Counted from the first letter of the stretch, positions 1 through 64,000 are shown. The stretch is DNA of 64,000 nt from an uncultured bacterium (GCA_945829115.1 CALZTP010000003.1:1-64000); one strand, 5' to 3'. Notes: generated from the letters alone by a model not told the origin. A program made the numbers and translations.

Positions 1-54
1 CTACATCACCAATCAATACAATCATTATAAAAATAATTTTGCACACCTACTTAT
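1..54 (-). repeat. Partial copy of MITE-like inverted-repeat element (continues upstream of window)
   Basis: 52/54 identity by eye to the reverse complement of 36143-36198 (…aatcaatacaatcattataaaaataattttgcacacctacttat). Confidence 0.8.
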
Positions 55-253
55 ACTTTAGAAAACAGTATATTCATCGAACTCATGTTAAATACAATGC
101 ATGTGGTATCTTTACCGTCAAACATTTATATGAACATTTGGCGGAGAAGGTTTATCATATCGCTACATAAGAGAATCTACGACTATGAAATCTTCGGTGA
201 AGAGCTTATGAGTATGTCCCGCTTCAGATTCCATTGACATCTTAAGTGAAGGT

Positions 254-284
254 TATAGGTGGGAATTAATAGAACCCACCTATA
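254..284 (-). terminator. Hairpin overlapping the argF' stop codon
   Basis: Perfect 10-bp inverted repeat tataggtggg (254-263) / cccacctata (275-284). Confidence 0.6.
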
Positions 285-1329
285 GTGATTCGAGTATTCT
301 TTTCAGAACCACCGAACAAGATATTTCTCGGTTTGCCGCCTCAGGTATAACAAGAGAGTTTTCTGATTCTATTACGTCGTCGGTAACAATGAGTCCACGC
401 CTTACTGGGAGACAATGCAGGAATTTTCCGTTGTTTGTCCATGACATATGTTCAGAATCAATTGTCCAAGACATATCTTTTGATAGAATCTGTCCGTAGA
501 GTTCCGGATTTGTGACACCTGGGCAAGACCAGTTTTTTGCATATACAAAGTCAGCACCTTCCAGAGCCTTTTTCTGGTTGTATTCCACAACAGCGTTTTT
601 CACCTCTCCAGAGACAGGGTCGGTATATTGCAGGAAAGCGGGGTCGAGCTCATAGCCCTCAGGATGAGTGACAACCAATTCCACATCAGGAGCAGCCAAC
701 ATCCACTGTGCGAAAGAGTTTGGAACTGCCTGAGGCAAAGCACGACAGTGAGGAGCCCAAGTGAGCACCACCTTCATCTTTTTGTGGTTGAAATCGAAAT
801 TCTGATAGTTTCCGTTAAGGAAAGGGAGGTTATTCTCTTTTGCCCAAGACTCCTCCATCGTGATAAGGTCGGCAAACGACTGAAGAGGATGAACCGTAGC
901 CGTTTCCATTGCGAACACCGGCTTTCCGCTGTACTTAAGGAACTGGTTGAGAACAGTCTCTGCATAGTCATAGTCCCGATCGGTGAGTCCAGCGAAGGAG
1001 CGCACACCAATTACATCACAATAAGACGCCATGACAGGTATAGCTTCCAGAAGATGTTCTGCCTTGTCTCCATCCATAATCACTCCCCGTTCAGTCTCCA
1101 ACTTCCAAGCCCCTGCATTTACGTCAAGAACGATAACGTTCATTCCGAGGTTCATGGCTGCCTTTTGTGTAGAGAGACGAGTGCGCAGCGAGTTGTTGAA
1201 GAAAATCATCATTAGAGTTTTGTTCTTTCCCAGATGCTGATACTTATATCTGTCGTGTTTTATTTCGAGTGCCTCCTGCATAGCCTTCTTTAGGCAACCG
1301 AGGTCTTGAGGGTAAACGAATGATTTCAT
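280..1329 (-). CDS. argF': N-acetylornithine/N-succinylornithine carbamoyltransferase
   Basis: SLRTRLSTQKAA, HCLPVRRG and HPLQSFADL motifs; resembles Bacteroides SOTCase; in arg operon. Confidence 0.9.
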   Translation of the reverse strand: MKSFVYPQDLGCLKKAMQEALEIKHDRYKYQHLGKNKTLMMIFFNNSLRTRLSTQKAAMNLGMNVIVLDVNAGAWKLETERGVIMDGDKAEHLLEAIPVMASYCDVIGVRSFAGLTDRDYDYAETVLNQFLKYSGKPVFAMETATVHPLQSFADLITMEESWAKENNLPFLNGNYQNFDFNHKKMKVVLTWAPHCRALPQAVPNSFAQWMLAAPDVELVVTHPEGYELDPAFLQYTDPVSGEVKNAVVEYNQKKALEGADFVYAKNWSCPGVTNPELYGQILSKDMSWTIDSEHMSWTNNGKFLHCLPVRRGLIVTDDVIESENSLVIPEAANREISCSVVLKRILESL

Positions 1330-1384
1330 AATGCAATATAAAAAAGTGGTTATTTTTTTAATAATAAAAGAGAAGGGATGAACA

Positions 1385-2614
1385 TTATGCTCTTATCTGA
1401 CCATTTCCGTTTATAAGCCATTTGTATGTTGTCATCTCCTCAAGAGCCATAGGACCGCGAGGACCAAGCTTCTGAGTAGAGATTCCTATCTCCGCACCCA
1501 GTCCGAACTGTGCACCATCGGTGAAGGAAGTAGGAGCATTTACATAGACACAAGCAGCATCAACGTTCTTTTGGAAAATCTCAGCAGTTTCAGGATTCTC
1601 AGTGATGATGCCCTCAGAGTGTCCAGAGCTATATCTACGAATATGTGCGAGAGCCTCTTCGAGAGAATCAACTGTCTTTATTCCGATTTTGTAGTCCATC
1701 CACTCCATTCCAAAAACCGACTCATCTTCATCATCGCAAAGAGTGGCGACATTCAGGTAGGCAGCAGCCCGCGAGTCAGCATAAGGTTCTACGATTCCCA
1801 TCATAGGAGAGGCCAGTTCCTTCAAATCGTTCAATCGACTGCTATGAATGATGAGACAGTCGAGAGCATTACATACAGAGACCCTACGAGTTTTTGCATT
1901 ATTGATGATAGCCCGTCCCTTTTCAAGGTCACCATCTTTATCGAAATAAATGTGAACAACGCCAGCTCCCGTTTCAATGACAGGGATACGTGCATTGTCT
2001 CTTACGAACTGTATAAGCCTCTTTCCACCACGCGGAATGCACAAATCGATATATCCAACAGCATTCAACATCTCTGCCGTAGCTTCGTGAGTGGCAGGAA
2101 GAAGGTTTACGACATCTGTGTTCACGCCATTCTCAGTAAGCACAGTCTTTATCAAAGAGACAATCGCTGAATTGGAATTCTCAGCATCGTGTCCACCCTT
2201 TAGCACACAAGCATTTCCCGACTTGAAACAGAGCGAGAAAACGTCAAAAGAAACGTTTGGACGAGCCTCATAGATAACACCGATAACCCCGAAAGGCACA
2301 GAGATTCTTCGAATATAGAGCCCATTTTCGAGAGTTCTCTCGTTTGTAACCTTGTTAAGAGGAGAAGGTAGCAACGCCACATGTCTCATATCAGCCGCTA
2401 TATCCTCCAGTCTTTTCTCTGTAAGCAGGAGTCGGTCGTAGAGAGGGTTCTCTCGCTCCATGCGCTCAAGGTCTTTTGCATTTGCCTGTAGTAGTGAATC
2501 CTTTTCCTCGATTATTCTGTCGGCAAGGATGTTTAGGATTTCATTTTTCCTTTCGTCAGGAAGCAAAGCGAGAGAATAGCTTGCCTCTTTTGTATCTATA
2601 AAAATTTTGTTCAT
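1385..2614 (-). CDS. proA: Gamma-glutamyl phosphate reductase
   Basis: 409 aa; [42 protein letters not shown] motifs. Confidence 0.95.
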
Positions 2615-2640
2615 TTTCTTCCTTCTTTACCGTAAAAAAA

Positions 2641-3411
2641 CTAATTCTTTGCCAGAAATTCTGTATGCAGGACATTCTCTGGGTTTAGGATTACCTCTGG
2701 GAGGATGTTATTCCTCTTTCCGTTTGCAATAATAACCCTAACGCCACTTTCCGCAACCATTCTTGCAGTGTTATACTTTGATATCATTCCCCCTCTTCCT
2801 GCCGAACTCTTTGACTTCTGGATATACTTCTCAAGAGATTCTCCTGGCTCAACAGTTCTAATCACCTTACTTTCTGGCAATGCTGGGTTGCCGTCATAGA
2901 TACCATCGATATTTGAAAGGAGCACAAGCGTCTTTGCTCTCATCATCTTCGCAATCAGTCCTGAGAGTTCATCGTTGTCTGTGAACATCAGCTCTGTGAC
3001 ACAAACCGTATCGTTCTCGTTAACAACAGGTACGACACCATTGTCGAGCATCACCTCCATACAAGCGCGCTGGTTTTCGTACTGCTCCCCCGGTTCGAAA
3101 TTCTCCTTCATGGTGAGCACCTGTCCGATATGGATGCCATATTCTCGAAACAATTCATAGTAAAGGTTCACGAGCTTCACCTGTCCGATAGAAGAATATA
3201 GCTGCCTTTGCTCCACGGAGTCAAGTTCGAACTCCACCTTCAGTTCACTCTTTCCGCAAGCAACCGCCCCAGAGGTGACAAGTATGACCTCAAAGCGATG
3301 TTCCTTCAGCCATGCTATCTGGTCGACGAGAGCAGATAGTCGAGTGATGTCCAGTTTTCCTTTATCGGTGGTAAGCACATTTGACCCCACCTTAACAACT
3401 ATTCTTTCCAC
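2641..3411 (-). CDS. proB: Glutamate 5-kinase (short form without PUA domain)
   Basis: VVKVGSNVLT, LVTSGAV, VVPVVNENDTV, TDNDELS, GRGGMISK motifs; next to proA and proC. Confidence 0.93.
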   Translation of the reverse strand: MERIVVKVGSNVLTTDKGKLDITRLSALVDQIAWLKEHRFEVILVTSGAVACGKSELKVEFELDSVEQRQLYSSIGQVKLVNLYYELFREYGIHIGQVLTMKENFEPGEQYENQRACMEVMLDNGVVPVVNENDTVCVTELMFTDNDELSGLIAKMMRAKTLVLLSNIDGIYDGNPALPESKVIRTVEPGESLEKYIQKSKSSAGRGGMISKYNTARMVAESGVRVIIANGKRNNILPEVILNPENVLHTEFLAKN

Positions 3412-3447
3412 AATATTTTTTTATAGAGTAGTTTCTTATATGCACAC

Positions 3448-4245
3448 TTACTTCTTTAATCCTGCCTTCAGACAACGAATGACAGCAGAAGAGAAAGCAG
3501 CATGGTCAAGTTCATTAAGTCCCTTTATGGTGACACCGCCAGGAGTTGTAACCTTATCGATGGCAGCCTCTGGATGAAGTCCTGTTTCATTAAGAAGTGT
3601 AACAGCACCGAGCATTGTCTGAAGAGCAATCTCCTTCGCATCCTTTGGGTAGAATCCCATTTCAACACCACCCTCCATCATTGCACGAATGAACCGCATG
3701 ACATAAGCAATTCCGCATCCCGCCATCATCATTCCAGAAGAGATGAGACGCTCTTCGCACACCATGGTCTTGCCCACGAGCGAGAAGAGAGCGTCTACGA
3801 GTTCAGTATCCTCTACCTTTCCTCTTGGAGAAGGAGCTATGAATGTCATGCTCTCACCGTATTCTGCAGCAATGTTCGGCATGCAATAGAACGAGCGTAT
3901 ATTATCACTTGCAAATGCCTTTTCAATGTCTTCGTTGAAGATATTTGCAGCAACGGAAACAACGAGCTGGTTTTCGAAATCAATACATCCAGAGATTTCT
4001 TTTGCCACTTGGGGGAATATCCATGGTTTCACCGCCATAACAATTACGTCAGCACCAAGAACAGCCTTTCGGTTATCTGTTGTTCCTGTAACCCCTTTAC
4101 ACTCAGCAGTAATGCTATCAATTGTTTTCTGCGAATGAGCAGTGATGGTGATGGAGTTTTCACCCTCCATATTCTCGAAGGCTTTCGCCCATCCCTTGAT
4201 GAGCGCGCCTCCCATATTTCCTGAACCAATAACAGTTATCCTCAT
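3448..4245 (-). CDS. proC: Pyrroline-5-carboxylate reductase
   Basis: N-terminal Rossmann GSGNMGGAL and C-terminal TTPGGVTIKGLNELD. Confidence 0.95.
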   Translation of the reverse strand: MRITVIGSGNMGGALIKGWAKAFENMEGENSITITAHSQKTIDSITAECKGVTGTTDNRKAVLGADVIVMAVKPWIFPQVAKEISGCIDFENQLVVSVAANIFNEDIEKAFASDNIRSFYCMPNIAAEYGESMTFIAPSPRGKVEDTELVDALFSLVGKTMVCEERLISSGMMMAGCGIAYVMRFIRAMMEGGVEMGFYPKDAKEIALQTMLGAVTLLNETGLHPEAAIDKVTTPGGVTIKGLNELDHAAFSSAVIRCLKAGLKK

Positions 4246-4340
4246 AATGATTCAAATTATCTTGAACAACAATTCTTTCTATCGGTATGCGACAGGCTTA
4301 TCTGTTTTTTCCAAAAACAATATTCTGTGTTTCCCTTTTC

Positions 4341-5510
4341 TTACAAAACTGCTTTCAGTCGCTCAAGGAAGTCATCAGCCTCCACTTTCGAAAGACACAA
4401 CGGAGGCAAGAGACGGAGCACGTTTGTTCCCGAGCAACCAGTGAAGCAATGCAGTTCTTTTACGAGACGTGTGCGAGGCTCCTTATAAGGAATGTCGAGC
4501 TCGATGCCAATCATCAAGCCACGTCCTCTAACATCAACAATATGACAATTTTCGTCCTTCAACTCATTCAGCTTAGAAAGGAGATAATCACCAATCTCAC
4601 GAGCATTTTCTACAAGCTTCTCGTTCTCTATGATGTTCAGAACAGCCAATGCTCCAGCACAAGCGAGATGGTTTCCTCCGAATGTTGTTCCGAGTTGTCC
4701 GTAAACCGGCTTGAACTTTGGAGAAATCAATACGCCACCCATTGGGAAGCCGTTACATATTCCCTTTGCCACGGTAACAACATCTGGAGCCTGAGAGTTA
4801 TTGTCAAGAAGCCACTGGTGAGCAAAGAATTTTCCTGAACGTCCATAGCCGCACTGAATCTCATCGCAAACGAGAACAGTATCATATTTCGTACATAGCT
4901 CACGCAATGCAAGATAGAATTCCTTAGAGACCATTCGTATGCCTCCTACACCCTGTATACACTCTATAAGCACAGCACAGACATCACCTTTCTTCAATTC
5001 CTCTTCCCATGCAGAGATATCGTTTATTGGGAGGTATGTGACATGACCATTTGCATTTATCGGAGCAATGATCTTTGGATTTTGTGTTGCCTCTACAGCA
5101 AGAGATGTTCTTCCGTGGAAAGCCTTTTCAAGCGAGAGGATTCGAGTGCGCCCATTGTAGAAGCTGGCTAACTTCATGGCATTCTCGTTTGCTTCAGCGC
5201 CAGAGTTTATAAGGAAGAGCTGATAGTCGTCATATCCACACACCTTACCAAGTTTCTCAGCGAGAGCGACCTGAAGAGGGTTCTGCACAGAGTTGGAATA
5301 GAATCCTAATTTGTTCAATTGCTGTGTCATTGCCTCCACGTACTTTGGGTGGCAATGACCTACGGAGATCACTGCATGTCCTCCGTAAAGGTCAAGGTAT
5401 TCCTGCCCTTTGTCGTCCCAGACTTTGCATCCGAGACCTTTATCTATTGTTATGTCGAATAACGGATATACGTCAAAAAGTTTCATGTTTTTTTCAATTT
5501 GTTTTTTCAA
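4341..5510 (-). CDS. argD: Acetylornithine (or succinylornithine) aminotransferase
   Basis: Class-III aminotransferase: LDLYGGHAVISVGHCHPKY, NSGAEANENAMKLA, DEIQCGYGRSGKFFAHQ. Confidence 0.92.
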   Translation of the reverse strand: MKKQIEKNMKLFDVYPLFDITIDKGLGCKVWDDKGQEYLDLYGGHAVISVGHCHPKYVEAMTQQLNKLGFYSNSVQNPLQVALAEKLGKVCGYDDYQLFLINSGAEANENAMKLASFYNGRTRILSLEKAFHGRTSLAVEATQNPKIIAPINANGHVTYLPINDISAWEEELKKGDVCAVLIECIQGVGGIRMVSKEFYLALRELCTKYDTVLVCDEIQCGYGRSGKFFAHQWLLDNNSQAPDVVTVAKGICNGFPMGGVLISPKFKPVYGQLGTTFGGNHLACAGALAVLNIIENEKLVENAREIGDYLLSKLNELKDENCHIVDVRGRGLMIGIELDIPYKEPRTRLVKELHCFTGCSGTNVLRLLPPLCLSKVEADDFLERLKAVL

Positions 5511-5668
5511 AATGTTAGGACCTTGTCAAGCGACAGGGGTGTTATGCGAGTGGACGTGAGCATATCATTTTTATGCTTGCCCCTACGAAGGAGCACTTTA
5601 AGGCACCACCAATAAGTCACAATTACAGCCCCAAAAGAATGCAAGCGAAAAGAGTAACTTTAGTAGAA

Positions 5669-6691
5669 TTAGAAAGCGCTCGCTTTCAGTGCCAAGCCAG
5701 CCTTTTCGTCTATGCCGAACATGATATTCATATTCTGAACAGCCTGCCCAACAGCGCCCTTCAAAAGATTGTCAATCATAGAAGTGACAACAATCTTTCT
5801 TCCGAACACCTCCACATGCACAAGAGCCTTGTTTGTGTTCACCACCTGCTTCAAGTCTAAAGCCTTATCGGAATAATGTGTGAAAGCAGCAGAAGAGAAG
5901 AAGTCCTTGTAGAGACTTACAACCTTCTCAGCATCAACAGGTTCGTTCATTGTAACCACCTCTGTACAGAATATTCCTCGAGAGAAATCGCCACGGTAAG
6001 GGATGAAGTCCACGGAGATTGCGTTTTCTGGAATATCAAAACCCATGTTCAACGTATCAGCCACAAGAGGAGCCCCCTCTGGCTTCAGTTCATTCAGTGT
6101 CTGACATATTTCGTGCAGATGCTGATGAGTAAAGAGTTTATATACAGAGAAGTTATTGTTTCTCCAAGAGAAGTGTGTTGTAGCACCTGGTTTCTGCCCT
6201 GCTCCCGTAGAGCCGGTGACAGCATTTACGCTAATGTCGTGTATAAGCATTCCCGCTTTGGCAAGAGGGAGCAATCCCTCCTGAATACAGGTTGCGAAAC
6301 ATCCCGGATTTGCGAGGTGCATGCACTTTTCAATTTTCTCACGGTTTATCTCTGGAAGTCCGTAGACATAATCGTGGTCGCCTTTTATTCTAAAGTCCTG
6401 TGCGAGGTCAATAATCTTCACATTGGAAGGGATGGTATGCTCCTTGAGGAATGCCTCACTCTTTCCGTGTCCGAAGCAGAAGAACACCACATCAACTTTG
6501 TCGAAAGGCATCTCTGCCGAGAATGTCATCTCCGTGTCTCCAATGAGTCCCTCATGGACATCGTAAACCTTATTCCCAGCATTAGACTCACTGTTTGCAA
6601 AGACGATCTCCACCTCTGGATGGTTGAGGAGGAGACGGATTAGTTCTCCTCCTGTATATCCTGCCGCACCTAATATTCCTACTTTTATCAT
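5669..6691 (-). CDS. argC: N-acetyl-gamma-glutamyl-phosphate reductase
   Basis: GILGAAGYTGGELIRLLLNHP and NPGCFATCIQ catalytic Cys motif. Confidence 0.95.
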   Translation of the reverse strand: MIKVGILGAAGYTGGELIRLLLNHPEVEIVFANSESNAGNKVYDVHEGLIGDTEMTFSAEMPFDKVDVVFFCFGHGKSEAFLKEHTIPSNVKIIDLAQDFRIKGDHDYVYGLPEINREKIEKCMHLANPGCFATCIQEGLLPLAKAGMLIHDISVNAVTGSTGAGQKPGATTHFSWRNNNFSVYKLFTHQHLHEICQTLNELKPEGAPLVADTLNMGFDIPENAISVDFIPYRGDFSRGIFCTEVVTMNEPVDAEKVVSLYKDFFSSAAFTHYSDKALDLKQVVNTNKALVHVEVFGRKIVVTSMIDNLLKGAVGQAVQNMNIMFGIDEKAGLALKASAF

Positions 6692-6738
6692 TCTGAAAAA
6701 CTGTTATTCTTTATAGCCGTTACAAACAAGAAAACACA

Positions 6739-7944
6739 TTATCTCTCCTCGTCTGGATGTGCGAGGTAATATGCTCTGAGAGCTGTTGAAGAGACTTTTA
6801 TGAAGCCCTTAGCATCTTCAGAAGACCAAGCCTTTGCTGTTTCTCCATACTCGCCCAACTTATTCTTTACAAGGTCGTTAGGAGAGTCAACACCAACAGT
6901 CTGGAAACCAAGAGGTCGCAGTTCAAGAGTAACCGTTCCTGTTACGTTACGCTGAGAAGAGGTGAGCATAGCTTCGATATCAGGCATTACAGGCTCCAGA
7001 TACTGTGACTCGTGCAGGAACATTCCGTACCAGTTTGCCACCTGATCTTTCCAATACTGCTGCCACTTTGAGAGCGTATACTTCTCAAGGAATCTGTGGG
7101 CACCAATAATGAGCATAGGAGCAGCAGCCTCGAAGCCTACCCTACCCTTTATGCCGATGATCGTGTCACCAACATGGCAGTCACGACCAATTCCGTAGGC
7201 AGCACCAATCTCCTCAACCGCCTGAATAGCCTTTATCTTATCGTCGTAAGCGACACCGTTTACGGAGCATAGTTCCCCCTTCTCAAATCCGAGGGTAAGA
7301 ATTTCTGGTCCTTCTTTGGTGACATGCTTCAGATAAGCAGACTCTGGAAGTCCCTGAGTAGAGTCGAGAATCTCTCCACCACAGATTGAAGTACCCCAGA
7401 TACCTACATTATATGAATACTTCAACTTAGTGAAGTCAGCGAAATAGCCGTTTGCGTTCAGATAGTCCACTTCCTCCTGACGAGAGAGGTTTCTATCTCG
7501 TGTGAGAGTGATGATCTCAATGCCAGGAGCCATTACGAGGAAGGTCATGTCAAAGCGAATCTGGTCGTTGCCAGCACCTGTAGAGCCATGAGCAATAGCG
7601 TCAGCACCAATTTCCTTTGCATAGCGAGCAATGGCAAGTGCCTGGAAGATGCGTTCAGAAGATACAGAGATTGGATAGCAGTTGTTTCTCAATACATTTC
7701 CGTATACCATGTATTTCAATGACTTCTCGTAGTATTCCTTCGTTACATCGAGAGTGACATACTTCACTGCGCCCAATTTATACGCATTCTCTTCATTTTG
7801 CTTCAACTGCTCAGCAGAGAATCCACCAGTATTTGCACATGCGGCATAAACCTCATATCCCATCTCTTTTGTGAGATACATCACATTGTATGAGGTATCA
7901 AGACCTCCACTGAATGCTACTACAACCTTCTTTTTCTTTTCCAT
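6739..7944 (-). CDS. argG: Argininosuccinate synthase
   Basis: VVVAFSGGLDTSYNV PP-loop and HGSTGAGNDQIRFD. Confidence 0.95.
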   Translation of the reverse strand: MEKKKKVVVAFSGGLDTSYNVMYLTKEMGYEVYAACANTGGFSAEQLKQNEENAYKLGAVKYVTLDVTKEYYEKSLKYMVYGNVLRNNCYPISVSSERIFQALAIARYAKEIGADAIAHGSTGAGNDQIRFDMTFLVMAPGIEIITLTRDRNLSRQEEVDYLNANGYFADFTKLKYSYNVGIWGTSICGGEILDSTQGLPESAYLKHVTKEGPEILTLGFEKGELCSVNGVAYDDKIKAIQAVEEIGAAYGIGRDCHVGDTIIGIKGRVGFEAAAPMLIIGAHRFLEKYTLSKWQQYWKDQVANWYGMFLHESQYLEPVMPDIEAMLTSSQRNVTGTVTLELRPLGFQTVGVDSPNDLVKNKLGEYGETAKAWSSEDAKGFIKVSSTALRAYYLAHPDEER

Positions 7945-8018
7945 TGTTATATGTTTTATCTGTTTTTTCTTTGTTAAACTAAGTGATTGGTATCTGTGTA
8001 AGAATTTTTACACATTAT

Positions 8019-8630
8019 TTAAAATGGTATGCCTCTGAGAGTTAGAGTGCGTACAATATCCTGGAAGACACTAATAGGAGTAGGCTCTCCGACATATTTT
8101 TCTGGATCGTAGAGCATTCCTGTGCAGATGCAGAATTTTCGATTCTTTGCCACGAGGATATCATGATTGCAACATCCCTCACATCCTCTCCAGAAGGCAT
8201 CGTCGTCGGTGAGCTGATTGAACGAAACGGGTACATATCCGAGTTGAGTATTCATTTTCATCACAGCATCACCAGATGTGAGAGAGAAAATCTTTGCATT
8301 TGGCCATCTAACTCTTGCAAGAGTGAACGTATAGTCTTTTATTCTTTTTGCCACTCCAAGACCGAGGTAATCGGGATGGACAATGAGTCCTGAGGTTGTG
8401 ACGTAATGTTTATTTCCCCAAGTTTCAATATAGCTGAATCCCGCAAAGCGTTCTCCGCAAAGTGCGAGTACAGCCTTTCCCTCCTTCATCTTTGTAGCCA
8501 CATATTCATGTGTTCTTTCAGCAATACCCGTACCTCTTTTTCGGGCAGCTTCTCGAATGGTATCAAGTATGGTGTCAACGTATTTCTCATCGTCTGCGTC
8601 AGCAACCTTTATAATTATTTCTTCTTGCAT
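8019..8630 (-). CDS. GNAT-family N-acyltransferase within arginine operon
   Basis: GNAT core (SGLIVHPDYLGLGVAKRIKDYTF); between argR and argG. Confidence 0.8.
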   Translation of the reverse strand: MQEEIIIKVADADDEKYVDTILDTIREAARKRGTGIAERTHEYVATKMKEGKAVLALCGERFAGFSYIETWGNKHYVTTSGLIVHPDYLGLGVAKRIKDYTFTLARVRWPNAKIFSLTSGDAVMKMNTQLGYVPVSFNQLTDDDAFWRGCEGCCNHDILVAKNRKFCICTGMLYDPEKYVGEPTPISVFQDIVRTLTLRGIPF

Positions 8631-8637
8631 TTTTTTG

Positions 8638-9168
8638 TTAATAATCGATTGAGTCCGTTATTTCCGGTATTATGTACCCTAATGCTGTAATTATTTCTTT
8701 TCGCTCGGCACCTTCTGCAATCATGAAGAAGATGGTGTCGTCTCCTGCTATTGTGCCAAGAATCTGTTGAATTTTTGAATTGTCTATATTATATGCAATT
8801 CGTGAAGCATATCCTGGTCGGGTGTGTATCACGCCCATATTCCCAGAGAACTTCAGAGAGACGAATCCAGAGGTGAGCAGCATTTCCCTTGCCGTCATTG
8901 GCTTCTGCACTCGTTTGTATGCAGTCTCGTTAGGCAGCACATATATGTATCGTCCGTCAGCCATGACAGCCTTTGATACCTTAAGGAGCCTCATATCGCG
9001 TGAGAGTGTTGACTGAGTGATATTGTATCCCTCTTTTGTAAGTGCCTTCAAGACATCGTCTTGCGAGCAGAGTTCTTGAGAGGAAAACAGCATTCTCAGT
9101 GTCTCGAGTCTGTCGTTCTTTGGTTTTACTGATTGCATATTTATACAATAATTTAATTCATATTTCAC
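8638..9168 (-). CDS. argR: Arginine repressor ArgR
   Basis: N-terminal wHTH (QSTLSRDMRLLKVSK) and C-terminal GTIAGDDTIF oligomerisation motif. Confidence 0.93.
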   Translation of the reverse strand: MKYELNYCINMQSVKPKNDRLETLRMLFSSQELCSQDDVLKALTKEGYNITQSTLSRDMRLLKVSKAVMADGRYIYVLPNETAYKRVQKPMTAREMLLTSGFVSLKFSGNMGVIHTRPGYASRIAYNIDNSKIQQILGTIAGDDTIFFMIAEGAERKEIITALGYIIPEITDSIDY

Positions 9169-9178
9169 AAATTGCTTG

Positions 9179-9210
9179 CAAAATTATAGAAAATAACGGA
9201 AATATGCAAA
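9179..9210 (-). promoter_or_regulatory. Bacteroidota sigma-ABfr type promoter of the arg/pro operon
   Basis: Minus strand TTTG (9207-9210)-N20-TAATTTTG (9179-9186), 11 nt upstream of argR start. Confidence 0.6.
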
Positions 9211-9441
9211 TATTTCTGATATTATTTTTACCACTCTGACAAAATTTTTATTCTTCAAGACAGGAAATCTTGCATAAATATACAGAATATATATAAAAAA
9301 GCATGAGAAACCAACGTTTAGGCACGTAAAAAAAAGCGAGAAGAAAGCAACCTTTTTTTACAGATTACTTTCCTCTCGTCTTATTGTTTCTTTTCAATAT
9401 AGGGTGTAGAATATATTTTTAAAAACCTACACCCCTACTTG

Positions 9442-9957
9442 TCAGTTTAGTTTAAAGAACACAGGTATTCTGCATTCATGTTCTATCGCACTGCCGTTCT
9501 TCTTTGCTGGTTCGAAGCGTGGCATTGACTTCACTAACCTCAGAGCCTCCTCGTTGAAGCAAGCGTCAGAAGACTGGATAACAGAGAACTCAGATAACCT
9601 TCCCTGCTTGTCGACCATTGCTCTGACGATCACCCTTCCCTCAAGTTTGAGTTCCTTAGCCGCAGAAGGATATTGAATGTTTCTTCTTTCAAATTCCTTC
9701 AAAGCATCAAGTCCTCCAGGGAAAGAAGGTGCAGTGATGTCTTTTTCCTCCGCCATATCGTTGAGGCTTTTCCGTACACTATTTTCCTCTAAGGAATTGC
9801 TTTGAGGAAGAGAGTCACCTTTTATGTCCTTGAATTCTTTTATCATCGGATGCCTTTGCTCCGGTTTCTGCCTTTTCTCCGTATTACATGCAGCAAGAAT
9901 AAAAAGGCAGGCAGTTGCGAAGAGAGACAGTTTCTTATAATGCATTTTTTTAGTCAA
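9442..9957 (-). CDS. TonB C-terminal-domain lipoprotein
   Basis: Lipobox-like FILAAC; TonB CTD (YPSAAKELKLEGRVIVRAMVDKQGRL…FEPAKKNG). Confidence 0.8.
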   Translation of the reverse strand: MTKKMHYKKLSLFATACLFILAACNTEKRQKPEQRHPMIKEFKDIKGDSLPQSNSLEENSVRKSLNDMAEEKDITAPSFPGGLDALKEFERRNIQYPSAAKELKLEGRVIVRAMVDKQGRLSEFSVIQSSDACFNEEALRLVKSMPRFEPAKKNGSAIEHECRIPVFFKLN

Positions 9958-9968
9958 TTGACGATGAA

Positions 9969-11714
9969 TTATAATGCTACTTTCTTACCGTTTATGATGT
10001 ACACTCCACGACCCAAAGACTTCACGTCACCATACACCCTTCTACCGTCAAGAGTATAAATAGCGTTAGCCGTTGTATTGACATCGATGATTGTATTTTC
10101 AATTCCAGAGATAATGTTTGAGTCACTTCCACCCATGAAATTGAAGTCTATTGTACCGTCAGGGTTCTGCACGATGTCTGTTATTGGCTTGCCCATGGTA
10201 GCCTTTCCGTTATAGAGCTTTGCGAACGGCTTTGACGTATCTGTGAGCTGGTTGTTTCCATTGCAAGGATAGAGAGAATAATCGCCACCGTCATCGTAGT
10301 TCCAGTTCTGCTCAGAATCGGCATTAAAGAAGGTGAATCGCTCGTGGTCGTTGTCCCAGTCTTTGTAAGCATCTCCATACATACCGCTATAGTTCAGGAT
10401 GGAGTTTACGGTGTTTCTGTTCCAGAGCGACTGCTTATAGTCACAGTGCATGATCATGAGACCGCTGGTAGGGATATGAGCATCAAAAATATCTGTACCC
10501 TTCTGACGGTTTTCCAGGATGTAATATTCATTTGAAAAGTCGTCATTGTAGATCACGAAAGCCATACCATATTGTTGCCCCGTAGCAGGAAAGTTCTTTA
10601 CCGTAGTTGGCTCGTTGAGAACGATAGGTTCCAGCCATCCAGCCACCCATTTCTCGTAAGCAGTATAGTTAGCAGGAGAGAAAGCGTTGTTGTTGTAGTT
10701 TCCAGAAGACATAATGTCGTAGTGTCCCATTCCATACTGCTTTGTATACTGAGTATCGTAAAGGTCTACGAGTCCGAGGCAATGAGAGAACTCGTGACAA
10801 ATAGAACCTATTCCGTCAACATTCTTTCTTGCACCATTTGCAGTCTTGTTGTATGTATACTCACTTGAACAAGCATATGTGTTCACCTTCACCCCATTAT
10901 CTTTTGTCTGGTAAGAACTGTTATAGTCAGAGGTGGTGAGCTGTCCCTTGTGAGGCCAGATGAGGTTATCGTCGTTAGAGACATGCTGTCCGAGGTCAGC
11001 ATATATTACATACACCTGGTCGGCATAACCGTCACCATCCCAGTCGTAGTTTGTGAAGTCCACCTCCTCATCAGCCATTTGACATGCGAGAGCAATCATC
11101 TCTCCACATTTCTTGTCTTGACGTCCATTGGCATCTCCTCCGTAATAAGCATATCCGTTAGGCATATCATAAGGTCCTACGACGTCAAAGGTAAGGTCGA
11201 AGAGACCGTTGCTTTGTATATAGTAATAATCATGTACACTGCCTACATGTCCGCTTGTGCTGGTGTAGTTCTCATTGTTTGCGACCTTGTTATAGTAGCT
11301 TTTTCCATGGAATTTATTGAACTTCTTGTCAGAGAAATTCACGAGGATGATAAGTCCTTTCTTCTTTCCAACAAAAGCACCTGCTGCACCTCGAGTCTTT
11401 GCTGCTCGTGTTTTCTGCATAATGGCTACATTTGCCTGAGTCTCAGCAATTCTTCTTGGCTCAGCATCTTTCAGTAGCTTTTGAACATCAATGCTCTCAT
11501 ATGTAGTGTCTCCAGCAACACGTTTGTAGCACTTGCCGTCTTCGGCTTGCCACCAGCTGCAGAATTCGTCTCCTCTAAGTTCAGCGACCACTTTTTTCCC
11601 GTCTGCGAGAGTAAGTGTAGTCTTAATGCCTCTCATGGCAGGCACTGCATTGGCAGAAACAGCGAAAGAGCTGCAAGCCAAAGCGATGAGTAAAGATTTC
11701 TTAAGTATGTTCAT
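9969..11714 (-). CDS. Secreted M6-family metalloprotease with C-terminal sorting-like tail
   Basis: HEFSHCLGLVDLYD zinc motif, signal peptide, C-terminal YTLDGRRVYG…GVYIINGKKVAL. Confidence 0.85.
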   Translation of the reverse strand: MNILKKSLLIALACSSFAVSANAVPAMRGIKTTLTLADGKKVVAELRGDEFCSWWQAEDGKCYKRVAGDTTYESIDVQKLLKDAEPRRIAETQANVAIMQKTRAAKTRGAAGAFVGKKKGLIILVNFSDKKFNKFHGKSYYNKVANNENYTSTSGHVGSVHDYYYIQSNGLFDLTFDVVGPYDMPNGYAYYGGDANGRQDKKCGEMIALACQMADEEVDFTNYDWDGDGYADQVYVIYADLGQHVSNDDNLIWPHKGQLTTSDYNSSYQTKDNGVKVNTYACSSEYTYNKTANGARKNVDGIGSICHEFSHCLGLVDLYDTQYTKQYGMGHYDIMSSGNYNNNAFSPANYTAYEKWVAGWLEPIVLNEPTTVKNFPATGQQYGMAFVIYNDDFSNEYYILENRQKGTDIFDAHIPTSGLMIMHCDYKQSLWNRNTVNSILNYSGMYGDAYKDWDNDHERFTFFNADSEQNWNYDDGGDYSLYPCNGNNQLTDTSKPFAKLYNGKATMGKPITDIVQNPDGTIDFNFMGGSDSNIISGIENTIIDVNTTANAIYTLDGRRVYGDVKSLGRGVYIINGKKVAL

Positions 11715-11849
11715 CTGTCGATATGATTTATATAAGTGAATAAATTATGCGTAAATTGACAGTAAGTGACGTATGTTTATCACGGAAAGATTATTTCTAA
11801 CTAATGTTTCCCCTATAAGAAAAAGAGAAGTCTAATTAAAGCGAAGAAT

Positions 11850-11890
11850 GCGTGAAACGCCGGAATTGATTAAAACCCGGAGTTTCACGC
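11850..11890 (-). terminator. Hairpin terminator after the SusCD-associated lipoprotein gene
   Basis: gcgtgaaac…gtttcacgc with additional ccgg/ccgg pairing. Confidence 0.65.
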
Positions 11891-11914
11891 TTGAAATTAT
11901 AGTATTCTAAGAGA

Positions 11915-13774
11915 TTACTTTCTCAGAGAAGTTGCAGTGAAAGGAACAGGAGCCCACTTATTCCATGTTCTCTCCTGCTTTCTCAGAGCAGCCGCCTTGC
12001 GTGCTTTTGCAATAGCGTTAGCGAGCTTAGCAGCTTCTGCACGCTCTTGTACTGCGAAGAGGTCACGCTCGCAAGCGTAGCAAGCACCGTCAGGTGTTGC
12101 ATAGAAGTTATGGAATACGTAGTAGTCCTTTGACTCAAGATAATATGAGTGGAAGTTGTTCTTCAATACCGCTTGCGCAAGATCTGGCATATCGATGATA
12201 TCCTTACAGAATGTGTATGTATCGTACACTCGGATTGCTTCACCATCGCCATTTACGAAACCACTCTCAATACCATTAGTGATAATCTGTCCGTTATCAA
12301 GCATAGAGAAGTATAGCGGAGTACCCTCGAAAAGGAACGGATCAAGATAGAACTTTGTTGGGTCGCTATCGTTCTGATAGAGAGTAGCCTCACCCTCAAC
12401 CATCTCTTCTGTCAATACGCCGAGAGCATCTGAGAAGAAGAGTTCGCTGATGTCCTTATTACCGATTTGGAATATTCCAAGTGCAACAGGAGTCCAAGTA
12501 TCTGCTCCATCCTTGCTTGAGCGCAGGTCAACGGAAACAGCAGTATATGTCTGTCCTATGCCCGTTTCGTCGCAAGCAACGAGAATGAAGAAATGCTTTC
12601 CAGATTTCTCATAAGTAACAGAAACCTCACCACTTTCAGAAACAGAAGGAACCTCAAGAGTTCCGTTTATCATTCCCTCAAGAACTGCAGACGGATTATC
12701 ACCAGAAGCAACGAGAGCATATTTTGCGGTAACGACATCAGCACCGAGAGTGACATTGAATAGAGCATGGTCTACATCTTTAGTGTCTGTGTATCGTCCG
12801 GTGTATTCAGCAGCGAGAGCGTAGTCAGCAATCTTTGAACCTGGGAGAGCAACTGCAGTCATACCGTTATTACCAGCATACTGAGGATTACCTGGGTTAT
12901 AGTCAGCCATTTCTATAGTCATAGACTTCTCTGGCATTGTTATCACACCATTCTTCAGAGTACCGAAGATGTCTGGTCTATTCTGCTTAACTACATCCAA
13001 TGTATATCCGTTGTCAAGGAAGAACTGAACAAGACTTCCGACTGTAATCTGACCATATCCATAGTTAGCCTCTGAAGCATAAGAATGGAAGTATACAAAG
13101 TCAGGGTCAGTAGCATCAATTACCCACCAGTAATCCTTTGAAGTGTCATAATCTTCATCCCCATTTAAAGGATAAGCCTTTCCATAGACATTCTTCATAC
13201 GATACATACCAGGGTTCACAATGCTCTTCTCCATATATACGCTATATTTCACGTTAGGAACATTGAAGAACGTTGTAATACAGTCTTCGCGATAGTAGCC
13301 GTAAGAATTATTCTCATTGAAAGGAACCCACTCTGTAGCACCTGCTTTGAATGTGAATGCGCTTACACCGTAAGTAGTGTCAATGCCCTCACCTCCAACA
13401 GTGATTGTACCACCAGTGTACTCACCGTATACGAGTTTCTCTGGGTCGTAAGAGATTGTGATAGTAGCAACGTTCTTTCCATCAGCGAATGTTGCAGATG
13501 CAGGAACGGTATAGATGTTTCCCTCTCCAGGAGTAAATGTGAGAGGCACAGTGAGTTCACCATTGGTGTCAACACGATATATGTTGACGTCGAAACTGCT
13601 TGATTTCTTATCAACAGTAATTGTTGTCGCTTGGTCTTTGTTGAAGTACACCTGAGAAGAAGGAACAGTAGCCTGCTCATACTCGTACTTATCGGTACAA
13701 GAGCTGATTCCAAAAGCAACGAGGCTAATCAATACCAGCGAGAAAAGTTTTGTTATCTTTTTCATTGTTGTCAA
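11915..13774 (-). CDS. SusCD-associated surface lipoprotein (SusE/F position), unknown ligand
   Basis: Signal peptide with ISSC lipobox, downstream of susC/susD; beta-rich N-terminus; basic Ala/Lys/Arg-rich C-terminus. Confidence 0.7.
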   Translation of the reverse strand: MTTMKKITKLFSLVLISLVAFGISSCTDKYEYEQATVPSSQVYFNKDQATTITVDKKSSSFDVNIYRVDTNGELTVPLTFTPGEGNIYTVPASATFADGKNVATITISYDPEKLVYGEYTGGTITVGGEGIDTTYGVSAFTFKAGATEWVPFNENNSYGYYREDCITTFFNVPNVKYSVYMEKSIVNPGMYRMKNVYGKAYPLNGDEDYDTSKDYWWVIDATDPDFVYFHSYASEANYGYGQITVGSLVQFFLDNGYTLDVVKQNRPDIFGTLKNGVITMPEKSMTIEMADYNPGNPQYAGNNGMTAVALPGSKIADYALAAEYTGRYTDTKDVDHALFNVTLGADVVTAKYALVASGDNPSAVLEGMINGTLEVPSVSESGEVSVTYEKSGKHFFILVACDETGIGQTYTAVSVDLRSSKDGADTWTPVALGIFQIGNKDISELFFSDALGVLTEEMVEGEATLYQNDSDPTKFYLDPFLFEGTPLYFSMLDNGQIITNGIESGFVNGDGEAIRVYDTYTFCKDIIDMPDLAQAVLKNNFHSYYLESKDYYVFHNFYATPDGACYACERDLFAVQERAEAAKLANAIAKARKAAALRKQERTWNKWAPVPFTATSLRK

Positions 13775-13784
13775 TTTTTTAAGG

Positions 13785-13879
13785 GGCAGGTTCTGAAAAT
13801 CCGTTTCTTTTTCAAAAAGGCTATGATTGTTCGTTGAAGAATCTCAGCTATTCGGAGAGCGAGATTTTCAGCACCTGCC
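13785..13879 (-). promoter_or_regulatory. Long-range hairpin in the susD / lipoprotein intergenic region
   Basis: ggcaggttctgaaaatc (13785-13801) pairs with gattttcagcacctgcc (13863-13879), 16/17. Confidence 0.5.
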
Positions 13880-13888
13880 ATGACTTGT

Positions 13889-15523
13889 TTATTCTGACCA
13901 AGGAGTATATGCGCCAGTAGGATCAGGATTGTTCATACCCACGAGAGCCTGGTTGTTTTGAGACTCAGTACGTACAATCACGTAGTTCATCCAAGCCGGA
14001 CGTCCGTTAGTATTAAATCTTGCGAGATCATCGTCCCAGTTAGTACCAGAGTATCCACGTGTCACGCTGTAGTTCAGACGTTTGATATCAAAGAATGTCT
14101 GTCCCTCGCCCCAGAATTCTACACGCTTCTGGAAAACGATCTCCTCAATGATATCGTCCTTAGAAGAAACACGAGTAGCATAATAAGGGTCGCGATACTG
14201 AGCCATGAAGCTCTTGAGGAGTTCAAGACCAGCAGCTTCGTTCTGATGAGCTGCAGCCTCAGCCTCAATGAAGTACATTTCCTCAACACGCATAATTGGA
14301 TAGCATGAAGCAGCACCAACGGTGTTAGTAGCCACATTTCCCTCATTAGGACGGAACTTGAGAGCTGTGTAAGGAGGCATCATCTCGAGGAGAGCATCCT
14401 TCACTTCAGGAATCATGCGAGTCTTCTCACGGAGATTAGATCCCTCTGGAGCGAGGAACTGCACCTTTCTGAAGTCAGTCTCGCTGATTCGCTCATACAT
14501 ACTCTTATCCATCTGTGAGAACATTCCTGTAGCAACACCTGTATAACCAAATGTTGTCTGGTTAGAACGCCATGAAGTCCAGTTAATGATACCCGTCTTC
14601 ACAGTGCCATCCTCACTTGTCTGCTTAGCTCCCCACATCCACTTGCTGATATCGTTGAAACCAGTAGTGATGTTGTTGCAGTCTTCTTCTGTCATAGGAG
14701 CCACGCGAGCCTGATCAATTGCCTTGCGAGCATACTCCTGCGCCTTTGCGTAATCTTCTACCCACATGTATAGACGTGCCTTAAGTCCGTATACGCAAGC
14801 GAGGTCAGGAAGGGTGTTGTCGCTGAAGCTTTTGAGGTTTTTAATATATTCCTCAGCATCATTGAGGTCTTTTTCTATGAATTCCTTCATCTGCTGACGT
14901 GTAGCACGAGGATTGTTCTTAGCAGCAGTCTGATCCATATCAGCTGTTACGATAGGTACAGTAAGGTTGAGCACATCATTACCATCAACATTGATATTAG
15001 AAGTCTTGTCGTTTGGCAAGAACTCGTAGCAACGAGCCATGTCAAGATAGATAAGCGCACGGTAAGCAAGACCAGCACCGAGGTATCCAAGCTGAGTAGG
15101 TGATGCTGTCTCTGGATTTACAGAGCCCACCATAGTATTACAAGCAAGAACGAAAGCGTTGTAATAATTATAGATGTACTGTGTAATGAGGTATCCTTCA
15201 CCCTGAGCGAGGTTCTCACGCCAAGGAGTGAAGTGGTCGTAACCAAGGTTTGAGTGCATATAGTCACCTGTCTGTACGTCACGGATAGTCATCATTGCAC
15301 CGTATCCGAATGCGAAGTGTCCGAATCCGTCAGGATCTGCAACATTGAAGTTTGATGGCAGAGCCATGAGTGCCGCCTCTGCAGAAGAGGTAGACTGCTG
15401 AATCTGAGATTCAGTTGCCACGGTAGTAGGGAAAGTCTCTTCAATACATGAAGTCATGGAAGAGAGTGACACCGCAGCAATCGTCATGCCCATTGTATAT
15501 TTTAATATTTTCTTTGTTTCCAT
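13889..15523 (-). CDS. RagB/SusD family nutrient-uptake outer membrane lipoprotein
   Basis: SusD architecture, MTSC lipobox, directly downstream of SusC. Confidence 0.92.
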   Translation of the reverse strand: METKKILKYTMGMTIAAVSLSSMTSCIEETFPTTVATESQIQQSTSSAEAALMALPSNFNVADPDGFGHFAFGYGAMMTIRDVQTGDYMHSNLGYDHFTPWRENLAQGEGYLITQYIYNYYNAFVLACNTMVGSVNPETASPTQLGYLGAGLAYRALIYLDMARCYEFLPNDKTSNINVDGNDVLNLTVPIVTADMDQTAAKNNPRATRQQMKEFIEKDLNDAEEYIKNLKSFSDNTLPDLACVYGLKARLYMWVEDYAKAQEYARKAIDQARVAPMTEEDCNNITTGFNDISKWMWGAKQTSEDGTVKTGIINWTSWRSNQTTFGYTGVATGMFSQMDKSMYERISETDFRKVQFLAPEGSNLREKTRMIPEVKDALLEMMPPYTALKFRPNEGNVATNTVGAASCYPIMRVEEMYFIEAEAAAHQNEAAGLELLKSFMAQYRDPYYATRVSSKDDIIEEIVFQKRVEFWGEGQTFFDIKRLNYSVTRGYSGTNWDDDLARFNTNGRPAWMNYVIVRTESQNNQALVGMNNPDPTGAYTPWSE

Positions 15524-15542
15524 ATTATATTCTCTTATTCGA

Positions 15543-18500
15543 TTAGAATGTTACAGTTATACCACCAGAAACAGTACGTACTGGACGATAGTAAGCATTT
15601 CCGCTACCACCTGCGATGCTCTGACGAGGGTCGAGACCCTGACGCTTAGACCATGTCCAAACGTTGTCAGCGACAGCATAGAGACGAATCTTCTGTAGTC
15701 CGAGGCTCTTTATCCAGCTCTGGTCGAATGTATATCCAAGAGTGATATTTGCGAGAGAGAGGTAAGATGCAGATATAAGGAATCGGTCGCAAGCAGAGTT
15801 CATATACTGGTCGTTAAACTGCATACGTGGTATATTGCTGTTTGGATTCTCTGCAGAGTATGCGTTGAGGATATCTGCATGGATTGCCTGACCACGGCTG
15901 AGTCCCATAAGGCTTGCATAAGAGCTATCGTATGTCTGACCACCGAGCTGATACTGGAAGTCAACAGAGAAGTCAAAGCCCTTGAAAGAAACAGAGGTAC
16001 CGAAACCGCCGTATACGTCAGGCATCATGTCGCCCATGAGGTAATCGTCAGCCTCTGAGCTCTTCTCTACGAGCATCTGACCAACAATCTTACGCTTCTT
16101 CACGCCAGCGTAGTTATCGTCAACCTTATTTCCATCAAGGTCATAGTACTGGTCGTGAGGTTTGCCTTCTGCGTCCTTATACTTTTCGTATACGTTCTTG
16201 TAGTAGAGAGCAACACCAACCTTAGAAGGGTCGAATTTAATTTCCGCTTTCTCATCTGTTGGATCGTAAGTCAATTTATAGTTATCCTCTGTATAAACGC
16301 CAGCATACTTCTTTGTCATGTAAGTGTAACGGCTCTCGCCCTCCATGAAGAAGTAGTTGCCAGAAGAGTAACCGAGACCGATACCATCGCGATACTGTTT
16401 CTTGCGCTCTTCAGAAAGCTTAGTAATCTCGTTGTGGTTTGTTGTAAGGTTCGCATATACGTTCCAAGTGAGGTCACGTGTAGAGATTACGTCAGCGTGG
16501 ATGTCGATTTCAACACCTCTGTTGATCATGTTACCAACGTTATCGTAGTATCCTGTCCAACCGAAAGAAGGAGGCAGTGGTACCCAAGAGAGCATGTCGG
16601 TAGTACGGTTGTTATAGTACTCGATACCACCCCAGATGCGGTGCTTGAGGAAAGAGAAGTCGAAACCGATGTTGAACTTCGCATTCTTCTCCCAAGAGAT
16701 GTCAGGGTTACCAAGAGAGCTTGGGTTCAGCGCAACCTGATCGTTAGAGTTGTCGATAGAGAAGTACTTTGTATATTGATAAGAACCAATCTGGTCGTTA
16801 CCATTCTCACCGTAAGAAGCCTTGAACTTCAGCTCGTCAACCCAGTCAACATCGAAGAACTTCTCCTTGTTGATGAGCCAGCCGCCACCGAATGACCAGA
16901 ATGTTCCCCACCAGCTATCCTTATGGAAGCGAGAAGAAGCCTGGCGCATCACAGAAACAGAAGCGAAGTAGCGCTCGTCGAAGTTATACATAGCACGGCT
17001 GAGCCATGACTCTGTATTATACTCAGACATAGAAGAGTTACCAGATTTCATTACAACGGCACCTGCGAGCTCCTTGTTGTCAACCGAGAACTGGTTGCTC
17101 TTGGTTGCCCAGAGGTCATAGCCGTAAGAACGGTAGTACTCATGACCGAGCATAACCTCGATGTCGTGCTTTCCGAAGATCTGTCTCCAGTTGATACGCT
17201 GCTGGTAGTTGTAAGACCATGTTCTTGCATGCTCCTTAGACACCATACCCTTGCTGGCAACATATTGTCCGAAGAATGGGTTTGTTGTAGAAGTGAAACG
17301 GCTCTCGTTGAGATAAACGTTATTGATAGAAGTTACGGTGAATCCGTAAGGGAGAGTGAGCTGTGCAGTACCTGTTCCATTGAATGTATTACCCTCTGTG
17401 TTGCTTGTGTTGAGCTGGTTGTTAGAGAGAGGGTTTGCATTTGTAAGGAACGGACGTGGGTTTGTGACATATCCCTCACCGTAGTCGTAACGCACGAGAC
17501 GAGAAGTTGGGTCGTAGATAATGTTTCCATCAGCGTCACGGATATAGAGCGGATAGATAGGAGCAACATTCATGAATGCGAAAACGTTTACAGAAGAGTT
17601 GCCATCACCTTCCTCGCCGAGGTCATTATAGTTGTAGTGACCGTAAGACATGTTACCAGAGAGCTTGAGCCAAGACTTCACCTGATAGTCAGCTTTGAGA
17701 CGACCAGTGAAACGCTTGTAGTCAGAAGCTGCTGTGATACCGTCGTTGCTGAGGTAGTTAGCAGAAGCATAGAATGTTCCACGCTCTGTAGAGCCAGTAG
17801 CTGTTACGGTATATTCCTGACGGAGGCTGTTGTTGTATAGCTCGTCCTCCCAATCGTCTGGAAGAAGGAGGAATGTTCCGTTCTTTGTTGTGCTGAGACG
17901 ACCGAGAGTAGCATTAGGGTTTAGCTTGCCGTTCTTACCGATGAGAGTCTGTCCCTCTGGAAGGGTATAAACATTATATCCAAGACCATAAGAACTTGTG
18001 CTGCAGAGGTTGTTGTTTGCCCATGCCCACGCCTGCTCGTCAGACATCTTTCCTACGTTCATAGCGTAGTTTTTAATGCCCTGGAACCAAGTCTCATAGT
18101 AGCCAGCAGGATCCTTAATGGTCTTATACTCAGGCACAGCTTTTGAGTTTGAACCCCACTTTGCGTCAAAGCTGATGGTAGCATCCTGACCACGCTTTCC
18201 TGCCTTTGTTGTGATAAGGATGACACCGTTACCACCACGTGCACCATAGAGAGCAGTGGAAGCAGCATCCTTGAGAACCGTCATGCTCTCAACGTCAGCA
18301 GGGTTTATATCATTGAGTGAGCCACCGTAAGGAGAACCGTCGACAACGATGAGCGGATTGTTTCCAGAGTTGATGGAGTTGATACCACGAATACGGATTG
18401 TTGGTGTAGAGCCTGGCTGTCCAGAAGCGCTATTGATCTGCACACCAGAAGCCTTACCTTTCAAGGCGTCAACAGCATTGGTTACCTGCACTTTGCCAAT

Positions 18501-18875
18501 TTCCTTTGAGTCGACAACGGCAGCAGAACCAGTGAAGGCACTCTTTTTCTGAGTACCGTATGCAATTACCATGACCTCGTCAAGAACCTTATCGTCTGAC
18601 GCGAGTCTGATAACCATGTTGTTCTTGGCGCGAGCCTCAGTCGTTTCCATACCTACGTATGAGAATACGAGTGTTGTGCCTTCTTTTACGTTTACGGTAA
18701 ACTTACCATGTACATCTGTAACGGCACCTTGGTTTTCACCTTTCACTTTTACTGTTGCTCCGATGACAGGCTCGTTGTCGGCCTCCGAAACCACAGTACC
18801 AGTGATAGCTGACTGTGCCCAAGCGGTGATTGTCGCTAATGTGCACAGAAGCATCAATGTGAGTTTTCTTTTCAT
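15543..18875 (-). CDS. SusC/RagA family TonB-dependent outer membrane transporter
   Basis: ITGTVVSEADNEPVIGATVKVKG CarboxypepD-like domain, plug ALKGKASGVQINSASGQPGSTPTIRIRGINSINSGNNPLIVVDG. Confidence 0.95.
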   Translation of the reverse strand: MKRKLTLMLLCTLATITAWAQSAITGTVVSEADNEPVIGATVKVKGENQGAVTDVHGKFTVNVKEGTTLVFSYVGMETTEARAKNNMVIRLASDDKVLDEVMVIAYGTQKKSAFTGSAAVVDSKEIGKVQVTNAVDALKGKASGVQINSASGQPGSTPTIRIRGINSINSGNNPLIVVDGSPYGGSLNDINPADVESMTVLKDAASTALYGARGGNGVILITTKAGKRGQDATISFDAKWGSNSKAVPEYKTIKDPAGYYETWFQGIKNYAMNVGKMSDEQAWAWANNNLCSTSSYGLGYNVYTLPEGQTLIGKNGKLNPNATLGRLSTTKNGTFLLLPDDWEDELYNNSLRQEYTVTATGSTERGTFYASANYLSNDGITAASDYKRFTGRLKADYQVKSWLKLSGNMSYGHYNYNDLGEEGDGNSSVNVFAFMNVAPIYPLYIRDADGNIIYDPTSRLVRYDYGEGYVTNPRPFLTNANPLSNNQLNTSNTEGNTFNGTGTAQLTLPYGFTVTSINNVYLNESRFTSTTNPFFGQYVASKGMVSKEHARTWSYNYQQRINWRQIFGKHDIEVMLGHEYYRSYGYDLWATKSNQFSVDNKELAGAVVMKSGNSSMSEYNTESWLSRAMYNFDERYFASVSVMRQASSRFHKDSWWGTFWSFGGGWLINKEKFFDVDWVDELKFKASYGENGNDQIGSYQYTKYFSIDNSNDQVALNPSSLGNPDISWEKNAKFNIGFDFSFLKHRIWGGIEYYNNRTTDMLSWVPLPPSFGWTGYYDNVGNMINRGVEIDIHADVISTRDLTWNVYANLTTNHNEITKLSEERKKQYRDGIGLGYSSGNYFFMEGESRYTYMTKKYAGVYTEDNYKLTYDPTDEKAEIKFDPSKVGVALYYKNVYEKYKDAEGKPHDQYYDLDGNKVDDNYAGVKKRKIVGQMLVEKSSEADDYLMGDMMPDVYGGFGTSVSFKGFDFSVDFQYQLGGQTYDSSYASLMGLSRGQAIHADILNAYSAENPNSNIPRMQFNDQYMNSACDRFLISASYLSLANITLGYTFDQSWIKSLGLQKIRLYAVADNVWTWSKRQGLDPRQSIAGGSGNAYYRPVRTVSGGITVTF

Positions 18876-19275
18876 AAACTAATTACTATTTGTTAAACAT
18901 ATTTTTACACCTTATTATATATATAGGCATTTAGCCTTATGAGTCTCGTTCGCCAGAACTATGCATGTTGATTATTTCCACAACAATATTCTTCTCTCAA
19001 AATGCGAGGAGGACGCAATTCTTGCATGAAAACTACATAATTTTGTGCAAAGTTAGTAAAAATTTATGTTAATAACTACTTTTTCACGCAAAAAATTCAT
19101 TATTTATTGAATTTTTCTTCATTTTGGTTGTTTTTTAGCAAGTAAGGTTATATTTTTCTCAATAAAAAAGAACTTTCTGCTAAAGATTTTAAATTGAAGG
19201 TTACAAGTAGTTTTTTCAGAAACGAACAAGCACTTATAGCAAAATACCGATGAAGGAATTCCGCAGATTGCGGAG

Positions 19276-22200
19276 CTATTCCTTCACCGGTTCAAGATAT
19301 GGTATTTCAAATACGAATCGTGCTCCATGATCTACATTTGGAGTATCGTCAGGATAGCGTATGTCAAGATAACAGCGCCCGTTCATCTTCTCAGCAATAA
19401 TGCGACAGATGCTCAGTCCAAGTCCTGTTCCCTGCACAAATTTCTCGAGTTTCACGAATCTCATGAACACTCTGTCTCTTTGCTCTGGTGGCACACCAGT
19501 ACCAGTATCTGCCACTGCAAACCTTATTGTTGGCACCCCATTTATAGACGTTCTCTTCACACTGATTGTTATGGAGCCTTCCACGATATGCTTTATGGCA
19601 TTCGTGAGATAGTTTATCAATACCTGCACGACACGCCTTCCATCGGTGTATATCTCAAAGTCGTCTGGGAGTGAAGACTTATATATCATCTTCACCCCTG
19701 CGGGGACACGATATTCAACAGTAGCCATTGCTCCAGCAACGATATCCTTCAGCAACTGGTTTCTGCATTCGATGCTATAGGTACCGCGTTCAACGTTTCC
19801 GATGTTCACAATATCCTCAATAAGCATGTTCAAGAGAGAAGAGTTATGCTCCACATGTTGTGCGAATTTCTCTCGTTCCTCGTTTGTGAACGTATCTTCA
19901 GGGAGTGCGAGTAGCTGTGCGAAGCCCGCAATAGCATTTAGCGGAGTACGTATTTCGTGCGACATGTTCTGAATGAACAAGTCCTTTCTCTCTGTAGCCG
20001 CAATTGCCTCTGCTCGTGCCTCAGAGATTTCTCTGTTTTTCTTCGCCAGTTCCTTATAGAGTTTTTTGTTTCTCACCCTCCATGCATAGAGCATCGCCAT
20101 GAACACAACAATTCCTACGATGGTGATCACCGCCACAGAGATGTAGAGCACCATTCTCTTTTTCTCTGCCTGCACATTATCGGCAACCGCCTTTGCCGCC
20201 ATGGTGTTTATTGCGATCTTCTGGCTTTCTATCTCCGCTCTCTGCAACTGGAGTTCACGCTGATGGGCATAGTCAGCCATCTGTGCATTGCGTAGTTTCA
20301 CCATCTGCTGCTCCTGCGCCAAGAGCATCTCCTGCTCTTGAATAGCAATTTGGTTTTGCTGTTCTTCAAGCATGAGCGCCTCGAGTTTCTCTTGAGAGAG
20401 TTGCCTTGCGAGTGAGTCTGTTCCATACATCTTTCTCATCGCCTCAAGGTCGGAAGCCATTATTCGGCTCGTTTCTTTTGCTCTTGCAGCAATGAGCGAG
20501 TCACGAATGTCGAGTGCAATCTTATAGAGGTGGTAACGTTTTGCCAAAGAAAGTTGGAAACGGTATCTCACCTTTGGGTCAGCCTCCTTCCCCATCTCCT
20601 GTAGAGCACGAGGGATATCGTTTTTGAAGACATACTTGTAAGAGCGTGCAATATGCTCACGAGGGAAAACAATTGGGAACGACTTCTGCAGCGAGTCACA
20701 CTTTTCGATATACCGGAAATACTCCTCCCTATTTAAGTTTGTACCAGCTCTGAAAGCTTTTTCGAGATAAGCGACACACTTTGCCCCCATATTATTAGCT
20801 GTTTTCACAGCAAGGTTTAGCAGAGAGTCACCGTAATGTGAGTACACCGCACCCTTTGTATGTCTGAAGAGTTCGATATAAATCTGACTGACATCCTGAT
20901 AAATATTCAGTTCCTTATTTATTTCCAACGCCTTATTAGCATTTTCCAGCACTCCTAACGGCTCGTCACGCTCACGACTGACAATCATTCTTGCATACGC
21001 ATCATAGAAAGCCGCCGTTTTATCTTCGTTGTTTTGTTTCTCTGTGTCAAGAATGTCGAGAATCCTCAAAGCGTTGAACATATCCTGCTCTTTCAGTCTC
21101 CGTTCTATCTCCTCCTTGTAGGTATAGTAATAGAACCTCATGATGCCATATTGCTTAGCAACTTTTCTCAGTTCTTCACCCGCCTTTAGGAATTCACTCC
21201 ATGTTCCATGCATATTTTGTGAGCGCATACGCATACAAAGCAATAGGCAATGCCCTTTCATGTCAAGACTTTGTTCTGCCTTTTTGATAGATTTGTCAAG
21301 AAGTGGAAGAATAAGTTTTGGCTCATAATTGCATTTGTATGCAGAATCCATTACCTGTATGACATACGGCTTCAGTTCTTCTGTTGCGACCTTTATGATA
21401 TAATCTTGAGGGAGAGCACCATTCACCATCTTTGGCATCACCGTCTCTGGCATCACCACCTCTGCGGTATCTCTTTCGAGCGCATAAGACTGAGAATCAG
21501 AGAAATACTCAGAGAGAGCATTCCTGTTTGCATATCCCACAGAAGAGAGCACAAGGAAGAGACAGACAACTGCCAGGGAAGCCTGATATTCCCGTCTTGC
21601 CTTTTCAATACGCTCATATTCACTTTCCGTAGACTCATGCGTGACATAGTCGTCTGGATTGAGAATAGAATTGATATTGTCTATGAGCATGGTGCTCTTC
21701 TCCTGCACGAGCATTCCATACTCAAAGCGTTCATCGTCTGTTAGTTTTCCGTTAGGGTCAGCGAGAATCTTTGCATATTCCGAAACCTGCTGTAACGGAA
21801 TCTGCATTTCCTTCGACATATTCTTTATGAAAGAGTCACGCCCCTTCGAAGCATCCTCCGCCTCTTGACGAAGCTTGTCTTGCTTTGCTGTCAGCGCACT
21901 CATGTTCTTCGTCATTCTTGAGCCAGATCGCACCCAAACCCACATGAAGATAGCAGCCAATGCCAACACAACGGTGAGAATGGTTATCAGCACAAAGCCT
22001 AATGTCACGTGCAGCTTCTCCTCCTCGGCAGCCTTCACCTCATTCTCTATCTTTCTGTGAGACATCTCCACATTCTGCTGCCTAAGCTTTGCACTGTCAA
22101 GACGCATGGTATACATTCTCGCCCTTTGTCTCTGAAGGAGCTTCTTCGACTCATTTTCAGCACGTTCCGATTCAAGGAGTATTTGGTTTTGCAGAAGCAT

Positions 22201-23070
22201 ACGACGTTTGATATCAGCTTTTGCCATTGCAATCTCGTAGTTCTCGGTGAATCGCGCATAGTCGATATTCGACTTCTCTACGAGAGCCTCTATCATCGTT
22301 GCATTTCTTGTCTTGTCGTCGTAACGCTCTGAACGGCGGTAATAATCGGTAGAGTCGGCATAGAGAATTGCCTTGCTCCAGTTTCCGAGAAGACGGTGAA
22401 TGTTCAAGATGCAAGCCACCTTATCTTTTGCATTCTGAATCTTATTGAGGTGTATGATGGCAGAATCAGGCTGATTTGAGAAGATATATCTATATGCCTC
22501 AGCACGCATATAGAAGAAATAATGCTTTTGGATATTCTCCTTCGTGGCATATTTCAAATATTGACTTCTTGCAAGTTCGTAGGTCTTTTCAAGATTCTTC
22601 CTTCCAGCATAGTCAGCCATACACACGTTTGCCTCAAATATATCCTCCTCTGTTTTTGCCCTGTCGAGTGCTTCATCGAGATAATAATATCCTGATGCCA
22701 CAGAAGGGTTATAGTCATACAATGCTTTGTATAACAGAGCGTAAAGGTGTGAGATGCTCTTTCTCACAGGCAGTTGCTTGTCTATCTCAAACGCTTTGAA
22801 GGCATATTCCTTCGCCCCTTCATAATCACCATATCCCACACATTGCTCACAAAGAAGACTATAGCATGAGAAAAGTTCCCTCTGGTTTTTTGCCTTCAAT
22901 GCAGAGTTGTAGGCGTCGAGAATACCCTTTAGTGTAGAGTTTGAAAGAGTGTCTCTATAAGTCATTTTTGTACTTTGGGCTACGATAACACCCTCCCTAT
23001 CCACACCCTGTGAGCTGAGCCACGGAGCGAGAATCGCAAGTATAGCCATTAAGTACAATTTTTTTTTCAT
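19276..23070 (-). CDS. TPR-sensor histidine kinase with two sensor/TM/HisKA-like units; first HisKA degenerate
   Basis: Second unit: NMSHEIRTPLNAIAGF, HATPase YLTNAIKHI, ADTGTGVPPEQRDRVF, GTGLGLSICR. First unit: NMSKEMQIPLQQV with no HATPase after it. Confidence 0.9.
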   Translation of the reverse strand: MKKKLYLMAILAILAPWLSSQGVDREGVIVAQSTKMTYRDTLSNSTLKGILDAYNSALKAKNQRELFSCYSLLCEQCVGYGDYEGAKEYAFKAFEIDKQLPVRKSISHLYALLYKALYDYNPSVASGYYYLDEALDRAKTEEDIFEANVCMADYAGRKNLEKTYELARSQYLKYATKENIQKHYFFYMRAEAYRYIFSNQPDSAIIHLNKIQNAKDKVACILNIHRLLGNWSKAILYADSTDYYRRSERYDDKTRNATMIEALVEKSNIDYARFTENYEIAMAKADIKRRMLLQNQILLESERAENESKKLLQRQRARMYTMRLDSAKLRQQNVEMSHRKIENEVKAAEEEKLHVTLGFVLITILTVVLALAAIFMWVWVRSGSRMTKNMSALTAKQDKLRQEAEDASKGRDSFIKNMSKEMQIPLQQVSEYAKILADPNGKLTDDERFEYGMLVQEKSTMLIDNINSILNPDDYVTHESTESEYERIEKARREYQASLAVVCLFLVLSSVGYANRNALSEYFSDSQSYALERDTAEVVMPETVMPKMVNGALPQDYIIKVATEELKPYVIQVMDSAYKCNYEPKLILPLLDKSIKKAEQSLDMKGHCLLLCMRMRSQNMHGTWSEFLKAGEELRKVAKQYGIMRFYYYTYKEEIERRLKEQDMFNALRILDILDTEKQNNEDKTAAFYDAYARMIVSRERDEPLGVLENANKALEINKELNIYQDVSQIYIELFRHTKGAVYSHYGDSLLNLAVKTANNMGAKCVAYLEKAFRAGTNLNREEYFRYIEKCDSLQKSFPIVFPREHIARSYKYVFKNDIPRALQEMGKEADPKVRYRFQLSLAKRYHLYKIALDIRDSLIAARAKETSRIMASDLEAMRKMYGTDSLARQLSQEKLEALMLEEQQNQIAIQEQEMLLAQEQQMVKLRNAQMADYAHQRELQLQRAEIESQKIAINTMAAKAVADNVQAEKKRMVLYISVAVITIVGIVVFMAMLYAWRVRNKKLYKELAKKNREISEARAEAIAATERKDLFIQNMSHEIRTPLNAIAGFAQLLALPEDTFTNEEREKFAQHVEHNSSLLNMLIEDIVNIGNVERGTYSIECRNQLLKDIVAGAMATVEYRVPAGVKMIYKSSLPDDFEIYTDGRRVVQVLINYLTNAIKHIVEGSITISVKRTSINGVPTIRFAVADTGTGVPPEQRDRVFMRFVKLEKFVQGTGLGLSICRIIAEKMNGRCYLDIRYPDDTPNVDHGARFVFEIPYLEPVKE

Positions 23071-23148
23071 AGAACAGTTTTAGTGTATATACTTATAATC
23101 TTTGTTTTATACACATTATTATATATATACCTTAATCTATTATATACC

Positions 23149-23889
23149 TTATTTGAAATACATCTTTCTCATCAAACCGTCATAGCCAGGGATATCAAGA
23201 GAGATGGTATCTCCAGAAGAGATTTGAGAGGCAGGGATAGAGAAATATGTCCTTACGGTGTAATACTCCGGTACTCCATTTCTGCTATGCAGCAAGCGGT
23301 AGTGGAAATTCTTTCCTGTGGGAGACACGCAGACAGTATCTTCAAGCAATGCTACAGAGTGACTGTTCTCCGAACCCTCTTTTGTTCCCGTTTTAATATC
23401 TATTGTAAGATTTAGGAACGTGCCGTTTTTCGCCATCCATCCACTGACAAAGGTCACAGGGTCTTTGGCATCGAGCACCTTTTTCAGTTCCTCTTTCGTT
23501 CTCGGCAGAAGAACGAGCACCTGCTTTGCAGAGAGTGGCAATGCCTTCCCCCCTTCCATTCTGTAATAGAGCATAGCCCTATAAGAAGAGTCAGCCTTCT
23601 CTGCCCATTTCACCTTCACTGGAGAAGAGAAGGGAAGTTGCTCGTCAGCGTCTGTAACTGCCGACTTCACCTTCGCCATAAGGTCGGTCTCTAAGAGGCA
23701 CATCTCTGCTTTCACTCCCGACAAATCAGTCTCCTCATCGTTCGAACAGGAAGAGAGAACTGCTGCAAGGGTAAAGAATGCAAGGCATAACGGCATGCCT
23801 GCAATCACTGTGAAAGTACCTGCCTTTCTGGTGAGCAGGAAAAGATGCTTTAAAATGTGTATAGGGGTTCTTTTTCCAGACAGTCTCAT
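23149..23889 (-). CDS. NigD-like lipoprotein
   Basis: LSSCSNDEE lipobox; C-terminal layout similar to the second NigD-like gene at 31556-32275. Confidence 0.65.
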   Translation of the reverse strand: MRLSGKRTPIHILKHLFLLTRKAGTFTVIAGMPLCLAFFTLAAVLSSCSNDEETDLSGVKAEMCLLETDLMAKVKSAVTDADEQLPFSSPVKVKWAEKADSSYRAMLYYRMEGGKALPLSAKQVLVLLPRTKEELKKVLDAKDPVTFVSGWMAKNGTFLNLTIDIKTGTKEGSENSHSVALLEDTVCVSPTGKNFHYRLLHSRNGVPEYYTVRTYFSIPASQISSGDTISLDIPGYDGLMRKMYFK

Positions 23890-25022
23890 AATGCCAGTTT
23901 GTTCTTTGCTGGATTTGCGTACATGTTCAGTATGCAGTTTCTGAGGAAAGCCTCATCTTTATTCGGAATGTCTATCTTTTCGAGCTGTCTGGAAAGATAT
24001 TTGTTGAATCGCTCCACATCGTCTGCAGTATAGTGGTCGGCATATTCTTTCTTTCCACTGAGCATATCCATTGCAATGAAGTTTCCTGGGAAGAGCTTAT
24101 AGCCGGCATGAATATCACGATCCATTCTCTTTGCCACCTCAGCAAAATAGTCTGCCTTTGGCATTCCTTCCAGTTCTCCAAGCCATTCGTTTATGCAAGG
24201 AGCACACTCGTAATGAATGCGCCCTTTATAGCCCATTATTCCCACCTTCATATTCTCAAGGTCGTCTTGCTTTGATTTCTTATAAGCCGAATTGTCTCTC
24301 TTCAGCTGGAACTCCTTTGCCTTGAGATAGTCGCAAGGGTCGTATTCATAGGAGATGCAAAGCGGAACGATGTTCAGCTCCTGCAGCTTTCCACCAAGAG
24401 AAAGCATCTTCAGCACAGACTCCTGAGTGCGGTCGTCGCTATCCTTTGCCCTACCCTCTCGCTGTGCAATCCAGATATTCTCACCCTTCTCAGTAACAGC
24501 ATAGTGGATATATTTCGACATAAGGATGGAGCTTTCCATAAGCTGCCGTGGTGAGAGTCCTCGTTTCACGGTGAACGCTTTATTGAGTTTCACGAGAGTT
24601 CTTATCCAAGGATAGATAAGGAGGTTGTCGCCAATGGCAATCTCCACCGTGGTGTCGTAGCCTTTCTCAAAGAGTTTCAGAGAGAGGATGGCAGAGTCGA
24701 GCACGATATCTCTGTGGTTGCTGACATAGGTATGATGCTGTGACTTCACTGGGAGCGGATGTCCAGAGTATGTGCATCCATCAGAGCATTTTTTCAATAC
24801 GTACCTCACCACCCTTGCCATGAACCGCTTTTGGAATGCCAACGGTGTGTTAACACCAATGAACATCGTCCTCACAAGAAAGCGTATCACGCCCTTTGGA
24901 AGAGGCAGGAATCCTCTGAGCATTGCCATGAACTGTCGGTCGTGAAGCAGAGCCTCTACCGCCTGCTTTACTTCACCAGGACCATACGGTCGTATCTCGT
25001 CAAAATTCTCGTTCATAATCAA
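23886..25022 (-). CDS. 1-acyl-sn-glycerol-3-phosphate acyltransferase-like protein
   Basis: SNHRDIVLDSA motif and WIAQREGRAKD; 4-bp overlap with the downstream NigD gene. Confidence 0.75.
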   Translation of the reverse strand: MIMNENFDEIRPYGPGEVKQAVEALLHDRQFMAMLRGFLPLPKGVIRFLVRTMFIGVNTPLAFQKRFMARVVRYVLKKCSDGCTYSGHPLPVKSQHHTYVSNHRDIVLDSAILSLKLFEKGYDTTVEIAIGDNLLIYPWIRTLVKLNKAFTVKRGLSPRQLMESSILMSKYIHYAVTEKGENIWIAQREGRAKDSDDRTQESVLKMLSLGGKLQELNIVPLCISYEYDPCDYLKAKEFQLKRDNSAYKKSKQDDLENMKVGIMGYKGRIHYECAPCINEWLGELEGMPKADYFAEVAKRMDRDIHAGYKLFPGNFIAMDMLSGKKEYADHYTADDVERFNKYLSRQLEKIDIPNKDEAFLRNCILNMYANPAKNKLAL

Positions 25023-25064
25023 TATTTTTTAGGTCTGATTGGGGTTAGAAAGCTGCTGATGCGT

Positions 25065-26063
25065 TTAGAACTGGTTTTCCACAATTTCCGTAAGCACTTC
25101 CGTGATATTCATTCCAGCCGCTTTTACCTGCTGTGGAATGAACGATGTCTCTGTCATGCCTGGAGTAGTGTTTATCTCCAGCATATTGATCTTTTCAGAG
25201 CCATCGGCATTCTTTGAGATGATATAGTCGATGCGAATAATTCCGTTGCAATGGAGAATATCGTAGATGGCGCTGGTGATCTTCGCCACACGCTCAGCAG
25301 TCTCTGGAGCGAGTCGAGCAGGAGTGATCTCCTCAACCTGTCCGTTGTACTTTGCATTATAGTCAAAGAACTCATTCTCTGAAACCACCTCTGTAGCAGG
25401 GAGAACGACAGAGCGAGAGCGTGTCTTATAGCATCCCTGACTAATCTCAACGCCTTCGAGGAATCCCTCAATCATCACTGTCTCCGACTCAAGGAATGCC
25501 TTTCTCAAAGCAGGGGCGAGATGGTCGATGTTCTTCACCTTGCTAACGCCGAAGCTGGAACCATCAGCCGCTGGCTTTACGAAGAGTGGGAGTCCGAGTT
25601 TCTCTACAATCTCCTGCTCATTGATAAGGTTCTCCTGTCCATGGCGCACGAGAATACTGTCTGCAACTGCAATTCCGAAGCCGCGGAGATAGTTGTTCAG
25701 CACAAACTTATCGAAGGTGAGGGCCTCAACTAGCACATTGCTGGTAGAGTATGGCATATGTATAAGGTCGAAATATCCCTGAAGGATTCCATTCTCTCCT
25801 GGTGTGCCGTGGATAGTGATGTAGGCATAGTCGAAATGTTTCGTCTTTCCGTCCAAGGAGAAGGAGAAATCGTCCTTGCAAATTCTTGCTGTACTTCCGT
25901 CTGGAAGGTTTACATGCCAGTCAACTCCCTTCATCTCAACGATATAGACCTCATAGCGCTCCTTATCGAAGAACGAATAGAGTCCCTGTGCTGAGCGCAG
26001 TGAGACTCCGTGTTCGCTGGAGTCTCCTCCACAAACAATTGCTATAGTGCGATTCGTGATCAT
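25065..26063 (-). CDS. ddl: D-alanine--D-alanine ligase
   Basis: ATP-grasp: VCGGDSSEHGVSLRSA, VKPAADGSSFGVSKV, LEINTTPGMTETS. Confidence 0.95.
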   Translation of the reverse strand: MITNRTIAIVCGGDSSEHGVSLRSAQGLYSFFDKERYEVYIVEMKGVDWHVNLPDGSTARICKDDFSFSLDGKTKHFDYAYITIHGTPGENGILQGYFDLIHMPYSTSNVLVEALTFDKFVLNNYLRGFGIAVADSILVRHGQENLINEQEIVEKLGLPLFVKPAADGSSFGVSKVKNIDHLAPALRKAFLESETVMIEGFLEGVEISQGCYKTRSRSVVLPATEVVSENEFFDYNAKYNGQVEEITPARLAPETAERVAKITSAIYDILHCNGIIRIDYIISKNADGSEKINMLEINTTPGMTETSFIPQQVKAAGMNITEVLTEIVENQF

Positions 26064-26188
26064 CTTTTTGTTTCCTTTCTCTGATTTTTTTGTTCTGTGG
26101 CAGTTGAAAGAGTCTTGAAGTTTTTTCTCCTGCCTCGAATGATTGTTTATTAAAAAATTTTTATTTTCCTAAAATTATTTCCAGATAA

Positions 26189-27283
26189 TTATATTGTCTT
26201 GAAAGTATCTCTTGTTGTGCCGTTTATATACTCCCGCCATTTCTGGATTACCGCCCCAAGATCTTCAGGAAGTTCTGAGGTAAAGTCCATCTGCTCGTTT
26301 GTAACGGGATGCACGAAACCAAGGGTCTTAGCATGAAGCGCTTGGCGTGGACAGAGCTTGAAGCAGTTGTTTATAAAAGCGCGATAAGATGAGGAACGCT
26401 CTCCGCGAAGAATTTCCATGCCGCCATAGCGTTCATCGGCAAAGAGAGGATGCCCAATTGCTTTCATGTGAGCACGAATTTGGTGTGTGCGTCCTGTTTC
26501 GAGTATGCACTCCACGAGAGTTGTGTAGCCATATCTTTCCAGCACTCGCCAATGTGTTACGGCAGGTTTTCCGATTCCCGACTCTGGCGAGGTTACGGTC
26601 ATGCGAAGTCGGTCTTTCGGGTCGCGGGAGATATTTCCCTCTATGCGCCCTTCATCTTCCTTCATATGTCCCCAAACGAGAGCGTGATAAGAGCGGTGTG
26701 TGGTTTTATCGAAGAACTGCTTTCCAAGTTTCTTCTTTGCCTCTGGGGTTTTCGCAATGAGCAGGAGACCAGAGGTGTCTTTATCTATACGGTGTACGAG
26801 TCCTACTTCTGGAGAGTTTGGGTCGTACTCTGGAACATCTTTCATATGCCACGCCATAGCGTTCACAAGTGTTCCTGTGAAGTTTCCTGCCCCAGGGTGT
26901 ACAACCATTCCCGCCTCTTTGTTCACAACCATTAGCTGGTCGTCTTCGTAGACGATGTTCAGAGGGATGTCTTCTGGGAGTATGCTCGTATCGTGTGGCG
27001 GTCTTGTGAGCATGAGTGTTATCACGTCTCCCGGTCTCACCTTGTAGTTTGACTTCACCGGCTTTCCATTGGCATGAATATATCCAGCCTCGGCAGCCTG
27101 CTGAATTCTGTTTCTCGACGAATGCTGCATTTTCTCTGCGAGGAACTTGTCTATTCTCAGCACCTCCTGCCCAGCATCAGCCACAATTCTGAAATGCTCA
27201 TAGAGCTCACCGTCTCCAGTGTTTTCAGGACTGTCGTCGTCAAGCATCTCGTCGTCGAACAATTCTTCTTCTGAATTTATCAT
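26189..27283 (-). CDS. rluD: RluD-family 23S rRNA pseudouridine synthase
   Basis: S4 domain plus VHRIDKDTSGLLLIAKT catalytic motif. Confidence 0.92.
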   Translation of the reverse strand: MINSEEELFDDEMLDDDSPENTGDGELYEHFRIVADAGQEVLRIDKFLAEKMQHSSRNRIQQAAEAGYIHANGKPVKSNYKVRPGDVITLMLTRPPHDTSILPEDIPLNIVYEDDQLMVVNKEAGMVVHPGAGNFTGTLVNAMAWHMKDVPEYDPNSPEVGLVHRIDKDTSGLLLIAKTPEAKKKLGKQFFDKTTHRSYHALVWGHMKEDEGRIEGNISRDPKDRLRMTVTSPESGIGKPAVTHWRVLERYGYTTLVECILETGRTHQIRAHMKAIGHPLFADERYGGMEILRGERSSSYRAFINNCFKLCPRQALHAKTLGFVHPVTNEQMDFTSELPEDLGAVIQKWREYINGTTRDTFKTI

Positions 27284-27338
27284 TGTAATATTTGTCGTTT
27301 TCTTGTTATTTTTTTATTCCTCAACGTCTTGAAATAAA

Positions 27339-28034
27339 CTATTCCTCAACGATTTGGAAAGGGTCTTCCACATGAACTGGGGCAGCTTGAGTATGCGTAG
27401 AGTCTGAAGAGAGCACAATGCCGTCATCGGCTGCCTCTATGTCTGGATCAAGGAATCCAAAGTCGTCACCTCCGTCATATGCTCCGTTTCCCACCTGCAG
27501 AACAACCATAGCATCGAGGGGGACACGGTCGCCAACGGCGAGTGACTTTCCTCGGCAAAGGATTCCATACACCCAGTCTTTCTCTCCAGCAATCATTCTT
27601 GGCTCTCCGACTTTAAAGCCAAGGATTTTCAGTCGTGCCGTGGCTTCACGAAGCGAACTGTTGTCGATGATGTCCGGCACCACGAGTGTTGGTTTCTTTG
27701 AGGAATTAATGGAAACGTAGATTATTCTTCCGTTCTTTACCTTCTGTCCGGCGGCTGGAGTCTGATGGAGTATGCACCCTGGAGGAAGCAGACGATTGTA
27801 GCCCGTATCTGAGACAGCAATCTGCAGTCCTGCTGTTTCCATTATCTTCTCTGCGTCTTCAAATCTTTTGTTCAAGACTTCGGGCACACTGATTTCCTTG
27901 CCGTGTTGTGTGTATATGGCACTTCCGAACGAGAGCGCCACAGCCACAAGCACCACAACAATCAGCATAGCCAGCAGATTAAAAATTAGGTATTTGCTGA
28001 ACAGTTTATGTATGAATGTTTTTGTCTCCATCAA
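27339..28034 (-). CDS. PASTA domain-containing membrane protein
   Basis: N-terminal TM followed by PASTA-like repeats (VPEVLNKRFEDAEKIMETAGLQI; VPDIIDNSSLREATARLKILGFKVG). Confidence 0.88.
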   Translation of the reverse strand: MMETKTFIHKLFSKYLIFNLLAMLIVVVLVAVALSFGSAIYTQHGKEISVPEVLNKRFEDAEKIMETAGLQIAVSDTGYNRLLPPGCILHQTPAAGQKVKNGRIIYVSINSSKKPTLVVPDIIDNSSLREATARLKILGFKVGEPRMIAGEKDWVYGILCRGKSLAVGDRVPLDAMVVLQVGNGAYDGGDDFGFLDPDIEAADDGIVLSSDSTHTQAAPVHVEDPFQIVEE

Positions 28035-28055
28035 ATGTTAACGATAAAATTTCCA

Positions 28056-28086
28056 CAAAGGTACAAAAAAATTCATATTTTACAAA
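28056..28086 (-). promoter_or_regulatory. Bacteroidota promoter for the PASTA-rluD-ddl-acyltransferase-nigD operon
   Basis: Minus strand TTTG (28083-28086)-N19-TACCTTTG (28056-28063). Confidence 0.55.
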
Positions 28087-28150
28087 GTAAATGCAAAAAA
28101 AAAATTCCCTCGTTGCTTTTTTTTCTTGATTTTGTGTCAAACACAAGGCA

Positions 28151-28213
28151 GAAAAGGGCGATATCATTTAGAATAGGGCAGCTATGTTGCTCCTTCAGGG
28201 CTATGATATGAAC
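28151..28213 (+). repeat. REP-like intergenic repeat, copy 1
   Basis: gaaaagggcgatatcatttagaata…tcagggctatgatatgaa, similar to the reverse complement of 34290-34360. Confidence 0.6.
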
Positions 28214-28329
28214 ATATCTGACTCATATCTAACTCATATCTAACTCATATCTAACTCATATCTAATATATGACTTACATATGACTTACATATGACTTACA
28301 TATGACCAGCATATACCTGACATATACTG
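28211..28329. repeat. 11-bp-period tandem repeat array with two variant blocks
   Basis: atctaactcat repeated about 4x followed by acttacatatg 3x and degenerate units. Confidence 0.85.
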
Positions 28330-28374
28330 GCGAAATACCATTTCTATATGACATCGTCACTTGGCATAAAAGCA

Positions 28375-28413
28375 AAAAAGCAGCGTAAAGACTGAGTCTT
28401 CAGCTGCTTTTTT
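28375..28413 (-). terminator. Bidirectional terminator downstream of rpmH
   Basis: aaaaaagcagc…gctgctttttt hairpin. Confidence 0.75.
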
Positions 28414-28442
28414 TAACGACGCATCATAGCGTTCAGCAAGGA

Positions 28443-28598
28443 TTACTTGCCGTGATTCTCGTCAGAAACAGTGAGCTTCTTACGGCCATGAGCACGACGA
28501 GAAGCAAGTACGCGACGACCATTCTTGGTCTTCATACGCTCGCGGAAACCATGCTTGTTAACGCGACGACGGTTGTGTGGCTGGAATGTTCTTTTCAT
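28443..28598 (-). CDS. rpmH: 50S ribosomal protein L34
   Basis: [44 protein letters not shown]; start trimmed from the ORF track. Confidence 0.97.
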
Positions 28599-28641
28599 TG
28601 TTTTATTCTTGTTTTTATTGATTTTTCCACAATTCGGGATG

Positions 28642-28649
28642 CAAAAGTA
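28642..28649 (-). promoter_or_regulatory. -7 element of rpmH promoter
   Basis: Minus strand TACTTTTG(C), Bacteroidota TANNTTTG. Confidence 0.5.
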
Positions 28650-28723
28650 CATAATTTATTTTAAATAAGCAAGAAAATTATCAGATTTCCTGAAAAAATA
28701 AGTGTTTTTTAATAAAAATATAG

Positions 28724-28731
28724 TAACTTTG
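28724..28731 (+). promoter_or_regulatory. -7 element of efp promoter
   Basis: TAACTTTG(C) about 110 nt upstream of efp. Confidence 0.5.
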
Positions 28732-28842
28732 CACCCGAAAAAGCCGATAAACATATTATTATATATATTTTTAAGGACAATTAGCGAATAGAATCAAATC
28801 ATAAAAAAAACAATATCATAAACAATAAAACAGAAAATAAAG

Positions 28843-29409
28843 ATGATTAAATCACAAGACATCAAGAACGGAACAGTAATCCGTCTCGACGGAAAACTGC
28901 TCGTAGTAGTAGAGTTCCTTCACGTAAAGCCAGGAAAGGGCAACACATTCATGCGCACAAAGCTAAAGGACGTGGTTTCTGGATATGTTATCGAGAAGCG
29001 CTTCAACATCGGTGAGGCTCTTGAGGACGTTCGCGTGGAGCACCGCCCATACCAGTTCCTCTATATGGATGGTGCAGATGCTGTATTCATGAATCAGGAG
29101 ACTTTCGACCAGGTGAATATCGACCGCGAGATGGTTATCGGTAGCGCATACATGAAGGAGGGTGACATCGTTGAGGTTGTTTCTGACTCTTCTACAGATA
29201 CTATCCTTACCGCAGAGATGCCAGTAAAGACAACTCTCGAGATCACTTACATGGAGCCAGGTGCAAAGGGAAACACAGCAACAAACACTCTCACCAAGGC
29301 AACTGTAGAGACTGGTGGTACCGTGATGGTTCCTCTCTTCTGCAAGGAGGGCGACAAGATTATCGTTGACACACGTGACGGTAGCTACGTACAGCGTGTA
29401 AAGGAATAA
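28843..29409 (+). CDS. efp: Elongation factor P
   Basis: FLHVKPGKGNTFMRTKLK and C-terminal GDKIIVDTRDGSYVQRVKE. Confidence 0.97.
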   Translation: MIKSQDIKNGTVIRLDGKLLVVVEFLHVKPGKGNTFMRTKLKDVVSGYVIEKRFNIGEALEDVRVEHRPYQFLYMDGADAVFMNQETFDQVNIDREMVIGSAYMKEGDIVEVVSDSSTDTILTAEMPVKTTLEITYMEPGAKGNTATNTLTKATVETGGTVMVPLFCKEGDKIIVDTRDGSYVQRVKE

Positions 29410-29438
29410 GGCACCACCAAGAAACAATAACCTACACT

Positions 29439-29477
29439 CTCTCCTACAGAAATTCCTGTGGGAGAGATTTCCGTTTT
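29439..29477 (+). terminator. Rho-independent terminator of efp
   Basis: ctctcctacag/ctgtgggagag 11-bp stem followed by a T-rich tract. Confidence 0.75.
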
Positions 29478-29519
29478 TACACCTAACTTTTTTATATCAT
29501 TTTCAAAAACACCTGCTCC

Positions 29520-30575
29520 ATGGAAAGAAAATACAGTATCATTGTTCCCGTTTTCAACCGCCCTGACGAGGTTCAGGAACTTTTAGAAAGTCTCACGAAA
29601 CAGACCGAGACAGGATTCGAGGTAATAATCGTGGAAGACGGCTCGACAGTTCCTTGCGAGGAGGTGTGCAAGAAATATAGGGCGAGTCTCAACATACGGT
29701 ATTTCAAGAAAGAGAACTCTGGTCCGGGAGAAAGCCGTAACTACGGTGCGGAGCGTGCTTCGGGAGAGTATCTCATTATTCTTGACTCAGACGTGATTCT
29801 CCCTGAGACATACATCGCTTCTGTAAGTCGTGAGCTTAAAGAAAACCCTTGCGATGCCTTTGGTGGTGCTGATGCTTCACACCCTTCGTTCACCCCTGTT
29901 CAGAAGGCAATCTCTTACTCCATGACTTCGTTCTTCACCACTGGAGGAATACGTGGCGGAAAGAAGAAGCTCGACAAATTCTACCCACGCTCATACAATA
30001 TGGGTATTCGCCGTGAGGTTTACAAGGAGTTGGGCGGTTTCTCACGCATGCGCTTCGGTGAGGACATTGATTTCTCTTACCGCATTGTGGAGGCAGGCTA
30101 CACGACCATGCTCTTCCCTTCTGCATGGGTATGGCATAAGCGGAGAACGGATTTCAAGAAGTTCTGGCGACAGGTATATAACAGTGGTATTGCAAGAATA
30201 AACCTTGAGAAGCGACATCCTGGTACGATGAAGCTCGTGCACCTTCTCCCTACGGTGTTCACGATAGGCGTTGGTGTTCTCTTCGCTATTTCGTTCACAG
30301 GGAGAATGCTCATGGTATATGGTCCGGGACCTGCCCCTATACACCGCTGGTATTGGCTTTGCGCTGCTCCTTGGCTGCCTATTCTTCTTTACTGTCTGCT
30401 GATTTTCATCGACTCTTCCATTCAAAACCGCTCTTTAGGAATAGGAATAAGGAGCATTGCGGCTGCCTTCACACAGCTGATGGGCTATGGTTGTGGATTC
30501 CTCTATGCATGGTGGCAGAGATGCGTGTTACGAAAAGACGAGTTCCATGCCTTCGACAAGACTTTCTATAAGTAA
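29520..30575 (+). CDS. Family 2 glycosyltransferase with C-terminal TM segments
   Basis: SIIVPVFNRPDEVQELLESL, LDSDVILPETYI. Confidence 0.9.
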   Translation: MERKYSIIVPVFNRPDEVQELLESLTKQTETGFEVIIVEDGSTVPCEEVCKKYRASLNIRYFKKENSGPGESRNYGAERASGEYLIILDSDVILPETYIASVSRELKENPCDAFGGADASHPSFTPVQKAISYSMTSFFTTGGIRGGKKKLDKFYPRSYNMGIRREVYKELGGFSRMRFGEDIDFSYRIVEAGYTTMLFPSAWVWHKRRTDFKKFWRQVYNSGIARINLEKRHPGTMKLVHLLPTVFTIGVGVLFAISFTGRMLMVYGPGPAPIHRWYWLCAAPWLPILLYCLLIFIDSSIQNRSLGIGIRSIAAAFTQLMGYGCGFLYAWWQRCVLRKDEFHAFDKTFYK

Positions 30576-30706
30576 GCCGCTCTTGGGAAGGTGGTGCATC
30601 ATTAGTGGGTGTACATAGCCACCTTTTTATATTTTTAAGGTGGGTTATACCAATTCTCACCTTTTATTATTATCTGTCTTATAAAAAAAACGAAAAAAAA
30701 TCCGAT

Positions 30707-31444
30707 ATGGAGGAGAATAATGATGAATGGGTAGTACGTGAGGTTTTCGATGCTCCCAAGAAAATGAACATAAACGAATGGAATCCAGACGACCGTCCAA
30801 GGGAGAAAATGATGGAGAAAGGGGCACAGGCACTTGCCAACGCAGAACTCCTCGCTATTCTCATTGGCTCGGGAACGCCAAAGGAGAGTGCCGTTGACCT
30901 TATGAGAAGGATTATGGCTGACTGCAGCAATTCTCTGAAGAACCTCGGGCAGAAGAGCATCGAGGAACTAATGTCGTATCATGGCATTGGGGAGGCAAAG
31001 GCAATCACCATTCTTGCGGCATGTGAATTAGGAAGGAGGCGACAGGAGGAGGAAGCACTCATAAGACTCGACCTCTCTTCTGCTGAGTCTATTTATGAAT
31101 ACATGCGACCGAAGATGCAGGACCTCACCACCGAGGAGGCATGGATTCTTCTTCTAAACAACAATTTCAAGCTTGTTTGTGAGCCAGTGAGAATCTCCCA
31201 GGGTGGCTTGACAGAAACGGCAGTCGACGTGCGCGTCATCGTACGCCACGCCATTCTCAGCAAGGCGACCGTAGTGGTGCTCCTCCACAATCATCCATCA
31301 GGGAATTGCCGTCCTTCTGGTCACGACGACAAGATCACAAAATCCGTCCGTGAGGGTCTCTCCTTCATGCGCCTTCACTTTGCCGACCATATCATCGTCA
31401 CCGACGGAAAATATTACAGTTACATGGAGGAGGGGAAATTGTAG
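30707..31444 (+). CDS. radC: RadC-family JAB/MPN protein
   Basis: HhH region plus HNHPSGNCRPSGHDDKIT motif; start reassigned to MEENNDEW. Confidence 0.93.
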   Translation: MEENNDEWVVREVFDAPKKMNINEWNPDDRPREKMMEKGAQALANAELLAILIGSGTPKESAVDLMRRIMADCSNSLKNLGQKSIEELMSYHGIGEAKAITILAACELGRRRQEEEALIRLDLSSAESIYEYMRPKMQDLTTEEAWILLLNNNFKLVCEPVRISQGGLTETAVDVRVIVRHAILSKATVVVLLHNHPSGNCRPSGHDDKITKSVREGLSFMRLHFADHIIVTDGKYYSYMEEGKL

Positions 31445-31555
31445 GCGCATCCCTTTTTAACATCATTTATGGATTTTGGATGCAAGATTCTTGCGCGGAA
31501 GGTATTTATTTGAGTGAAAACAGAATTTGAAACAAATAAATACACCTATCTTAAA

Positions 31556-32275
31556 ATGAAAAGAATCAAGACACTTATGCTGCTCATGGCAGCAACCGTT
31601 TCTACAGTATTGTTCAATTCGTGCGATACAGACGACGAGAACTACAACACCCGCTATGCCGTGGCTATCGTAACACTGAAGAATGCAGAAACAGAAGGCG
31701 GAAAATGGTTCATGCAACTCTCTGACTCTTCGGTTATCTATCCTCAGAACATGCCAGAGAACAAATATGGCGACAAGGAGAGAAGGGCATACATACGCTT
31801 CAACGACTACCGCCCGCTTCAGACTAACGGTATTATAAGGGAATACTCGGCAGAGATTCTTACCATAGACACAATCCTTACTAAATCGCTCTCACCAATG
31901 ATTCCTGACAGTCAGGGAAACATTAACGAGGGTAACAAGAAGGAATACGGTGCTGACCCTGTGGAGATTGTGAACAGCTGGGAGACATGTGCGGAAGACG
32001 GTTACCTTACTCTCCGCATCAGAACACGCTTCAGTCATGACGGTCTCCATCGCCTCTCCCTCGTTCATCGCACAGATGCCAACGAGCCATATCTTTTAGA
32101 GTTCTATCATAATGCCAATGGCGATGTGAACGGTGTTGTGGGCGATGCACTCGTTGCCTTCCGTCTTGACGATGTCTTCAACGAGCCAGAGAAGCCATAC
32201 GAGATTACTCTGAAATGGAATTCGTTCTCAGGTGAGAAGACCACAAAATTCAAATATACCCCAAGAAAAAAATAA
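31556..32275 (+). CDS. NigD-like lipoprotein
   Basis: MKRIKTLMLLMAATVSTVLFNSCDTDDENYNTRYAVAIVTL; start trimmed; LFNSC lipobox. Confidence 0.75.
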   Translation: MKRIKTLMLLMAATVSTVLFNSCDTDDENYNTRYAVAIVTLKNAETEGGKWFMQLSDSSVIYPQNMPENKYGDKERRAYIRFNDYRPLQTNGIIREYSAEILTIDTILTKSLSPMIPDSQGNINEGNKKEYGADPVEIVNSWETCAEDGYLTLRIRTRFSHDGLHRLSLVHRTDANEPYLLEFYHNANGDVNGVVGDALVAFRLDDVFNEPEKPYEITLKWNSFSGEKTTKFKYTPRKK

Positions 32276-32299
32276 TCCATACCATATATCCACACCGTC

Positions 32300-32334
32300 A
32301 TGGCAATAGCTGGTCTTTGACTGGCTATTGCCAT
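32300..32334 (+). terminator. Hairpin terminator after the NigD-like gene
   Basis: atggcaatagc / gctattgccat perfect 11-bp stem. Confidence 0.55.
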
Positions 32335-32381
32335 AAAAGCGAAAAGGGAGAAAAAAAACAGAAGAAAGAAGGAAAGCAGAA

Positions 32382-32942
32382 ATGACAATCAATGAGAAAG
32401 CCATAGCAGAGGGTATTCGCAAAGGCGAAAACCGTGCCGTGAAGGAGTTCTACAACTCCTTCGGAGGGCTTCTTACGTCTGTCTGTTCTCGTTACATCAC
32501 CAACGACGATGATGTAAAAGATATTCTGCAAGAGTCAATGATAAGCATAATAACCAACATTCAATCTTTTGAATATAAGGGTGTTGGCTCACTAAAGGCA
32601 TGGTCGGCAAGAATTGTTGTGAACCATGCCCTTGGCTTTTTACGCCAGAAGAAGAGAAGCAACGAACTGTTCATAGACTCTGGAAAGGATATTCCCGACC
32701 AAGACGCTGAAACACCGCCAGACATCGATGACATTCCTGCCGATGATGTCTTAGAAATGATTCGTGAACTCCCTGATGGCTACAGAATGGTGTTCAACCT
32801 CTATATCATTGAAGGGAGGAGTCATAAGGAAATCTCACAACTCTTAGGAATAAAAGCCGACTCCTCTGCATCTCAGTTGCATCGAGCAAAGGCTATACTT
32901 GCAAAAAAGATTACAGAATACAGAAAACGACAAGCATTATGA
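32382..32942 (+). CDS. ECF-type RNA polymerase sigma factor
   Basis: Sigma-70 region 2 (DDDVKDILQESMISI) and region 4 (EGRSHKEISQLLGIKADSSASQLHRAKAIL). Confidence 0.92.
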   Translation: MTINEKAIAEGIRKGENRAVKEFYNSFGGLLTSVCSRYITNDDDVKDILQESMISIITNIQSFEYKGVGSLKAWSARIVVNHALGFLRQKKRSNELFIDSGKDIPDQDAETPPDIDDIPADDVLEMIRELPDGYRMVFNLYIIEGRSHKEISQLLGIKADSSASQLHRAKAILAKKITEYRKRQAL

Positions 32943-34258
32943 ACAACAATTGGTCTGAACAATTTCAAAGAAAACTGGACGGTCACAAACTGACTGCCCC
33001 AGAACTGTCATGGCCAGAGGTTGAAAAGGCACTTGACAAAAATAAAACACAGTCAAGAGGATTCTTGAACTGGACAGTCAACAAACCATGGAATAGACTC
33101 TCACACATTGCTGCTGCTTTTGCCGCTATTGTCGTTGTTGGAGGAACTGCTTTCTTTTTTCTTGACAATCCTAAAAACCAAGATGTTATAACAAAGGCAC
33201 AGAAGGAGAAGCGCATGATTGTTTCTAAGGAAATGGAGACAATAGAAACAGCTGAGACAGAGACACAACAAACGACTCTCCAAAGTGGTTTCGGAAATGA
33301 GAAAAAGCTCTTTACCTCAAATTCCAGAGATAATAGCGTGAAGGGGGAACATAGTCAAGAAATCATTAATAATCAAGAGGATATAAATAATCAAGAGGAT
33401 ATAAATAATCAAGAGGATATAAATAATCAACCAGTGAAAGAGAATCCAGAGAAGAAAGAGAATCCAGAAAGGAAAGAGAATCTGGAGAAGAAAGAGAATC
33501 TGGAAAAATATACCTCTCCACGCAGGAAATACCCTTACCATTCTGACTTTCCAGAGAAAGTTGGCAAGAAAAGGAATACAGAGAAACTTATTGCTGCCGT
33601 TTACCTAAACAATTCTGCAGCAGGCGAGAAAGGTGGGTCGTTTAGCAACATACAGAGCAGTCCTGTGTATGCTGGACCTTACGGTTCTGCACCAGAAGAG
33701 TTTCAGTATGGAGCACTTAACTTCCTTGCTAACAGCCGACCAAAAGAGGTAAACTATAGCCACAGTCACCCATGGAAGTTCGGCATCCACATGAGCTATG
33801 CCCTCAACGATTCATGGACACTCTCCTCTGGAGTGACATATAGCTATCTTCATTCTTCCTTTGACTATTCCGAAGGAAAGGCATCGGGAACAGGAAAGCA
33901 GAACCTCCACTACCTTGGCATTCCTCTCTCTGCAAGCTATTGTTTCCTAAAAGCAGGGAATCTGCGCCTCTATGCTACTGCCGGTGGTGAGATGGAGAAG
34001 CTGATAGGTGGAAAAAGAACTCTTAGTGGTTCAAACATCCCAGAAGATTTGGAAAGTGAGACGGTGAAGGAATCGTCTCTGCAATGGTCGGTGAATGGCG
34101 GTATAGGAGCAGAATATCGCCTCTCCCCTACCCTCGGCTTCTATCTTGAGCCTGGCATCTCACATTATTTCAACAATGGTAGTGACATAGAAAACTACTA
34201 TAAGGAGCACTCCACCGCATTCTCCTTAAACATCGGAATGAGGATTGTGTTCAAGTAA
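32939..34258 (+). CDS. Dual-membrane-spanning anti-sigma-like protein (cytosolic N-term, TM, repeat linker, outer-membrane beta-barrel)
   Basis: ATGA overlap with the ECF gene; TM HIAAAFAAIVVVGGTAFFF; C-terminal PorT-like barrel strands ending in FSLNIGMRIVFK. Confidence 0.8.
   Translation: MNNNWSEQFQRKLDGHKLTAPELSWPEVEKALDKNKTQSRGFLNWTVNKPWNRLSHIAAAFAAIVVVGGTAFFFLDNPKNQDVITKAQKEKRMIVSKEMETIETAETETQQTTLQSGFGNEKKLFTSNSRDNSVKGEHSQEIINNQEDINNQEDINNQEDINNQPVKENPEKKENPERKENLEKKENLEKYTSPRRKYPYHSDFPEKVGKKRNTEKLIAAVYLNNSAAGEKGGSFSNIQSSPVYAGPYGSAPEEFQYGALNFLANSRPKEVNYSHSHPWKFGIHMSYALNDSWTLSSGVTYSYLHSSFDYSEGKASGTGKQNLHYLGIPLSASYCFLKAGNLRLYATAGGEMEKLIGGKRTLSGSNIPEDLESETVKESSLQWSVNGGIGAEYRLSPTLGFYLEPGISHYFNNGSDIENYYKEHSTAFSLNIGMRIVFK
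33367..33510 (+). repeat. Two adjacent 18-bp in-frame tandem repeat blocks in the anti-sigma-like gene
   Basis: aataatcaagaggatata (NNQEDI) about 3x, then aaagagaatccagagaag-like units (KENPEK/KENLEK) about 4x. Confidence 0.85.
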
Positions 34259-34289
34259 GATCTTCGCATGCGGTTATGTTTCATAATGT

Positions 34290-34360
34290 AAGGGCGGCAC
34301 ATTTTCATATCATAGCCCTGTAGGGCTTAAGGCACAATATTCTAATCTATGTCGCCCTTT
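34290..34360 (-). repeat. REP-like intergenic repeat, copy 2 (inverted relative to copy 1)
   Basis: Reverse complement reads agaaagggcgacatagattagaata…tacagggctatgatatgaa. Confidence 0.6.
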
Positions 34361-34446
34361 CTTAAGGTGCCCTATCCTAAGTATCCACCTCTTGTTTCAC
34401 CCCGATATACATATTCCTACTTCCAAACCAATGCTACAAGATTTCA

Positions 34447-34533
34447 TATTGGCTAAATTTACCTAAAATATTAGCCAATAACTATAAAAAAAATACAATT
34501 ATTGGCTATTTTCATCAGAATTTATAGCCAATA
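34447..34533 (+). promoter_or_regulatory. Paired palindrome (operator-like) array upstream of the AAA ATPase
   Basis: tattggctaa-N14-ttagccaata and tattggctat-N14-atagccaata, centres 53 bp apart. Confidence 0.6.
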
Positions 34534-34547
34534 GCAATATTTTTTAT

Positions 34548-34555
34548 TAGTTTTG
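34548..34555 (+). promoter_or_regulatory. -7 element of AAA ATPase promoter
   Basis: TAGTTTTG 29 nt before the ATG, just after the palindromes. Confidence 0.5.
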
Positions 34556-34583
34556 TACCGTCAAAACAATAAAGCACACCTAT

Positions 34584-36008
34584 ATGAAAGAGAATATATT
34601 AGGAAGAGAGGCTGAGAAAGACTTGCTCTCAAGAATTTATGATTCCGGCAGTTCGGAGTTTATAGCCGTATGCGGGAGACGGAGGGTCGGGAAGACATTC
34701 CTCATCAGAGAGTTCTTCGAGGAGGAGATGGTGTTTCAATGTTCTGGTGTGGCAAATGCAGGCACACAGGAGCAGCTGAAGAGCTTTTACTACACGCTTC
34801 GCAGATACGACAAGAATGTATCAATCATTCCCTCCGACTGGATAGAAGCCTTTGAAATGCTCATCTCATATCTTGATTCACTGAGACAAAAGCGTAAGGT
34901 GGTATTCATAGACGAACTTCCGTGGATGGACACATCTGGGGCGCATTTTGTTTCAGCACTTGAACACTTCTGGAACAGCTGGGCATCAGCGCGACGAGAC
35001 ATCGTATTGATTGTTTGCGGTTCTGCCACATCGTGGATGATGGACAAACTGATAAACAACCACGGAGGTCTGTACGGCAGACTTACACATCGTATTTTCC
35101 TATCGCCGTTCACACTCGGCGAAGCAGAGAAACTGCTGATTTCGCAAGGTGTTTCCATGTCAAGATATGAAATTGCTGAGGCATATATGATAATGGGAGG
35201 CATTCCCTATTACCTCAACATGATAGACCCTCGTCTGAGTCTCGCACAAAACATCGACCGCCTGATGTTCAATCCCAACGGCGGTTTATATAATGAGTTC
35301 GAGATACTCTATCGCTCTTTGTTCAACAACTCTGAGTCATACATAAAAGTGGTGGAATGTCTTAACGCAAAGGGCTATGGCATGACGCGAAGCGAGATAG
35401 GCGAGACTTCAGGAATAAAGTCGGGCAAGACGCTCACTACCATCCTTGACAACCTTGAATCTTGCGGTTTTATTCGCCGTTACAACAACTACGGATGCAG
35501 CGAACGCAAGTCGCTGTTCCAACTAATAGACTTCTTCACACTGTTCCACTTCCGGTTTATGCGCAACAGTTCGTTCCGCAACCTCCAATATTGGACCTCC
35601 CTGCAGCGCACTCCTCGCTTTTATGCCTGGGCGGGCATTTCTTTCGAGATTCTCTCAGCCTGCCACATCAACGAAATAAAGCGGAAGCTGGGCATCTCCG
35701 GTGTGGCGACCAATGTCTATTCGTGGCGTAGCAAGGGAGAAACCTCTGACAGGGCAGTGCAGATAGACCTCGTGATAGAACGTGCCGACAACACCATAAA
35801 CATATGCGAAATGAAATTCACCGAAAAGGAATTCGCCATCACCAAGGACTACGATCACAATCTGTGCCACAAACTTTCCACCTTCATTGAAGAGACCAAG
35901 ACCCGCAAGTCCGTCCAACTTGTCTTCGTGACATCCTGCGGCTTGCTACGCAATATGTATTCTGGCAGAGTGCAGGCAGAAGTCACCCTCGACGACTTGT
36001 TCGTGTAA
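34584..36008 (+). CDS. AAA ATPase with C-terminal PD-(D/E)XK-like (DUF234-type) domain
   Basis: Walker A GRRRVGKTF, Walker B VVFIDELPWMD, C-terminal QIDLVIERADNTINICEMKFT. Confidence 0.85.
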   Translation: MKENILGREAEKDLLSRIYDSGSSEFIAVCGRRRVGKTFLIREFFEEEMVFQCSGVANAGTQEQLKSFYYTLRRYDKNVSIIPSDWIEAFEMLISYLDSLRQKRKVVFIDELPWMDTSGAHFVSALEHFWNSWASARRDIVLIVCGSATSWMMDKLINNHGGLYGRLTHRIFLSPFTLGEAEKLLISQGVSMSRYEIAEAYMIMGGIPYYLNMIDPRLSLAQNIDRLMFNPNGGLYNEFEILYRSLFNNSESYIKVVECLNAKGYGMTRSEIGETSGIKSGKTLTTILDNLESCGFIRRYNNYGCSERKSLFQLIDFFTLFHFRFMRNSSFRNLQYWTSLQRTPRFYAWAGISFEILSACHINEIKRKLGISGVATNVYSWRSKGETSDRAVQIDLVIERADNTINICEMKFTEKEFAITKDYDHNLCHKLSTFIEETKTRKSVQLVFVTSCGLLRNMYSGRVQAEVTLDDLFV

Positions 36009-36142
36009 ATAAGACATTCATTCCCAAATATGCAGTAAGTGCTTTCATTATCCCACCACCAACAACCTTGTGGATGTTGCGTGATAGGAGGAAATAGTAG
36101 AAGACCATATAATATAAGGTAGAATTATTATATTTCTACTTT

Positions 36143-36310
36143 ATAAGTAGGTGTGCAAAATTATTTTTATAATGATTGTATTGATTAGTGATGCAGAATC
36201 AGTATGTGACATAAAGGAGTGTAGTGACTCCTACTCGACTGTTGTCACTTGCTGATAATGCGCAGTAGGCGGTACAAGGATTATATAAATAATTTTGCAC
36301 ACCTACTTAT
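36143..36310. mobile_element. 168-bp MITE-like element with 31-bp terminal inverted repeats
   Basis: ataagtaggtgtgcaaaattatttttataat (36143-36173) vs attatataaataattttgcacacctacttat (36280-36310), 30/31 complementary; no ORF; related copy at 1-54. Confidence 0.7.
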
Positions 36311-36487
36311 TGTTAAACATTTATAAATAAAACGTTTGAACAACCTCCTTTTCAAAACAAAGGTTCAGAGGTACTTTGGTTCGTTGGTTGCGAATCAGTG
36401 ATACCTGTCCCTGTGATTCTCGATAAGCTTCCGAAACTTAAATTCCTAATTTTTTCTAAGAAGGTGCGAATAAAAATTCACCCTTGC

Positions 36488-37324
36488 TTAGAACTTTGTT
36501 TCACCCTCCTCATATTCTGAGAGAAGGAGATGCTCACCGTCAAAGACGGCATAGGTGAACTGAGAAATCCAGTCGCCAAGAATCATCATTCGCTTGTTTC
36601 CTGAGAGCATAAGGTCGAGCTCTATATGACGGTGACCATAGATGAAGTAGTCAATGTCAGGATGAGATGCCATATACTCTTTTGTGTAAAGAACAAGATG
36701 CTCACGATCTTCACCAAGGAACTCTGGCTCTCCCGAGCTGTTGTATGTCGGAGTGACATTTCCATTGAACAGCGTACCCGCAGCATCTCCTATTTTGCTC
36801 TCCGCAACAGGTTTCCGCTTCATGCGTGAATGCTTTGCCCATGACAGTCCGAACCATAGCGAGATGTCTGGGTGTAGAAGTGAGAACAGTTTCTGGCACA
36901 CCTTATTGTGGAAAACGGCACGGAGGAAACGGAACTGCAGGTCAGGGTCTCCTAGTCCGTCTCCATGGGCAAGGTAGAAGACTTTATTGAAAATCTCCAC
37001 GGTTTCTGGCTTCCTATGTATGGTTACTCCACATTCCTTTTCCAAATAGCCATACATCCAGATATCGTGGTTTCCTGTGAAGATATGAACCTCAATATCC
37101 ATGTCTGTCAGCTCACTAAGCTTGCCAAGGAAGCGCGTATATCCCTTTGGCACTGCATGTTTCCACTCGTACCAGAAGTCGAACATATCTCCAAGGAGGT
37201 AAATAGCCTTTGCACTATTTTTTATCTCGTCAAGGAATCTTACCAGTCTCCTCTCTTGCGTTCTGCTATGTTCTATGCCCCACGAGCCAAGGTGGGCGTC
37301 ACTGATGAAATAAACTTTCTTCAT
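36488..37324 (-). CDS. lpxH: UDP-2,3-diacylglucosamine diphosphatase
   Basis: Calcineurin-like: FISDAHLGSWG, LGDMFDFWYEW, GNHD, AHGDGLG, GHRH; start trimmed to MKKVYFISD. Confidence 0.88.
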   Translation of the reverse strand: MKKVYFISDAHLGSWGIEHSRTQERRLVRFLDEIKNSAKAIYLLGDMFDFWYEWKHAVPKGYTRFLGKLSELTDMDIEVHIFTGNHDIWMYGYLEKECGVTIHRKPETVEIFNKVFYLAHGDGLGDPDLQFRFLRAVFHNKVCQKLFSLLHPDISLWFGLSWAKHSRMKRKPVAESKIGDAAGTLFNGNVTPTYNSSGEPEFLGEDREHLVLYTKEYMASHPDIDYFIYGHRHIELDLMLSGNKRMMILGDWISQFTYAVFDGEHLLLSEYEEGETKF

Positions 37325-37413
37325 ACCGTTTGGGTAGGTTCTTTTATCACCCACAGAAAATGTAGGTGAACAGAATTAATATGGTGTGCAGAATTAACTA
37401 TCCTTTTTTTTCG

Positions 37414-37734
37414 TTAATCAAATCCCAACTCTAACCGTGCCTCGTCGGTCATCATGCTTTTGTCCCATTCTGGTTCAAAAACCATATTGACGTTTGCAGA
37501 GGTTACACCCACAACGGCTTCCACCTTCGTGCGCACATCCTCAAGAATGAAGTCGGCTGCGGGGCATGTTGGTGCAGTGAAGGTCATGTCTATTTCCACG
37601 GCTCCTGTTTCCTGGACGTCGATATTGTAGATGAGTCCAAGGTCGTAGATATTCACTGGAATCTCTGGGTCGTAGACCGTCTTCAATACTTCTACAATTC
37701 TTTCTTCTATGGCTGTCTTTTCTTCTGGCGTCAT
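37414..37734 (-). CDS. MIP18/SufT-like Fe-S assembly protein (DUF59)
   Basis: VYDPEIPVNIYDLGLIY and TFTAPTCPAADF. Confidence 0.85.
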   Translation of the reverse strand: MTPEEKTAIEERIVEVLKTVYDPEIPVNIYDLGLIYNIDVQETGAVEIDMTFTAPTCPAADFILEDVRTKVEAVVGVTSANVNMVFEPEWDKSMMTDEARLELGFD

Positions 37735-37807
37735 AATTCGTTTCTATATTTTAATTCGTTTTTTTGTTATATTTCGTTTTTTTCGTTTTTGAGATACAAA
37801 AATACGC

Positions 37808-37843
37808 AAAATCGGTGGAATAACCAAATATTCCACCGATTTT
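37808..37843 (-). terminator. Bidirectional terminator after the pectinesterase gene
   Basis: aaaatcggtggaata / tattccaccgatttt perfect 15-bp stem. Confidence 0.8.
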
Positions 37844-37933
37844 CTAATTATTTTTATGATACATTTGTTTTCTCAACACATTTTTGGAGGCAATAGCGCA
37901 TCCGATTATAAAGGTGTTTTTGCAGAAAACACA

Positions 37934-40900
37934 TTATTTCTTCAACATCTTCACACCATTCTGGATTACAAAGCCCTTGTAGTCCTCTGTAACCTCCATA
38001 CCAGCGAGGTTATAGAGCTTGCCAGCCTTGCCAGTCTCTGCATCGATAGCTTCAACAGAAGCAGCTTCGCCAACGAGAGCAGCAGGTCCAAAGCCGCCAC
38101 GACCGTTTGCTACACGCACCTTTGCAGAAGTGATGTCGCCATCAATGGTTAGAGAAGTAGCCTGTGTGATTACTGGTGCCTCACCGTTAATGCTTACGAG
38201 ATATGCCTTTGCCTCTGGCACCTCTGTCCAAGAAATAGAGTGCTTGTCGGCAGCAATGTTTGCTGATGTAGAGAACTGCTTACATGTTGCATCTGGAGCC
38301 CAAGAGCCGTAGATGTTTGCCACAGTAAACTCAGAAGCCTCTTTCTCTGTGAGGATGGTCTCATACTCCTTATTGCCTGTGCTATGTGTGAATATCATTA
38401 CGTTAGAAGCAGGAGAGATCACATTTCCTTCAGCGTCCATAGTGTTATACTCCTTGAAAGAAGAAGCAGCTACGTTCATGCCACCGACAGTGAATCGTGA
38501 TGGAGCGATTGCAGAAGGGTCGAGAACCTTTGTGTTGATGTATGTCGCCTTTGACTCCCCACCCCAAGAACGTGCGAAGTTAAAGGTCTTAGAGAGTGTC
38601 TCAACTGTACAATCGAGGAAGACATATCCCCAGTTGTAGCGGTCGGCAGTTGTTGCAGTGTTGTAAGGAGCACAGATGGTGCATTCGCCATCCTTCTCGT
38701 CCTTTTTACGACTTTCGTTCACGAGCTTCACACGGTTGTAGACAACATTACCGTCACCGCAGAGGTAGTCAACAGTTCCGTGGATCTCTGAATCCTCCCA
38801 GTAGAAGTTCGAAGCACGGTTAGAATAATAGGTGTCCTGATAAGAGAGCATCTTCACATTCTTGCAGATAGTGTTCTGACCCTTATCCTGCAGACAGACA
38901 GCACGACCAGCAGAGCCTGTTCCATAGTAGTCGAGGGCGTTCTGGATGGTGAGGTCTTGAATATAGAGACTGTTTGAAGTGTTCAGAAGGGTTGCGGTTG
39001 TTCCAATTCCCTCGGTTGACTTGTCTGGAGCGTTACGTATGATTGTTCCGTCCATAGACTCACCAATGAGTGAGAGGTTGTTTGCAGAAATAGAAGTGAG
39101 GGCAACCTCTCCGAAGTCGTATGTTCCGTTCGGGAGGAAGATCTTATCGCCTTCCTTAGCAGACTTCAGCACGAGCATGAGGCTTGACGCATCGCCTGAA
39201 GATATGATATAATAGCCTGTTGCCTCGTCTTTCTGCACGAAGTTCTCAACGTTGTAAATCTCCACGCCGTGAACATAAGCAGAAGAAGGGTATGTCACAG
39301 TGAGCTTTGTTGGCTCACCCTCATATTGGAATGAAGCAACAGCGCCATCGCTCTCTGCCTTTCCTTGGAATTCAGTAACTTTATTTCCGTTGGCATCTGT
39401 AACCGTTGCTGTCTGCTCTGGTGAATAGAGGCAGTTCTTAACGTTCACATAGCAACGTCCTGTAACATCGATTGTGAAGCTCTTCAGCTTCCATCCGTGG
39501 TTGTTGTAGTAGCTACCATCGATGCTGATCAGCTCATGGTCTTCAACATACCAGTAGTTCTTTGTAAGGTCGTAGTCGTAGTGGGTGCCTGTTGCAGCAA
39601 CCTCTATAGGAGTAGCATGTGCATAGAGCTTAAGGTCTTCTGTAAGTTCTTTGCCCTCAAAAACTTTCTGAGATGTGTTTGCCTTTCCTGCGAACCATCC
39701 ACGGAATGCCTGTCCCTCAGGCACGGTCACGTCGGCTGATGAATATTTATATTTCAGTTCAGAAGAGCCGTCAACAACCTCTTCTCCAATCTTCTGTCCT
39801 GTTGTGTCGAAATAGGTTACAGTAACTGAAGGAATGTAGTCGCAAGCCTCAGCAACGAAGAACGGACAGTAGCTTCCAAGATTGAAGACGAGTGTTGCTG
39901 GCTTCTCTACATTATATGTATATGGCACACCGTGTGCATACTCTCCGAATTTATTGTCGCAGCCAGCACCGTTGGTAGGAATCTCTATTGTCGCTCCACC
40001 GTCGATAGAGACAGTAGCCTTGTTAGAGTATTGGCAAGCACCGATATTAAATTTCACCGGACCGTCAACAGGAACTGTTATCGTCACGTCGCTATAACCA
40101 TGCTGTGCATCGTGGAAACTACCAGAAGAGATAGTTACACCCTCTGGCAATCCTGTCTCTGGAGCCACCACGGTGTAAGGGTCAGTGCGGAAGTCGATGT
40201 TGAAATCTTTAAATGTTCTTGGAGCCAACTCTACGTTTCCAAGAATCTCAAGCTCCGTCATGTATGCGTTCTGACTTGCGTTGAGGTTATAGAACCACAA
40301 CTGCACGTTCGTTCTATTCACGTCAACAGAAACAGGTGTTCCACTTGCTGGATTTGCAACAGCGTCAGAGACGGTCACCCAGTCGGCATCGCCATCACCC
40401 TTCACCTTCAGTCCCCAGCCACGGTTGCTTCCTGTGGCTGCATGCACAAAGTTCACCTTTGTAACGCTCTTCAGCACAGAGGTCTTGATGTACGGAGTGG
40501 CTGTCTTTGCTGCCATGAGATAACCTGGAGTGATGCACTCTGCTGTGAACTTGGTATGTGTTCCGTCTGGCTTCACCTCTGTCTCCATGAGTGAGAACAC
40601 GAGTTCTTGGTTGTCTGTAGTTGCTTTTGTAACCTGAGTCTCTGTAGTGCTTGACGCTAATGCCTCCCAGTTCTGGAAGTTTGTCTTGAAGATAGATCTC
40701 TCAGCAACAGTTGCTGCTTCTACCTTCTCTACAGAAACCACTGCGCAGTAAGACATTCCTGATATGGTGAGCGTAGTGGCACCACCCTTATAGTTCAGCT
40801 CTGTAAACTTTGTGTGGTCGTTCTTCCAGCAGGTTGCCTCTGGAGTTGCAGATGCCACAACCTTTCCGTTGGAATCTGTTACGGTGATATCACCTGTGCT

Positions 40901-41230
40901 GTATGTACATGTGGCAACAGAGATTTTCACCTTTCCTTCTACAGGCACCACAACCTTAAGGTTTGCAGAGCCATGTTCGCTGTGTGACTTTCCACTAATG
41001 GTAGCCACAGAATTTGCAGCTCCCTCTTCTACTCGTGTCACAGTGCCATTATCAGCAACTGCGATACCAAACGAAAATTCAGTCCACTGAGTTGCCTTTT
41101 CTGTTGCGGTCAGCAGACTCTTCTCGCTATTATCAACGAGAACACTAAAGTTCTTAAACTCTGCCCAAGAGAGCTGTGTTGTCAGCAGCAAGAGACAGGT
41201 CAAGAAGAAAAATTTTGTAAAATGCTTCAT
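37934..41230 (-). CDS. Modular secreted pectinesterase with three N-terminal beta-sandwich-like repeats
   Basis: C-terminal pectin methylesterase motifs (GRAVCLQDKG…YQDTYYSNR…IHGTVDYLCGDG); repeats with CxYS cores; C-terminal tail YNLAGMEV…GFVIQNGVKMLKK. Confidence 0.85.
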   Translation of the reverse strand: MKHFTKFFFLTCLLLLTTQLSWAEFKNFSVLVDNSEKSLLTATEKATQWTEFSFGIAVADNGTVTRVEEGAANSVATISGKSHSEHGSANLKVVVPVEGKVKISVATCTYSTGDITVTDSNGKVVASATPEATCWKNDHTKFTELNYKGGATTLTISGMSYCAVVSVEKVEAATVAERSIFKTNFQNWEALASSTTETQVTKATTDNQELVFSLMETEVKPDGTHTKFTAECITPGYLMAAKTATPYIKTSVLKSVTKVNFVHAATGSNRGWGLKVKGDGDADWVTVSDAVANPASGTPVSVDVNRTNVQLWFYNLNASQNAYMTELEILGNVELAPRTFKDFNIDFRTDPYTVVAPETGLPEGVTISSGSFHDAQHGYSDVTITVPVDGPVKFNIGACQYSNKATVSIDGGATIEIPTNGAGCDNKFGEYAHGVPYTYNVEKPATLVFNLGSYCPFFVAEACDYIPSVTVTYFDTTGQKIGEEVVDGSSELKYKYSSADVTVPEGQAFRGWFAGKANTSQKVFEGKELTEDLKLYAHATPIEVAATGTHYDYDLTKNYWYVEDHELISIDGSYYNNHGWKLKSFTIDVTGRCYVNVKNCLYSPEQTATVTDANGNKVTEFQGKAESDGAVASFQYEGEPTKLTVTYPSSAYVHGVEIYNVENFVQKDEATGYYIISSGDASSLMLVLKSAKEGDKIFLPNGTYDFGEVALTSISANNLSLIGESMDGTIIRNAPDKSTEGIGTTATLLNTSNSLYIQDLTIQNALDYYGTGSAGRAVCLQDKGQNTICKNVKMLSYQDTYYSNRASNFYWEDSEIHGTVDYLCGDGNVVYNRVKLVNESRKKDEKDGECTICAPYNTATTADRYNWGYVFLDCTVETLSKTFNFARSWGGESKATYINTKVLDPSAIAPSRFTVGGMNVAASSFKEYNTMDAEGNVISPASNVMIFTHSTGNKEYETILTEKEASEFTVANIYGSWAPDATCKQFSTSANIAADKHSISWTEVPEAKAYLVSINGEAPVITQATSLTIDGDITSAKVRVANGRGGFGPAALVGEAASVEAIDAETGKAGKLYNLAGMEVTEDYKGFVIQNGVKMLKK

Positions 41231-41526
41231 AATGAAGTTAGTTAGTTTTAAGGATAATTATTATTTAGTTGAATTAAAAGTTTTCTGTTGAAACAATCGT
41301 TTTCGGTCCTTGCCGTATGAACAACGATATTTCCGCTTACAAAATTATATAAAATTCTGAAAGGGGAAAAATTTTATACTGTTTTTTTTACAATAAAATG
41401 TCTTTTTTTATGAAATTACGCAAAAAAAAGTGATATTTTGCACCCTTCTCACACATTTTTCTCTTATTTTAAAACATCCTGTCTCGAAATTCCTGTCAGA
41501 AAATTGGTGATACGATTTTTATGTTG

Positions 41527-41534
41527 TAACTTTG
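41527..41534 (+). promoter_or_regulatory. -7 element ahead of the truncated AAA-ATPase-like ORF
   Basis: TAACTTTG(C). Confidence 0.4.
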
Positions 41535-41580
41535 CAGAATCCTTATACATTGAGTCACGCAAGAGAAAGAACAACGGACA

Positions 41581-41796
41581 ATGAAGTACCCCATAGGAAT
41601 ACAGGATTTTGAACAGATTATCCAGGACGGATATATCTATGTCGACAAAACAGACCTGATTTACAAGCTTGTAAAAGAAGGAAAAATATATTTTCTGAGT
41701 CGTCCAATACGATTCGGAAAGAGTATTCACCTTGGTATATTGAAAGGTTTCTACAGTGTCTTCAACATACATAGACATCGAAAGCAGCATACTTAG
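41581..41796 (+). pseudogene. 5' remnant of AAA-ATPase-like / PD-(D/E)XK (DUF1703-type) gene
   Basis: MKYPIGIQDFEQIIQDGYIYVDKTDLIYKLVKEGKIYFLSRPIRFGKS matches the family N-terminus, then ends at 71 aa. Confidence 0.75.
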
Positions 41797-41799
41797 ACA

Positions 41800-41842
41800 T
41801 TGCAAGTATCATATTTTGTGAGCATAAATATGATACTTGCAA
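41800..41842. repeat. Perfect 17-bp inverted repeat with 9-nt loop
   Basis: ttgcaagtatcatattt (41800-41816) / aaatatgatacttgcaa (41826-41842). Confidence 0.8.
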
Positions 41843-42239
41843 CTCTGTTCCTTCCACAGCATCATTCTCCAAAGCGGATTTTTTATGTTTTTTGTATAGA
41901 AAATCTCCAAAACTCTCCAAAAATCGTACAATGCGTATGGAAACGTTCAGAAGGCTATGTTGGTAAAAATCTTTGTATGACTTTGCACCCAGATTGGAAA
42001 GCAAAAGCCACTCACAGCCTACAATCTTCACCCAGACCCACAATCTTAACCCAATGCCTAACTTCAGGTTGACGAGAAATCATCCACCATCACAAACTCT
42101 TACAACTATGAGCAAGTATTCAACTAAACAGAACAACAGACAAGAAGTGCATGAGTCAATCAAGAGAAGATCATCACTCTATTTCGAAAAGAAATGCATT
42201 CAATTGAAGAAAGAGCAACAAACTTCTCCACGTTGACAT

Positions 42240-42674
42240 TCACTTCTTCTTTCTCAAAAGATACAGGGTTCCGATGATGAAAGGAAGTGTGCAGCCAATC
42301 GTATTAGCAAGGAAATCAAGCCATTCTCCAGAACGGCGACCTCCAGTACACGTTGCCTGAAGAATCTCAATGAGACCGCTCATCAGAACGGGAGCAAGAA
42401 AAAGGCAAACGAAGACTTTGGCAAGGGCAGGGGCAGGGGTGTTATGAGCAGAGTCAGGTGTGTTGGTGGCAGGATTTTTCTTTCTGCTTTTCAGAAATTC
42501 AATCCACATCACGCTGCATGTTCCGGCATACATGGCGATATGAGTCCATTTGTCGATAAGGGAGATATTGCTCAGTGGCGTTTCGGGTACGTCCATGAGA
42601 CAGAGAATCCAAATAACTGCGATGAGAATGGCGGAAAGGGGATAATTCTTAAAAATTTTCATCATTTTTGTCAT
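42240..42674 (-). CDS. VanZ-like membrane protein
   Basis: LIDKWTHIAMYAGTCSVMW, LQATCTGGRRSGEWLDFLANTIG; start trimmed. Confidence 0.8.
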   Translation of the reverse strand: MTKMMKIFKNYPLSAILIAVIWILCLMDVPETPLSNISLIDKWTHIAMYAGTCSVMWIEFLKSRKKNPATNTPDSAHNTPAPALAKVFVCLFLAPVLMSGLIEILQATCTGGRRSGEWLDFLANTIGCTLPFIIGTLYLLRKKK

Positions 42675-42694
42675 ATTTCTTTCTTTTTTGATGC

Positions 42695-42722
42695 AAAAGT
42701 AGATATTTTTTTGTACATTTGC
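42695..42722. promoter_or_regulatory. Divergent promoter -7 elements for VanZ (-) and NSS transporter (+)
   Basis: Minus TACTTTTG (42695-42702); plus TACATTTG (42715-42722). Confidence 0.45.
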
Positions 42723-42762
42723 AAGCAAAAACAGTACAAACACATAAAAAAACAAGAAGAAA

Positions 42763-44115
42763 ATGTCTGAAAGAGCAAATTTCAAGAATACACTCGGTGT
42801 AATTCTCGCAACAGCCGGGTCTGCCGTGGGATTGGGAAACGTATGGCGATTCCCATATATGGCAGGTGAGAACGGTGGTGCATCGTTCATCATCGTTTAC
42901 GTTCTCTGCATACTGGTGCTTGGTTTACCTTGCATGATAACAGAGTTTATCATTGGTAGGCATTCGGCATCGAACACGGCGAGAGCATACAACAAGATGG
43001 GCAACAAGATGTGGGGACTGGTTGGAGTGACCAGTGTGGCAACAGGATTTCTGATTACCTGCTATTACGTGATTGTCTCTGGCTGGTGCTTAGAGTATCT
43101 CTTCGCAACAATTACTGGAGAGCTCTCGGGAGATGCTAGGTACTACGTGGACTATTTCACTATGTTCTCCCAGAATCCGTGGAAGCCCGTGGTGTGGGCA
43201 GTGGTATTTATGGCGATAACCCACTATGTCATCACTCGTGGTGTGCGTGGAGGAATAGAGAAGGCTTCGAAGGTGCTGATGCCTGCACTTTTTGTGCTAC
43301 TCTTAGTGATTGTGGCAGCGGCATGCTCACTGCCGGGAGCAGAGAAGGGAGTGGCATTCTTGTTCCGACCAGACTTCTCGAAGATAACACCCGGCACTCT
43401 CCTTGATGCCATGGGACAGTCGTTCTACTCTCTTTCGATAGGCATGGGCTGCATCTGTACGTACGCAAGCTACTTCTCCCGACAGACGAACCTGTCGAAG
43501 TCGGCTATACAGATTTCGGTGATAGACTGTATCGTAGCCATTCTTGCTGGTCTGATGATATTCCCCGCAGCATTCTCAATAGGAGTGCAACCCGACAGTG
43601 GTCCGTCGCTGATATTCATAACGCTGCCGAACGTGTTCCAGCAAGCGTTTGTCTCTGTCCCAGCGATAGGAGTAGTGGTGTCTTTGGCTTTTTACGCACT
43701 GATGTCGCTTGCAGCACTGACATCGCTTATCTCTCTTCACGAGGTGAGTACGGCATTCATCCAGGAAGAAATGAAGGTATCGAGAAGAAAGAGTGCCACC
43801 ATTGTCTCTGTGTCGACATTGTTGATAGGAGTGTTCTGCTCTCTGTCGCTAACGGGTGTTGAGTGGCTTACGTTTGGTGGACGAAGTCTCTTCGACCTCT
43901 TCGACTTTGTAACAGGACAGATATTCCTTCCCGCAGTAGGATTCTTCGCCTGCTTGTTCATAGGATGGTATGTGCCAGTGAAAACGGTTAGAGAGGAGTT
44001 CACAAACTGGAATACGTTGAAGACGCCTTTCTTCTCACTGTTTCTTTTCTGCATAAGGATAGTATGCCCTATCTCCATTCTCCTTATATTCCTTAACCAG
44101 CTTGGAGTTATTTAA
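42763..44115 (+). CDS. Sodium-dependent transporter, NSS (SNF) family
   Basis: ATAGSAVGLGNVWRFPYMAGENGG signature. Confidence 0.93.
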   Translation: MSERANFKNTLGVILATAGSAVGLGNVWRFPYMAGENGGASFIIVYVLCILVLGLPCMITEFIIGRHSASNTARAYNKMGNKMWGLVGVTSVATGFLITCYYVIVSGWCLEYLFATITGELSGDARYYVDYFTMFSQNPWKPVVWAVVFMAITHYVITRGVRGGIEKASKVLMPALFVLLLVIVAAACSLPGAEKGVAFLFRPDFSKITPGTLLDAMGQSFYSLSIGMGCICTYASYFSRQTNLSKSAIQISVIDCIVAILAGLMIFPAAFSIGVQPDSGPSLIFITLPNVFQQAFVSVPAIGVVVSLAFYALMSLAALTSLISLHEVSTAFIQEEMKVSRRKSATIVSVSTLLIGVFCSLSLTGVEWLTFGGRSLFDLFDFVTGQIFLPAVGFFACLFIGWYVPVKTVREEFTNWNTLKTPFFSLFLFCIRIVCPISILLIFLNQLGVI

Positions 44116-44206
44116 TGGGAAGTACGTTATTCTTGTCATTACCACGACTATAACTGAAAATTTACAGAGAGCACTCTTATAAGAAAGTAACAAAATAAAA
44201 CAGAAC

Positions 44207-45256
44207 ATGACAATAAAAGACCTTGTGCATCTTATGCGCAACGACAGAATGATTGTTCTCGGAACTGTGACAATCATTGTAGCACTCGTCGCAATGATAC
44301 TTCTTGGCGATGAGAAGGATGCTGACGGCTCTGCTGTAAGGAAGGAAAATACTGAGAGAAAATGGGGGTATGATGGAAAGAGTGGATATAATGGGAAGAA
44401 GAAAGTGGAGAAATACTACGCTGTGGAAAGCAGTAGGAAGGTTCACCTTGTTCCGTTCGACCCAAACACAGCCGACTCCACCGTACTTCTTCAGTTAGGG
44501 TTGGCGCCATGGCAGGTGAGAAGTATTTACCGATATAGAGCAGAGGGAGGTGTATACACATGCCCAGAGGACTTTGCCCGCCTCTATGGTCTTACGGTGA
44601 AGAAATTTCGAGAGTTACGCCCATATATCCGTATCTCTCCCGACTATCGCCCTGCTGGAGAAGTTTATGGAAGTAGGCGTGGGAACAATGTCTATAAGCA
44701 GTATAACGATGCTCATAGCGTTGGAAAGGGACAGATGACAAATAGCGATGCGAAAGGAGTGTCAGGAATAGTTTCTGGCGGTCGTTATCGTGCTCTCACA
44801 GACAGCGATTCTATTGCAGCACGCGTTCTTTCGCAGCAGCAGGTAAAGAAATTGAAGGATGGAGAGACGATTGCTTTGAACACTGCTGATACGCTCACTC
44901 TGCGGCGAGTACCAGGAATAGGGCCATTCTTTGCCCGCAAGATATTCCGTTACCGTGAGAAGTTAGGCGGTTTCGTGAGTGTAGAGCAGCTGAAGGAGAT
45001 AGAAGACTTCCCTCTCTCTGCCCTACCCTATTTCACTATCTCTTCAGTAGGAGGAAAGGGAATCAGGAAGATAAATATCAACAAGGCGTCGTTTGAGGAA
45101 CTACGCAACCATCCATACATATCTTATCTGATGGCACGCCAGATTCGCGACTACAGAAAACTACGTGGAAGAATCACCGACCTCTCCGACTTCCGACTGC
45201 TCTCCACGTTTCCAGAGAAGACAATAGAGAAGCTACGACCGTATGTGGAATATTAG
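44207..45256 (+). CDS. Membrane-anchored multi-helix-hairpin-helix protein (ComEA-like)
   Basis: N-terminal TM; repeated HhH motifs (PFDPNTADSTVLLQLGL; ALNTADTLTLRRVPGIGPFFARKI; ININKASFEELRNHPYI). Confidence 0.85.
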   Translation: MTIKDLVHLMRNDRMIVLGTVTIIVALVAMILLGDEKDADGSAVRKENTERKWGYDGKSGYNGKKKVEKYYAVESSRKVHLVPFDPNTADSTVLLQLGLAPWQVRSIYRYRAEGGVYTCPEDFARLYGLTVKKFRELRPYIRISPDYRPAGEVYGSRRGNNVYKQYNDAHSVGKGQMTNSDAKGVSGIVSGGRYRALTDSDSIAARVLSQQQVKKLKDGETIALNTADTLTLRRVPGIGPFFARKIFRYREKLGGFVSVEQLKEIEDFPLSALPYFTISSVGGKGIRKININKASFEELRNHPYISYLMARQIRDYRKLRGRITDLSDFRLLSTFPEKTIEKLRPYVEY

Positions 45257-45284
45257 AAAAAAAAGGATGATGGAGAATTGTACA

Positions 45285-45324
45285 TACAAAAAAACCTGCC
45301 CATCTCCGAGGAGAAAAGGCAGGT
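45285..45324 (-). terminator. Terminator downstream of tRNA-Phe
   Basis: Minus strand acctgcc…ggcaggttttttttg. Confidence 0.75.
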
Positions 45325-45341
45325 CAGGTGAAAGGAGGAGG

Positions 45342-45414
<73 letters not shown>

Positions 45415-45771
45415 GTTTTTTCTTTATCAAGAAGTGAGAAATTCGTGTGAATAACGTTGTTTCTTGATTGCGGGTGCAAAGGTACGACTATTTTCTGACT
45501 CCTGCAAATTTTTCTGTAACTTTTTTCAAAAAAAGCGCTCTTTTTGTTGTTTCAGAAACTTTTCTGAGGTTTTTTACTGCTTTTTCAGTATTTTTCAGGT
45601 AAAAACACGAAAGAAAGAGGAAAAAGCGTTACTTAGCAAAAAAACATTACTGAATGAAAGAGAAAAACACCTTCAATGACATTTTCATAGATACTAAAAG
45701 CCCACAACCAGATTTCTCCAGCTGTGAGCTTTCTTGTCTATAAGATATGTGTGTAAATGAAACAAACGAAG

Positions 45772-46065
45772 TTAAATAGTCTGTTCGACTGTCCAAACGA
45801 AGGCACGAAGCCCAAGGAGTGGATTGTCTACATCAAGCTTATGTAAACGGTCGAGGAGAGGCTGCACACGCTCATCGTCGCAAATAGCGATGATTGCCTC
45901 GTTCATGGCAGGCCATGCGTGAGAGCCAAGATGCGGTTCACCAGTGTTTGTTCCGCATCCTCCCACCTCTGTGAGAAGGGTGTATCCACGACAGAGAGAA
46001 GACTTGAGGGCATCGGTGACATTGTCGTGATGAGCTTGGTCGAATGTTATAAAGACTGATTTCAT
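45772..46065 (-). CDS. Small P-II-like transporter-associated protein
   Basis: MKSVFITFDQAHHDNVTDALKSSLCRGYTLLTEVGGCGTNTGEPHLGSHAWPAMNEAI; downstream of an RND operon; start trimmed. Confidence 0.65.
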   Translation of the reverse strand: MKSVFITFDQAHHDNVTDALKSSLCRGYTLLTEVGGCGTNTGEPHLGSHAWPAMNEAIIAICDDERVQPLLDRLHKLDVDNPLLGLRAFVWTVEQTI

Positions 46066-46081
46066 ATTATTGTTTATTTTC

Positions 46082-46116
46082 TCTACTCCCGTCAAGAAGG
46101 ATTTGGCGGGAGTAGA
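46082..46116 (-). promoter_or_regulatory. Intercistronic hairpin between RND permease and P-II-like gene
   Basis: tctactcccg / cgggagtaga perfect 10-bp stem. Confidence 0.5.
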
Positions 46117-46133
46117 AGATAGAAATAGAGAAT

Positions 46134-49100
46134 TTACTTTATTGTACGTTTTGTAAGACGCTCTGACTTTGTGCGCTCCCAATATTCGTCGAGCTCACGG
46201 TCGTCGCGAAGCTTTCTGCGCTGGCGCTTTACACCAACACCGCCGAAGATACAGAACATAGAAGGTACGTAAATCAGCGTAAGCAATGTAGAAACGCAGA
46301 GACCACCGATGACAGAAACACCTAATGGACGCCACATCTCTGCACCTACACCCTGGCTGACTGCCATTGGGAGCATACCGAGGATAGTGGTCATGGTTGT
46401 CATGAGGATTGGACGTAGACGCGAGCGTGCTGCGAGCACAGCGGAGCGTGTCAGTGAGTTTCCTCTTTCCCTTAGGAGGTTTGTATAGTCGATAAGCACA
46501 ATACCGTTCTTTACCACAATACCGATAAGCATGATACCTCCGAGCATTGACATGATGTTCAGGTTAGTGCCTGTAATCACGAGAGCAAGGATGATTCCTG
46601 AGAATGCAAACGGTACGGAGAGCATAATAATGAACGGATATGTTAGAGACTCGAACTGCGCAGCCATCACGATGAAGACGAGGATGATGATAAGGATTCC
46701 AAGCGTTCCGAGGTCACGGTTAGAATCTTGCTGATCCTCATAAGAGCCAGCCACCTGAACAGTTACACCGTTTGGCAGCTCCATATTCTCGTAGATAGAC
46801 TCACCGAGTTCAACACCCTCTGAGAGCGCATGTCCATCGGCAAGTACGGCATTCACCGTTACGTAGCGCTGACGGTCCTTACGTTCGATAGTTGGAGGGA
46901 TTGCACTCTCTGAGATTGTAGCAATGTCTCGAACACGGATATTCTGACCATAGCCATTCGGAATAATCATATCCTCAATATCCTGAATGGAGACACGGGC
47001 AGTAGGTTCGTAGCGCACCTTGATGTTATACTCTTCACCGTCTTCACGGAAGTAAGACATCTGAGAACCAGAGATAAGGTTGCGCACATAGCCTGCCGCT
47101 GTACTCATTCCGAGGTTCTGCATAGCGAGCTTGTCACGGTCGAAGTTCACAACCACCTCAGGTTGATAGTCGGAACGAGAGATATATACCTGTGTCACAA
47201 AGTCTGACTCACGCAACTTCTCTGCCATCTGGTTTGCCACCAGACCCGTGTTATCCATATCGTAACCATAGATCTCAAATGTTGCCGTTGACTGTCCACC
47301 CATTGCAGCACCCTGGTTACCACCAAGGTTCACCTGATACTTTGCCAACTCAGGAATCTGCTTAAGGTCGGCGCGCATCTCATCACAGATAAGAGCAAGA
47401 CCCTTCTCACGCTGGTCTGACGGCACCATCATGATATTGAACGAGATGATGTGAGAGCCGTTATCGGAGAGAGATGCGAACGTGTTGTTGTCGCCAGCCT
47501 GACCTACTGTGAAGTTACATGTCTGCATATCTTCACCGTATCGCTCCTGCCATTTCTTTGTGAGACTCTTTGCCAAGTCTTCAGCAATCTCCACACGAGT
47601 ACCGATAGGCAACTGGAGATTGATTCCCACACGACCGGAGTCGTTTGTTGGGAAGAACTCAGACTTTATTCCAAAGATGCCAGCCACAGCGATAGAGCCG
47701 AAGAACAGTGCTGCACATGCAGTGATGACAGTAGCGCGATGTCGCACAGCCCAGTTTATTCGTCTCTCATACCATGTATCGAGATTATCGAGGCTTTTGC
47801 TTATTGGTGTATATAACTTCGTGAACAGACCGCTCTGTTTTTTCTTCAGTTTGAGGAGGAGAGAACAGAGCATAGGTGTGAAGGTGAGTGCTGATATTGT
47901 AGAGATGGTCATGATGATACACATCATCCAACCGAGCTGTTCGAAGAGAACACCTGCCATACCAGTCACCATGGTGAGAGGGAAGAACACAGCAATCATG
48001 GTGAGCGTTGAAGCAACTACAGAGATTGCTACCTCCTGTGTGCCATGTACCGCTGCCTGTTTTGGCGATGAGCCTCGTTCAATATGCGTGGTGACGTTCT
48101 CAAGCACCACAATAGCATCATCCACCACGTTACCGATAGCTATGGATAGACATGAAAGGGAGATCATGTTCAGTGAGCCTCCCGTGGCATATAGGTATAT
48201 GAACGATGCGATGAGAGACATCGGAATAGTGATAACGATAATCACCGTAGCACGCCATCTTCCGAGGAATATGAACACCACAAGAGCCACGAAGAGCATA
48301 GCGTAAGCGATGGTCTCTTCAAGAGAGCCGATGGTGTCAAGGATATTGTCGGAGGTGTTTACGATAACGCCCAACTTGATGTCTGACGGCAACTGTTTCT
48401 GAAGCTTCGGAAGTTCTTTCATCACCTTGTCGGCAATAGCAACTGAGTTGGCACCCGACTGCTTCTGGATGATGATCATCGCACCCTGCTTACCGTTTGT
48501 GAATGTACGCTGAGCGCGCTCCTCAAGGTTATCTTCTACTCTCGCTACATCGCGGAGATAGACGTTCACACCATTTTTTGAACCAACAATCACGTTGTTC
48601 ATCTGAGAAGGGTCTGTAAACTCACCCTCCACACGCACGGTGAATGTCTGTGTACCGATATCCACCGTACCGTTTGTTACGTTACGGTTCTCAGCACTGA
48701 TGGCGTTGCTCACCTGTAATGGTGACAGTCCGTACGCCTCCATTTTCTGTGGGTCGAGATATACGTTTATCTCACGCTCTGGAGCACCAGCGATACTCAC
48801 CGTACCAACGCCGTCGATACGTGCGAGAGGATTTGCCACTCCATCGTCAAGAATTTTATACAACGCCTTCTGCGACTCTTCTGCCTGTACCGAAAGCATG
48901 AGGATAGGAATCATGTCGGTAGAGAACTTGAAGATGATAGGTGTCTGAGACTCCTCTGGGAGGTTGTTAGACACCATGTCGAGTTTATCTCGGACATCGT
49001 TAGTGAGTGCGTTGATGTCGTATCCGTATTCGAACTGGAGAGTGATAACACTGACGTTCTCTCGTGACTGAGATGTGATATGCTTCAAGTGCTCAACAGA

Positions 49101-49316
49101 GTTGAGGGTGTTCTCCAACGGTCGAGTAACGTTGTTCTCAATATCATTCGCCGACGCACCGTTATAGTACGTCATGACCATGATGGTGTTGGTATCAATA
49201 TCCGGGTAAAGGTCAATAGGCAACTTTACCAGCGAGAAGATACCGAAAATAATGACAGCCGCAAAGCAGAGGCTCGTCATAATCGGTCGTTTGACCGCTC
49301 CTTCGTATAGTGTCAT
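46134..49316 (-). CDS. RND-family efflux permease (AcrB/HAE1 type)
   Basis: 1060 aa; RPIMTSLCFAAVIIFGIFSLVKLPIDLYPDIDTNTIMV; TM motif GNVVDDAIVVLENV. Confidence 0.95.
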   Translation of the reverse strand: MTLYEGAVKRPIMTSLCFAAVIIFGIFSLVKLPIDLYPDIDTNTIMVMTYYNGASANDIENNVTRPLENTLNSVEHLKHITSQSRENVSVITLQFEYGYDINALTNDVRDKLDMVSNNLPEESQTPIIFKFSTDMIPILMLSVQAEESQKALYKILDDGVANPLARIDGVGTVSIAGAPEREINVYLDPQKMEAYGLSPLQVSNAISAENRNVTNGTVDIGTQTFTVRVEGEFTDPSQMNNVIVGSKNGVNVYLRDVARVEDNLEERAQRTFTNGKQGAMIIIQKQSGANSVAIADKVMKELPKLQKQLPSDIKLGVIVNTSDNILDTIGSLEETIAYAMLFVALVVFIFLGRWRATVIIVITIPMSLIASFIYLYATGGSLNMISLSCLSIAIGNVVDDAIVVLENVTTHIERGSSPKQAAVHGTQEVAISVVASTLTMIAVFFPLTMVTGMAGVLFEQLGWMMCIIMTISTISALTFTPMLCSLLLKLKKKQSGLFTKLYTPISKSLDNLDTWYERRINWAVRHRATVITACAALFFGSIAVAGIFGIKSEFFPTNDSGRVGINLQLPIGTRVEIAEDLAKSLTKKWQERYGEDMQTCNFTVGQAGDNNTFASLSDNGSHIISFNIMMVPSDQREKGLALICDEMRADLKQIPELAKYQVNLGGNQGAAMGGQSTATFEIYGYDMDNTGLVANQMAEKLRESDFVTQVYISRSDYQPEVVVNFDRDKLAMQNLGMSTAAGYVRNLISGSQMSYFREDGEEYNIKVRYEPTARVSIQDIEDMIIPNGYGQNIRVRDIATISESAIPPTIERKDRQRYVTVNAVLADGHALSEGVELGESIYENMELPNGVTVQVAGSYEDQQDSNRDLGTLGILIIILVFIVMAAQFESLTYPFIIMLSVPFAFSGIILALVITGTNLNIMSMLGGIMLIGIVVKNGIVLIDYTNLLRERGNSLTRSAVLAARSRLRPILMTTMTTILGMLPMAVSQGVGAEMWRPLGVSVIGGLCVSTLLTLIYVPSMFCIFGGVGVKRQRRKLRDDRELDEYWERTKSERLTKRTIK

Positions 49317-49341
49317 GTTTTATTATTCTTCTTGTTACGAA

Positions 49342-50355
49342 TTACTTCACTACCTGTACCTTACGTCCATTAGTGAGACGGCTCTGTCCTGCAACGACAA
49401 CATAGTTTCCGTCCTCTACACCAGAGAAGATCTCATAGGTCTTTCCGATGTGCTTTCCGAGCTCCACCTTGTTATAAGAAACAGTCTGTGTGTTCTGGTT
49501 GTATACATATACATATCTATCGCCAGCACCGATCTGCTTTACGAGAGCCTCATCAGGAACGAGCACATGCTTCTCGCTACCGAAGTTAACAGTTGCTCTT
49601 GCAAACATTCCAGGACGCACTTTCTGTGCAGGGTTATTGATTGTAACCTCTACTGGGAAGGTGTGTGTAGACTTGTCGACATTAGGATATACGATTGTCA
49701 CCTTTCCGTTGAAATGCTCTCCGGTGTAAGCGTCGAGTTCAATATCGATGTCCATGCCCTTCTTTATATCCTTGTATCTCACCTCTGAAACATTTATGAG
49801 AAGTTTCACAGGGTTTGTCTGTTCGATGGTAAGGATAGGAGTTCCGTTATACATATCTCCGTTGTCGTAGTTGCGAGCAGTAACCACACCGCTGATAGGA
49901 GCATAGAGCTGAGTATTCTCAGCCATCTGCTTCAGTTGCGTCTCCATGACGTCGAGCTGCATCTTCGCATTATCGTATTCTGCCTTGCTGGCTCCACCAA
50001 TCTCATAGAGCTGGCGAGTGCGATTAAACTCCACCTTCTGGTTTTCAATCTGCAGTTTCAGCTGGCGGAGACTGGAAGCGTCGAGTTGTACGACTGGCTG
50101 CCCCTTTCTTACTTGGTCGCCAACCTCCACAAGGATTTTCTCTATACGATATGCTATGTTTGGAGAGATATTGTTCTTAACATCACTTTCCACGATAGCC
50201 GTATACACTTCTGTCTGAGGAAGCATGTCGCTCTTTACCTGTGCGATTTTTACCTGAGGGAGCTCGTCGGCAACAGCAGTTTCTGCCTCCTTGTTTTTAT
50301 TGCCGCAGCTGGTCATCACCAATGCAGCAGCTGCGAGGAATAGGTATTTCTTCAT
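49342..50355 (-). CDS. RND periplasmic adaptor (membrane fusion protein)
   Basis: Lipobox TSC; lipoyl/barrel-sandwich motifs LVEVGDQVRKGQPVVQLD, APISGVVTARN. Confidence 0.93.
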   Translation of the reverse strand: MKKYLFLAAAALVMTSCGNKNKEAETAVADELPQVKIAQVKSDMLPQTEVYTAIVESDVKNNISPNIAYRIEKILVEVGDQVRKGQPVVQLDASSLRQLKLQIENQKVEFNRTRQLYEIGGASKAEYDNAKMQLDVMETQLKQMAENTQLYAPISGVVTARNYDNGDMYNGTPILTIEQTNPVKLLINVSEVRYKDIKKGMDIDIELDAYTGEHFNGKVTIVYPNVDKSTHTFPVEVTINNPAQKVRPGMFARATVNFGSEKHVLVPDEALVKQIGAGDRYVYVYNQNTQTVSYNKVELGKHIGKTYEIFSGVEDGNYVVVAGQSRLTNGRKVQVVK

Positions 50356-50405
50356 ATTTCTTGTAGTATTCTTTTTCTTTTCTAAAAAAAATTGTTTGCG
50401 GTTTA

Positions 50406-51725
50406 TTATTCTCTTCCGAGAGTATAGTCAAGGTCTGCCTTGTTCTGGAGGAAGTCGTAGATACTCTGGCTGTAGGTGAGCTCTGTTTGCACGAGAGCCG
50501 TTTCGCTCTGATTCAGTTCAAGGATTGTTCCCCTTCCCACCTCATAACGCTTTGAAGAGATGCTCACAGCCTTGTTAGCCTGCTTTACCGCCTCACGGTC
50601 TGACTCTAACTTTGAGATGGTCTTTATCATGTTCTGGCGATAACTTTCAGCAGCCATGGTGAGCTGGCGTTCTGTATTCTCTCTTGTGTCTGTGAGCTGC
50701 GACAGCTGTATTTTGTTGCTCTTCAGCTTTGTCCAGTTGCTGGCTTGGAATACTGGTATGCTAATACCTACCTGCAGTGTAGAGCTTGGGGAGTATTTGT
50801 ATTTAAAGAGATTCCAGTTATCGTTGGAATAAGAGGTGTACTTGTAAGCAAGTTGCAACCCTATTGTCGGCATGAAGTTCGTGCGTAGAATCTTGCGGGT
50901 TCTCTCGAGGAGAGTACGATTCTGGTCGAGCTGTCGTAGAGTGGAGTTGTTTGACAGTTCCGCAGCAGTTACCTCAGTATTGCTGAGCGTGAGCGAATTT
51001 TCGTATGCCTTTAGGGAGTCGTTGATGTTTATCCCGATATTCGTATCGATGCCCATAAGCACCTTCAGCTGTAGAGTGGCGAGTGTGAGTCCAGTTTCTG
51101 CACTCACCACAGATGATTTCATGTTTCTCATCTGCACCTCGGCAGTAATCTTGTCGTATTCACTGACACTGCCCGCATTGTATTTGTTGTTTACAACATT
51201 GAAGTTTTCCTCAGAAACCTTGTAGCTCTTCTCAATAACCAGCTTGCTGTCTTTGGAGAGGAGAACGCTATAGTAAGCTTTCTTTATCTGGTTGATAAGG
51301 TCAAGACGAGAGCCACGAGCCTTTTCCTGTGCAAGGAGAATATCCTCTTTTGTAAGCTTCATGTTCTGATAAACGGCAGGAGCAAAAACAGGAAGCGAGA
51401 GACTCAGTCCACCCTGGGCTGTTGTAGAGCCATCCATACCCATTTTGAATTCACCCATAGCCGTCTTTATGGCAGCAACCTTAATGCTGTGATCAAGGCC
51501 GAGGTCAGCAGAAAGGGTTGGCAAGAGCGTTTGCCATGCCTCTGTATCTGCAACTTTCTTCAATTCAATTTCTTTGTCTGCGACACGGATTGTCGGATTC
51601 TCTGCCAATGCAATCTCAATGGCTTTCTCCAAGGTGAGATCGATGGTTGGCTCTTGTGCGACAGAGACCATCGGTATGGCAGCCAATGCGCAGAGAATGA
51701 TTCTTTGAATACCTTTTCTAATCAT
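50406..51725 (-). CDS. TolC-family outer membrane efflux protein
   Basis: Repeated coiled-coil TolC halves; first gene of the efflux operon. Confidence 0.92.
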   Translation of the reverse strand: MIRKGIQRIILCALAAIPMVSVAQEPTIDLTLEKAIEIALAENPTIRVADKEIELKKVADTEAWQTLLPTLSADLGLDHSIKVAAIKTAMGEFKMGMDGSTTAQGGLSLSLPVFAPAVYQNMKLTKEDILLAQEKARGSRLDLINQIKKAYYSVLLSKDSKLVIEKSYKVSEENFNVVNNKYNAGSVSEYDKITAEVQMRNMKSSVVSAETGLTLATLQLKVLMGIDTNIGININDSLKAYENSLTLSNTEVTAAELSNNSTLRQLDQNRTLLERTRKILRTNFMPTIGLQLAYKYTSYSNDNWNLFKYKYSPSSTLQVGISIPVFQASNWTKLKSNKIQLSQLTDTRENTERQLTMAAESYRQNMIKTISKLESDREAVKQANKAVSISSKRYEVGRGTILELNQSETALVQTELTYSQSIYDFLQNKADLDYTLGRE

Positions 51726-51778
51726 CTTTTGTATTACTTAGTTGTCTATAACATAATAATTTATCAGGAAAACTTTTG

Positions 51779-51786
51779 CAAAGATA
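51779..51786 (-). promoter_or_regulatory. -7 element of efflux operon promoter
   Basis: Minus strand TATCTTTG(C). Confidence 0.5.
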
Positions 51787-51899
51787 CGAGTTTTCTTTCC
51801 AATAAATTAAATTAGGTACTTAATATTAATAACAATTAACTCACATTAAGGATACATAGTATTTTCCACTTGACATTTGTTAAGAGAGCACAAATAAAG

Positions 51900-51964
51900 A
51901 ATCGGTCAAAAGCGTTTTCTGACTTCCATCTTACAATTCATCAAAAAAACGCTTTTGACCGATT
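51900..51964. repeat. Perfect 19-bp inverted repeat with 27-nt spacer
   Basis: aatcggtcaaaagcgtttt (51900-51918) / aaaacgcttttgaccgatt (51946-51964). Confidence 0.85.
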
Positions 51965-52029
51965 GCAATAATCATTTGCTATGCCCTCCTGTCAAAAAGA
52001 CCGACATACACTCCAAACGCTGTTATCCA

Positions 52030-54015
52030 CTACTCCTTTGGAGCATGGTGTGTGGTGTTTGTCTTATATGTAGCACCATCGATGCCAAGCCTTTGGGCAA
52101 GGCTATATCCGAGATGTGGCGGTTGGTTGTATGTGGAGTTTTGCCATGCTATTCCCATGCGGTATATATGGTCCTGCATAAGGCATGTAACCTTATAAGG
52201 TGAGGGTTCCGGAGTGGAATAGAGAAGCAGTTTGCATGTTGGCGCCTCCCAATCATCTTCATGTTCGAACATGATCAATTCCTCACGCCAGTCGCCAAGT
52301 ATGTCTGCCTGCAAGCACGGTGTTGACTTTGTGTAATTGCACGACAAGGGATTCCCATAAGGAGAGAACTCCATGAACGTTACAATCTTATTCCCTGAAG
52401 AGTCGAAACAACGTATTCTCGGCGAACTCTTTCTTGTGGAAGGACTGAAACGCCCATCAAAAGTTTGGTCGTAAGGGTCACCAGTCCAATAGATTCTGAA
52501 ATTCACGTCAGACATTCCTTGAAACACCACCGTTCCGTCAGAACAAGAATGAGTGTTTCCGTCTGCCAACGACCAGAACTCACTTCCCTTATGCCATGGA
52601 ATAAAGTCACACGCCAAGCCTCTGCCGTTATCTTCCCCACTGGTGGCACTGGTAAGGATTTCTCCAGTAGTAGCGTCATGAACATCATATCCATACGGTG
52701 CAGACTCGTGAGGCATCATGATTTCCAGTCCCTTACGTTCCGGACAGAGGTCAGTGAGGTGAATGGCATCACCATGTCCCATTCCTGTGGAACACAAAAG
52801 TCCACCATCATGCCCTATCGTAGCACCTCCCGTGACTATTTCATCATAACCGTCACCATTCACATCGCCAACAGAAATACCGTGCACGCCCTGTCCGAAA
52901 CTTGACATGCCACTTCCAGAGAGAATCTTTTTTCCATCTTTTGCAAACACCTCCCAAAAATCTTTTGAGCCTTTATGCAACCAGCGTGTGGTGAGGGTTG
53001 CGCCGTTCCAGTCTACTGCCCACAGGAAGCAATAGCTATAGTATCCTCGCTGCATGATTGCCGTAGGAAGACAGTTCTCACCATCAAGGTATGCCACACA
53101 TGCATTGTATCTCTCTCCGCGGTTAAAAGAAGTGTCGCCCCATTTAGGAGAGTAGACACCGCCTGCAGAAGGGAAGTTCTCGAGAGCACGATTTGGGCAA
53201 TACCATATTGTGTGCATAGCAGCACCCGTCTCACCATTGAAGACAGTCAAAAACTCCTCACCTGCCGTGACATGCCCATTATCATTTACGTGAGTGGCAG
53301 TATTGTCAACATCTTTTATGGCAGCCTCTGTAGCCGCTTCACTGACATATCTGCCCATTCCATCTTTTGTTCCCGGAGCAGTCTTGAAGATCACCTCCGC
53401 CTTTCCGTCTCCATCGAAGTCGTAAACAAGGAACTGGGTGTAATGATTTCCCGAGCGTATTCCGTAGCCGATATCAATTGTCCAGCGGTGTGTGCCATCC
53501 ATTTCATAGCAAGAGAGATATGCTGGAGAAGAATAGCCAGGCTTTCCTGTATCACGTGCGTTATTAGGCATCCATTTCATCACGAGTTCGTAGTCTCCAT
53601 CGCCATCCACATCCCCCACAGAGATATCATCTGGACGGTAAGAACCTGTTGTAACGCCAGCAGCGTCCTTTCTTGGTTTAGGCCTTTTCACCTCTATAGA
53701 CGTGTAGATATTGTCCCATGCCTTTACAGAAGAAGACTCTCCCGAAGAAGTCGTAACAACATAAGTATCTCCAGCCTTTCCGTTTTCATCGAGAACATTT
53801 GTTCTATCGCTGATTCCAGAGGCAATGGTTTTTCCGTTTCTCGTTACGCTGAAAGAGCAGTTTGGCGCATCGGTGTCGAGCGCTCTCCACGACACGAGTA
53901 TTCCCTGAGATGTTTTAACAGCCACTGGAGCGCGATTTAGTTTCTCTCTGACTTGCTGTGCATTGGCAGGAATATTCATAGAAAGGAGCATGGCTCCAAG
54001 AATGAGTTTTTTCAT
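52030..54015 (-). CDS. Rhamnogalacturonan lyase, PL11-like
   Basis: Signal peptide; VSWRALDTD, GDVDGDGDYELVMKWMPNNARD, FDGDGKAEVIFKTAPGT; start trimmed to MKKLILGA. Confidence 0.88.
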   Translation of the reverse strand: MKKLILGAMLLSMNIPANAQQVREKLNRAPVAVKTSQGILVSWRALDTDAPNCSFSVTRNGKTIASGISDRTNVLDENGKAGDTYVVTTSSGESSSVKAWDNIYTSIEVKRPKPRKDAAGVTTGSYRPDDISVGDVDGDGDYELVMKWMPNNARDTGKPGYSSPAYLSCYEMDGTHRWTIDIGYGIRSGNHYTQFLVYDFDGDGKAEVIFKTAPGTKDGMGRYVSEAATEAAIKDVDNTATHVNDNGHVTAGEEFLTVFNGETGAAMHTIWYCPNRALENFPSAGGVYSPKWGDTSFNRGERYNACVAYLDGENCLPTAIMQRGYYSYCFLWAVDWNGATLTTRWLHKGSKDFWEVFAKDGKKILSGSGMSSFGQGVHGISVGDVNGDGYDEIVTGGATIGHDGGLLCSTGMGHGDAIHLTDLCPERKGLEIMMPHESAPYGYDVHDATTGEILTSATSGEDNGRGLACDFIPWHKGSEFWSLADGNTHSCSDGTVVFQGMSDVNFRIYWTGDPYDQTFDGRFSPSTRKSSPRIRCFDSSGNKIVTFMEFSPYGNPLSCNYTKSTPCLQADILGDWREELIMFEHEDDWEAPTCKLLLYSTPEPSPYKVTCLMQDHIYRMGIAWQNSTYNQPPHLGYSLAQRLGIDGATYKTNTTHHAPKE

Positions 54016-54050
54016 AGCTACCATTGGTAAAGATTCTTGGTTTTAAGAAA

Positions 54051-54083
54051 TAAGGTGGGTTTTATACATCCCCACCTTTTTTG
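54051..54083. terminator. GGTGGG hairpin with T-tract between RG lyase and S9 peptidase genes
   Basis: aaggtggg…cccacctttttt. Confidence 0.55.
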
Positions 54084-54150
54084 TATGCTTTTTCTTATAT
54101 ACTTTTTCTTATATACTTTTTCTTATATTCTTCTATTACATGCTTTTTCT
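54084..54150. repeat. 14-bp-period AT-rich tandem repeat
   Basis: actttttcttatat-type units repeated about 4x. Confidence 0.75.
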
Positions 54151-54168
54151 CCAAAGCCAATATTTTTT

Positions 54169-56598
54169 TTACAACGTCTTCGGAGTGTAGATAGCATTCC
54201 ACCATGAATCATCGCCCTTCAACCAGCGATCAAACCATGCAACCATGGAGTTAATCCATTGCACACGCTTCACAGGGTCCATGATATGGTGATTCTCACC
54301 CTCCACAAGAATGAGTCCGGTTGGTACTCCGAGAAGTTTCAATGCCGTGTACATCTGTATAGACTCTCCCGGTGGCACATTCGTGTCGGCAGTGCCATGA
54401 GTAAAGAGCAGAGGTTTCTTTATCTTGTCGGCATTATAGAGCGGAGAACGATCCACGAAAAGATCTTTCCTCGTCCAAGGGTAACTATTCGCAGCACTCA
54501 CCTGACTATAGGAATATCCCCAGTAGCCTTCACCCCAATAACTTGTATGGTCGGAGATTCCCGCATGTGATATTCCGCATGCAAACGGATTGTCCTTTGT
54601 AAGCATATACTGAGTCATGAAGCCACCATAAGAAGCAGAGACACAGCCAATTTTCTCTGCGTCCACCTGCGGAACATCCTTTGCAAACTGGCGTGTTGCA
54701 TCGATGATATCCTGTGCTGGTCCCTCACCCATGGTGTTCACATGCCGTGATGCCCATTCTTGTCCGAAGCCAGAAGCGCCCGACGGATTCACCACGAGCA
54801 CGATATATCCCATTGCATTCCAATAGTGAGCAGGATAATGACTGCCACCACCGAATCGCCGTGATGTTGGCGAGCATCCACCATAGTAATGAACAATGAC
54901 AGGATATTTCTTGTTGACATCGAAATCAGCAGGGAGGAAATAGAATCCCGTGACATCATATCCTCTTGAACAACGGAACTGCCAAGCCTTTGCCTGCCCT
55001 AATTTCACGCCTTCAAAGAACTCCTTATTAGGGTCACAGAGAAGTTCCATCTTACTCTTTCTCAAAGGTTGGGAGATAGAGTAAGTGCGGTACGGAACAC
55101 AAGCAGAAGAGCCATATACAAGGATGTTGCCAGTTGCAGAAGCCACAGAGAATCCGCTGAGCACCTCCATAGGTTGTGTAATGCGTTTTGAGGCGTACGT
55201 CTTCATGTCGAGACGGTAGAGACTCACAGAATCTCCATTCTGTGCTGAGTAATAAACGCCTCCGTCTGCAGGAGAGTAAGAGATGCTCTCGATGCTTGTT
55301 TTGTCGGCTGCCGTAACAGGAATGATCTTCTTGCTTGGAAGTTCCATGACATAGAGATGATAGTCGAAGCCGTTAGGAGTTCTTCCCTCTGGGAGAATCT
55401 TTCCAATACCGTTGAAGGCATTTGTAGAAGCAGAGAACACGACTTTGTCTTTCCCTGCAAAGAGTCCCTGTCCAACAAAGCCATCGTTCTCCACGAGCGT
55501 GTCCACCTCAAGGGTGTTGAGGTTCATGGTGTAATAAGAAGTAAGATTTGTAGGCTGCACTTGCAGGGTGTCGCTCATCACAGAGAACAGAACCGTCTTA
55601 CCGTCAGGAGTTATATCGCTGATGGAAACAGGGCGATAGGTATAGGTAAGTGGCTGAAGGAGTCCTGAGCGGAAATCATAGCGAGCCATAGAATACCTTT
55701 TGCGCCATCCTGGCTGGCGGTCGTCAGGGTGAATAATCTCATAGACTCCCGTTTCTTTCTTCGGACTCTGCTCCTCAATAAGCATCACGGCGAAGTCTTC
55801 TGTCGGAGAGATGCCAAGAACTTCAGAAGGGAGATTGGAAGCGATGATCTCCGTCTTTCCCGTTTGAGGGTCAGTAACTTCCAGCACTGTTTTCCCAGAA
55901 ACCTTCACAGTCTTGTAGTATCTGTCTGTTGTTGGCATCCAGTTCATGCCATAAGAAATCTCCCGCTCCTCCTTTGTCTTGAGATTCAAGAGGAAGCTTC
56001 GCGACTGGTATTTATACTCTGCGTCATACCACACGTAAGACATCAGAGCCCAAATTCCTGAGGGGGAGAGCTTGCTGCTGGTAATAACCCTTGTTCCGAG
56101 GTTTTCCGTCATAGAGAAGAGTTTCTCTCCAGAGCTCTGAATAGTGATTCCTTCAGTAGGCACAGTGATGGAGACATTCGCTGAATCTGCCACGAACTTA
56201 ATGTCTATGGCATGGCTTCCAGGCACGAAAGCAGTAGAGCCATTGAACTCCTTGCCGTCAGCATATATCTTTATTTTCTTTGCTCCAAGAACATTCACAG
56301 AGAAGTCTTTTACATATTTCTCTGCCTTCACCGTAAAGCCCACCATGTTCAGTGTTCCTTTTTTGAAGGTTGCAGAAGAGAGGTCGCAGTTTTCTTGCTC
56401 TGTTGCCTTGGTAAGTAGCAGAGGGGTGTCGATGAGCTTCTCAGGAGAGTATTTCTCCTGATTACTGTTTATACTGTCAAAAACAACTGGTGCCTTTACT
56501 TCAAAAGATCCAGAACACCTTACCTTGCTGATTGTCAGCGTGTCTGCCGAAACCGCCGTGCAACAAAGCAGGAATAATGAGATTAATATTTTTTTCAT
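54169..56598 (-). CDS. S9 family peptidase (prolyl oligopeptidase/DPP-IV-like)
   Basis: Catalytic GCVSASYGGFMTQYML, HGTADTNVPPGES, GENHHI. Confidence 0.92.
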   Translation of the reverse strand: MKKILISLFLLCCTAVSADTLTISKVRCSGSFEVKAPVVFDSINSNQEKYSPEKLIDTPLLLTKATEQENCDLSSATFKKGTLNMVGFTVKAEKYVKDFSVNVLGAKKIKIYADGKEFNGSTAFVPGSHAIDIKFVADSANVSITVPTEGITIQSSGEKLFSMTENLGTRVITSSKLSPSGIWALMSYVWYDAEYKYQSRSFLLNLKTKEEREISYGMNWMPTTDRYYKTVKVSGKTVLEVTDPQTGKTEIIASNLPSEVLGISPTEDFAVMLIEEQSPKKETGVYEIIHPDDRQPGWRKRYSMARYDFRSGLLQPLTYTYRPVSISDITPDGKTVLFSVMSDTLQVQPTNLTSYYTMNLNTLEVDTLVENDGFVGQGLFAGKDKVVFSASTNAFNGIGKILPEGRTPNGFDYHLYVMELPSKKIIPVTAADKTSIESISYSPADGGVYYSAQNGDSVSLYRLDMKTYASKRITQPMEVLSGFSVASATGNILVYGSSACVPYRTYSISQPLRKSKMELLCDPNKEFFEGVKLGQAKAWQFRCSRGYDVTGFYFLPADFDVNKKYPVIVHYYGGCSPTSRRFGGGSHYPAHYWNAMGYIVLVVNPSGASGFGQEWASRHVNTMGEGPAQDIIDATRQFAKDVPQVDAEKIGCVSASYGGFMTQYMLTKDNPFACGISHAGISDHTSYWGEGYWGYSYSQVSAANSYPWTRKDLFVDRSPLYNADKIKKPLLFTHGTADTNVPPGESIQMYTALKLLGVPTGLILVEGENHHIMDPVKRVQWINSMVAWFDRWLKGDDSWWNAIYTPKTL

Positions 56599-56678
56599 TC
56601 GAAGTGATTTTTATTAAGACTTTCTTAAAGAGCAAGAGGTCTCATGAACGTTTCTTTTACGGTGGGTTATATTCCACC

Positions 56679-57977
56679 TTATAATATTTCAGGGAGAGTG
56701 AACAGTTTCTGTGAGTTAGACCCTTTTATAAGGATGAACATACCGTTAGGACGATTCCTGAGAATAGCTTCCCGAACCTCTTCAACATTTGCAAACTGAC
56801 GGTAAGGGTGAGAAAGTGCAGCAAAGCCATCGCCCACAAGCCATACCTCCTCAACATCCATTGTGGAGAGAATGTCAAGAATCTTCTGGTGCTCCTCGGC
56901 AGAGACATCGCCCAACTCTCCCATGGTTCCAAGAATCATCATCTTCCTTTCTGCACGAATGGCAGAGAAATTCTTTAGGGCAGCTGACATAGAAGTAGGA
57001 TTTGCGTTGTAGGCATCCACAACAAGGCGGTTATGCTCTGTCACGGTGAGCTGGGAACGGTTGTTTGAAGGCTGATAGTCTTCCAAAGCCCTGCAGATAT
57101 CTTCCTCCGACACTCCGAAGGACAGTCCGATTGCTGTTGCCGCCAGCATATTGTAGACATTATAATCGCCAATGAGGTGTGTGGCAACAACATGTTCCTC
57201 TCCCCCACTCTTCTGCCAAGAGAACGTAAGGAAAGGAGCACATTCCACAACCTCTCCACCAACGAAATTCTCTTTAACACCCTTGGCGCCATACCTCACA
57301 AGGTTCAAGCCATCAGCAATTCCCAGCAGGTGCTCGTTCTCGCCATGAATAAACACAGTGGCATGCTTCGTGCGGAGGAAGTCGTAGAGTTCACCTTTTG
57401 TCTTTACAACTCCTTCAAAGCTTCCAAATCCTCCAAGGTGTGCCCTTCCAACATTTGTGATGATTCCGCAGTCTGGCTCCACGATGTCTACAAGAGTCTT
57501 TATCTCCCCAGGATGGTTTGCACCCATCTCTATGACTGCAATCTCATGCTCTGGCTTCAGGCGAAGGAGGGTCTTTGGAACACCGATATGGTTGTTGAAG
57601 TTTCCTTGGGTGTACAGCACGTTGTATTTCCTTGACAAGACAGCGGCAATCAACTCCTTGGTGGTTGTCTTTCCATTTGTTCCCGTCACTCCAATAATCT
57701 TTGTGCCAAGAGCCCTGCGGTGAAAGTTCGCTAACTTCTGTAGCGTAAGAAGAACATTGTCGGTGAGAATCACTCTGTTGTCGTTCTTCGTATCGTCACA
57801 CAACTCGTCAACGACAGCATAGCAGCACCCTTTCTCAAGTGCCTGATGAGCAAACATGTTTCCGTTAAACGTCTCACCCTTTAGGGCAAAGAAGATGCTT
57901 CCCTCCGGACAGTTCCTTGTGTCTGTCGTGATCTCCGGATGCTCAAGGAATATTTTGTACAGTTCTGAAATCTCCAT
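56679..57977 (-). CDS. murF: UDP-N-acetylmuramoyl-tripeptide--D-alanyl-D-alanine ligase
   Basis: GVTGTNGKTTTKELIAAVL, EMGANHPGEI, DAYNANPTSM. Confidence 0.95.
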   Translation of the reverse strand: MEISELYKIFLEHPEITTDTRNCPEGSIFFALKGETFNGNMFAHQALEKGCCYAVVDELCDDTKNDNRVILTDNVLLTLQKLANFHRRALGTKIIGVTGTNGKTTTKELIAAVLSRKYNVLYTQGNFNNHIGVPKTLLRLKPEHEIAVIEMGANHPGEIKTLVDIVEPDCGIITNVGRAHLGGFGSFEGVVKTKGELYDFLRTKHATVFIHGENEHLLGIADGLNLVRYGAKGVKENFVGGEVVECAPFLTFSWQKSGGEEHVVATHLIGDYNVYNMLAATAIGLSFGVSEEDICRALEDYQPSNNRSQLTVTEHNRLVVDAYNANPTSMSAALKNFSAIRAERKMMILGTMGELGDVSAEEHQKILDILSTMDVEEVWLVGDGFAALSHPYRQFANVEEVREAILRNRPNGMFILIKGSNSQKLFTLPEIL

Positions 57978-58029
57978 TGTTTTTCTTGTAAAAAAAGCGT
58001 AATAAATACAGTGTATTCAATTTTCCTTG

Positions 58030-58090
58030 CAAAATTAAGAAATATTTTCTAATAATATCACGCTATTGTCATAAAAAAATGCTAATTTTG
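58030..58090. promoter_or_regulatory. Divergent murF (-) / folP (+) promoter -7 elements
   Basis: Minus TAATTTTG (58030-58037); plus TAATTTTG (58083-58090). Confidence 0.5.
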
Positions 58091-58112
58091 CACAAAAGTT
58101 TATTTTTGACCA

Positions 58113-58946
58113 ATGAAATACGAGATAAACATAAGAAAAAGCCCTTGGAAAATCACACAGCCGCAGGTAATGGGAATACTCAACTGCACTCCAGACTCCT
58201 TCTTCTCTGACTCAAGGAAACAGACAGAGAAAGAGATTGCTGAGCAGGCATGCAGGATTGTCTCCGAAGGTGGAACGATTATAGATGTTGGTGGCATGTC
58301 AACACGTCCTGGAGGAGACTTCGTCGACGAGGCAGAGGAGATGCGCCGTCTTCGGAATGCATTGACAATCGTTCGCCGCGAGTGCCCAGAAACAGTTGTT
58401 TCTGTAGACACCTTCCGACCTTCTGTTGCTCGCATGTCGGTAGAGGAATTTGGTGCAGACATCATTAACGATGTTAGTGAAGGAGGGGTAACAACTCTTG
58501 AAGGCGTGGAATATACCGAGCAGGGGAACATCTTCCAGGAGGTTGCTCGTCTTGGTGTTCCTTACATCCTTATGTCTGTGAAGCCAACACTTGCTGCAAC
58601 ACTTCAAACCTTCCGTGAGAAGACAGAAATTCTCAGGGCATACGGAGTGAAGGATATCATCCTCGACCCAGGATATGGCTTCGGGAAGAGCATAGAGCAG
58701 AACTACTCCATTCTTTCCTCACAGCAAGCCATCGTAGAGCTCTTTCCAGACATGCCTCTCCTTGCTGGTGTTTCCCGAAAGCGCATGATCTGGCAGTTCT
58801 TAGGAACCACTTCGGGAGAAGCCCTTAACGGCACCACAGCCGTGAATCTTCTTGCCCTTCTCAACGGTGCATCCATTCTCCGTGTCCACGATGTTCGTGA
58901 GGCGGTGGAAACAGTGAAAATCTTCATGCAAGTAAGGAATATGTAA
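58113..58946 (+). CDS. folP: Dihydropteroate synthase
   Basis: VMGILNCTPDSFFSDS, IIDVGGMSTRPGG, ILDPGYGFGKS. Confidence 0.95.
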   Translation: MKYEINIRKSPWKITQPQVMGILNCTPDSFFSDSRKQTEKEIAEQACRIVSEGGTIIDVGGMSTRPGGDFVDEAEEMRRLRNALTIVRRECPETVVSVDTFRPSVARMSVEEFGADIINDVSEGGVTTLEGVEYTEQGNIFQEVARLGVPYILMSVKPTLAATLQTFREKTEILRAYGVKDIILDPGYGFGKSIEQNYSILSSQQAIVELFPDMPLLAGVSRKRMIWQFLGTTSGEALNGTTAVNLLALLNGASILRVHDVREAVETVKIFMQVRNM

Positions 58947-59034
58947 ACATCCTATCATTAACAGAAAGTCTGCACACCCACATAGACAACACCCCATTAC
59001 AAATAAACATTCTGCACACCTATTATAGAAAATC

Positions 59035-59826
59035 ATGTTCATATCCATCTCTATAAAAGACATCATTGACATCATCCTTGTTGCCTTCCTTCTCTACTAT
59101 ATCTTCAGACTGATGAGGGAGTCAAGGTCACTGAATGTGTTTATCGGAATAATGGTGTTTATCGTTATCTGGCTGTTTGTTAGTCAGGTGTTGGAAATGC
59201 GCCTACTCGGAAGCATTCTCGACAAGCTCGTCTCTGTAGGCGTGTTGGCAATCATCGTACTCTTCCAAGAGGAAATAAGGAAATTTCTCTATTCCCTCGG
59301 AGCACATCAGCGTGTCTCCAATTTCATGCGCTTCTTTGGTTCGAAGCATAAGAACGAGCATGCCGACAAAAAGAGCATCATGCCGATTGTAATGGCATGT
59401 ATGAATATGGCGCGACAGAAAGCGGGTGCATTGATCGTGATAGAGCGCATGGCTCCCCTTGACGATATCATCTCAACAGGCGACCTTATCGACGCAAACA
59501 TCAACCAAATGCTCATCGAAAACATCTTCTTCAAGAACTCTCCACTTCACGATGGTGCGATGATCATTCGGAAACAGAGAATATGCGCAGCAGGATGCAT
59601 TCTCCCCGTTGCACACGATCAGGACATTCCGAAGGAACTGGGCTTGCGACACCGTGCCGCACTCGGAATCTCACAAGCCTCTGATGCCATTGCGATTGTG
59701 TGCTCTGAAGAGTCTGGGCGCATCTCTGTGGCAATAAAGGGCACGTTCCATTTGCGTCTCTCTGCCGAAAAGCTTGAGTCTCTGCTAACAGAAGAGTTGT
59801 CAATAAAGGAGGAGCACAAGGGATAA
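59035..59826 (+). CDS. cdaA: Diadenylate cyclase (CdaA/DisA_N type)
   Basis: N-terminal TMs; SPLHDGAMII and RHRAALG motifs. Confidence 0.93.
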   Translation: MFISISIKDIIDIILVAFLLYYIFRLMRESRSLNVFIGIMVFIVIWLFVSQVLEMRLLGSILDKLVSVGVLAIIVLFQEEIRKFLYSLGAHQRVSNFMRFFGSKHKNEHADKKSIMPIVMACMNMARQKAGALIVIERMAPLDDIISTGDLIDANINQMLIENIFFKNSPLHDGAMIIRKQRICAAGCILPVAHDQDIPKELGLRHRAALGISQASDAIAIVCSEESGRISVAIKGTFHLRLSAEKLESLLTEELSIKEEHKG

Positions 59827-59933
59827 AAAAATGGAGGAGTGAGGAATTGGAAGTGAGGAGTAAAAGAGGAAAAGGAGGAATAAAAAAGGGGGGAAAAAGA
59901 TCAAACACAATTTTTTTGCATAAGAAAGAATAA

Positions 59934-61274
59934 ATGAAGAAATACCGTATACGATGGGATAGACTTGCCATGCTCCTTGCTGCAGTGGCAGCGGTTTGCG
60001 TGGCAATATACTATATTATAATAGGTGTAATAGCATTAGGCTCTTGGCTCCTCTCTCTCTTTGGTGACTTCAACCTCTCGTCTTATATGCCGAAAAGCAG
60101 CGAGAGGAAAGAAATGCCAAAGCACGTGACAGAACAGCAGAAAGCGGAGGCAATGAAAATGACGGCAAGAATAGATAGCTTCATGGTTCTCCCCACCCGA
60201 TTGGAGAAGGGGAAAATCGCTGTTTCCATCTACGACCTCACCACACAGCAACAAATCTACTCTTATCAGGCAGACAAACTCCTTACACCTGCCTCATGCA
60301 TGAAAATCCCTACTGCCGTGGCGGCTTTGAAGATATTAGGAACAAACCATAGAATGAGGGCTTCACTGCAGATTCGTGGTGAGATTCTTCGAGATACTCT
60401 TTTCGGAAATCTCCTCCTTCATGCCGATGCCGACCCTATGGTAAGCTCTCTCTCTTCTCTTACATCAAAGCTTCGCAAGGCTGGAGTGAAGCATATCAGG
60501 GGAAACATATATCTTTCTTTGGCACATTCCGACCGCCTTGTGCCACACCCTACTGCGAAGAGCTGGGATATTCCTTTCAACAAAACTCCTCTGCTGTTAA
60601 AGGGTGAGGGCATTGTGCGCAGACATCTCATGGCTTGCCTCTCTGCCGATGGCATTTCCTTCAAGCGCGACAACTCTCAGCGTCCGAAGGGGAAATACAG
60701 ATGCATTGCAAATGTCTCACACCCAATAACCGACCCTATGGTGCCTATGATGCGCAACAGTTCAAACATCATGGCAGAGACCATTCTCTTTCACCTCGAC
60801 CATAAGAAGGGACTCATAAAAAACAATCAGACAGACTATTCTGTGCGCCATGCTCATGAGACTTTCTGGCAGAAGGTCTTTTCTGCTGATACAACGCATC
60901 GGTTCAATCAGTTTGTGTTCAACGACGGTAGCGGACTATCTCCCGACAACCGTCTCACAGCTCGTGCCTTGACAGACATGCTGCGATATGCGTATTCTGA
61001 GGAGGATATATACAACTACCTCGTAGACTACGCCTTAGCGTCTCCTTTCAGTGAGCGCAGAGGTTCGCTCCTTACACGTCTCTCACGTCCAGAATATCGT
61101 GGGCGCATCTTCTGCAAGACAGGCACCATGACCACTCGTGGCATTTCTTCTATAGCCGGATACTTAGAGGGTGGCGACGGGCATTGGTATATCTTCGCAA
61201 TCATGAACGACGACTCTCCTGTTGCTGAAGCACGCATGTATCAAGACCGTCTGTTGAAACTGATGATGAAATAG
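59934..61274 (+). CDS. dacB: D-alanyl-D-alanine carboxypeptidase/endopeptidase (PBP4, S13-like)
   Basis: SCMK (SxxK), SSN (SxN), FCKTGTM (KTG) motifs. Confidence 0.88.
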   Translation: MKKYRIRWDRLAMLLAAVAAVCVAIYYIIIGVIALGSWLLSLFGDFNLSSYMPKSSERKEMPKHVTEQQKAEAMKMTARIDSFMVLPTRLEKGKIAVSIYDLTTQQQIYSYQADKLLTPASCMKIPTAVAALKILGTNHRMRASLQIRGEILRDTLFGNLLLHADADPMVSSLSSLTSKLRKAGVKHIRGNIYLSLAHSDRLVPHPTAKSWDIPFNKTPLLLKGEGIVRRHLMACLSADGISFKRDNSQRPKGKYRCIANVSHPITDPMVPMMRNSSNIMAETILFHLDHKKGLIKNNQTDYSVRHAHETFWQKVFSADTTHRFNQFVFNDGSGLSPDNRLTARALTDMLRYAYSEEDIYNYLVDYALASPFSERRGSLLTRLSRPEYRGRIFCKTGTMTTRGISSIAGYLEGGDGHWYIFAIMNDDSPVAEARMYQDRLLKLMMK

Positions 61275-61287
61275 CCGAAAAGCGGTT

Positions 61288-61366
61288 TGGCTCGTTTTTA
61301 CAAGAAGGAATGCGCTCGTTGTTCTTGACAACAAGGAAGTACGTTCGTTTGTACAAGAAGGAAGTG
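61288..61366. repeat. Degenerate tandem repeat (about 3 units of ~27 bp)
   Basis: ctcgtttttacaagaaggaatgc / ctcgttgttcttgacaacaaggaagtac / gttcgtttgtacaagaaggaagtgt. Confidence 0.5.
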
Positions 61367-61381
61367 TGAGACCATGACGTT

Positions 61382-62353
61382 TCATTCTTCCTTCGCTCGC
61401 TTCCTGCGTTCCTTTTTCTGCTTACTATTCCTGAAAAGAAGACTGTTTCTCTCCCAGAAAACGCCATCTGCATAGCCTTGGATGGAGGAGTCCCCCTCTG
61501 CCATGAGAAGTCGCTTGGCAGTCCAGAGGCAATAGTCGGGGTTAAGCTCTATCGTGGTGAAATGCCGGTTTAGCTTCTTTGCCACAACGGCGGCAGTACC
61601 ACTTCCGGCAAAAGGGTCGAGAATGCGGTCGCCTGGTTTCGAAGAGGCGAGAACGAGCTTGGCATATAGCTTCTCCGCCTTTTGCGTGGGATGGTCGGTA
61701 TTCTCTGGCATCGACCAAAACGGAATGCTGATATCGTCCCAGAAATTAGAGGGGTGCGTCATGCGATATTTTCCTTCTTCTGTGTTCTCCCAGTCTTTTG
61801 GTACTCCGTTCTCCTTATAGGGTGCTAAGACTCTTCTCTTCACCATAACAGCATCGATGTCAAAGAAATAATCCTTCGGGTTCTTAACAGCAAACCAAAT
61901 ATCTTCCATGGAGTTCTTCCAGTTCTGCCTCGCCCCACGTCCTTTCTCCCTCTGCCATGTGATACGGTTAAGGACGGTGAGATGGCGAGAGAGCACTCGC
62001 TGCATGCTTCCCGAGGAGCGCCAGTCGCCACACATATATAGCGTTCCGTGGCTGTTCAGCTTTCTGCATACCGTTTCAAACCATGTTTCGAGATATTTCT
62101 CATATTCATCGTTGTCGGTACGGTAGAACTGTGTGCCATGGAAGTTCCGAGAGAGGTTGTAAGGGGGGTCTACAATAATCAGGTCGTAGTAGTTGTCGGG
62201 AATGCTTCTGAGCGTCTGGAGGGTGTCGCCACAGATAATCTTGTCGTCACAATCCTTCGCGCGAACGTCCTTAAAATCCGTGATCATCTTTCTCAGCAAC
62301 TCCTCTTCCCCTTCCTCAATTCTCAAAGTGTGGTTTCTGTTGCTTTTCGACAT
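61382..62353 (-). CDS. Orphan site-specific DNA methyltransferase (N6-adenine/N4-cytosine type)
   Basis: DLIIVDPPYNL precedes FAGSGTAAVVAKKLNRHFTTIELNPDY (beta-class-like order). Confidence 0.88.
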   Translation of the reverse strand: MSKSNRNHTLRIEEGEEELLRKMITDFKDVRAKDCDDKIICGDTLQTLRSIPDNYYDLIIVDPPYNLSRNFHGTQFYRTDNDEYEKYLETWFETVCRKLNSHGTLYMCGDWRSSGSMQRVLSRHLTVLNRITWQREKGRGARQNWKNSMEDIWFAVKNPKDYFFDIDAVMVKRRVLAPYKENGVPKDWENTEEGKYRMTHPSNFWDDISIPFWSMPENTDHPTQKAEKLYAKLVLASSKPGDRILDPFAGSGTAAVVAKKLNRHFTTIELNPDYCLWTAKRLLMAEGDSSIQGYADGVFWERNSLLFRNSKQKKERRKRAKEE

Positions 62354-62483
62354 CGTCTGTTTCTGTTAAACAATTGTTTAAAAAGGAAAATGAAGAGCGA
62401 AGAAGACTCCACTCTTCATTATTTTTTTCTTTCATAAAGAGGTGTGAAGATCTGCGCTCACCCTCTTATGAACAGTTTTTTTC

Positions 62484-63680
62484 TTACTTTACAAGCGCCA
62501 TGGTGTCTGATGCAATCATGAGCTCCTCATCGGTAGGAATAACAACAACCGTTACCTTTGAATCTGGAGTGGAGATGATGGCTTCCTCGCCACGGATAGT
62601 GGCATTCTTGGCAACATCAACCTTCACACCCATGAACTCAAGTCCCTTGCAGACTTCCTCACGCATCTTTGTCTGGTTCTCACCAACACCGGCAGTGAAG
62701 ACAATAACGTCAACACCTTCCATGGCTGCTGCGTAAGCACCAATGTATTTCTTCACTCTGTAGAAGTAAGAGTCCTGAGCAACAATGGCTCTTTCATTAC
62801 CTGCGTTTGCAGCGTTCTCAATGTCGCGCATGTCGCTTGAAAGACCAGAGAGTCCAGAGATTCCAGACTTCTTGTTCAAAAGGTCTGAGATACCGTCTGC
62901 ATCGAGGTTCAACTTCTTCTGGATGAACGAAACAGCACCTGCGTCGATATCGCCAGAACGGGTTCCCATCATTACGCCCTCAAGAGGAGTGAGACCCATT
63001 GTGGTGTCTATACACTTTCCGTCAACAACAGCAGCAAGAGAGCCTCCGTTGCCAATGTGTGCTGTGATGACCTTTGAACCTTCAACAGGCTTTCCAAGGA
63101 ACTCTAAGGCACGTGCTGAAACGTAACGGTGAGAGGTTCCGTGGAAACCATAGCGGCGAACACCATACTTCTCGTAAAGCTCGTAAGGAACGGCATAGAG
63201 ATATGCACGTGCTGGCATGGTCTGATGGAATGCGGTATCGAAGACACCTACCTGTGGCAGGCCTGGCATAAGCTCAGAAACGGCATCAACGCCCTTGAGG
63301 TTTGCTGGATTGTGGAGAGGGGCAAGGTCGCTACATGCCTTGAAGGCTTCAATAACCTCTGGAGTGATGAGAACAGACTCTGCAAACTTCTCTCCGCCAT
63401 GCACCATACGGTGACCAACGGCATCAATCTCGTCGAGTGACTTTATCACGCCAATCTCTGGGTCGGTGAGGAGGGAGAAGATGAACTTCACACCTTCTGT
63501 ATGCTCTGGAATATCGTGCATGATCTGCTTCTTCTCACCGTTGGCAAGCTTCACCTTCACAAAGGCTCCGTCAAGACCTACACGCTCTGCACCACCAGAA
63601 GTCATCACTGAATTGTCGTCCATATTGTACAATGCGTACTTGATAGAAGACGAACCGCAATTTAATACAAGAATTTTCAT
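62484..63680 (-). CDS. ackA: Acetate kinase
   Basis: MKILVLNCGSSSIKYALY, FHGTSHRYV, TAHIGNGGSLAAV. Confidence 0.97.
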   Translation of the reverse strand: MKILVLNCGSSSIKYALYNMDDNSVMTSGGAERVGLDGAFVKVKLANGEKKQIMHDIPEHTEGVKFIFSLLTDPEIGVIKSLDEIDAVGHRMVHGGEKFAESVLITPEVIEAFKACSDLAPLHNPANLKGVDAVSELMPGLPQVGVFDTAFHQTMPARAYLYAVPYELYEKYGVRRYGFHGTSHRYVSARALEFLGKPVEGSKVITAHIGNGGSLAAVVDGKCIDTTMGLTPLEGVMMGTRSGDIDAGAVSFIQKKLNLDADGISDLLNKKSGISGLSGLSSDMRDIENAANAGNERAIVAQDSYFYRVKKYIGAYAAAMEGVDVIVFTAGVGENQTKMREEVCKGLEFMGVKVDVAKNATIRGEEAIISTPDSKVTVVVIPTDEELMIASDTMALVK

Positions 63681-63706
63681 TTATACTATATATGTTAAGA
63701 ATTTGG

Positions 63707-64000
<294 letters not shown>

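Follow-up and report, generated by a model that had tools for sequence, protein, structure and literature searches.

A recurrent pairing of an active sensor histidine kinase with a pseudokinase near-copy, found as one fused gene and possibly separated by signal peptidase

A few pseudo-histidine kinases are known, DivL and RcsD among them. In a different setting, the Bradyrhizobium FbcH protein is a fused cytochrome b/c1 precursor that signal peptidase cuts at an internal signal peptide to give two membrane proteins. The Caulobacter pseudo-histidine kinase DivL carries Tyr where the phosphoacceptor His would be, and it controls a different kinase, CckA; it is a separate protein with PAS domains, and it keeps all of its ATPase boxes (PMC4211667). 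RcsD lacks the H-box His and binds RcsC in two-hybrid tests, and some autophosphorylation has been reported for its cytoplasmic part (PMC3762810).

Here, we describe a gene from an uncultured bacterium in which a pseudokinase unit is followed in frame by an active kinase unit. The gene lies in a stretch of 64,000 nucleotides (GCA_945829115.1, CALZTP010000003.1:1-64000), which we call the window. Like the single TPR sensor kinases of the same genus (e.g., in G360 and G319), its product combines a predicted periplasmic sensor, a coiled coil, a transmembrane (TM) segment and a HisKA-HATPase core. Unlike the hybrid two-component systems of Bacteroidota, it has neither a receiver nor a DNA-binding domain but two sensor/HisKA units in series; as no receiver lies in the same chain, it is not a hybrid histidine kinase. 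In the open-access literature that we searched, neither a fused kinase-pseudokinase gene nor a kinase precursor containing an internal signal peptide was described.

Layout of the window gene and homology of its two units

An earlier note on this DNA, made from the sequence alone, had placed a 1264-aa reading frame at 19276-23070, and we recovered the same coordinates, with a single open frame on the minus strand. The motifs also fell where that note had them, with NMSKEMQIPL at aa 417-426, NMSHEIRTPL at aa 1035-1044 and the Lys420 codon at 21811-21813. Hydropathy peaks were found at aa 5-23, 357-375, 496-514 and 973-991. The features of the gene are given below, with a slash marking a predicted cut.

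19276..23070 (-), whole fused gene, pseudokinase unit 1 then active kinase unit 2 (ORF, Pfam, motifs, alignment of the halves)
23002..23070 (-), N-terminal signal peptide or signal anchor, aa 1-23 (hydropathy)
22246..22965 (-), unit 1 sensor, helical and TPR-like, predicted periplasmic, aa 36-275 (helices of a low-confidence model; TPR models in relatives)
22021..22233 (-), unit 1 coiled coil, aa 280-350 (long helix at 256-349 in the low-confidence model)
21931..22014 (-), TM1, running out to in, aa 353-380 (hydropathy; uncharged stretch of 26 residues)
21646..21837 (-), pseudo-HisKA, aa 412-475 (homology to the unit 2 HisKA; E 0.1 alone, relatives above the Pfam cut-off)
21811..21813 (-), Lys420 codon, replacing the phosphoacceptor His (sequence; Glu, Tyr, Phe or Asn in other members)
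21529..21588 (-), junction segment, internal and signal-peptide-like, aa 495-514 (possible SPase I cut after Ala514, SSVGYA/NRNAL; SSVSYA/NRSAL in the orthologue G875)
20491..21408 (-), unit 2 sensor, TPR-like, aa 555-860 (homology to unit 1)
20167..20490 (-), unit 2 coiled coil, aa 861-968 (sequence, alignment)
20077..20163 (-), TM3, aa 970-998 (hydropathy; uncharged stretch)
19795..19986 (-), active HisKA with His1038, aa 1029-1092 (Pfam; motif invariant in 11 aligned double proteins)
19297..19644 (-), HATPase_c with N, G1 and G2 motifs kept, aa 1143-1258 (Pfam 6.7e-21; invariant columns in 11 double proteins)

The AlphaFold2 model of unit 1, built from a two-row alignment, had a mean pLDDT of 54 and is of low confidence. 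Pfam listed no TPR model in the window protein itself, so the TPR label that the earlier note gave its sensors is taken from relatives: TPR models matched unit 1 of G015, G147, G333 and others, and matched G875 weakly.

The two halves of the protein aligned with each other at 80.5 bits (5e-20; 24% over 399 aa), in a range that takes in the sensors, the coiled coil and the TM segment and reaches into HisKA. The coiled coil contributes part of this score, and the HisKA block itself aligns closely. With the curated Pfam cut-offs (26.9 bits for HisKA and 26.4 bits for HATPase_c), the whole protein matched HisKA at 1.3e-16 and 60.8 bits, with 1029-1092 as the best stretch, and HATPase_c matched unit 2 at 1143-1258 with 75.2 bits. 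Having His1038 and both domains above their cut-offs, unit 2 is a class I sensor histidine kinase. Unit 1, with Lys420 for His and no HATPase_c, falls outside that class. The sole HATPase_c stretch that Pfam found in the protein was the one in unit 2, in keeping with the earlier reading that no HATPase follows the first HisKA.

The HisKA of the window's unit 1, taken alone, reached only 13.1 bits and stayed under the cut-off, whereas that of relatives passed it (G828, 7e-10; G296, 1.6e-9; G147, 5e-15). Because the halves align so well and the first units of relatives pass the cut-off, the likeness is not due to chance, and the HisKA similarity at aa 410-475 on which the earlier proposal depended is real. 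Unit 1 thus belongs to the HisKA superfamily by homology of its DHp hairpin, with its own score below the cut-off. The proposed fusion of two related kinases, the first lacking both phosphoacceptor and ATPase, is supported by the homologous halves, by Lys420 and by the missing HATPase.

Several neighboring genes were recorded in passing. The kinase gene is closely followed, on its own strand, by a TonB-dependent receptor/SusD pair and then by an uncharacterized gene and an M6 peptidase (9969-18875, -), a neighborhood that G875 and G828 do not share. A NigD-like lipoprotein gene (23149-23889, -) lies between the acyltransferase and kinase genes and overlaps the former by 4 bp. The gene at 37934-41230 (-) encodes a protein of 1098 aa in which a pectinesterase domain occupies 689-972; at 1e-5, Pfam matches nothing in its first 680 residues.

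Fused, reversed and split pairs in relatives

The first half of the protein, and then profiles of the double proteins, served as queries against genomes of the same genus. Including the window's, 14 genes with the pseudo-then-active layout were found in 12 sampled genomes. In 13 of the 14, the unit 1 His is replaced: by Tyr in eight, Phe in two, Asn in one, Lys in the window and Glu in G875. The single remaining His sits in a broken motif, SFGHKVTEPM. In unit 2, NMSHEIRTPL is intact and its His kept in 14/14. A Pfam scan of the first units of ten relatives returned no HATPase; read directly, those of G103, G147, G333 and G104a carry a degenerate ATPase remnant with no recognizable N or G boxes. 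A gene that reads as argS adjoins 8 of the 14 double genes, and an acyltransferase-ddl neighborhood is common to the window gene, G875 and G828. One genome, G154, has two different pseudo-active double genes in tandem (L108, 4160-11334, -). Outside the genus, no pseudo-active doubles were found when a profile of these proteins, which would miss reversed and split forms, was run against 393 genomes of the order.

The earlier note had held that two separate intact genes at this place in relatives would point to an assembly chimera. The relatives are fused too, and the same layout in independent genomes rules such a chimera out. An assembly or sequencing artefact of any kind that joined two genes is scarcely credible; the window genome is indeed a draft of 142 contigs, but the fused layout recurs in 12 sampled genomes, and G875 and G828 share the acyltransferase-ddl neighborhood as well. 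In the three nearest relatives examined at that locus (G084, G149 and G168), there was no kinase at all and hence no split pseudo-active pair.

In a maximum likelihood tree of the individual units, both units of the window protein, G875, G828 and G296 grouped together (99/99), and within this group the first units were monophyletic, as were the second units. The other ten double genes formed separate first-unit and second-unit groups. A single clade of all first units was rejected (AU test, P = 0.0014), and the simplest reading of the tree is at least two separate duplications, with the upstream copy becoming the pseudokinase each time. The first-unit and second-unit subtrees had much the same branching, which is the expectation if the units were inherited together.

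When the window protein is compared with G875, sensor 1 shows 54% identity and sensor 2 shows 53%, whereas the pseudo-HisKA reaches 76% and is the best-conserved part of unit 1; in unit 2, the active HisKA has 89% and the ATPase 85%. Since dN/dS was saturated for most regions of this pair, we used G333-G104a, in which synonymous sites are not saturated. In that pair, the active HisKA had a ratio of 0.079, and the linker and pseudo-HisKA taken together had one of 0.097. By these sequence measures, the pseudo-HisKA is under purifying selection; the identity and the low ratio together argue that it is selected rather than inert, and the description of the first segment as inert in the earlier note is not supported. 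They bear equally on the idea that unit 1 is a functionless, decaying duplicate tolerated since its frame stayed open. The loss of the catalytic residues and ATPase and the fast divergence of the unit 1 sensors would fit such a leftover. However, the frame has remained open across deep divergence in two clades, the pseudo-HisKA is conserved above the sensors at a dN/dS of about 0.1, and the His loss is always restricted to one partner. We regard this idea as very improbable.

As a control, we counted the phosphoacceptor residue in other kinases, with three truncated doubles (L010, L130 and L131) counted as singles. His occupied the position in 88 single-unit cases, and the exceptions led us to reversed and split forms. 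Both came to light in loci retrieved for other purposes and do not make up a systematic sample. In G111 and G154 (both H to Q), G274 (H to K) and G076 (H to R), the order is reversed, with the active kinase first and a TPR pseudokinase second. At one orthologous active/pseudo locus, G111 and G154 have a single fused gene, and G103, G104 and G015 have two genes that overlap by 4 bp. Measured against G111, the split genes are 64-75% identical over the active part and 50-70% identical over the pseudo part, and their pseudo partners have K, L, or an H without its acidic neighbor. Split pairs also occur in two other families of the order, with a 4-bp overlap and H to T in G058 and a 6-bp gap and H to K in G475. 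The loci are as follows.

L187 5697-8639 (-), L248 2754-5717 (+), L249 3386-6369 (-), L250 3325-6323 (+), L251 2927-5937 (+), fused or split orthologous locus of G111, G154, G103, G104 and G015
L183 2379-6490 (-), L253 2558-5671 (-), split active-then-pseudo pairs of the two other families, H to T and H to K
L184 2940-7112 (-), L254 2066-6277 (-), long fused kinases of about 1400 aa, active unit first and pseudo unit second, H to K and H to R
L111 5464-9854 (-), contrast pair of G319, adjacent TPR kinases with a 4-bp overlap, both His intact and no pseudo partner

Over all forms, 21 of the 23 pseudo units seen lack the His, and the other 2 lack the acidic residue beside it. Since relatives keep dead/live pairs, whether as one gene or as two, the comparison suggests that the dead copy still has a regulatory job. 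Two stand-alone pseudo-histidine kinases, in which the ATPase motifs are apparently kept, were also met (L186, 4513-5292, -; L185, 5099-6973, -). One of them has 259 aa, no TM segment and H to Y; the other is TPR-like with H to N.

The junction between the units and a proposed mechanism

The stretch that links the two units of a fused gene is the counterpart of the downstream partner's signal peptide. The fused junction of G111 reads RLATVALLLLATFGSYA/KTTEEIKVDSMRKEA and the downstream signal peptide of the split G103 reads MRRHILTLVLCFISSLCTYA/QEPEKIKVDSMRKEA, the slash in each being a predicted cut only. Among the 14 pseudo-active genes, the uncharged stretch of the junction has a median of 14 residues (range, 7-18), compared to medians of 15 for N-terminal signal peptides, 22 for TM1 and 21.5 for TM3. 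An SPase-I-like motif, [AST]x[AG]Q, follows the junction in 9/14 and follows TM1 and TM3 in 0/14 each, against a background of 2.4%; these counts are not independent because the 14 members are related. On these grounds, aa 496-514 of the window protein looks like a retained signal peptide more than an ordinary TM helix, which makes two chains possible where the earlier note saw two sensors in one polypeptide. An internal translation start for unit 2 was considered and rejected, as the 25 codons before the junction of the window gene hold no start-like codon and none occurs at a conserved place.

The strict cleavage motif is limited to the larger, mostly argS-linked clade. The window protein reads GYA/N at this place, G875 reads SYA/N and G296 lacks a good site, so that some members may not be cleaved. 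A recent fusion could also simply still keep a signal-peptidase motif. The product may be a single uncut chain, i.e., a two-sensor kinase that crosses the membrane repeatedly and uses the pseudo-HisKA as a cytoplasmic dimerization or allosteric block, an alternative to the cleavage step only. The one open frame in 14/14, a consistent topology and the lack of a clear site in G296 agree with a single chain, and the conservation of the junction between the window protein and G875 (73%, compared to 41% for TM1 and 44% for TM3) fits a functional TM segment too. Against it, the junctions are short and signal-peptide-like in all members, a cleavage-like motif follows many of them and never TM1 or TM3, and the same kind of pair is found as two genes elsewhere. 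We give the uncut chain a little under an even chance. Two products are favored by the existence of split orthologues and by the likeness of the junction to a signal peptide, and on this sequence evidence the question of two chains stands about even.

Sequence comparison establishes the homology of the units, the catalytic loss in unit 1, the intact unit 2, the repeated evolution of the arrangement, the purifying selection and the existence of separate, overlapping-gene pairs. The explanation that we consider probable is a tandem duplication with in-frame fusion. A TPR-type sensor histidine kinase would have been duplicated in tandem and its copies fused in frame. The upstream copy would then have lost its phosphoacceptor and ATPase and been retained, together with a periplasmic sensor of its own, as a pseudokinase with a regulatory role, leaving the downstream copy as the only catalytic unit, acting via His1038. 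The pseudo-HisKA may pair with or sit beside the active HisKA dimer, or it may dock a response regulator, and the signal from sensor 1 would set the kinase/phosphatase balance of unit 2. Less certainly, the junction would serve as an internal signal peptide cut by SPase I, after Ala514 in the window, so that one gene gives two membrane proteins at 1:1, as the split relatives do with two coupled genes.

In its widest form, this proposal describes a two-component polyprotein. A kinase and its dedicated pseudokinase would be joined by the downstream signal peptide and cut by SPase I into two membrane receptors at a fixed 1:1 ratio, with such pairs recurrent in Bacteroidales in both orders and passing between two-gene and one-gene states. 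We would put this at even odds.

The window genome has 10 HisKA and 13 receiver matches. As the earlier note had found for the window, Pfam matched no receiver domain (Response_reg) anywhere on the window's contig, and since none of the 13 lies there, the partner regulator is encoded elsewhere. A variant modeled on DivL would have the pseudo-HisKA bind a phosphorylated regulator and feed back to unit 2. DivL, in which Tyr takes the His position, acts in this way (PMC4211667), and Tyr is what most of the double proteins carry there (8/14). The window protein, however, has Lys, no ATPase domain in unit 1 and no known regulator, and DivL keeps its ATPase boxes. This variant seems unlikely.

Comparison with known systems

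What sets these genes apart is an active sensor kinase repeatedly tied to a dead copy of itself, through at least two duplications, in both orders and with counterparts in the form of two coupled genes. They offer a comparative system for what a dead kinase contributes and for how two sensors are read by one catalytic core. They also allow one to ask if a bacterium can obtain two receptors by having signal peptidase cut a single precursor. FbcH is a bacterial case of such a cut, with the differences that its parts are respiratory proteins, not sensors, and that cleavage of the window protein is only predicted.

Among pseudo-histidine kinases, DivL likewise has a non-His residue at the HisKA phosphoacceptor position, and in DivL this arrangement is kept for regulation. 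Unlike DivL, unit 1 of the window protein has Lys at that position, no ATPase and a predicted periplasmic sensor, and it lies in frame with an active near-copy; the DivL type, defined by Tyr at the His position together with ATPase motifs, does not include it. RcsD is a separate phosphotransferase with an HPt domain, whereas the window pair is fused and unit 1 has no HPt match; Pfam scans of the window protein and its relatives found no HPt family. What unit 1 shares with RcsD is the form of a kinase-resembling membrane sensor without the H-box His, and RcsD physically partners an active kinase, RcsC. Judged by its sequence, the window protein resembles DivL and RcsD in outline and has the defining features of neither.
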